From: a virus
DNA length: 27,020 nt
Strand: one strand, 5' to 3'
IMG/VR virus record: IMGVR_UViG_3300044712_000869
Span: 1-27,020 of that record
Shown: one piece after another, positions 1 to 27,020 of the stretch
Position numbering within the stretch: the stretch's first letter is position 1
How the letters are laid out: the number at the start of each line of letters is the position of its first letter
The notes under the pieces: generated by a model
Databases searched by the model: none
What the model saw: only the letters and a program-made list of their open reading frames with translations
Told to the model about the DNA's origin: nothing
Program-made: the position numbers and the translations under genes

Positions 1-268
1 CTTCTCTTCAAGTGCCTTCCTTTCAGTTTCGGCTTTCTCTCTCTCGGCCTTGAGTGCTGCATCTCTCGCCTCCTGTTCTTTGCGCACCTTTTCCCTTTCG
101 GCCTGAATTTGCCGCTCCCTTTCCTCTTTCTCTTTTCTTGCCTTCTCTTCAAGTGCCTTCCTTTCAGTTTCGGCTTTCTCTCTCTCGGCCTTGAGTGCTG
201 CATCTCTCGCCTCCTGTTCTTTGCGCACCTTTTCCCTTTCGGCCTGAATTTGCCGCTCCCTTTCCTCT
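1..268. repeat. Perfect 141-bp tandem repeat inside the coiled-coil gene
   Basis: Bases 1-127 and 142-268 are identical. The period is 141 bp, which is 47 codons, so the reading frame is kept. The sequences diverge after 127 and 268. The array may continue to the left beyond the window. Identity at all codon positions indicates a recent duplication (or an assembly artefact). Confidence 0.95.
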
Positions 269-894
269 GCCTCTGCTTTCAGCCTTATATTTTCAAGTCT
301 CTGCCTTTCCCTTTCTTCCGCCTCTGCCTTCTCTCTTGCGATCCTATCCTCTTCAGCCTTTTTCTCTGCCGCAATCCTGGCAATATGAGCGACCTTGAAT
401 CCTTCAAGTAGATTATCAAAAACAGCCTGTTCCATATGACCAAGCGCAAGCGGCTCAATTTCAGTGTACCTTTTTAACATTTCAAGCCTTTCGACCCGTA
501 GTTTTTCGGTTCGCTCTCTTTCGAGATTTTCAAAATGATCCTCGATGTTTTTGAGGCTTTTTTCTTTTTCCCCTGATGCAAATTCCTGAGTGTTCTTCCA
601 TGCGTCAACAAAACGACCGCCGCTCAGATAAAATGCTTTTGCTTTCTTATGAATCTCTGCTGTACCTGTTCTGATCTTGACATAAGCAAGTCTGAGATGC
701 TTTGCCCTCTGACAAGTTTCCGGGTTTATTTCTGAGGCAATTATGTCATTATATTCATTTTCAAGCTCTTTCATTTTATCGAGCATAGGAGTGAATACCG
801 CGGCAACTTCTGCCGCCCTGGTTTCCTCAAGTCCGTAATCAGAAGCATTGATTTTTACTAATGCCTGTTCTTTTACTGCTGTTAATTCTTCCAT
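1..894 (-). CDS. Coiled-coil phage protein, 3' end outside window
   Basis: The frame is open from an ATG at 894 to the window edge, giving 298 residues without a stop. Residues 1 to about 165 look globular and mostly helical. From about residue 170 the protein becomes a highly charged coiled coil rich in E, R, K and A. The last part contains a 47-residue unit (ERERQIQAEREKVRKEQEAR and following) that is repeated exactly. It is the last visible gene of a leftward operon that starts with the regulator at 1472-1732. Long charged coiled-coil proteins of this kind often sit next to RecT or ERF-type annealing genes in phages, so a role in the replication or recombination module is plausible, but that is inference. 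I do not recognise a precise family. Confidence 0.8.
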   Translation of the reverse strand, partial: MEELTAVKEQALVKINASDYGLEETRAAEVAAVFTPMLDKMKELENEYNDIIASEINPETCQRAKHLRLAYVKIRTGTAEIHKKAKAFYLSGGRFVDAWKNTQEFASGEKEKSLKNIEDHFENLERERTEKLRVERLEMLKRYTEIEPLALGHMEQAVFDNLLEGFKVAHIARIAAEKKAEEDRIAREKAEAEERERQRLENIRLKAEAEERERQIQAEREKVRKEQEARDAALKAEREKAETERKALEEKARKEKEERERQIQAEREKVRKEQEARDAALKAEREKAETERKALEEK

Positions 895-915
895 TTTGTG
901 TAAAGTTTTAAGTGA

Positions 916-1203
916 TTATTCGTGATCGTTTATTTCTTTTCTTATTGCCTCTTCAATTTCTGGTAACTGATCTTCCAAAAGATCCATAAGTGAATGACCC
1001 CCGAGCATGATCTCATCTATCTCAATGATCTCAGGCGATCCCTGGTCGTCCCTGTCCACCGGTTTCCTTGCCCGGCTGTAATAGTAACTTACCACAAGGT
1101 TCACTCCCTTGAAAAAAACTGTCTGAGTGCAGTAGGGGAGAGGTGCTTTCTTTGGCTTCGCAAAGCTCTGCAATACGTCGGCCATGCTGTTATAATTTGG
1201 CAT
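916..1203 (-). CDS. Hypothetical phage protein (95 aa)
   Basis: Begins at an ATG at 1203 and lies 21 bp upstream of the coiled-coil gene in the same leftward operon. The N-terminal half is basic and aromatic (FFKGVNLVVSYYYSRARKP). The C-terminal half is acidic (EIIEIDEIMLGG, then LEDQLPEIEEAI). I see no membrane segment, Cys pair or catalytic motif. Position in the putative early operon suggests a DNA-metabolism accessory role, but no function can be read from the sequence. Confidence 0.65.
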   Translation of the reverse strand: MPNYNSMADVLQSFAKPKKAPLPYCTQTVFFKGVNLVVSYYYSRARKPVDRDDQGSPEIIEIDEIMLGGHSLMDLLEDQLPEIEEAIRKEINDHE

Positions 1204-1210
1204 AAGTCAA

Positions 1211-1441
1211 TTAATTAGCGCAGTGGTAAATCGGTTTTGTAACCCTGCCAACTGTTACATACTGAATATTTCTGCCCCTCGTCCGCTTTCGGTTATTATG
1301 GGTGCGGTAACTTCGCATCCCTATTTCACGCGTCTTGTGTTTGATAGTCGCATAAGGGTCATCATTGTCAATCGGTCTTGACTGCTTTTCAGTTTTCTTG
1401 AAAATGCTTTTCAGCCATGAAAAAAAGTTAAGTGCTTTCAT
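1211..1441 (-). CDS. Small basic hypothetical protein (76 aa)
   Basis: Begins at an ATG at 1441 and ends 7 bp before the next gene of the operon. The protein is strongly basic, with a central RSYRTHNNRKRTRGRN segment that could bind nucleic acid. The start MKALNFFSWLKSIFKK could form an amphipathic helix. There is no recognisable domain. It is probably co-transcribed with its neighbours. Function unknown. Confidence 0.55.
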   Translation of the reverse strand: MKALNFFSWLKSIFKKTEKQSRPIDNDDPYATIKHKTREIGMRSYRTHNNRKRTRGRNIQYVTVGRVTKPIYHCAN

Positions 1442-1471
1442 TTTTGTGGGTTTTAAATTGTTTTTTGTAAG

Positions 1472-1732
1472 TTATTTTCCCTTTGAATTGATCTCGGAAA
1501 GCTCGTTCAACGCTTTCGTTTTTGCATCCTCAAGTTGCTTATACAGGTCAATAGCCATCAAAATGACCTTATTTTTATTAACCTTTGACAGTTTTACATT
1601 CCGGCCTTCAAGAATCTTTTTGACAGCGTAACGCTCTATCCCGAAGGCTTTTGCGATATACGAGTAAGAACCAAAGTTCAATCCTGTTCGTATCCTGCTC
1701 AAATCTTCTGATGTAATCTCCTTGTTTTCCAT
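1472..1732 (-). CDS. Putative small HTH DNA-binding regulator
   Basis: The frame can be extended upstream to 1777, but the first 15 residues would come from promoter sequence, so the ATG at 1732 (MENKEITSEDLSRIRTGLNF) is preferred, giving 86 aa. Residues about 17-45 (FGSYSYIAKAFGIERYAVKKILEGRNVKLS) fit a helix-turn-helix of the kind seen in short phage regulators: YIAKAFGIERYAVKKIL gives helix, turn and recognition helix. The C-terminus is a Lys- and Glu-rich helix. It is the first gene of the leftward operon, divergent from a repressor remnant at 1842, so a Cro-like or early-operon regulatory role is likely by position. Overall family uncertain. Confidence 0.6.
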   Translation of the reverse strand: MENKEITSEDLSRIRTGLNFGSYSYIAKAFGIERYAVKKILEGRNVKLSKVNKNKVILMAIDLYKQLEDAKTKALNELSEINSKGK

Positions 1733-1766
1733 ACTTTTTGTTTTAATTTTGATTGAAGTCTTTCTG

Positions 1767-1797
1767 CAAATATACAACCCTTTGTAAATATATGCAA
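1767..1797 (-). promoter_or_regulatory. Bacteroidota-type promoter for the leftward early operon
   Basis: Read on the minus strand, TATATTTG (1767-1774) matches the TAnnTTTG -7 consensus of Bacteroidota. A TTG at 1795-1797 lies 20 bp upstream, matching the usual -33 spacing. It lies 35 bp upstream of the preferred ATG at 1732. Confidence 0.6.
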
Positions 1798-1827
1798 GTA
1801 TTTGTTAATTTATTTTTCACTTTGTAA
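1781..1827. promoter_or_regulatory. Operator-like repeats TTTGT(T)AA at 20-bp intervals
   Basis: TTTGTAA at 1781, TTTGTTAA at 1801 and TTTGTAA at 1821 start exactly 20 bp apart, about two helical turns, between two divergent genes. The first copy lies between the -7 and -33 boxes of the leftward promoter. This is the usual place and geometry for phage repressor operators. No binding data exist here, and the 7-mer also occurs by chance in some genes. Confidence 0.35.
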
Positions 1828-1841
1828 CAAAAATTTATTAA

Positions 1842-1982
1842 ATGGCTGTAAATCAGGATTTAGAAAAGTTTGAAAAAGTACCCCCGATTGGAAGTAGGTT
1901 AAAACAATTAATTGACACCTTGCATTTAAGCAAGACAAAGCTGTCAGTAAGGATGGGGATGTTTGAGCTTTGCCATGAGTGA
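1842..1982 (+). pseudogene. Truncated XRE-type repressor remnant (46 aa)
   Basis: A short frame starts with ATG at 1842. Residues 16-40 (IGSRLKQLIDTLHLSKTKLS then VRMGM) match helix 1 and helix 2 of XRE/HTH_3 repressors such as phage CI proteins. The frame then ends (FELCHE, TGA at 1980) before the recognition helix, and neither alternative frame continues the domain. It is the only clear plus-strand gene in the window and is divergent from the regulator at 1472-1732, the classical arrangement of an immunity region. Probably a decayed repressor gene, though a short functional peptide cannot be excluded. Confidence 0.45.
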
Positions 1983-2003
1983 AGGGGATTGATAGACAAA
2001 GAT

Positions 2004-2030
2004 AAAAAAAGGCGGTTACTTGACCGCCTT
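2004..2030 (-). terminator. Intrinsic terminator after the 2016-2501 gene
   Basis: On the minus strand AAGGCGGT (2030-2023), a 6-nt loop, ACCGCCTT (2016-2009) and a run of seven T (2010-2004, including the stem end) form an 8-bp hairpin with a T tract. The left arm and loop are the last codons and stop of the upstream gene, so the terminator is built into the coding 3' end. Confidence 0.85.
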
Positions 2031-2501
2031 AATAATTTCATTTGTTAATTCCTCGTATTCGATTTCGGGAAAAGAATTCATTTCCTTGCACCGAGGGCAA
2101 GTGCAATATTCATAACCGTCATCGTCATAATAAAAGGGTAGTTCCACAGTATTGATTTCAAATCCGCACTCATCGCATTTTACTTTAGTCAACTCATACC
2201 TATAAAAATAATTCGGTTCTGGTCTGTGTTCAATAGATCTCAATTCCCTATCGACATTAATCACTAATCCGGGATAGCCTACCTGCTTGGGCATTGCATT
2301 TAAAATTCCTTTTACTTCAACTATCTCGTTATTGACATTTCGTGTTTCAAGAATTACAAAAGGTTCTTTAAACATGAATTTAGGGGGCTTGCCGGCAAAG
2401 GTGAATGTAACGCTTATCAGTCCGGGCATGAAGGTAATAGTATTCCCTGCATTCGGATTTCTTTTTATGCTTGACCTATCTATCCTGACTATTGTTTTCA
2501 T
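2016..2501 (-). CDS. Zinc-ribbon-like hypothetical protein (161 aa)
   Basis: Begins at an ATG at 2501 (MKTIVRIDRSSIKRNPNAGN). The first 100 residues look beta-rich. The C-terminal part has two Cys pairs, CDEC near residue 109 and CTCPRC near residue 133, about 20 residues apart, fitting a zinc ribbon, followed by an acidic helical tail (EIEYEELTNEIIKAVK). It lies 33 bp downstream of the 2535-2825 gene under the same promoter and ends in a terminator. Such short zinc-ribbon proteins are common among phage early genes. Function unknown. Confidence 0.7.
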   Translation of the reverse strand: MKTIVRIDRSSIKRNPNAGNTITFMPGLISVTFTFAGKPPKFMFKEPFVILETRNVNNEIVEVKGILNAMPKQVGYPGLVINVDRELRSIEHRPEPNYFYRYELTKVKCDECGFEINTVELPFYYDDDGYEYCTCPRCKEMNSFPEIEYEELTNEIIKAVK

Positions 2502-2534
2502 GTTTCTGATTTTAATATTATTGAATGAAGGTTG

Positions 2535-2825
2535 TTACTTGACAGCCTCTTTTGTTTCATTTTTAAGAGCAAGCAACTTATAATATGTGTCAGGCATAGC
2601 CCCCTCTTTTATTAACATTTCAGCAGGTTTGCAGTTTCCCCGCTCAAAGCTGGCGTCTTCCGCATATCCCTCAATAGCAGCCAGTACCTCGTCAAGCAAT
2701 TCGACGGGCAATAAAACGATATGTTTCTTTGTTGCAATAGCAATTTTATGTTCAAGTAATTGTTCTTTCAGATGTTTGGCCTCCGCCTGATGTACCTTAT
2801 TTTTCTTTTTGTTCTTGTATGCCAT
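2535..2825 (-). CDS. Hypothetical protein (96 aa)
   Basis: Begins at an ATG at 2825 (MAYKNKKKNKVHQAEAKHLK). The N-terminus is very basic; the rest alternates helical segments (IVLLPVELLDEVLAAIEGYA, then PAEMLIKEGAMPDTYYKLLALK). There are no Cys pairs or membrane segments. It is the first gene after a strong promoter at 2867-2897. Its last codons (GAG GCT GTC AAG TAA, ending AVK) and 3' flank resemble those of the next gene, which also ends AVK. Function unknown. Confidence 0.65.
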   Translation of the reverse strand: MAYKNKKKNKVHQAEAKHLKEQLLEHKIAIATKKHIVLLPVELLDEVLAAIEGYAEDASFERGNCKPAEMLIKEGAMPDTYYKLLALKNETKEAVK

Positions 2826-2866
2826 CGTTCTGTTTTTAACTTACTTTATTACCGATCTATTACCGA

Positions 2867-2897
2867 CAAAGATACGAATCCTTTACTAATAAGCAAA
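2867..2897 (-). promoter_or_regulatory. Strong Bacteroidota-type promoter
   Basis: On the minus strand, TTTG (2897-2894), 19 bp, then TATCTTTG (2874-2867): both boxes and the spacing match the Bacteroidota primary sigma consensus. It lies 42 bp upstream of the ATG at 2825 and would drive the two-gene unit that ends at the terminator at 2004-2030. Confidence 0.8.
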
Positions 2898-2940
2898 CAA
2901 AAAGTAATAAATATTTACAAAATGATGTTAACAGAATTAT

Positions 2941-2964
2941 TCACTTCAAGCATTTTTCAAGCAA
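2941..2964 (+). repeat. Arm-type direct repeat, copy 1
   Basis: Contains TTCAAGCA, three bases (TTT), TTCAAGCA: two 8-bp half sites with an 11-bp period, about one helical turn. Partner of the copy at 3176-3199 in the same orientation. Confidence 0.7.
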
Positions 2965-3078
2965 ATTGAACATAGATGACATGAAATGACACAGCAACTG
3001 TGTAATAATTTCAGCCGGGAATTGGCAACTGATAAAGGGGATGTTGATTTATTGCGGGAGTCAGAAAAAGGGGGTAGG

Positions 3079-3121
3079 CATGATTAAGAGTCATGTGCTC
3101 TACCAGCTGAGCTACGGACCG
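3079..3121 (-). pseudogene. 5' half of a tRNA-Lys(CTT) gene
   Basis: Read on the minus strand: acceptor strand CGGTCCG (3121-3115), TA, D arm GCTC/GAGC with loop AGCTGGTA, A26, anticodon stem CATGA/TCATG with loop CTCTTAA, anticodon CTT (Lys). The sequence then becomes CCTACCCCC and unrelated, with no T arm and no 3' acceptor strand. It cannot be a functional tRNA; it is best explained as the phage copy of the integration core. Confidence 0.8.
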
Positions 3122-3175
3122 GAAAAGCTTTATTTATGGTGCTGTGAGTCGTGTTATTTATTCAGTTAATGTTGG

Positions 3176-3199
3176 TCACTTCAAGCATAGTTCAAGCAA
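3176..3199 (+). repeat. Arm-type direct repeat, copy 2
   Basis: Contains TTCAAGCA, three bases (TAG), TTCAAGCA. It differs from the copy at 2941-2964 only in the spacer and has the same orientation. Confidence 0.7.
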
Positions 3200-3227
3200 T
3201 CGGTGTTTTGTGATGGTTTTTACTGGC

Positions 3228-3725
3228 TCAAATTATCTTTTTCCATTTAACAATTCGATACGCAATATACAATAAAATTATCACAATCACACCAAGTGAA
3301 AAATCCCGGCACCACTTATAGAACTTCGGCACGTACTTGACAGGAACAGGCTTTTCTTTTATCACCTCTTTGATCTGAGTGGTATAGACCTTTATAGTGT
3401 CAGGTTTAATCTGTATCACCGATTGCAGTTTGCCATTCAAGATCCTTATCACTTGGCGGAGCTTGACATTTTCGACAAGGGCCACATCCTGATCGGGACA
3501 GTTAACAGGGACAGTAATATTAATAGTGTCCCCCGGAAGATAAACCGGTATTTCCTTTAGCTTCTCAATGTAAACAGAGTCGATCCCCGGAGGAAACTTT
3601 GCCAGGCATTTCTTTTGCGTGACACACCCGGAGCAGAGGAAGACACCTATTATAAGATAGATCAAGATTAGTAGTATAACCAATTTCTTATACTCATTCG
3701 GCTGATTAGAAGTTAGAGTGCTCAT
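3228..3725 (-). CDS. Candidate unimolecular spanin (u-spanin)
   Basis: The start is the ATG at 3725 (MSTLTSNQPNEYKK), chosen because it shares a base with the TAA of the upstream mini-gene (TAATG); a TTG further upstream is unlikely. The product is 165 aa. Residues about 14-35 form a hydrophobic segment ending in a lipobox-like FLCSGC, followed by a periplasmic-type domain with Val, Ile and Pro-rich beta segments. Residues about 142-160 (FSLGVIVIILLYIAYRIV) form a C-terminal membrane helix with a basic tail. An N-terminal lipoprotein signal plus a C-terminal membrane helix is the plan of u-spanins such as T1 gp11, which fuse inner and outer membranes at lysis. Position at the end of the lysis cassette fits. 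The lipobox has Cys at -3 rather than Leu, so this stays a candidate. Confidence 0.55.
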   Translation of the reverse strand: MSTLTSNQPNEYKKLVILLILIYLIIGVFLCSGCVTQKKCLAKFPPGIDSVYIEKLKEIPVYLPGDTINITVPVNCPDQDVALVENVKLRQVIRILNGKLQSVIQIKPDTIKVYTTQIKEVIKEKPVPVKYVPKFYKWCRDFSLGVIVIILLYIAYRIVKWKKII

Positions 3726-3877
3726 TAGTTTGGTTTTGGGTAAAACATTGTTATTGTCTCGTATGCCTCCGCAGCACAATCAGTGCAGATAAAATCATCT
3801 TCATCCTCAATCAACTTGACCCATTCTTCGATTTCTATCTCACTGATCGCACCGCAGCAGGAGCATTGAGCTTTCAT
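3725..3877 (-). CDS. Cys-pair mini-protein (50 aa)
   Basis: A frame of 50 codons from ATG at 3877 to TAA at 3727-3725. It overlaps the upstream phosphoesterase by 4 bp (ATGA) and the downstream spanin candidate by 1 bp (TAATG), so it is almost certainly translated by coupling. MKAQCSCCGAISEIEIEEWV starts with Cys residues at 5, 7 and 8, and CTDC lies at 31-34, which could form one zinc site. The middle is acidic. No known family recognised. It sits inside the lysis cassette; role unknown. Confidence 0.7.
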   Translation of the reverse strand: MKAQCSCCGAISEIEIEEWVKLIEDEDDFICTDCAAEAYETITMFYPKPN

Positions 3878-4734
3878 ATCAGAGCCATTATATCAGTTAT
3901 TACCCGGTCATGCTTCTCTTCCCTGTCCCTATGGAAAGATATTTGAAGATGAAGAGATCCCAGGTCTGAAGGTCGAAGTAACCGCCCGACAACATAACTC
4001 GGCTCATTATCAACATACCCTTTCATGTAACTTCCCGACCTGCAAAGCATCTGCCTTTTTTGCTTTAACTCCCCTTCAATGCTGGGCAGTAATACATCTT
4101 TAGGCCATGCGCCCCGCTCGTGATCATGCGCCATGCAATAAACATCCGCTGCCGGGAAGATGCGGCGCAGGTCGTCAACCTGGTTAATAGTGTTCCCAGC
4201 CGTCTTACCGCCTGCCCTCCCATGACAGAGAACGAAGTTAATAGACTGATTAGTTCCGGATTTACTTCCTTCAAACTCGAAAGCAATAGTATAATGACAT
4301 AGCCAGCCGAGTGATTCAGTGCCGAGCCTTTCAGCTAGGTCATCGGTTGAGTTCTTTCCATTACGGAAAAGCCACGAGTGATTACCTTCGATAAATCCCA
4401 GCACGTGACCCCGCATAAAAGAGATCTCAGCAGCGAAAGCCCTGTTATCTGATTCTGCCAGGCGGTCGAGCTTGTCAATAGTCGTGTCATGCAGTTCGTT
4501 GTTGCGGAGCTTTTTCTTCTCGCTGGTGCTGGCAAAGTCATGATAATCACCCATACCAAAGAAATATGTTTCATGTTCATCCATTGACTTCTTTGCCTTC
4601 TGTAAAAACCATTTCCAGCGTTCAACGTCGCAGTTAGGTGTGTCTCTGTGAACATCACCAAAGAACCAGAAATTTATCGGTTCGTTAAGCCTTGCCTTTA
4701 ATTTAAGGTATCTAGTTTTGTAAATGTAGTCCAT
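3874..4734 (-). CDS. Calcineurin-like metallophosphoesterase
   Basis: The start is ATG at 4734, which overlaps the TGA of the upstream holin-like gene (TGATG); product 286 aa. The metal-binding motifs of the calcineurin-like superfamily are all present in order: GDVH (D27, H29), GMGDYHD (D63), GNHSW (N118, H119), CHGRAGG (H171) and AHDHERG (H203, H205). A dinuclear metal-dependent phosphodiesterase or phosphatase activity is therefore likely. The substrate cannot be told; phage members of this fold act on nucleic acids, nucleotides or phosphoproteins. Its place between holin-like and spanin-like genes is unusual. No signal peptide, so probably cytoplasmic. Confidence 0.85.
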   Translation of the reverse strand: MDYIYKTRYLKLKARLNEPINFWFFGDVHRDTPNCDVERWKWFLQKAKKSMDEHETYFFGMGDYHDFASTSEKKKLRNNELHDTTIDKLDRLAESDNRAFAAEISFMRGHVLGFIEGNHSWLFRNGKNSTDDLAERLGTESLGWLCHYTIAFEFEGSKSGTNQSINFVLCHGRAGGKTAGNTINQVDDLRRIFPAADVYCMAHDHERGAWPKDVLLPSIEGELKQKRQMLCRSGSYMKGYVDNEPSYVVGRLLRPSDLGSLHLQISFHRDREEKHDRVITDIMALI

Positions 4735-4904
4735 CACTCAGGTTTTGGTTCAACTTTACCCTTATCAAACCACTGCTTGCCTAATACAAGCGCAGCTATA
4801 AAGGGGACGGCAAACATGAAAGAATCTTTGCCGAGATACACGGCGCATCCCAGCATGAGGAAGGCCATAAGTTTTGATGCTGTAAAAGTGATTGCGAATT
4901 TCAT
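4734..4904 (-). CDS. Holin-like small membrane protein (56 aa)
   Basis: Frame from ATG at 4904 to the TGA that overlaps the phosphoesterase start. Residues about 8-25 (TASKLMAFLMLGCAVYLG) and 29-43 (FMFAVPFIAALVLGK) are two hydrophobic segments separated by a short KDS turn, followed by a charged tail (KGKVEPKPE). Size, two membrane segments, charged C-terminus and position directly after the endolysin gene fit a small class II-type holin. The sequence does not match a family I recognise, so holin is inferred from context. Confidence 0.55.
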   Translation of the reverse strand: MKFAITFTASKLMAFLMLGCAVYLGKDSFMFAVPFIAALVLGKQWFDKGKVEPKPE

Positions 4905-4915
4905 AGCTATTGGTT

Positions 4916-5365
4916 TTAAATTTCTCTTATGTCAAGCAACCCGAAAGTATCAGACTCTTTCGGGAAGCCGTTAACACCTACTTTATTTGATTGATTACCT
5001 CCGAGGGTATAGATAGTCTTTTTATCCTCCGAAAGTCCCGCAAACAAGCCGACATGACCCTCCCATGAAGTTCTTTTGTTGCGCCAGAAGATTACAACGT
5101 GACCGATCTTTGCATAGGGCAAAATAATCTGTTTACCTAACCTTGCCCATGACCGGGCGTTGAGCTTACCAGTATAGGGAAGGCCGATCCTTTTGCAAGT
5201 GATGTTCATGAGCAGTGAACACCACGCCGTCTCATCATCCTGCACCTCCGGGAAGCCAAGTTCTTTAAACCATCCAACGATGATAGGATTATCAATCTCT
5301 CCCGGTATTTCGGAAAGGCCGTAATACTTCATCATCTCAAGCCACATTAATTCCCTGTTTTCCAT
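4916..5365 (-). CDS. Endolysin, TIGR02594-like NlpC/P60-CHAP peptidase
   Basis: Start ATG at 5365; 149 aa. DDETAWCSLLMN places the likely catalytic Cys at 49, WEGHVGLFAG the His at 104, and LGGNQSNKVG the polar residue N124. This Cys, His, Asn order and the phrases WCS..N and HVG..G..GGNQ are typical of the TIGR02594 group of phage and prophage cell-wall peptidases related to CHAP and NlpC/P60. It probably cleaves peptide bonds of peptidoglycan. There is no signal peptide, so release would depend on a holin; the holin-like gene follows 11 bp downstream. Confidence 0.8.
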   Translation of the reverse strand: MENRELMWLEMMKYYGLSEIPGEIDNPIIVGWFKELGFPEVQDDETAWCSLLMNITCKRIGLPYTGKLNARSWARLGKQIILPYAKIGHVVIFWRNKRTSWEGHVGLFAGLSEDKKTIYTLGGNQSNKVGVNGFPKESDTFGLLDIREI

Positions 5366-5367
5366 AG

Positions 5368-5550
5368 TTATGTTGTGTGTCCGTTTAACGGTGCAAATCG
5401 CTTGCTTAAACTAATATCTTCTGGCTTCGGGCAGTCACGGGGGCATATCATTGTCGGAGGGTCATCCTCCATGTTAAAGGCAGGCTCCGGGCAATCTTCG
5501 ATGTGAGTGCATTGAGCGCACTGTCTGAAAGGGATCTCAGTATATATCAT
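5368..5550 (-). CDS. Cys-rich mini-protein (60 aa)
   Basis: Start ATG at 5550 overlaps the upstream stop by 4 bp (ATGA), and the stop lies 2 bp before the endolysin start. Cys residues occur as CAQC (11, 14), EDC (20), MIC (36) and RDC (40), which could bind one or two metal ions. No membrane segment or known family recognised. Presence inside the lysis cassette and tight coupling support a real gene. Function unknown. Confidence 0.65.
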   Translation of the reverse strand: MIYTEIPFRQCAQCTHIEDCPEPAFNMEDDPPTMICPRDCPKPEDISLSKRFAPLNGHTT

Positions 5551-5963
5551 GGCATAATATGGCTAATGACAAAAATCAACGTCCCGAGGCTTACAGCAGC
5601 AGTTGACCATGAAAGGAAGGTGTACCATTTCATCATTCTGTTTAGGCTTGCAATGAGCGCAGTATGCCCTTCAAGGACGGTGTTTTGTATCTGGAACCCT
5701 GTTTCAAGTTTAAATATGCGAGCATCATAGGTGTCTATCTTATTCTCGATGCGTTCCAGCGTTGAGTTATACGGGGCAATAGCTTTGCTTACCGCTTCCA
5801 TGATCTCGTCCTTCAGGGCCTCATCCCGGTCCCGCATGACGGCAACGATGAACTTATGATCTCCGATCTTCATGCCGAAGTCCTCTTTGCTGTAATGACC
5901 CAGCCCGTATGCTTTAAGTAGTTGCTGATGCTGCTGGTCCTCTGTTAATTTTTTTGCGCTCAT
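5547..5963 (-). CDS. Coiled-coil protein with C-terminal membrane anchor
   Basis: Start ATG at 5963; 138 aa. Residues about 50-110 (DEIMEAVSKAIAPYNSTLER, then KIDTYDARIFKLETG) are a predicted coiled coil. Residues about 113-136 (YTFLSWSTAAVSLGTLIFVI) form a single C-terminal membrane helix. This is a tail-anchored topology with the coiled coil probably cytoplasmic. Similar small proteins accompany holins in many phages, sometimes annotated as hemolysin XhlA-like; XhlA has the same coiled coil plus C-terminal membrane helix but is shorter. Overlaps the next gene by 4 bp. A holin accessory role is inferred. Confidence 0.65.
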   Translation of the reverse strand: MSAKKLTEDQQHQQLLKAYGLGHYSKEDFGMKIGDHKFIVAVMRDRDEALKDEIMEAVSKAIAPYNSTLERIENKIDTYDARIFKLETGFQIQNTVLEGHTALIASLNRMMKWYTFLSWSTAAVSLGTLIFVISHIMP

Positions 5964-6006
5964 TTCTTTACTGGTGTTATAGTTGTTTTAATCTCATGCT
6001 TTACTT

Positions 6007-6402
6007 TCAGTCGTTTTTTTTTAAGGCTTCGATCTGGTCATTCTGAAACTGAAGTTGCTCCTGGAATTTCTTTTCATTTGAAAGGTGCCGGTCTATTGCC
6101 TTGACCGTTGCGTTCTGCGTGTAGCGGATAACCTTTAAATCCTCGCTTTGATTCATCTGGTTACTGTCAATGACATCAAGCCTCCGCATTAACTGAATAC
6201 GCCAAAGGCTGTCCGACACAAAGCGCGTTTCTTCTCTGTTCTCTTTTGCCCATTTATTGAACATAACTCGCTTCATTGTTTTGATCGAACCGAGATAAAG
6301 AGGTACAGCCACAGCGACGGCAGCGAGTAACTTTACAAGGGTCGTTACAGCAGACAGGGCTTTTTCACCTGTGATCAGTTTTCCTATGAGTTTTCTTAAC
6401 AT
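6007..6402 (-). CDS. N-terminally anchored coiled-coil protein
   Basis: Start ATG at 6402; 131 aa. Residues about 18-40 (AVTTLVKLLAAVAVAVPLYL) form a membrane segment; the rest is charged and helical, ending in a coiled coil (SNEKKFQEQLQFQNDQIEAL). This topology resembles Rz-type inner-membrane spanins, though no partner outer-membrane lipoprotein is evident apart from the u-spanin candidate at 3228. The 5' end overlaps the upstream gene by 38 bp. Function not established. Confidence 0.6.
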   Translation of the reverse strand: MLRKLIGKLITGEKALSAVTTLVKLLAAVAVAVPLYLGSIKTMKRVMFNKWAKENREETRFVSDSLWRIQLMRRLDVIDSNQMNQSEDLKVIRYTQNATVKAIDRHLSNEKKFQEQLQFQNDQIEALKKND

Positions 6403-6718
6403 GGTTTATCAGATAAATTATCCCGACGGATATGCACCCGCCAATGATTGTAAATTTGAAATCGGACCATTCAGGCTCACCCCATCCAGCACTGTCTGCC
6501 AGTTCTTTTCCTGCCCCGGCAAGTGTGACCCATCCCAAACCCGCAATATATGGGGCAGCGCCTTTCTGCTCGACAGTGAGCGTTCCCCATGCGCCAATGG
6601 TCATGCCTGCATAAAGGTGCAGTTGCTTGTCATGCTGCTTTATCTCCTGCCCGAAGATTGGTAATTTGATCATCAGCAGGATCGCAAAGATTAGCCAGTG
6701 AAGGGGTGGAATTCTCAT
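6365..6718 (-). CDS. YfiM/DUF2279-like membrane or periplasmic protein
   Basis: Start ATG at 6718 overlaps the tail-protein stop by 4 bp (ATGA). Residues 1-23 (MRIPPLHWLIFAILLMIKLP) look like a signal peptide or anchor. KQLHLYAGMTIGAWGTLTVE, GWVTLAGAGKELADSAGWG and SDFKFTIIGGCISVGIIYLI follow the pattern of small YfiM-like proteins (a KxLHxxAG start, a GxxKExxD motif and a late hydrophobic segment). The C-terminus is basic and probably cytoplasmic. It begins the lysis and host-interface block. The molecular role of this group is unknown. Confidence 0.55.
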   Translation of the reverse strand: MRIPPLHWLIFAILLMIKLPIFGQEIKQHDKQLHLYAGMTIGAWGTLTVEQKGAAPYIAGLGWVTLAGAGKELADSAGWGEPEWSDFKFTIIGGCISVGIIYLINHVKKTHRKTDHR

Positions 6719-9150
6719 TGTGCTACATTTAAGTAAAAGCCTCCCCGGTTCTGTTGACGGTCAAGCCTTAAATGAAAATTATTATGGTTGTCTTTCCTTA
6801 ACCCCGCAGGTGCTAACTTCGTACCCCCGTAGTAAAAACTTATATCGTTGCAGTCAACATCATTCCATGTATTGCCAAGATCATTAGAGGCGGCAACTAT
6901 ATAAGACCCGACAAGAGCATGATCAACATAGGTGTAAACTAGTGCGTTGCCTATCTTTTCAAAGGCAAAAACCTCAGCGTCTATGGTACGTAACTTTGTA
7001 TGATTTGCGGTGTCAGCAAAACCTGTTAACGGGCTTTTAAATATCCCTTGCACCGGATCATCACAATCAGTTCCCCAATAAATATTTGTAGCATCAAAGG
7101 CGCACCCGCACATCCTAAATCTTTGTGTTCCCGATGCGACAAGGTAATTAGCTTCCGACCACAGCCCTGTACCTGAATTATATGAAAACTCTATTACATT
7201 TACCTCTGTGGGCAAGTCACCGGTCATAACATAGAACTTACCATTATAGGAGTTATATGCAATGTTGTGAACGTGCCTGCAAACATGAGCGTTAGATGCG
7301 TTGCCAAGCAAAGTACCTCCGGTTCCCCCTGTTGATGTTCCGTTGTCTGTTCTTGCCGTATTCTGCCCAAACTGATAAAACATTGTTATATGCGCCCCGT
7401 CATCAGTTGAAAAGAATAATTGAGTGGGATTAGCCCCAGTAGAGGTATTGCCGTAGTTGCCCCACACAAGCATATTTGCACCCGTACTGTAAACATCACA
7501 GATCATTGAAAAGGGTCTGATATACTCGCCAGGATAAGAAGCATTAGCAGGGGAATGAATTGAAATGTTATTACCTGCTAAATCTTTTGGTGTAATCTCC
7601 GTGAATGAAGTTCCTTGATTGGTTGACCGATAAACTTTGTTTACCGTAAACTTGATTATAGTGCCGAGCGAGGTTACTGTATACATGGCGGTTGACACAT
7701 CTGAGTTGATGTCAACTCCCGCATTCCATGTCACACCGTTGTCAGATGAATAATGAAGATACCTACCCGCCCGAAGTCCAAGCCTATGCGACTGGTTAAC
7801 ATCAAAAGGATAAATACTGACAAGCGGGTCAGACGGGAACCATTCTTTATAATGTTTATAAGTCTTGTAAACCGGTTTGGCCCATGAACTTAAGAGACTT
7901 CTTAGTTTTGATCCTAGATTAGCCTTGAATATATTTAACTGGCAGGTCGTTTCATTGAAATATATTGTATCATCATATCCCATATTTGTAAGTGCAAATG
8001 GGAAATCAATCATCGAAACATTGTTTGCGACACCTGCCGTAAAGAGATAGCTGTTAACATCCGAAGCGATTAGGTCAGCCGTTGCCGGGAAGTTTAACTT
8101 TGTTTCGCAGTAGTTCAGCATGCTCGGTTGCACTGCAAGCGCACGACCTAAAACATCATTTGTCCCTGCCATTAATCCTGGCACTCCTATTGATGCGCCG
8201 ATACAATAGAATGAAGCATCATCAACAATGATATCACTGCCGTTTGTACTTGCAAGTATTGTGGGCCACGTTGATCCTGTGGCTGTGGCTGTCCCTTGAT
8301 AATATATCTTTGTCCATTGCCCCGTGGTCGTGCAGAGCGTATTTGTATTACCTCCGACGGGAGCAACGATATTATCCATTGCAATACGCACACCACCCGA
8401 CACAACGTACACCCATGCAGAGAAGTAATAATACATCCCTTTTACTAGAGGGAGGTAAATTGATAATCCCGCTCCGGTGTTTGCCGTAAATCTTTGCGCT
8501 TTACTTCCTCCGTGAACAGTACTTGTCTCTTCTGTTTTTGTAATTCCGTTGCAGTCCCATCCTCCGGGGGCAATACCAGCCGTGTAAGTACCTTCAAATC
8601 CGGGGTTAGTTAATAACTCCTTGCTCTGCCTTCCCCCTCCGTATCGTAGGTTATAATGAAATGTGTTCTGAGTGTTTGCCGTCCATTCTGTAACGGTGCT
8701 AACGGTCATTGTCAGGTGGTTCGCATTCCCCGAAACATCATAGACAGTTTTTCCTGCATAGTAATTGTAAAAGGCATTACCAGCATCGAAAGCCTCACAA
8801 CAAGGGTATTTATAAGTCAGTGTACCATTCGTGATAGTAATATCATAGATTGTCCCACCTCCTGAAAAGGTGATTTTATCCAGTGCCAGAACGGGGGTTG
8901 CAGTACCTTGTTTTGTCAAAGTCCAATCACCGAGACTACCAGATAATGCAGAAGCAAATGTTAAGATAGTTCCCACCTTTGCGGTACCGCACCGACTTGC
9001 AACTAAAGAGGCATGATTAGCGTTGATGCTTGTATCTGTCCATTGATTTGCCGTATGGTTAAATGAGCCTGATTTAAAAATGGCACCAGACATCCATGAA
9101 GTCCCTACCTTCATTCCCAGCGCACTTAAACCTCTTAAAGGTGATAACAT
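6715..9150 (-). CDS. Tail receptor-binding protein, CBM-like and sialidase-like domains
   Basis: Start ATG at 9150; 811 aa. Residues about 185-315 (ELLTNPGFEGTYTAGIAPGG to IIVDDASFY) match a carbohydrate-binding jelly roll of the CBM4/9 kind. From about 460 onward four Asp-box-like motifs appear: SSDNGVTWN, STNQGTSFTE, STDDGAHITM and SNDLGNTWND, spaced as in BNR/sialidase beta-propellers. Sialidase catalytic residues (Arg triad) were not assigned, so it may bind glycan rather than cut it. It is the last of the tail genes and follows two fibre-like genes, fitting a receptor-binding or depolymerase-like tail tip. Binding of host surface glycan is inferred. Confidence 0.7.
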   Translation of the reverse strand: MLSPLRGLSALGMKVGTSWMSGAIFKSGSFNHTANQWTDTSINANHASLVASRCGTAKVGTILTFASALSGSLGDWTLTKQGTATPVLALDKITFSGGGTIYDITITNGTLTYKYPCCEAFDAGNAFYNYYAGKTVYDVSGNANHLTMTVSTVTEWTANTQNTFHYNLRYGGGRQSKELLTNPGFEGTYTAGIAPGGWDCNGITKTEETSTVHGGSKAQRFTANTGAGLSIYLPLVKGMYYYFSAWVYVVSGGVRIAMDNIVAPVGGNTNTLCTTTGQWTKIYYQGTATATGSTWPTILASTNGSDIIVDDASFYCIGASIGVPGLMAGTNDVLGRALAVQPSMLNYCETKLNFPATADLIASDVNSYLFTAGVANNVSMIDFPFALTNMGYDDTIYFNETTCQLNIFKANLGSKLRSLLSSWAKPVYKTYKHYKEWFPSDPLVSIYPFDVNQSHRLGLRAGRYLHYSSDNGVTWNAGVDINSDVSTAMYTVTSLGTIIKFTVNKVYRSTNQGTSFTEITPKDLAGNNISIHSPANASYPGEYIRPFSMICDVYSTGANMLVWGNYGNTSTGANPTQLFFSTDDGAHITMFYQFGQNTARTDNGTSTGGTGGTLLGNASNAHVCRHVHNIAYNSYNGKFYVMTGDLPTEVNVIEFSYNSGTGLWSEANYLVASGTQRFRMCGCAFDATNIYWGTDCDDPVQGIFKSPLTGFADTANHTKLRTIDAEVFAFEKIGNALVYTYVDHALVGSYIVAASNDLGNTWNDVDCNDISFYYGGTKLAPAGLRKDNHNNFHLRLDRQQNRGGFYLNVAQ

Positions 9151-9168
9151 AGCTTTTAATTTTATTGA

Positions 9169-9612
9169 TTAATAAACCCTTGCGCCTGCATCAATCGGAA
9201 CATAATAAAGCGTCCACTTGATCTGACCCGTCTTGCTTGCCGAACAGGAGAGATCGATGGTGCCAGCCTTAACGATCACGATGGAAGCCCCGGTGTAAGT
9301 AAATGCTGCCCCGGTGTTTTTAGCCATCGCATCGGTAAGTGTCCCGGTGATATTAAACTTTGTCCCGACGGCTGCAGCGTCAATGTCAACGGTCGTGCAA
9401 AGGTCAACATCCGCCCCGCTTGTCGGATTGGCAATGAGCTTCATGTTGTTTGCCCCGGCTTCGATTGCTGTTGTAACCTCACCGATGATGTCAGTGATTG
9501 CAACTGTGCCCGAAACGGTGAACTTTGCGGCTGCTGTTCCCTGTGGCAGGTTAGCGGCTGCCTTGCGTACACTGATTGCCTCTGATGAAAGAAAATTGTT
9601 CTGTGGTGTCAT
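9169..9612 (-). CDS. Tail-associated beta-rich protein (147 aa)
   Basis: Start ATG at 9612 (MTPQNNFLSSEAISVRKAAA). The sequence is low in charge and rich in Ala, Gly, Thr and Val with alternating beta strands (AAKFTVSGTVAITDIIGEVT, AASIV-type strands near the end). It lies between two tail genes with 18-bp gaps on both sides. The composition suggests a small fibre, decoration or collar protein of the virion. I do not recognise a named family; structural role is inferred from position. Confidence 0.6.
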   Translation of the reverse strand: MTPQNNFLSSEAISVRKAAANLPQGTAAAKFTVSGTVAITDIIGEVTTAIEAGANNMKLIANPTSGADVDLCTTVDIDAAAVGTKFNITGTLTDAMAKNTGAAFTYTGASIVIVKAGTIDLSCSASKTGQIKWTLYYVPIDAGARVY

Positions 9613-9629
9613 GATAGATAGTTATTTAA

Positions 9630-10493
9630 TTATTCAATGTATATGTACCCCCCGAAAATTGTTGTCGCTGGATTTGTTGCCCATGTCGGGTTAACCCCTT
9701 TTATCTCTATGTAATCACCTGCCGCAACTGCAATACTTAATGAGGTATTTGAGAATACCCGTTCATTAGCTGCCGCCCCGACGGTTGCGATAAGCGTGTC
9801 GGCTGAATTGTTTTTCCTTACATACAGGCTCCAATTCTCATTTGTCCCTGCCGTCCCTGAATAGCAATAGATCTCTGCTATCTTTATCGTCCCTGCCTTG
9901 CGAACATAGATCTTACTTGTGCCGGCTGCTGTTACCGGTGCTTTCGGAAGCGTCCCGAAATATATTGTCTGAGCATCGACAGGGGAGGATGTAAGTGCCT
10001 GCACGTTTATTGCGTAACCTGTATATGCGTGAGAGTGGGTTGTAATTACCCCGGTGAGCTTTGCTTCAATTTCAGATTGCAGAATATCGCTGTTTTTCTG
10101 TGCGGTGCTTGGCGCATGAGTCGAGGTTACATGAGTTTGAATATTGCTGTTTGCCGGTTCGTAAACTCCTGTGTGTGTATGATCAGACTCGGCCTTCCCA
10201 TTCCATGTGCTTTTCTCAGTGTCTGAAACGAATCTATTTGAAGCGTCCTGAGTGATCACAGAGGCGGAATGATTAGCAGGGTGAGTGTAGTTATTTGCAC
10301 CCGCTTCGATTCCGGCAAGTTTCAAGGCATCAGCATCAGGGTATAATGCTTTGCCTGTCTCCTTGTCAACCTTGCTTGTTACGTCAACCGGATGAGCCAA
10401 CAGGTAAGAAGAGACAGCCGAAGCAATGACCTCCGGTGATGCCCCGGCTGCTGCTATCTTTGATTTGATATATTTTGCCTCGTTGTCTCTCAT
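9630..10493 (-). CDS. Tail fibre protein
   Basis: Start ATG at 10493 overlaps the upstream stop (ATGA); 287 aa. KLAGIEAGANNYTHPANH, ESDHTHTGVYEPANSNIQTH and ITTHSHAYTGY are His-rich repeats typical of trimeric phage tail-fibre shafts, where His residues can bind metal ions along the fibre axis. The C-terminal 130 residues (AGTIKIAEIYCYSGTAGTNE onward) form a beta-sandwich-like tip. Follows the large tail-tip protein, so it is probably attached there and helps in adsorption. Confidence 0.75.
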   Translation of the reverse strand: MRDNEAKYIKSKIAAAGASPEVIASAVSSYLLAHPVDVTSKVDKETGKALYPDADALKLAGIEAGANNYTHPANHSASVITQDASNRFVSDTEKSTWNGKAESDHTHTGVYEPANSNIQTHVTSTHAPSTAQKNSDILQSEIEAKLTGVITTHSHAYTGYAINVQALTSSPVDAQTIYFGTLPKAPVTAAGTSKIYVRKAGTIKIAEIYCYSGTAGTNENWSLYVRKNNSADTLIATVGAAANERVFSNTSLSIAVAAGDYIEIKGVNPTWATNPATTIFGGYIYIE

Positions 10494-13417
10494 GTTATCG
10501 TAAATCTGTTGCTTTCAAGGGTGGGGGAGCTTGTCTTGCCGATCATCACATAATACTGCGTCCCTGTCTCATTGGGGATGTCAACTGATATGCTGTAATT
10601 GGCTGTCCCGCTTGAAATGCTCACCGTTTCGTTTCCAGAGCTTCTTACCAAATCTGAACTGTTGCGAACCTGCCAATAAACTTCTTGACTAACTGCAGCG
10701 GGGGAGGTTGCGCTAAATGATACACTGATAGTGGTATTATGAACAGCCCCGCTTATATTTAAGATGCTATTAATCAGCGCAATGTCATTGTCATAAAATC
10801 CCATAGCTCCTGCCGTGTCGGATGACCAGGCACTATTATCAGCTATTATATTAATTGCGGTCCCGTCAGCGTAATGCTCACAGCAAAAATTGGTTGTTAT
10901 AATTACAAGACTGCCTATCTTGACTGAATGGTAAACATGACCGTCGTAATCAGTCATATCGGCAAGTGTGTCATCATCTTTAATCATCCTCACAGGAAGA
11001 CCGTTCTTTTTATCCCCGAAGGAAATAGAGGCACCCGCATCATTATAGTTAAGCGATAATTCATAAGCATTTGGCCCTATTGCATCCGACGTCCATATAT
11101 CCCCTATTGCCTTGCGAGAGCCAAATGTTCCAATAGTACCAGACCGAAAACCCACACCCCTGCAATTTAATCCGCTTGAATTATCAGCTCCCGTGTTCGG
11201 GCTGGTCCAAAACTCCGCACTCGTATCTTTTAAGTGACCACCTGCAACAGAGGCACCACCAAGTGAGTCAATGATATCTTCCCAATTTGCTTTTGTCGCA
11301 ACGTGCCATCCTGCGGGTGCGAGTCCATGAGCATTAACAAGCGCAGCATAATTGTAATATGCACCCCAGCCACTACCCGGAAAACTTTCAGGATCGGAAG
11401 GGTCGCCCGGATCTTCTCCCGGAGTGCCACCGATGGCAAACACTTCAGCTAAATCGATTTCCCATTTACGGAAGCGAACAGAGAAAGAACCCCGATTGAA
11501 TACAAACCGCCTGTTATTGCCTGAATATTGATTAAGATCATCCTGGAAGTGGCCGAGGATATTTACAGCACTCGCCCCGGTGCCATTATCGATTATTGGC
11601 ATCTGAATCATCTGTTTGGGACGGGAATATTCCGAGGCAATTTCATCACACAGCAACTGCCGGATAGGTAATGCCTCTGCGCCTGTTTTCGTTGACCAGG
11701 ATGAAGTAATCCCATGAGTCATGCCTACATAGTCGTAAGACCCCAAAGCCCCGGCAAACTGCTCTAAAACATTATCTATCCCAACATCCTCAACGTCCCC
11801 CAGGATGTAATCATATTCCAGCTCCTGCCCGTTAATAGCGTTGCTTTTGGTGTAAGTATTTTCAGTTATCTCTTCCTGATCTTTGATAGTCTTAACAGGA
11901 TAGTATTTCTTTTTCAGACTTACATTCCACTCACCAAATGAACCGGAAAACCTTATGCGCTGAAAGAACTTGCGCTTTTTGGTTTTCATGACAATGGTGT
12001 CATTGGTGTCATAGAAGCGTATATTCTTTATCCCCCCGTAAACACCTGCGACAGCCTGTATCTGGAAGATCTTTATTGTGTAGGGACCTGCAGCGGTCAG
12101 TCCTATTAGCCGTCTTTCATAAGTATTCCATCCGGTCTTGCCAAGTGGCAACCCAGCATCAGCAATAACAATATAACTGACCGAGGCCGTCCAATCAACA
12201 TGGTAATCATCAACTTCATACAGGTAATTGCCTGCTGAGTCTGTTATCTGAATGATAAGATTGGCCGGGTCGCCTGCTGTATCTGTATTGTAAAACAGAT
12301 AGTCAAAGGATAATACAAGCACATCTCCAGCCGAGGCAATACCAAAAAGCCCGAAGTCCTGGTAAACATAATCATCATTTACCGGGTCAGCATCAGCAGT
12401 AAGCACCATCCCATCAACCTCTCCGGGGATTAGATCAGCAATATGGTTAAGCCCCCATATTCCTGAACGTGTCCACGAATCATAAGTGAAATCAGGATCT
12501 CCTTTATAGGTATCTGAATTTATTTCCCAATTGTCAATCCATGACTGCTTATTTCCATAATCCTGAGAGGCTGTTACTTTCGAGGCCGGGCGAATAATCA
12601 TAAGATCACCACCGGGAACCTGCAATAAGTTTGATGAGCGTGTACCCCGCTTAATGAATTGCGCCGTGCTGTAAGTCGTAGCCGACCATGTACCCGGATC
12701 GGTGAACCACCTCCCGTAAACAGTGAGTTCAGCAAGCTCAACGGGCCGGTAAATTCTGAAAGCACCGTCCTTGTGAATGATTCGGGCATTAAACCGCGAC
12801 AGCACCCGGTAAAGAACCTCATCACAGTACATATCCCGGAACAGATCAGCATCGATTGTTGTCTGCACAAAGGGACTATCTAAATCGGTTGTATAATGCG
12901 TTACATCATAAAGGTTGACATACTCGTAAAAGTTTGTCACGTTAATTTTACTAAGCACTCCAAACAGTATTTCACTAGCTTGCACCCGCCCAGTGTAATA
13001 AGTTGTTTCGTTATACATACCCTGTTTATCCTTCAACAATCCCAGACCACACCAGGCGTTTATTGTCACGTCATACGGCGTGTATTCGTAAGGCTCCCCG
13101 TACTGACCGGTAATGATGTACCCTTGCCAATAAAGTGATCCATTCTGATAAACAGATACACGGAAATGAAGGTCGTCAACGGAATAAAGATCAGCCAGGG
13201 CAAAATCTGTGAGTGACTTGACTGTTATGCTACAGGTCGAAGGCTGAAGGGGATCAAAAATATCATCAGACCCGTTCTCCCATTGGATGTTGATAGGGTC
13301 AGAACTGCCGACAAGATCAATGATACTCCCCCCGAAGCCATCCTCTTCAATGTCAACGGACCAGTCGTACTCGTGAAAGTCTTTGATCTCAAGGCGATAT
13401 TTTGTAGCCCATGCCAT
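10490..13417 (-). CDS. Tail-tip/baseplate protein with permuted FISUMP domain
   Basis: Start ATG at 13417 overlaps the tape-measure stop (TGATG); 975 aa. Residues about 1-300 resemble the hub or Dit/Tal-like proteins that follow tape measures. The middle has a jelly-roll-like segment. Residues about 690-812 hold the C-terminal half of a FISUMP domain (GWGAYYNYAALV, APAGWHVATKANWEDII, TSPNTGADNSSGLNCRG, NGLPVRMIKD). Residues about 815-875 hold the half that normally comes first (TDYDGHVYHSVKIG, YADGTAI, AWSSDTAGAMGFYDND). The halves are thus swapped. The last 90 residues look like an Ig or fibronectin-like domain. Probable role: tail tip and surface binding. Confidence 0.75.
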   Translation of the reverse strand: MAWATKYRLEIKDFHEYDWSVDIEEDGFGGSIIDLVGSSDPINIQWENGSDDIFDPLQPSTCSITVKSLTDFALADLYSVDDLHFRVSVYQNGSLYWQGYIITGQYGEPYEYTPYDVTINAWCGLGLLKDKQGMYNETTYYTGRVQASEILFGVLSKINVTNFYEYVNLYDVTHYTTDLDSPFVQTTIDADLFRDMYCDEVLYRVLSRFNARIIHKDGAFRIYRPVELAELTVYGRWFTDPGTWSATTYSTAQFIKRGTRSSNLLQVPGGDLMIIRPASKVTASQDYGNKQSWIDNWEINSDTYKGDPDFTYDSWTRSGIWGLNHIADLIPGEVDGMVLTADADPVNDDYVYQDFGLFGIASAGDVLVLSFDYLFYNTDTAGDPANLIIQITDSAGNYLYEVDDYHVDWTASVSYIVIADAGLPLGKTGWNTYERRLIGLTAAGPYTIKIFQIQAVAGVYGGIKNIRFYDTNDTIVMKTKKRKFFQRIRFSGSFGEWNVSLKKKYYPVKTIKDQEEITENTYTKSNAINGQELEYDYILGDVEDVGIDNVLEQFAGALGSYDYVGMTHGITSSWSTKTGAEALPIRQLLCDEIASEYSRPKQMIQMPIIDNGTGASAVNILGHFQDDLNQYSGNNRRFVFNRGSFSVRFRKWEIDLAEVFAIGGTPGEDPGDPSDPESFPGSGWGAYYNYAALVNAHGLAPAGWHVATKANWEDIIDSLGGASVAGGHLKDTSAEFWTSPNTGADNSSGLNCRGVGFRSGTIGTFGSRKAIGDIWTSDAIGPNAYELSLNYNDAGASISFGDKKNGLPVRMIKDDDTLADMTDYDGHVYHSVKIGSLVIITTNFCCEHYADGTAINIIADNSAWSSDTAGAMGFYDNDIALINSILNISGAVHNTTISVSFSATSPAAVSQEVYWQVRNSSDLVRSSGNETVSISSGTANYSISVDIPNETGTQYYVMIGKTSSPTLESNRFTIT

Positions 13418-14685
13418 CAGGTGCGTCTTAATGCGATTTCAATGTCCTTACCTCTGAGTTTGGCGACAAGCCGTTCACCGCCTGCAACGGCATAAGCACC
13501 ACTGGAAGAGTAGCCGCCACCGCGACTGCCTCCACTACCACCACCCGAAGGTGATACCCCTTTATCCATTAATCCTTTTATTGCCCCCGCAGCAGCGATA
13601 AGAGCAATACCCGCAGCGATAGCAATAACCGGATTCATGGTCTTTAATGATTTGACAAAGGCATCCAACCCAAGACCCAGCGTGATAAGTAACTTACCAA
13701 ACTGTGACATGAAATTAGCAAGCGATAAAAGCAGTTCCTTGCCTATCTCTTTTACATTTCCCCCGGCAAAAGCAGCGCCGATTGACTCAATAATTTGCAT
13801 ACTTAAATCAGCCGCCATATCCCGGCCTGTTGTAAGTATCTGTTCCATTACCGTCATTTGATGCTTTAACTCAGTATTGCCGGCCTGTAATCCTTCGGCA
13901 ACTGGCAGACCAGAGATCTGAACACCTGACACAGAAGGAAGATTTGTGACTTTACCGGGAGCGGAAGTCCGAGGCGTTGAGCCTTGAGCCTGGTTGAGTT
14001 CTGTAAAAGCATCAACCAGGTCATCAACTCTTTTCTTTTGTTCTTTTAAAAGTGAATTACGATATGTAATTATTCTTAATGATTCGGATTCATCTGTATT
14101 TAGGATGGCAGCCTGTAACTGAGCCCGTTTCATTAATAATGCCTCGTCAGTTCTATTTATCTTGAGTTTTTCTTCAACAACATCTAACTCTTCCTTTAAA
14201 TCATCTTTGATATACTGTTCAAGTTCTTGCTGTTTTTCAAGTGCGCGCGTAGCATCTTTAATTCTTTCGGTAAGTGACTTTTCTTCATCAACAGAACCAA
14301 GCCTTGCAGCTCTTATGTCGCGCCTTAGTTTAGCCTCCCATACCAAATCCCTCCTGTCACCCGCACGAATATCATTTTCTTTCCTGGCAATGTCAATGGC
14401 TTGCCTTAAATTCACCTGTTGTCCTGTAATGAGATCAGTAAAAAGCTGTTTTGTGACAGATAGACCCACATTCATTGAATCAATGCCAAAATTCTGCTGT
14501 TTAGTCCAGTCAATAATTGCCTTAAATGCAAATCCTGCTGCAGCAGCAGCGGCACCAAAGGCAACACCAACTCCCTTTACTTTATCTGCAAATGTTTTAA
14601 CCTCAGTTCCTGACTGATCCAGCGACTTCTTTAAATCGCTGTTATCACCCTTTATCCTTACTATCAGATTATTGAGAAATCCCAT
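13417..14685 (-). CDS. Tape measure protein (short)
   Basis: Start ATG at 14685 lies 16 bp inside the end of the frameshifted chaperone frame, the standard arrangement; 422 aa. Residues about 36-58 (VKGVGVAFGAAAAAAGFAFK) and 350-385 (NPVIAIAAGIALIAAAGAIK) are hydrophobic, and residues about 110-240 are a long coiled coil. A Gly and Ser-rich segment (SPSGGGSGGSRGGGYSSSG) precedes the C-terminus. Tape measures set tail length; at roughly 1.5 angstrom per residue this one would give a short tail of about 60 nm. No peptidase or lysozyme domain is visible. Confidence 0.85.
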   Translation of the reverse strand: MGFLNNLIVRIKGDNSDLKKSLDQSGTEVKTFADKVKGVGVAFGAAAAAAGFAFKAIIDWTKQQNFGIDSMNVGLSVTKQLFTDLITGQQVNLRQAIDIARKENDIRAGDRRDLVWEAKLRRDIRAARLGSVDEEKSLTERIKDATRALEKQQELEQYIKDDLKEELDVVEEKLKINRTDEALLMKRAQLQAAILNTDESESLRIITYRNSLLKEQKKRVDDLVDAFTELNQAQGSTPRTSAPGKVTNLPSVSGVQISGLPVAEGLQAGNTELKHQMTVMEQILTTGRDMAADLSMQIIESIGAAFAGGNVKEIGKELLLSLANFMSQFGKLLITLGLGLDAFVKSLKTMNPVIAIAAGIALIAAAGAIKGLMDKGVSPSGGGSGGSRGGGYSSSGAYAVAGGERLVAKLRGKDIEIALRRT

Positions 14686-15357
14686 TGCTGAACATTTGTT
14701 TTACTTTTTCGACCTCTTCCTTTGTCGGTGCCGGGACTTCAATTTCCCGGTCATCTGTGAGCTTCATTATCTGTTTTGCGCTATGCGGCTTCGATTCTGC
14801 TTTGATATTTGGGTTGCCTGCGATAACGATGTAAGCCATCTCCCTGAATAACCAGGCTGTTTGTCTTTCCCAGTTCCGCCAATAACCCGCTGCAGCCTTG
14901 TTAAATTCATCTACACTGGATTTTCTGAACCGCTGGATTGTCCATCCAAGCTCACCGACTGCAAAGGATCTGAGGTCCTCAAAGGTTGTCTGGCTGTCGC
15001 TTTTTTTTTATCATCGGGCTTGTATGCCTTCACGATCTTACCGAAAAGCTCAGTTATCATCTTTATGAACTTATCCCTTTCGGGCTTCGACAGGAATTCA
15101 TACCAGATAAGGCTCTGCTCTTTGGTGAACTTTGGCCTTTTATACTGCTCCTTGCAAGCGTCAAGGTAGCCATGCCACAGAAGGAGGGAAGAGAAATCAT
15201 AATCATTCTTTTCCATGAATGACTTGATCTCCCAGAATTCAATGCCCAGCTCCGCACACACATCCTCAAGCACCCCAAGGTCAAGAATAACATCAGCTTC
15301 CCGCTCAGTCAGAAAGGGAAGTTTTTTAAATGGTCTGTATGGCAGTTTTAATATCAT
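14669..15357 (-). CDS. Tail assembly chaperone GT-type fusion by -1 frameshift
   Basis: The 148-codon G-type frame contains nine A in a row (15009-15001). A -1 slip there leaves the G frame after residue 119 and enters a second frame of 110 codons without its own start, ending at TAA 14671-14669, 17 bp inside the tape measure. The extension reads as real protein (SDSQTTFEDLRSFAVGELGW, GYWRNWERQTAWLFREMAYI) and ends acidic. The fusion would be 229 aa. Lambda gpG/gpGT and many siphoviruses make the tail chaperone pair this way just before the tape measure gene. The ratio of products sets tail assembly. Slip direction is inferred from frames. Confidence 0.8.
14911..15357 (-). CDS. Tail assembly chaperone, G-type product
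   Basis: Start ATG at 15357 overlaps the tail-tube stop by 4 bp (ATGA); 148 aa in the unshifted frame. Helical protein (VILDLGVLEDVCAELGIEFW, SLIWYEFLSKPERDKFIKMI) with a basic end after the AAA AAA AAA codons. The last 29 residues (ATARQPLRTSDPLQSVSLDG onward) are low-complexity, as expected for a frame that only serves to terminate after the slip site. Binds the tape measure during tail assembly in related phages. Confidence 0.75.
   Translation of the reverse strand: MILKLPYRPFKKLPFLTEREADVILDLGVLEDVCAELGIEFWEIKSFMEKNDYDFSSLLLWHGYLDACKEQYKRPKFTKEQSLIWYEFLSKPERDKFIKMITELFGKIVKAYKPDDKKKATARQPLRTSDPLQSVSLDGQSSGSENPV
15001..15009 (-). promoter_or_regulatory. Slippery A9 sequence for programmed -1 frameshift
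   Basis: On the minus strand GAT AAA AAA AAA GCG: the heptamer A AAA AAA allows both P- and A-site tRNA-Lys to re-pair in the -1 frame, after which AGC GAC AGC CAG continues the open frame. The homopolymer could also cause transcriptional slippage. No strong downstream pseudoknot was identified by eye. Confidence 0.75.
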
Positions 15358-15764
15358 GCTGCGTAGTCAAGTAAACCATTAACCTTCATGCTTCCTGTTA
15401 ATCCCATTGCTGCATCGAAAGGCGCATCAAAGGAAAGTGAGTTCATGTCAACCTGCCCGACAATGGTTTGTCCAAAGCCCGAAATGGCGACACCAAGCGA
15501 AGTCTTGTTAATGATGTAATCCATCAGGTCTGTTGCACTGATAATCTCATCATCATCATAGTTCTCCACGCCAAACAAAGCGGTAAAGTCAATCTTAACA
15601 TTAGATATACCGATCAGGTGTTCAGCCCAGCCACCGGAGTCTTTTGAGCTTCCGTCAGGCAAATTGTAATCTACCGATAGCGTTAAGCCTTTCTGCATCG
15701 CTATCGGGGTATTGTCGTAATCGGTCAGGATTACGAGAATATCCGAACCGTTAAACGCTCCCAT
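15354..15764 (-). CDS. Tail tube-like protein, paralogue 2
   Basis: The frame extends upstream to a TTG, but the ATG at 15764 shares a base with the upstream TAA (TAATG), giving 136 aa (MGAFNGSDILVILTDYDNTP). LPDGSSKDSGGWAEHLIGIS and SATDLMDYIINKTS align with LPDVSTKESGGWAQHIGGLK and TAKEIMDLIIAGN of the preceding gene, so the two are paralogues. The pattern fits TP901-1/phage major tail proteins, which stack as hexamers around the tape measure. Which of the two is the main tube subunit cannot be told; this one may be a minor or terminal tube component. Confidence 0.7.
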   Translation of the reverse strand: MGAFNGSDILVILTDYDNTPIAMQKGLTLSVDYNLPDGSSKDSGGWAEHLIGISNVKIDFTALFGVENYDDDEIISATDLMDYIINKTSLGVAISGFGQTIVGQVDMNSLSFDAPFDAAMGLTGSMKVNGLLDYAA

Positions 15765-16213
15765 TATGCGGTAAATACTGCCGGTGCGCCGTCGCCCTGT
15801 GCTGATCCTGAGAAGGTGCAACCCTGCTCCATATCAGCAGTGACCGACATACTTTTAAAGCTGCCCATTCCCATCCATCCGGGTATGCTGGTGCCAAGTG
15901 CTGCGGGTATAAAGGCAAACTTCCTTTTCACGTTCCCGGCAATGATGAGATCCATGATCTCTTTCGCTGTGAGGGCCGAGGCTGAACCCGCTTCATCCCA
16001 TACACCGTCAAAGCTCACGTTCCATGATTTAAGGCCGCCTATATGCTGCGCCCACCCGCCCGATTCTTTTGTCGAAACATCCGGTAAGTCAATATCGACG
16101 TTCCAGGTAGCACTTTTGCAACTGTATATCTTATCACCGCTGGCGGTTGCGGTCGAAGTGCTTGTTGCGGTAGTGCTGAAAATTGCGTACAAAGTTCCAT
16201 TTACAGCTGCCAT
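15764..16213 (-). CDS. Tail tube-like protein, paralogue 1
   Basis: Start ATG at 16213; 149 aa. MAAVNGTLYAIFSTTATSTS leads into the conserved WNVDIDLPDVSTKESGGWAQ HIGGLKSWNVSFDG region typical of TP901-1-like major tail proteins; the C-terminal half has FIPAALGTSIPGWMGMGSFK and a beta end. Located between neck genes and tail chaperones, the standard place for the tube protein. Paralogous to the next gene. It is probably the main tail tube subunit because it comes first and is longer, but this is inference. Confidence 0.75.
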   Translation of the reverse strand: MAAVNGTLYAIFSTTATSTSTATASGDKIYSCKSATWNVDIDLPDVSTKESGGWAQHIGGLKSWNVSFDGVWDEAGSASALTAKEIMDLIIAGNVKRKFAFIPAALGTSIPGWMGMGSFKSMSVTADMEQGCTFSGSAQGDGAPAVFTA

Positions 16214-16224
16214 CTCTTTGATTT

Positions 16225-16956
16225 TTAATTGATTAGAAAATTATAAGTATCTATTAGTCTTATGAGTGAAATACTTTTATCGGATTGTTCGATAAATTCA
16301 TTGTATGTTGAAGGGGTGAAAGTCACAACCGTCTTACTCCCACAGTTAGGGACGGCGGTGATAGATGGTTTTAACAGACTCCGGGTGAGGTTAAGGATCT
16401 GAAGAGCTTTCTTCTTGTCGCCCCGGTACTGCGAATCATCAACGATAATAATGTTGACAGTGCCGAAATACATGAAGTTATCCTTTGTCCCTTCCTGTCC
16501 CTGGACGATCTCACCGATATAAACGTATTGTTCCGGTGCTTCTTTCTGGATAGACTTGTAAACAGGGATATTCTCATTAGTCGCGGAAACAGATATGGCA
16601 TGAAGATCGCCAGTCAGGTTAGTTACGCTTGTCGAACCTGTAAATGATGCTCCGGGTACATTGGAAGTAAAGCGGATAATATTACTCTCTGAAGTTACAA
16701 CCACACCCCCGGCAAGATAAGCGGCTGCATGAACCGTGACAAAATCGGAAGCAGTAACGGTTGCTGATGTATGAAATGTTGCTGTCCGGGTAACTCCATC
16801 ACAAGTGACTGATGCGGTGCCTCCTGTTCCATCAATACTAACCTCATCAACACGGTAAAAAAGCATAGCCCCATCTATCGTTCCGCTTGCTGTGTTCAAC
16901 ACCGAGAAGATCCCTGTTGCCAGATCATAACTTATGTCAGAGTAAACTGCGCTCAT
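16225..16956 (-). CDS. Tail completion protein with N-terminal extension
   Basis: Start ATG at 16956 overlaps the gp10-like stop by 4 bp; 243 aa. The C-terminal half (YKSIQKEAPEQYVYIGEIVQ, FMYFGTVNIIIVDDSQYRGD, KKALQILNLTRSLLKP) resembles DUF3168-type tail completion or terminator proteins that cap the tail tube. These are normally about 110-150 residues. Here about 120 N-terminal residues precede it, beta-rich and Thr/Val/Gly-rich (VSIDGTGGTASVTCDGVTRT, VHAAAYLAGGVVVTSESNII), probably an Ig-like domain. Context (between gp10-like and tail tube) fits tail termination. Confidence 0.6.
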   Translation of the reverse strand: MSAVYSDISYDLATGIFSVLNTASGTIDGAMLFYRVDEVSIDGTGGTASVTCDGVTRTATFHTSATVTASDFVTVHAAAYLAGGVVVTSESNIIRFTSNVPGASFTGSTSVTNLTGDLHAISVSATNENIPVYKSIQKEAPEQYVYIGEIVQGQEGTKDNFMYFGTVNIIIVDDSQYRGDKKKALQILNLTRSLLKPSITAVPNCGSKTVVTFTPSTYNEFIEQSDKSISLIRLIDTYNFLIN

Positions 16957-17462
16957 CCCATCTTAATCTTTGCAAGCTCGTTATACACCCGTTCCATGAA
17001 CTTCTTTGCCTGGTTGACAGTTGCCTTGCCAAGAAAAGAGGCACCCCGGAAGCCATGTACCTTTTTCTTGCCCTTGAATTGTATAGCAATATCTTCCCAT
17101 CCCGGCATGATATCAACGAAGTCACCAATACCAAACTCCCAATAAGGAGCATATTTCAGATTTGACCCAACTGCTGCGTCGAGAGGGCCAAGATCAGAGG
17201 AAAGTTCGCCGGTATTAGTTTTTTGAACCTGGATAGATCTTACTGCTGTGCCTGTGCGCTTGTATTCCCCTTTCTTGTATTTCCATTTGGTGCCTTTAGT
17301 TTGGAAAGTCTGAAGATGACTGTTAAGGATCTTCTTTGCATCGGCCTGTAACTCCATAGCGGTAATATCAACAGCCCGTTTAACTGCTTTGGCTGCTTCT
17401 CGTTCGTAGCCCTTAAAAGAGGCTATGACACCGTTGACATTATCGACCTGAACACTTATCAT
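16953..17462 (-). CDS. HK97 gp10-like neck protein
   Basis: Start ATG at 17462 overlaps the upstream stop (ATGA); 169 aa. The beginning, IASFKGYEREAAKAVKRAVD then ITAMELQADAKKI, and the later RTGTAVRSIQV and YAPYWEFG are the signature pattern of HK97 gp10-like head-tail joining proteins (helix, RTGxLRxSI, YAxxxEFG). These form part of the neck between connector and tail. Order in the neck block supports the call. Confidence 0.8.
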   Translation of the reverse strand: MISVQVDNVNGVIASFKGYEREAAKAVKRAVDITAMELQADAKKILNSHLQTFQTKGTKWKYKKGEYKRTGTAVRSIQVQKTNTGELSSDLGPLDAAVGSNLKYAPYWEFGIGDFVDIMPGWEDIAIQFKGKKKVHGFRGASFLGKATVNQAKKFMERVYNELAKIKMG

Positions 17463-17776
17463 TTCCTTGTTACTATGGCTTTAACCTCGTTTAAATTGCT
17501 TTTGCCGGGGTTCTTTGTCAGTGGCTGCACCGGGAAATAATCAACCCCGTCCATCGTTATCTTTATCTGATTACCGTAGCCGTTATCCCAGAAGCGGATC
17601 TCATAAAGCACCTTGTCAACCAGTTCAGCATTGTTAATAAACCGTGACCCGTCGAGCTGCTTAACATAGGCACGTATTGTCTCAGGCGTTCCCCATGTAG
17701 TTGTTACGTTACCTGCAGAAACAGCCTCGTTCAAGGCTGATATAGTAATGGTCCTATTTAAGCTCCCGGTGTTCAT
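17459..17776 (-). CDS. Head-tail adaptor/stopper (SPP1 gp16-like)
   Basis: Start ATG at 17776 overlaps the upstream stop by 4 bp; 105 aa. LNRTITISALNEAVSAGNVT then TTWGTPETIRAYVKQLDG, then a beta-barrel-like second half (YEIRFWDNGYGNQIKITMDG VDYFPVQPL) matches the phage head-tail joining family PF05521, whose members include the SPP1 gp16 stopper that closes the DNA channel. Length is typical (about 100-115). Confidence 0.75.
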   Translation of the reverse strand: MNTGSLNRTITISALNEAVSAGNVTTTWGTPETIRAYVKQLDGSRFINNAELVDKVLYEIRFWDNGYGNQIKITMDGVDYFPVQPLTKNPGKSNLNEVKAIVTRK

Positions 17777-18318
17777 AAGTTCATTGAAAGTGACTGAATC
17801 ATTTGCCTGGTGTCGAACGGTAGCCGGGCCATGCTGACCCCTATGCCATCCTCCCGGTAATTAAACATTGCCGAGACAATATGAAGCAGGCACTGATTAG
17901 CCCGTTCACTTGTGGCCCCGGCGGTAAATTCAACCTCCAGGTAATAAGGCACGGAAGTACTCCCGGCAACAATAGTTGAGATAACGGAGTCAGGACAAAC
18001 ACGGATCTTCTTCAATCCCCTCTGCTGAAAGGTTGTGCTGGTACCGTTGACCGAACAGGTTATCCCGTCGGGGTCAACAGGAGAGACGGGCAGTTCAAAC
18101 CACCCTTCATCATCCTCCCCCTCATCGAAATAAACCTTGTAGTCCTTTTCGACAATGGACAAGGCGGTGCGATCCTCAAGGAATTCACGGGCAGAGATGA
18201 TCATTAAATCAATCAGATCATCCTGCGACGTGTCCGAAAGAGGATAGCCCATGAAACCCTTTACATCGTCGTGGTCAATAGGCTCAGTGATACCGGTGCT
18301 TGTTACCTGGATTTCCAT
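17773..18318 (-). CDS. Head-tail connector (HK97 gp6-like)
   Basis: Start ATG at 18318; 181 aa. The N-terminal part has the helical pattern of gp6-like connectors (DDVKGFMGYPLSDTSQDDLI DLMIISAREFLEDRTAL), followed by a beta insertion (WFELPVSPVDPDGITCSVNG) and a C-terminal helix (RANQCLLHIVSAMFNYREDG). These proteins form a ring under the portal. It is longer than the usual about 100-aa HK97 gp6, like many relatives with the beta insertion. Follows the small 75-aa gene directly. Confidence 0.75.
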   Translation of the reverse strand: MEIQVTSTGITEPIDHDDVKGFMGYPLSDTSQDDLIDLMIISAREFLEDRTALSIVEKDYKVYFDEGEDDEGWFELPVSPVDPDGITCSVNGTSTTFQQRGLKKIRVCPDSVISTIVAGSTSVPYYLEVEFTAGATSERANQCLLHIVSAMFNYREDGIGVSMARLPFDTRQMIQSLSMNL

Positions 18319-18319
18319 T

Positions 18320-18547
18320 TTACTTCAGTTCCTTTGTCTCCCTTTTTGCTTTGCTTTCCTTCTTCAGAGGCTCAATGAAGCCATTAGCCTGAAGCCAGAT
18401 AGCGGCTTTATCGGTTACAAGGGCAGACTCGCCCGGCTTGTGGACTTCGCCATCTTTGCCCGGACGCTTGAAAAATTCCTGGTATTCCTTCTCCTGACCT
18501 TTTTCGTCAACCTTTACAATCTTTTCCTTGAATGTTACTGTTTTCAT
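18320..18547 (-). CDS. Small charged protein (75 aa)
   Basis: Start ATG at 18547; ends 2 bp before the connector gene. Very rich in Lys and Glu (MKTVTFKEKIVKVDEKGQEK, ending KKESKAKRETKELK) with a central PGESALVTDKAAIWLQANGF that looks like a small folded segment. Small proteins at this position, between capsid and connector, are common in siphoviruses and usually unassigned. Function unknown. Confidence 0.65.
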   Translation of the reverse strand: MKTVTFKEKIVKVDEKGQEKEYQEFFKRPGKDGEVHKPGESALVTDKAAIWLQANGFIEPLKKESKAKRETKELK

Positions 18548-18560
18548 CTTTTTAGTTTTA

Positions 18561-18592
18561 ATAGGGGAGTGAGGCTTTCCCCGCTCCCCTAT
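18561..18592 (-). other. Hairpin between two head genes
   Basis: ATAGGGGAG (18561-18569) and CTCCCCTAT (18584-18592) form a perfect 9-bp stem with inner GG/CC pairs. In the direction of transcription it is followed by TAAAACTAAAAA, not a T run, so it is a poor intrinsic terminator. It may adjust expression of capsid versus neck genes or protect mRNA ends. Confidence 0.6.
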
Positions 18593-18601
18593 GGTTAATC
18601 T

Positions 18602-19066
18602 TTATTTCTCTGCCACCTTAATAGAGAGGGCAGTGATCTTTTCACCTTTATTTGCGGTACCTGCCACGCCAACCCCTTTAAATCGGAGGTAACGCCACAG
18701 GACACCAGTTGAAACATCGACCATCTGGAACAGTGAATCAGCACCACCGCCGTACTTAACCGTCGTGGCCCCGGTATTCACGAAGTTTGTCCCGTCGTTC
18801 GATCCCCAGACAGTAAACCATACATGAGGCGTACCTACACCCGTCGGGGTTGCCTTAACAGCAAATGCCCAGTAAACGAGTTTGTGCTGTGTGCCGAGAT
18901 CGAAATCCCAGTAAACAGTGCCGTTGTATGCGATAGTGTCCGCAGTTGTCATTGTCAGAGCTTTGTAACCGGTATTCAGAGGAACGCCGGTAACAGTACC
19001 TGAACGCTGTGCCATTAAGCCAGCACTGAGTGCCAGCAAAAATGAAAGGATGAGAATCTTTTTCAT
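18602..19066 (-). CDS. Secreted protein encoded within the head module
   Basis: Start ATG at 19066, 2 bp downstream of the capsid stop; 154 aa. MKKILILSFLLALSAGLMAQ is a clear Sec signal peptide with a likely cleavage after LMA. The mature part is beta-rich (YNGTVYWDFDLGTQHKLVYW, HVWFTVWGSNDGTNFVNTGA, VLWRYLRFKGVGVAGTA) and resembles a small discoidin or galactose-binding jelly-roll domain. Phage decoration proteins are commonly encoded next to the capsid gene, but they are not exported. Export would place this protein in the periplasm or outside the cell. Role unknown; superinfection exclusion or surface binding are possibilities. Confidence 0.75.
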   Translation of the reverse strand: MKKILILSFLLALSAGLMAQRSGTVTGVPLNTGYKALTMTTADTIAYNGTVYWDFDLGTQHKLVYWAFAVKATPTGVGTPHVWFTVWGSNDGTNFVNTGATTVKYGGGADSLFQMVDVSTGVLWRYLRFKGVGVAGTANKGEKITALSIKVAEK

Positions 19067-19068
19067 GG

Positions 19069-20307
19069 TTATGATATTGCGGCGATTACATCAGCGAAAG
19101 CATCATAAACAAATGCGTTGTAGTCAGGAACTTTAATCCTGTTAGCGCAACGGACAGATGCCGTGATGGTCTTGCGATCATACAGTACATCATCTTCGTT
19201 CTGTTCCCATATCCTGATCTCGATGCCTTTTCTCATCAAGAGCTTGCATCTCTTGAAGGCACCAACCAGCATTTCACCGGCAGTCACCAGATTGCTTTCA
19301 TAGACCGGCAGGCCCTTGATCACTGTCCCATTTGCAGTTGCAAAAGGAGGCAGGAGGTATATACCGTCTTTGCTCTTCGGCATGTCAAGGCTTGCACCAC
19401 TGACAGGGTTGATAAGAGCAGCACTTCCCATGAATTCTGCCTGCCTGAGCTGCATGATAGCGGCACGGATAGCATCGAATTCATTAGGTGTGACTACCCC
19501 TGTAAGCCCGGTCGAAGTGTAGGCGGCAGCGATACCTGTGTCAGTTATCCCCTGCAGGTGCGGGGTCGATCCTGAACCGGAATAAACTTCCTCTTCAATA
19601 ATCCTCTCAAGGCCGGTGAAAAGTTCAGTCTGTATTTCTGAGATAAGAGCATCCCAGTCGTCAAGCGACCTATTCTGTACCTTGATAAAGTGTCCGAGCC
19701 TTTCAACTCCCTGCGACCTCTGAATATAGGTCAGGATGGTGTTAGCGTATGCACTGCCTTCAGCAACTGCGGCGGCAGCCATTGTCCGGGCTAATCTCTC
19801 AACCCATGTGTCGGTGTCGCTTCCTATAGAGCCTGTGTCTATAAGGTCAAGGAGTGTCGGTATCCTGTCCGGTGCTTTACCTACACCCGGCTCCCTGAAA
19901 GGAACAACGACGGCTGTGGCAAGGGCTGAACCACTCAGGTAAGTTGCGGTATCCATTGTGGTCCCGGTCTTGATCTCAAACACCCCACTTGCACCCTTCT
20001 GCTTCAGGTTGTCAATGAAGGCTTTGTCCTTCATCTTCGCTTCCATCTTGAAGAAGTCGGAATCTTTGGCGTTGAAATGAACATTGCTGTTTTTCTGTTC
20101 GAGCTGGATTGTATCGAGCTGTTTGCCGATAGCCTCCATCTTAGCTTCAAATGCTTCATCCTTCTTTTTCTGCTCAAGCTGAAGAGCTTTGAGTTCGTCG
20201 GGAGAAGCCTTTCCTTCAACGGCTTTTGAAAGCTCCTCATTGGCAGCCCTCATAGCCTTGATCTCTACGGACAGTTCGTCCATGAGTTTTTTGGTTTCTG
20301 TTTCCAT
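19069..20307 (-). CDS. Major capsid protein, HK97 fold
   Basis: Start ATG at 20307, which overlaps the protease stop (TGATG); a GTG one codon upstream is less likely. 412 aa. Residues 1 to about 80 are a charged coiled coil (MRAANEELSKAVEGKASPDE, LEQKKKDEAFEAKMEAIGKQ), the delta domain that acts as internal scaffold and is removed by the protease. From about residue 110 the HK97 core follows: TATYLSGSALATAVVVPFRE, TWVERLARTMAAAAVAEGSA, then ALINPVSGASLDM, GLPVYES and the late beta strands. Forms hexamers and pentamers of the capsid shell. Confidence 0.9.
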   Translation of the reverse strand: METETKKLMDELSVEIKAMRAANEELSKAVEGKASPDELKALQLEQKKKDEAFEAKMEAIGKQLDTIQLEQKNSNVHFNAKDSDFFKMEAKMKDKAFIDNLKQKGASGVFEIKTGTTMDTATYLSGSALATAVVVPFREPGVGKAPDRIPTLLDLIDTGSIGSDTDTWVERLARTMAAAAVAEGSAYANTILTYIQRSQGVERLGHFIKVQNRSLDDWDALISEIQTELFTGLERIIEEEVYSGSGSTPHLQGITDTGIAAAYTSTGLTGVVTPNEFDAIRAAIMQLRQAEFMGSAALINPVSGASLDMPKSKDGIYLLPPFATANGTVIKGLPVYESNLVTAGEMLVGAFKRCKLLMRKGIEIRIWEQNEDDVLYDRKTITASVRCANRIKVPDYNAFVYDAFADVIAAIS

Positions 20308-21020
20308 CACTTAAATGCGTTTAAAATTTGAGTAAGTATTTCGCTGTCTGTCGGCTCTCCCTTGCCGTGAGTGGTCTTTTCCGGCTCCGCAATATTGAGT
20401 GACTTAATAATTTCCTGTATTTTTGCTATCTCAGCCTCAAAGCTCTCGGCTGTCTCATCGCTATACTTGCCATGCCTGAGTGCCTTGCTGAGTCTTTCAA
20501 TCCTCTGGTTAAGCTCTGACAGCACATCAAAGTCCTGCCCTTTTGCGCTTATCACTTCGGTCAGGCTGTTAGCCCCCCATGTGACTGAGGAATATTCCCA
20601 TAGTTTTAGTTCGGTGAGCTTGCGATGACTGAACTGCTCGTTTTCGTCGTTGACGTTTTCACTTTTGATCGTGTTAAAGCCTATGGACAGCTCAGTTATT
20701 ATCCCGTCAATGTGCTGCTGCAGCTTATCCTGGCTAAACTGATCCTTCCCGAACTGCGAAACGAAATACAGCCCTTTTTCATCCTCGGCCAGCTCAATAG
20801 GTATGGCGATTGGTTCAAAGCTGTTATGCTGCCACAGGTGTTTGATGCGTGGTCTGGCACACTTCGGGCCGCGCTCCTGTATGGTCTTGGCGAAAGCCCC
20901 CGGCATGATCATGTCGAGGTCTGAATCTATATTATTGAAAATAGAGGCATAGCCTTCAACTATCCCCTTCTTTTCGTCAACCCCTTTTATCTCAAACTGA
21001 GACTTTACCTGAAATTTCAT
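20307..21020 (-). CDS. Prohead protease (HK97 gp4-like, family S78/U35)
   Basis: Start ATG at 21020; 237 aa. VEGYASIFNNIDSDLDMIMP GAFAKTI is the classic beginning of this family. KHLWQHN gives catalytic His65, and TELSIGFN gives Ser112. LKLWEYSSVTWGANSLT is the conserved region near the end of the protease domain. After about residue 165 comes a charged helical tail. It cleaves the capsid delta domain and itself during maturation. Lies directly before the capsid gene, 3 bp after the MuF-like gene. Confidence 0.88.
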   Translation of the reverse strand: MKFQVKSQFEIKGVDEKKGIVEGYASIFNNIDSDLDMIMPGAFAKTIQERGPKCARPRIKHLWQHNSFEPIAIPIELAEDEKGLYFVSQFGKDQFSQDKLQQHIDGIITELSIGFNTIKSENVNDENEQFSHRKLTELKLWEYSSVTWGANSLTEVISAKGQDFDVLSELNQRIERLSKALRHGKYSDETAESFEAEIAKIQEIIKSLNIAEPEKTTHGKGEPTDSEILTQILNAFK

Positions 21021-21023
21021 ATC

Positions 21024-21794
21024 TTATGTTCTATAAATTATGTCACACCTACAGTTAATTGTCTGCCCCGGGTCGGCTGCCGTGTCAAGCGGGTACTTAA
21101 GGCCAGGAGCATATTCAAACTCCATGTCCTGTGGTCCCATCTCCTGAAAGCCGATGTGTTCAACCCTGGCATCCTTATTCATCACCCCTGAGTGCAGCCA
21201 TTCCTTTTTCAACTCCGCACCCGTTTCCTTTGCTGCCATCCATGATGAGTTGGTTGCTGCTTGCCCTACCTCTGTCCTGGCAATCCTTTCAGCCTGGTAA
21301 GCCTCCATCATTGTCATGGTGTCGCTTATCAACCCGTCAAGAAGTGCCTTCCTGCCCTGGGGAATGCTCAGACCTTCATTCACAATCCGGTCAGTGACCT
21401 CATCGATCACCTTGTTTATTGCCTGCTCTTCAACATCAATGATTGAAGCGGCTTTCTCCCCTGCCTGCCTTCGGGCAAGTTCCTTGCTGCGCTCGTTCCA
21501 GTATTGCTTTCGGTCCTGTTTGACATCATAGCACTCTATCCCGCTCTTTGCGCTATTGATAGCATTCTCCGTGTCTGTCCCGTACTTAGCCCCGACCTCG
21601 CCCCAGATGTTGATGATGTCGTTATGTATCAGGTCTGACTTGAGCAGGGAGGGAAGGATGAGCTTTAACCGGTGCGGGTCAGTGTCGGAAGCATCGATTA
21701 CCGGTTGCCGTATCACTGCCAACGTGCGCTGCAGCTTTCTTTTCCATATCTTTTCCAAAGAACGACGGACCTTTTTGTCAGGCGCTATCTTCAT
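21024..21794 (-). CDS. Minor head protein, MuF/SPP1 gp7-like
   Basis: Start ATG at 21794 overlaps the portal stop (ATGA); 256 aa. ARTEVGQAATNSSWMAAKET GAELKKEWLHSG and the final LDTAADPGQTINCRCDIIY match the MuF domain: an RTE motif, K.W...D.RVRxxH-like region (KDARVEHIGFQ) and NCRC ending. N-terminal part is helical and basic. Such proteins are carried in small numbers in the head and help assembly or DNA ejection. Shorter than many MuF proteins and without a fused toxin domain. Confidence 0.85.
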   Translation of the reverse strand: MKIAPDKKVRRSLEKIWKRKLQRTLAVIRQPVIDASDTDPHRLKLILPSLLKSDLIHNDIINIWGEVGAKYGTDTENAINSAKSGIECYDVKQDRKQYWNERSKELARRQAGEKAASIIDVEEQAINKVIDEVTDRIVNEGLSIPQGRKALLDGLISDTMTMMEAYQAERIARTEVGQAATNSSWMAAKETGAELKKEWLHSGVMNKDARVEHIGFQEMGPQDMEFEYAPGLKYPLDTAADPGQTINCRCDIIYRT

Positions 21795-23074
21795 TTGCGA
21801 TAGTCTGACAGTCCTAATGCTTTCATTGCCGGTTCCGTTATATTGCCCTGTAGGTCAGCAAGTGGCATAAGTCCCGCACCTTCATAGATCTGATCCATTG
21901 CCGGGTCGGGAAGCATCTCATAACCGAGAGCCTCACGGATCTCATTTTTGGTAAATGACCTGGCGAGTGTCATCCACTGCACCAGGTCAAGTTTGTTGCC
22001 TTGCAGACAATCGATGCCGGAATAATCGGCCTGTAACGTGTGGCCATCTTCCCCAAACTGAGGAGCAAGCCATGCGGTAAGTTTTTCCAGGTAGGCATTA
22101 AGGGATGGCTGGATAGCATTGCGCCATAACGCCCTTTCTGCTTCAGTGTAGTTGTTGTATGTCCTGTCCTGACTGCCCGATAAGAGCTGCGACGGGACGT
22201 TGAAGGCATCACAGAGGTTACCCTTGTAAATGCCTAATGCTTTCAATATCTCAAGCTCTACAACGGTGAGACCCATCTTTGTAAAGCTGGTCAGGTTGTT
22301 GACGACTGATAGATCCCCTTTCTTCTGATCCCTCTTGAACTTGGCCTTGAGTTCTGACTGTTGCAGTTTGCTTAACTCATTAGGCATATTAGCCTCTCCC
22401 ATCATGGTAAGTAGTCCCCATGCACCCATATTTTTGAAGCTCTTCACAAGTGCATCATAGCCGTCTGAAGATCCTGTAACTGATTTAATGAGGGGACGGA
22501 GCCGGGACATTCCCCGGAGGTGGCCGCCTGTCTGGTCATACTCAGGGTTGAACTCCTTCCAGTGCATGACCTGATCTTTGGTGTAGCCTTCTCCATCTTT
22601 ATGAATAGGGTAAAAGAAATAACCTTCGACAGGATTGAAGAAGGTTCCGAGCTTTAGACCTACATACTTAGGCGGCAGCTGATCAAGTCTTAATGGTTTA
22701 TTAGCGTTTAACCCGTTAGGCACACTCTGCGATGCGGTAAAGGACTCCCCGAAGATGTAGTAATACGACATTGCTGCTTCAATCAGTTCCGCCCTGCCCT
22801 GATAAGGGTTCGGGTTATTAAGCAGTGCAATCATCTTACCTCCCGGCACCTCTTCCCCGTTCTTGTCATACTGGTAAATTGGAACAGTCGAAGCAGGTTC
22901 AACTATCTTGTTAATGACCGTAAACACATCATTATTATCAAGATAGCTGGCTAAAAATGTATCATTATCGGGGCTGGGGTAGCTGGTGTTGGTGCCTATC
23001 AGACGCAAAAGATATGTGTCCAGCGGGTTCGGCTGTCCCTGGAGACGTTGAAACAGATCAGTGATAAAACTCAT
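21791..23074 (-). CDS. Portal protein (HK97 gp3-like)
   Basis: Start ATG at 23074; 427 aa. Recognisable portal features: NNDVFTVINKIVEPASTVPI (N-terminal helix), LLNNPNPYQGRAELIEAAMS YYYIFGESF, VMHWKEFNPEYDQTGGHLRG MSRLRPL, then FNVPSQLLSGSQDRTYNNYT EAERALW and a C-terminal FTKNEIREALG. Dodecameric ring at one capsid vertex through which DNA enters and leaves. Typical length (about 400-430). The 81 bp upstream hold TTGTAA repeats. Confidence 0.9.
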   Translation of the reverse strand: MSFITDLFQRLQGQPNPLDTYLLRLIGTNTSYPSPDNDTFLASYLDNNDVFTVINKIVEPASTVPIYQYDKNGEEVPGGKMIALLNNPNPYQGRAELIEAAMSYYYIFGESFTASQSVPNGLNANKPLRLDQLPPKYVGLKLGTFFNPVEGYFFYPIHKDGEGYTKDQVMHWKEFNPEYDQTGGHLRGMSRLRPLIKSVTGSSDGYDALVKSFKNMGAWGLLTMMGEANMPNELSKLQQSELKAKFKRDQKKGDLSVVNNLTSFTKMGLTVVELEILKALGIYKGNLCDAFNVPSQLLSGSQDRTYNNYTEAERALWRNAIQPSLNAYLEKLTAWLAPQFGEDGHTLQADYSGIDCLQGNKLDLVQWMTLARSFTKNEIREALGYEMLPDPAMDQIYEGAGLMPLADLQGNITEPAMKALGLSDYRK

Positions 23075-23107
23075 TCGCCGTCATTTGTTAGGGCAAATAA
23101 CAGCTTT

Positions 23108-23134
23108 TTGTAAGTAAATTACAACAGTTTGTAA
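23108..23134. promoter_or_regulatory. TTGTAA palindrome and extra half site before the portal gene
   Basis: TTGTAA (23108-23113), GTAAA, TTACAA (23119-23124) make a 6-bp palindrome with a 5-bp spacer; another TTTGTAA follows at 23128-23134. It lies in the 81-bp gap between the HTH mini-gene and the portal gene and uses the same core as the repeats at 1781-1827. Could be a protein-binding site; no clear promoter was found with it. Confidence 0.3.
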
Positions 23135-23155
23135 GTGATGGTGTCCATTAGTGGT

Positions 23156-23323
23156 CTACTCTTTGACTTCGATGACCCATATACCTTTCTTGCCCTGCAT
23201 CTTCCGGGCTTGGTGATTGGACGGCATGGTGTTTGACTCGCACCGCCTTTTGATTGTCCGGGCTGATACCCGCTTCCCATGTATGGCAAAGCGGTCAGCG
23301 TATTCCTGGGGGGTTAAAATCAT
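23156..23323 (-). CDS. HTH mini-protein, excisionase-like (55 aa)
   Basis: Frame from ATG at 23323, 3 bp after the terminase stop, to TAG at 23158-23156. LTPQEYADRFAIHGKRVSAR TIKRRCESNTMPSNHQARKM then GKKGIWVIEV has the pattern of Xis/MerR-like winged helix proteins: a sensor helix, TI.R recognition helix, a P in the wing, and a terminal beta hairpin with W.IEV. Small DNA-binding proteins of this kind occur near packaging genes of Bacteroidota phages, but excisionase function would be more usual near the attachment site. Binds DNA probably; role uncertain. Confidence 0.7.
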   Translation of the reverse strand: MILTPQEYADRFAIHGKRVSARTIKRRCESNTMPSNHQARKMQGKKGIWVIEVKE

Positions 23324-23326
23324 AGT

Positions 23327-24574
23327 TTATGCCATTACAAATTCAAACTTCGGTTTCTCATCCAGTAAATAAGTGATGCCCCAAACAAGGCTGTCAATGC
23401 GGTTCGGTGACTTGGCCCCGCTGTTCGGCACCCATGAGGTCATCTCATCCTCAAGTTTCTGCAAGCTCCCCACATGATGGATGCGGCCCTGGGAGTAAAG
23501 TAATGCGATAGGCTCGGCACGTGTGTACTTCCCCCGTGAGGCATGAACACCCGTGTATGGCATCTCACCACCTACGAGCTTCAGCACCGTCTCAATGTAG
23601 TCGCCCCCGTTGTTAATCTCACCCACGACCATATCGGCCTTGTGATCATCGTAAGCCGTAGCCACCCGCCGGGCTGTCTGATCCGGGCTGTACTTCCCTG
23701 TGTAGTCTGACAGCACATAGAAATGACCGTCCACACCCTTTGCAACGGGAATGATGCCTGTCTCATCTGAACTGTCGTTTGCTGTCACAGCCGGGTCAAC
23801 GGGTATGCATACACGTGTTAACTGTGGCGCTTCCTCTACCCGGTGCCTCTCTATCATGTCCCAGGTCCATAAAGCACCTTCCACATCATCGACAAACTCA
23901 CCAAATCTAAACCGCTTCTGCTGTCTTTCGGACAAGGTACCCAGCACCGAGTCAATGTAATCGGCTGGCAGGTTCTCAGCGTTGTCGTCCGGGTTAAGCC
24001 TCATGTGACTGTAAAGGGCTTTATTTAGTGGCTTATCCGTGTCAGGGTTGACGTTCTTGATAAAGACCTTATACACCCAATGGCTTGTGCTTGGCGGGTT
24101 GCAGTCAATGTATATGCGGTTGGTGAGGGATGTGTTCTGTGCAAGGCGGGTGGTAAGGATTGTAAAGGCTTGATAACTGACCTGGCTGGCTTCGTTGACA
24201 AAGATCGTTGCATATTCGTTACCCAGCACCTTCTCCGTCCTGTCCTTGTCGTCAAGCCCCCCGATCCATATCTGCGAGCCGTTATGAAATTCCAGGAACC
24301 AATCTGTTTTGTTCTCTTGTGGCTTCACACCGGGGAAGCAAAGGGATAAGACTTTAGGTATCGTATCATGCCAGAGGGATTGTTTGGCGTGGTTGAACGC
24401 AAATCGGCAAATCAAATGTCTGGATCCCGGTGCCTTTAAGCATCTTAGTATGATTTGTCTTATTATGATAAAAGACTTTCCGCTACGGGAGCCGCCAAAT
24501 AGCATGGTAAACTTTGCTTCATCAGCCATGAGCCTTACTGCCTCCCTTTGCTTTGCGGTCTTTACGAAGGTCAT
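23327..24574 (-). CDS. terL: Terminase large subunit
   Basis: The ATG at 24574 is chosen because it overlaps the TGA of the zinc-finger mini-gene (ATGA); an ATG at 24643 would add 23 residues that lie inside that gene. 415 aa. Walker A GGSRSGKS at 27-34; Walker B IFVNEAS at 124-130 with Asn in place of the usual Asp, as in some terminases; coupling motif IDCNPPS near 156-162. Nuclease motifs D260 (PVDPAV), E319 (VVGEINNGGDY) and D394 (NRIDSLVWG). It packages DNA through the portal by ATP hydrolysis and cuts concatemers. Sequence style resembles Terminase_6-type large subunits. Confidence 0.9.
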   Translation of the reverse strand: MTFVKTAKQREAVRLMADEAKFTMLFGGSRSGKSFIIIRQIILRCLKAPGSRHLICRFAFNHAKQSLWHDTIPKVLSLCFPGVKPQENKTDWFLEFHNGSQIWIGGLDDKDRTEKVLGNEYATIFVNEASQVSYQAFTILTTRLAQNTSLTNRIYIDCNPPSTSHWVYKVFIKNVNPDTDKPLNKALYSHMRLNPDDNAENLPADYIDSVLGTLSERQQKRFRFGEFVDDVEGALWTWDMIERHRVEEAPQLTRVCIPVDPAVTANDSSDETGIIPVAKGVDGHFYVLSDYTGKYSPDQTARRVATAYDDHKADMVVGEINNGGDYIETVLKLVGGEMPYTGVHASRGKYTRAEPIALLYSQGRIHHVGSLQKLEDEMTSWVPNSGAKSPNRIDSLVWGITYLLDEKPKFEFVMA

Positions 24575-24735
24575 GGCAAATATACCGTAGGTAGTGTTAA
24601 TCTCATGAACTTCTGATGGTGCTTGCGGTATCCGGTATTGCATTTATGAGCAAGCGGACGAACAAAAAACCTCCCGCAATATTGGCACTGCACAGTTGCC
24701 TCTTTAAATATCTCTTTGCCCTTATTGCCTTTCAT
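24571..24735 (-). CDS. Zinc-finger mini-protein between terminase genes (54 aa)
   Basis: Frame from ATG at 24735 to TGA at 24573-24571. Both ends are ATGA overlaps: with the small terminase stop upstream and with the large terminase start downstream, so it is almost certainly translated. CQYCGRFFVRPLAHKC gives C17, C20, H30 and C32, a C-X2-C-X9-H-X-C metal site, followed by basic NTGYRKHHQKFMR. A small nucleic-acid-binding zinc finger is likely. It could work with the terminase or simply be a packaged accessory. I do not recognise a named family. Confidence 0.8.
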   Translation of the reverse strand: MKGNKGKEIFKEATVQCQYCGRFFVRPLAHKCNTGYRKHHQKFMRLTLPTVYLP

Positions 24736-25181
24736 GCTTTTGCGTCGTCGGAGTCGAAGTGAAGCGTTATGCCCCCTGAGTGTTCTACCTTCTGACTGTC
24801 ACCAAGTCCTTGCATCCTTGCCACAAGGTTGGAATTATAAAGCCCGACAATAGCACCTTCATACTGCTGATTGTCTATTATAGTCTCTATCTTACGCATG
24901 ATTACCTGATAATCTTCTGGTGCCGACAACTTAAAATTCTCATACCAATGCTCAGAGGCATCACAAAAAATGCAAAACCCTTTTCTTGTAAAGGGTCGCA
25001 TTAATCTCACTTCATTAACATTTCTTGTTCCTTTGTTGTCTTCCGCTATAATTGGATTGTCGTAACAAGACTGAAAATAATCACAAGCTGCTTCCCATAA
25101 TAGCGCGGGAGTCGTAAACAACTTATCCTTCCCGTGCTTACTTCTTAATTTCCAAAACTGATTTCCTTTAGGTGCTGCCAT
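24732..25181 (-). CDS. terS: Terminase small subunit (P22 gp3-like)
   Basis: Start ATG at 25181; 149 aa. MAAPKGNQFWKLRSKHGKDK, then LLWEAACDYFQSCYDNP, RPFTRKGFCIFCDASEHWYE NF, and IETIIDNQQYEGAIVGLYNS NLVARMQGLGD follow the GP3_package family of DNA-packaging proteins: an N-terminal GN.FW motif, an HTH-like T.KGFC.F segment, and a final helix ending in a GL-D pattern. It recognises the packaging site and recruits the large subunit. The C-terminus (HFDSDDAKA) is acidic. Followed by the zinc-finger gene and terL. Confidence 0.8.
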   Translation of the reverse strand: MAAPKGNQFWKLRSKHGKDKLFTTPALLWEAACDYFQSCYDNPIIAEDNKGTRNVNEVRLMRPFTRKGFCIFCDASEHWYENFKLSAPEDYQVIMRKIETIIDNQQYEGAIVGLYNSNLVARMQGLGDSQKVEHSGGITLHFDSDDAKA

Positions 25182-25183
25182 CG

Positions 25184-25414
25184 CTATGATTTAATTTGAT
25201 AATCACAGGTCACTTTATATGGTGGCTCGTAATGAGGAAAAGACTGATCGGATTGAAATGTTGTTTCAGTAACCGTTACTGTTCCGGCACCATGACAGAC
25301 CGGGCAGGTAATATATGGGTTTGTGCAGTTCGGGTTATCCATTATCTGACCCTTGCCGTTACAGTGGTCGCAAATCTTTGGATAAGTTTTGATAGTTGTT
25401 GTCATGCCATTCAT
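25184..25414 (-). CDS. DnaJ-type zinc-ribbon protein
   Basis: The frame can start at a TTG (25423), ATG 25414 or ATG 25405; ATG 25414 gives 76 aa. CDHCNGKGQIMD and CPVCHGAGTVTV are two CxxCxGxG motifs as in the cysteine-rich domain of DnaJ, separated by about 20 residues, forming one zinc site. The rest has no J domain. Such single zinc-ribbon proteins are frequent small phage genes and may bind RNA, DNA or protein. First gene of the packaging operon, 2 bp before terS. Function unknown. Confidence 0.75.
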   Translation of the reverse strand: MNGMTTTIKTYPKICDHCNGKGQIMDNPNCTNPYITCPVCHGAGTVTVTETTFQSDQSFPHYEPPYKVTCDYQIKS

Positions 25415-25420
25415 GTATTG

Positions 25421-25449
25421 CAAACATAAAGGCGCAATATACTAACAAA
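25421..25449 (-). promoter_or_regulatory. Possible promoter for the packaging/late operon
   Basis: On the minus strand TATGTTTG (25428-25421) matches TAnnTTTG. A TTTG at 25449-25446 lies 17 bp upstream, shorter than the usual 19-21. The -7 box lies so close to ATG 25414 that the transcript would be almost leaderless, or translation starts at ATG 25405. Confidence 0.4.
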
Positions 25450-25526
25450 AGGTTATAAAAACAACTGTTTGTAAAGAAAGATATTAACGAATTGTAAGCG
25501 GGAGAAATAAAAGGGAGGGCAGAAGG

Positions 25527-25733
25527 TTAAAAAGGATAGATAGTGTGAAAGTCAAAAGCTGCCTGTCCCGCAGAGATGCGGAGAGATGCCCTCCCGTTGT
25601 TACCGTTCCACAATCGCCCGTCTCGTATGTACGGGGGTCTTGCATTGAATGGTTGTATCATTATGTAAAGAACTGTCTTCTGCTCGGTCTCAACGCGTCT
25701 ATATTGACCGAGCAAGTGGGAAGGTTTCTGCAT
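25527..25733 (-). CDS. Doubtful small ORF (68 aa)
   Basis: ATG at 25733 to TAA at 25529-25527. The product (MQKPSHLLGQYRRVETEQKT and following) is Arg and Asn-rich with no domain, hydrophobic segment or Cys pair. It runs through three of the inverted repeats of this region, which argues that the sequence is shaped by RNA or DNA structure rather than by coding. Included because it is the longest ATG frame in the gap; it is probably not a gene. Confidence 0.2.
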   Translation of the reverse strand: MQKPSHLLGQYRRVETEQKTVLYIMIQPFNARPPYIRDGRLWNGNNGRASLRISAGQAAFDFHTIYPF

Positions 25734-25813
25734 ATCCGGTTATTGGTGAAGCCTACAAACAACGTATCGTCCGACTCTAAGCAGTTCTTACGGTATGCTG
25801 TCGAGTACCTTTC

Positions 25814-25845
25814 AAAGAAAAGCGGTGTTTCCACTACCACACCGC
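25814..25845 (-). terminator. Probable intrinsic terminator after the tRNA gene
   Basis: On the minus strand GCGGTGT (25845-25839), 10-nt loop, ACACCGC (25828-25822), then TTTTCTTT (25821-25814). A 7-bp GC-rich stem with a T-rich tail 54 bp downstream of the tRNA 3' end. Confidence 0.6.
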
Positions 25846-25898
25846 ACAGGGATTAGTTTTAAAGGGCCGTTACTTTTTTCATCTTTCGTTTGGCCTTG

Positions 25899-25971
25899 AG
25901 CCTCCAGCAGGGAATGATCCCGCGACATTCCGCTTACAGGGCGGATGCTCTACCAACTGAGCTATGGAGGC
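25899..25971 (-). tRNA. tRNA-Thr(TGT), unusual loops
   Basis: Complete cloverleaf on the minus strand, 73 nt: acceptor GCCTCCA/TGGAGGC (7 bp), TA, D arm GCTC/GAGC with AGTTGGTA, anticodon stem TCCGC/GCGGA, variable ATGTC, T stem GCGGG/CCTGC (one G-T), discriminator T, no encoded CCA. The anticodon loop CCTGTAA gives TGT (Thr, ACA codon), but position 33 is C instead of the near-universal T. The T loop ATCATTC lacks T54 and A58. The stems are intact, so the gene is probably maintained, but it may be a diverging phage tRNA. Confidence 0.8.
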
Positions 25972-25979
25972 AGTATTTC

Positions 25980-26068
25980 AAAAAACAAAAGCAGGGGCAA
26001 AAAACATGAAACATGAATCACCTAAAACTTAACCCTGTGGGAGATCCCCTAACTCCCGGCCCCTGCTT
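25980..26068 (-). terminator. Long-loop terminator-like inverted repeat
   Basis: AAGCAGGGGC (minus strand, 26068-26059) and GCCCCTGCTT (25998-25989) form a perfect 10-bp stem with 60 nt between, followed by TTGTTTTTT. The upstream arm lies in the last codons of the 26029-26220 gene. The loop contains a further GGGAG/CTCCC hairpin. It would end the transcript of that gene just before the tRNA, unless the tRNA is cut from a read-through RNA. Confidence 0.45.
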
Positions 26069-26220
26069 ATATCTTCTTTGATTAACTCGTTTATCTGATC
26101 TACAGTGTCACACGTATCTTCTCTTTGCTTCTGGGACAGATCCCCGAAGTCCTCACTGCGAACGTATGACAAAAACATCTGAAACAAAACATCTCCTGGA
26201 GTAATGGTTGTCGTTTGCAT
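26029..26220 (-). CDS. Small hypothetical protein (63 aa)
   Basis: The frame can be extended to a TTG at 26322, but that part holds the promoter, so ATG 26220 is chosen (MQTTTITPGDVLFQMFLSYV). The protein is acidic and helical (FGDLSQKQREDTCDTVDQIN ELIKEDISRG) without membrane segment. A good -7 box lies 36 bp upstream and a terminator-like repeat overlaps its end, so it appears to be a single-gene transcript. Function unknown. Confidence 0.5.
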   Translation of the reverse strand: MQTTTITPGDVLFQMFLSYVRSEDFGDLSQKQREDTCDTVDQINELIKEDISRGRELGDLPQG

Positions 26221-26255
26221 AGCGTTTAACAGAATTATAAGAACATTGACGCTAA

Positions 26256-26263
26256 CAAAGATA
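26256..26263 (-). promoter_or_regulatory. -7 promoter element TATCTTTG
   Basis: A perfect TAnnTTTG box, identical to the one at 2867-2874, lies 36 bp upstream of ATG 26220. No TTTG is found at the -33 position, so strength is uncertain. A TTTGTAA (plus strand, 26290-26296) lies close upstream. Confidence 0.5.
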
Positions 26264-26327
26264 AACAATATTTGAATATATAACTGCACTTTGTAACTTA
26301 TTTTTACTCCTTTTGTTAACAATTTTA

Positions 26328-26441
26328 AACTCCCCGACCCGGACCCCTCCTGACCGCCAGCCGTTTCGGTAACCGCCTAACCTCATATATCAATGACAAC
26401 TCTATGCGTTAGCTGTATCAACTGCCGGTGGCCGGGGAGTT
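26328..26441 (-). repeat. 9-bp inverted repeat enclosing a GC-rich non-coding segment
   Basis: AACTCCCCG (26328-26336) and CGGGGAGTT (26433-26441) are exact complements 96 bp apart, with a smaller CCG-TTT-CGG hairpin inside. The enclosed DNA is richer in G and C than the surroundings. It starts just after the stop of the 26445-26609 gene. A basic 44-codon frame (ATG 26386 to TAG 26252) crosses it but has no support. Possible 3' structure or small RNA. Confidence 0.4.
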
Positions 26442-26444
26442 GTG

Positions 26445-26609
26445 TTATTTAGGCTGTACGCTCCCTGTGTCAAATCTGCTCATAATGTCATTACATCTAC
26501 CGACGATATAAACAGGGATAACAATTAGCACTTTTAAAATCATTAAAATCCATGCTATTGGAATTGCTGCAATTTGCGCCCATAACGGGTAATCAGTTAA
26601 TTTTCTCAT
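26445..26609 (-). CDS. Small membrane protein (54 aa)
   Basis: Frame from ATG at 26609 to TAA at 26447-26445. MRKLTDYPLWAQIAAIPIAW then ILMILKVLIVIPVYIVG forms one long or two short hydrophobic helices between a basic start and a polar tail (RCNDIMSRFDTGSVQPK). It starts 25 bp after the lipoprotein gene and is probably co-transcribed with it. Function unknown; a small holin-like or accessory membrane protein is possible. Confidence 0.55.
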   Translation of the reverse strand: MRKLTDYPLWAQIAAIPIAWILMILKVLIVIPVYIVGRCNDIMSRFDTGSVQPK

Positions 26610-26634
26610 CTCTTCTATAATTTTGTTTCACATT

Positions 26635-27020
26635 TCACCTCGGACACACCATCGGGTTACAGTTACAAAAACTCTTTACATACAAGCTATCCGGTAAACT
26701 TTCAATGACCTTCACGAAAAATAGAGAGTCGGGACCGGTCAGGAAATAAGCATAGATGGCTGATACTTCATCCCGCTTCATAAACCGTTCAAAGGTATGT
26801 TTGTGCTGGTAACTGACAATCTCATCACCTGACTTGTTATGCAGGTAGTCAATGACTGTGAGTTCATCCGGGCCACATTTAAGGCGTTCAATAGTGTAGT
26901 CGGTATATACCTTCCAGTTGCGCTCCCTGTCCTCGTATTTGGTGCAGGAAAAGATCGCAAGAAGGCAAGTTATTATTATCACTGCCGCAGGGACAGCGAG
27001 TAATAACCAGGTTTTATCTT
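26635..27020 (-). CDS. Putative lipoprotein, 5' end outside window
   Basis: The frame is open to the window edge; an internal GTG at 26982 would cut the signal sequence, so the start probably lies beyond 27020. The visible part begins DKTWLLLAVPAAVIIITCLL AIFSCTKYEDRERN: a hydrophobic segment followed by a lipobox-like AIFSC, then an acidic polar domain with a late Cys cluster (KSFCNCNPMVCPR). This suggests an anchored envelope protein. Phage lipoproteins often block superinfection, but no family is recognised here. Confidence 0.6.
   Translation of the reverse strand, partial: DKTWLLLAVPAAVIIITCLLAIFSCTKYEDRERNWKVYTDYTIERLKCGPDELTVIDYLHNKSGDEIVSYQHKHTFERFMKRDEVSAIYAYFLTGPDSLFFVKVIESLPDSLYVKSFCNCNPMVCPR

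Follow-up and report, generated by a model that had tools for sequence, protein, structure and literature searches.

A probable attP built on the 5′ half of a tRNA-Lys(CTT) gene in an uncultured Bacteroidota phage

We found a site in the genome of an uncultured phage that is very probably the attP of a temperate Bacteroidota siphophage, targeting the host tRNA-Lys(CTT) gene through a tyrosine recombinase encoded beyond the available fragment. The whole virus record, 27,020 bp, was analysed and is termed the window here. The late genes (terminase subunits, portal, capsid, tail and lysis) lie on the minus strand, and the site sits in an intergenic gap of 402 bp (2826-3227) that separates the last gene on the lysis side from another minus-strand operon. 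Just upstream of the tRNA half is the last gene of the late/lysis cluster (3228-3779, minus strand), whose 183-aa product is lipoprotein-like with a hydrophobic tail; it had no match in Pfam or PHROG and is possibly spanin-like. On the other side, the operon begins with a called gene for an unknown 96-aa product (2535-2825, minus strand). This intergenic placement between two phage operons favors an attP. Because phage genes flank the site on either side and neither arm is missing, it appears to be an intact attP and not a prophage end, as the first-pass annotation had held.

The core of the site is a block of 43 bp (3079-3121, minus strand) corresponding to bases 1-43 of a tRNA-Lys(CTT) gene; base 1, at 3121, is a C, and the acceptor strand CGGTCCG pairs with CGGACCG. 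When the core pattern was scanned across 84,980 bacterial and archaeal genomes, a single match was returned, in contig JAFGKY010000013.1 (L014) of a Bacteroidales metagenome-assembled genome (MAG). There, ARAGORN calls a complete tRNA-Lys with anticodon CTT (L014:7091-7164), whose first 43 nt (L014:7091-7133) are identical to the window block at all 43 positions, bearing out the prediction that such a Bacteroidota gene would be found. In related genomes this tRNA mostly has G at base 28, where the window and L014 have A, and the close matches that were inspected (about 91% identity or more) were complete tRNA-Lys genes. The identity between window and L014 ends sharply, at tRNA base 1 on one side and on the other with the final base of the anticodon stem (base 43); and a comparison of the window's first 19 kb with 23 genomes of the L014 family gave matches on the tRNA segment only. 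The block is therefore a host-derived piece of defined length within phage DNA. The core pattern had no match in viral contigs. The block is bounded by the anticodon stem as in the anticodon-loop class of sites.

ARAGORN calls no complete tRNA at 3079-3121, as expected for a half gene. Joining phage bases 1-43 in silico to the 3′ part of the host gene yields exactly the host tRNA, which ARAGORN does call, while it calls no tRNA at the opposite junction. The element thus carries the 5′ part of the tRNA gene and not the 3′ part, the reversed polarity that had been proposed from the first reading. One other tRNA gene, for tRNA-Thr(TGT), lies at 25898-25971 upstream of the terminase genes and is very unlike the tRNA-Thr(TGT) of the candidate host; ARAGORN found no further phage tRNAs in the window.

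Two arm-type direct repeats of 24 bp flank the core, spaced 235 bp apart and identical at 22 of 24 positions, as first described. The first (2941-2964, plus strand) is on the early-operon side and has the bipartite form TTCAAGCA-N3-TTCAAGCA with an 11-bp period; the second (3176-3199, plus strand) is on the lysis-gene side. The exact pattern TTCAAGCA-N3-TTCAAGCA occurs at these two places only in the 27-kb window, and shuffled sequence gave a mean of 0.51 matches to it with three mismatches allowed. None of 100 Markov-simulated windows of the same dinucleotide make-up contained two direct copies that matched at 22 or more of 24 positions and lay no more than 500 bp apart; the paired arm repeats are not expected by chance. 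In viral contigs the arm pattern gave three chance matches, none of them with a tRNA.

Within the core, the anticodon arm (bases 27-43; 3079-3095, minus strand) reads CATGA-CTCTTAA-TCATG, a perfect 5-bp dyad flanking the 7-nt anticodon loop at 3084-3090. Such core-site and overlap geometry is usual for tyrosine recombinases acting in tRNA genes (PMC8371274), and the dyad is accordingly proposed to form core-type integrase sites around a 7-bp overlap (3084-3090), with crossover predicted in the overlap. The recombinase would bind the core sites in the dyad and exchange strands across the 7-bp loop, while its N-terminal domain would grip the bipartite direct repeats on either side; the DNA would probably bend in the spacers of about 55 and 114 bp. 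With bases 1-43 on the phage, integration would leave the host promoter with a 5′-half stump at one prophage end, and at the other would join the phage 5′ half to the host 3′ half, restoring the tRNA sequence beside the phage lysis genes.

The same layout was found in two other phages. A broader tRNA-Lys(CTT) 5′ pattern matched at least 119 viral stretches, and among the 80 examined there were 84 matches: 79 complete tRNAs, one at a contig edge, two with degenerate 3′ halves and two true 5′ halves. The loci L104 and L151 were dropped as 5′-half cases since a degenerate 3′ half follows, and the GenBank phage matches that were inspected carried complete tRNAs, not 5′ halves. In the first true case, L120, the half gene (about 3933-3889, minus strand) ends in the anticodon stem, is flanked by a 19-bp repeat (at 3766 and 3987, 221 bp apart), and has an integrase gene alongside (3687-2710). 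In the second, L118 (site at 4550-4825), the half gene (about 4700-4742, plus strand) has bipartite repeats of the form TGGGGCCAG-N3-TGGGGCCAG with a 12-bp period on both sides (about 4553 and about 4798), again beside an integrase gene (4609-3317). Since both show it next to an integrase, the att anatomy of the window is common to unrelated integrase-bearing phages; together with the host tRNA match, these contigs support the original suggestion of an attP-like site combining a tRNA core with arm sites. Upstream of the half gene, L120 also has a perfect TTGACA-N17-TATAAT promoter on the same strand as the downstream integrase gene (L120:3889-4085). Integration of L120 would part the integrase from this promoter and hand the promoter to the rebuilt tRNA, resembling pTN3 elements, whose rebuilt tRNA uses the integrase promoter (PMC8371274).

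An attP usually adjoins the integrase gene. No integrase domain (PF00589) was found in the 27-kb window, where the first-pass annotation had suggested looking for one. The window begins with an exact 141-bp tandem repeat (1-268) inside a coiled-coil gene, and tandem repeats of this kind are typical assembly breaks; for this reason the record is probably a fragment, which would explain the missing neighbor gene, and the integrase gene may lie beyond the window. Terminase relatives were found at nine viral loci (32-79% identical, mostly short contigs), and none of these loci had an integrase domain. The proteins encoded at 3874-4737 and 2016-2501, the tail protein (10490-13417) and the lysozyme-like protein (4916-5365) had no relatives in viral contigs.

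Nor did we find the prophages that had been expected to end at this tRNA with these repeats. The core-plus-arm pattern, a tRNA-Lys with an arm repeat at similar distance, was absent from the 84,980 genomes, and the 23 genomes of the L014 family contained no integrated copy; the phage may be unsampled. A search of 393 genomes of the order at E 1e-60 likewise turned up nothing related to the terminase, and the 23 family genomes contained nothing related to the phage capsid protein. With the exact core in a single genome and no capsid relative in its family, the identity of the host is tentative. Contigs L025 and L024, from two genomes of the candidate host's family, both stop immediately after tRNA-Lys(CTT); G018, one of the two genomes, carries another tRNA-Lys(CTT) copy whose upstream region is similar (L043). 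These features may point to a hot spot for insertion at the tRNA 3′ end.

The effect of integration on tRNA expression was considered from promoter sequences. The six stand-alone host tRNA-Lys genes that were scored have a TAnnTTTG motif, the Bacteroidota consensus, starting 14-31 nt upstream, while another copy (L026) directly follows tRNA-Gly in a cluster. In the 250 nt upstream of the phage half gene, a consensus scan gave promoter-like matches that at best were no better than those in shuffled sequence, although an unusual promoter is possible. A full-consensus Bacteroidota-type promoter, TTTG-N19-TATCTTTG, is present in the window (2867-2897, minus strand); it belongs to the operon after attP and does not lie upstream of the half gene. 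As the first reading supposed, the rebuilt gene would follow phage DNA, but the predicted phage-supplied promoter is not recognizable there, so the restored tRNA is only putatively functional. The host MAG also has tRNA-Lys(TTT), which should read both lysine codons by wobble; poor expression of tRNA-Lys(CTT) may for that reason be tolerated. It is conceivable, if rather unlikely, that integration amounts to a promoter exchange, in which tRNA-Lys(CTT) is moved to a promoter-poor phage flank, with tRNA-Lys(TTT) reading AAG, and the host promoter drives the operon at 2825-1. If so, a host tRNA promoter would be pointed into that phage operon, giving it prophage-specific expression.

The lack of an integrase gene in 27 kb, the lack of a recognizable promoter for the restored tRNA, and the failure to find integrated relatives are also what would be seen if the site were a relic, used in past integration by the phage or an ancestor whose integrase has since been lost or replaced. 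We consider this improbable: the record is an incomplete fragment, and without selection neither the 43/43 match to a live host tRNA nor the near-perfect arm repeats would have lasted. Slightly less probable still is an assembly chimera, in which the assembly graph linked the two ends of an integrated prophage across their shared 43-bp repeat; the contig is indeed metagenomic, and the same 43 bp are expected at both ends of a prophage. Such a join, however, would recreate the true attP and leave the reading of the site unchanged; it would only weaken the claim that a free molecule was sequenced. Least probable of all, to a degree that we regard as very slight, is a captured host tRNA fragment with no tie to integration that acts, for instance, as a decoy RNA or a regulator. 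The half gene is on the same strand as the neighboring genes and could be transcribed by read-through, yet upstream promoter matches do not exceed chance, the predicted fold is no more stable than those of shuffles (z -0.33), and the repeats and exact stop at the anticodon stem fit att anatomy, as in L118 and L120.

Taken as an attP, the site is real and uncommon, a further and phage-borne Bacteroidota example of a principle already reported. Compared with the 3′ part of tRNA genes, the 5′ part is reported to be a considerably less frequent site of recombination (Zhao and Williams, 2002, as cited in PMC6563490), and integration with a 5′ half is seldom met in bacteria (PMC8371274). In the case of Zhao and Williams (2002), as cited in PMC6563490, recombination of the element likewise involves the 5′ part of the tRNA gene, whose upstream region the element supplies; the present case differs in being a Bacteroidota phage at tRNA-Lys(CTT). 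The pTN3-like integrases of Thermococcales also have a tRNA 5′ half as att and restore an uninterrupted tRNA with upstream DNA from the element (PMC8371274). These are archaeal suicidal integrases, split upon integration, that place the restored tRNA on the integrase promoter (PMC8371274), whereas the window attP is intergenic, with no integrase seen and no recognizable upstream promoter. With conventional anticodon-loop attP sites, as Williams (2002) is cited in PMC8371274 and PMC10865867, the window site shares an identity block of roughly 40 bp that extends to the anticodon arm, a dyad with 7-bp loop, and arm repeats; the conventional phage attP carries the 3′ half, so that the host promoter is kept, and the window carries the 5′ half. 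In the tRNA-dependent lysogeny of mycobacteriophages the target is also a tRNA-Lys gene, whose expression is possibly lost, but the shared core spans some 10 bp, integration does not rebuild the tRNA, and the phage encodes a tRNA-Lys itself (PMC10865867). The 43-bp core of the window, in contrast, rebuilds the tRNA sequence, and the sole phage tRNA found is tRNA-Thr.

Bacteroidota phages very likely use reversed-polarity tRNA integration. Looking simply for a 5′-half-only tRNA between direct repeats, in the 80 viral contigs that were examined, yielded two further examples. At such sites integration replaces the DNA upstream of the tRNA and would thereby be tied directly to transcription at both junctions. 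For a phage otherwise unplaced, the site predicts both a tRNA target and a host group.
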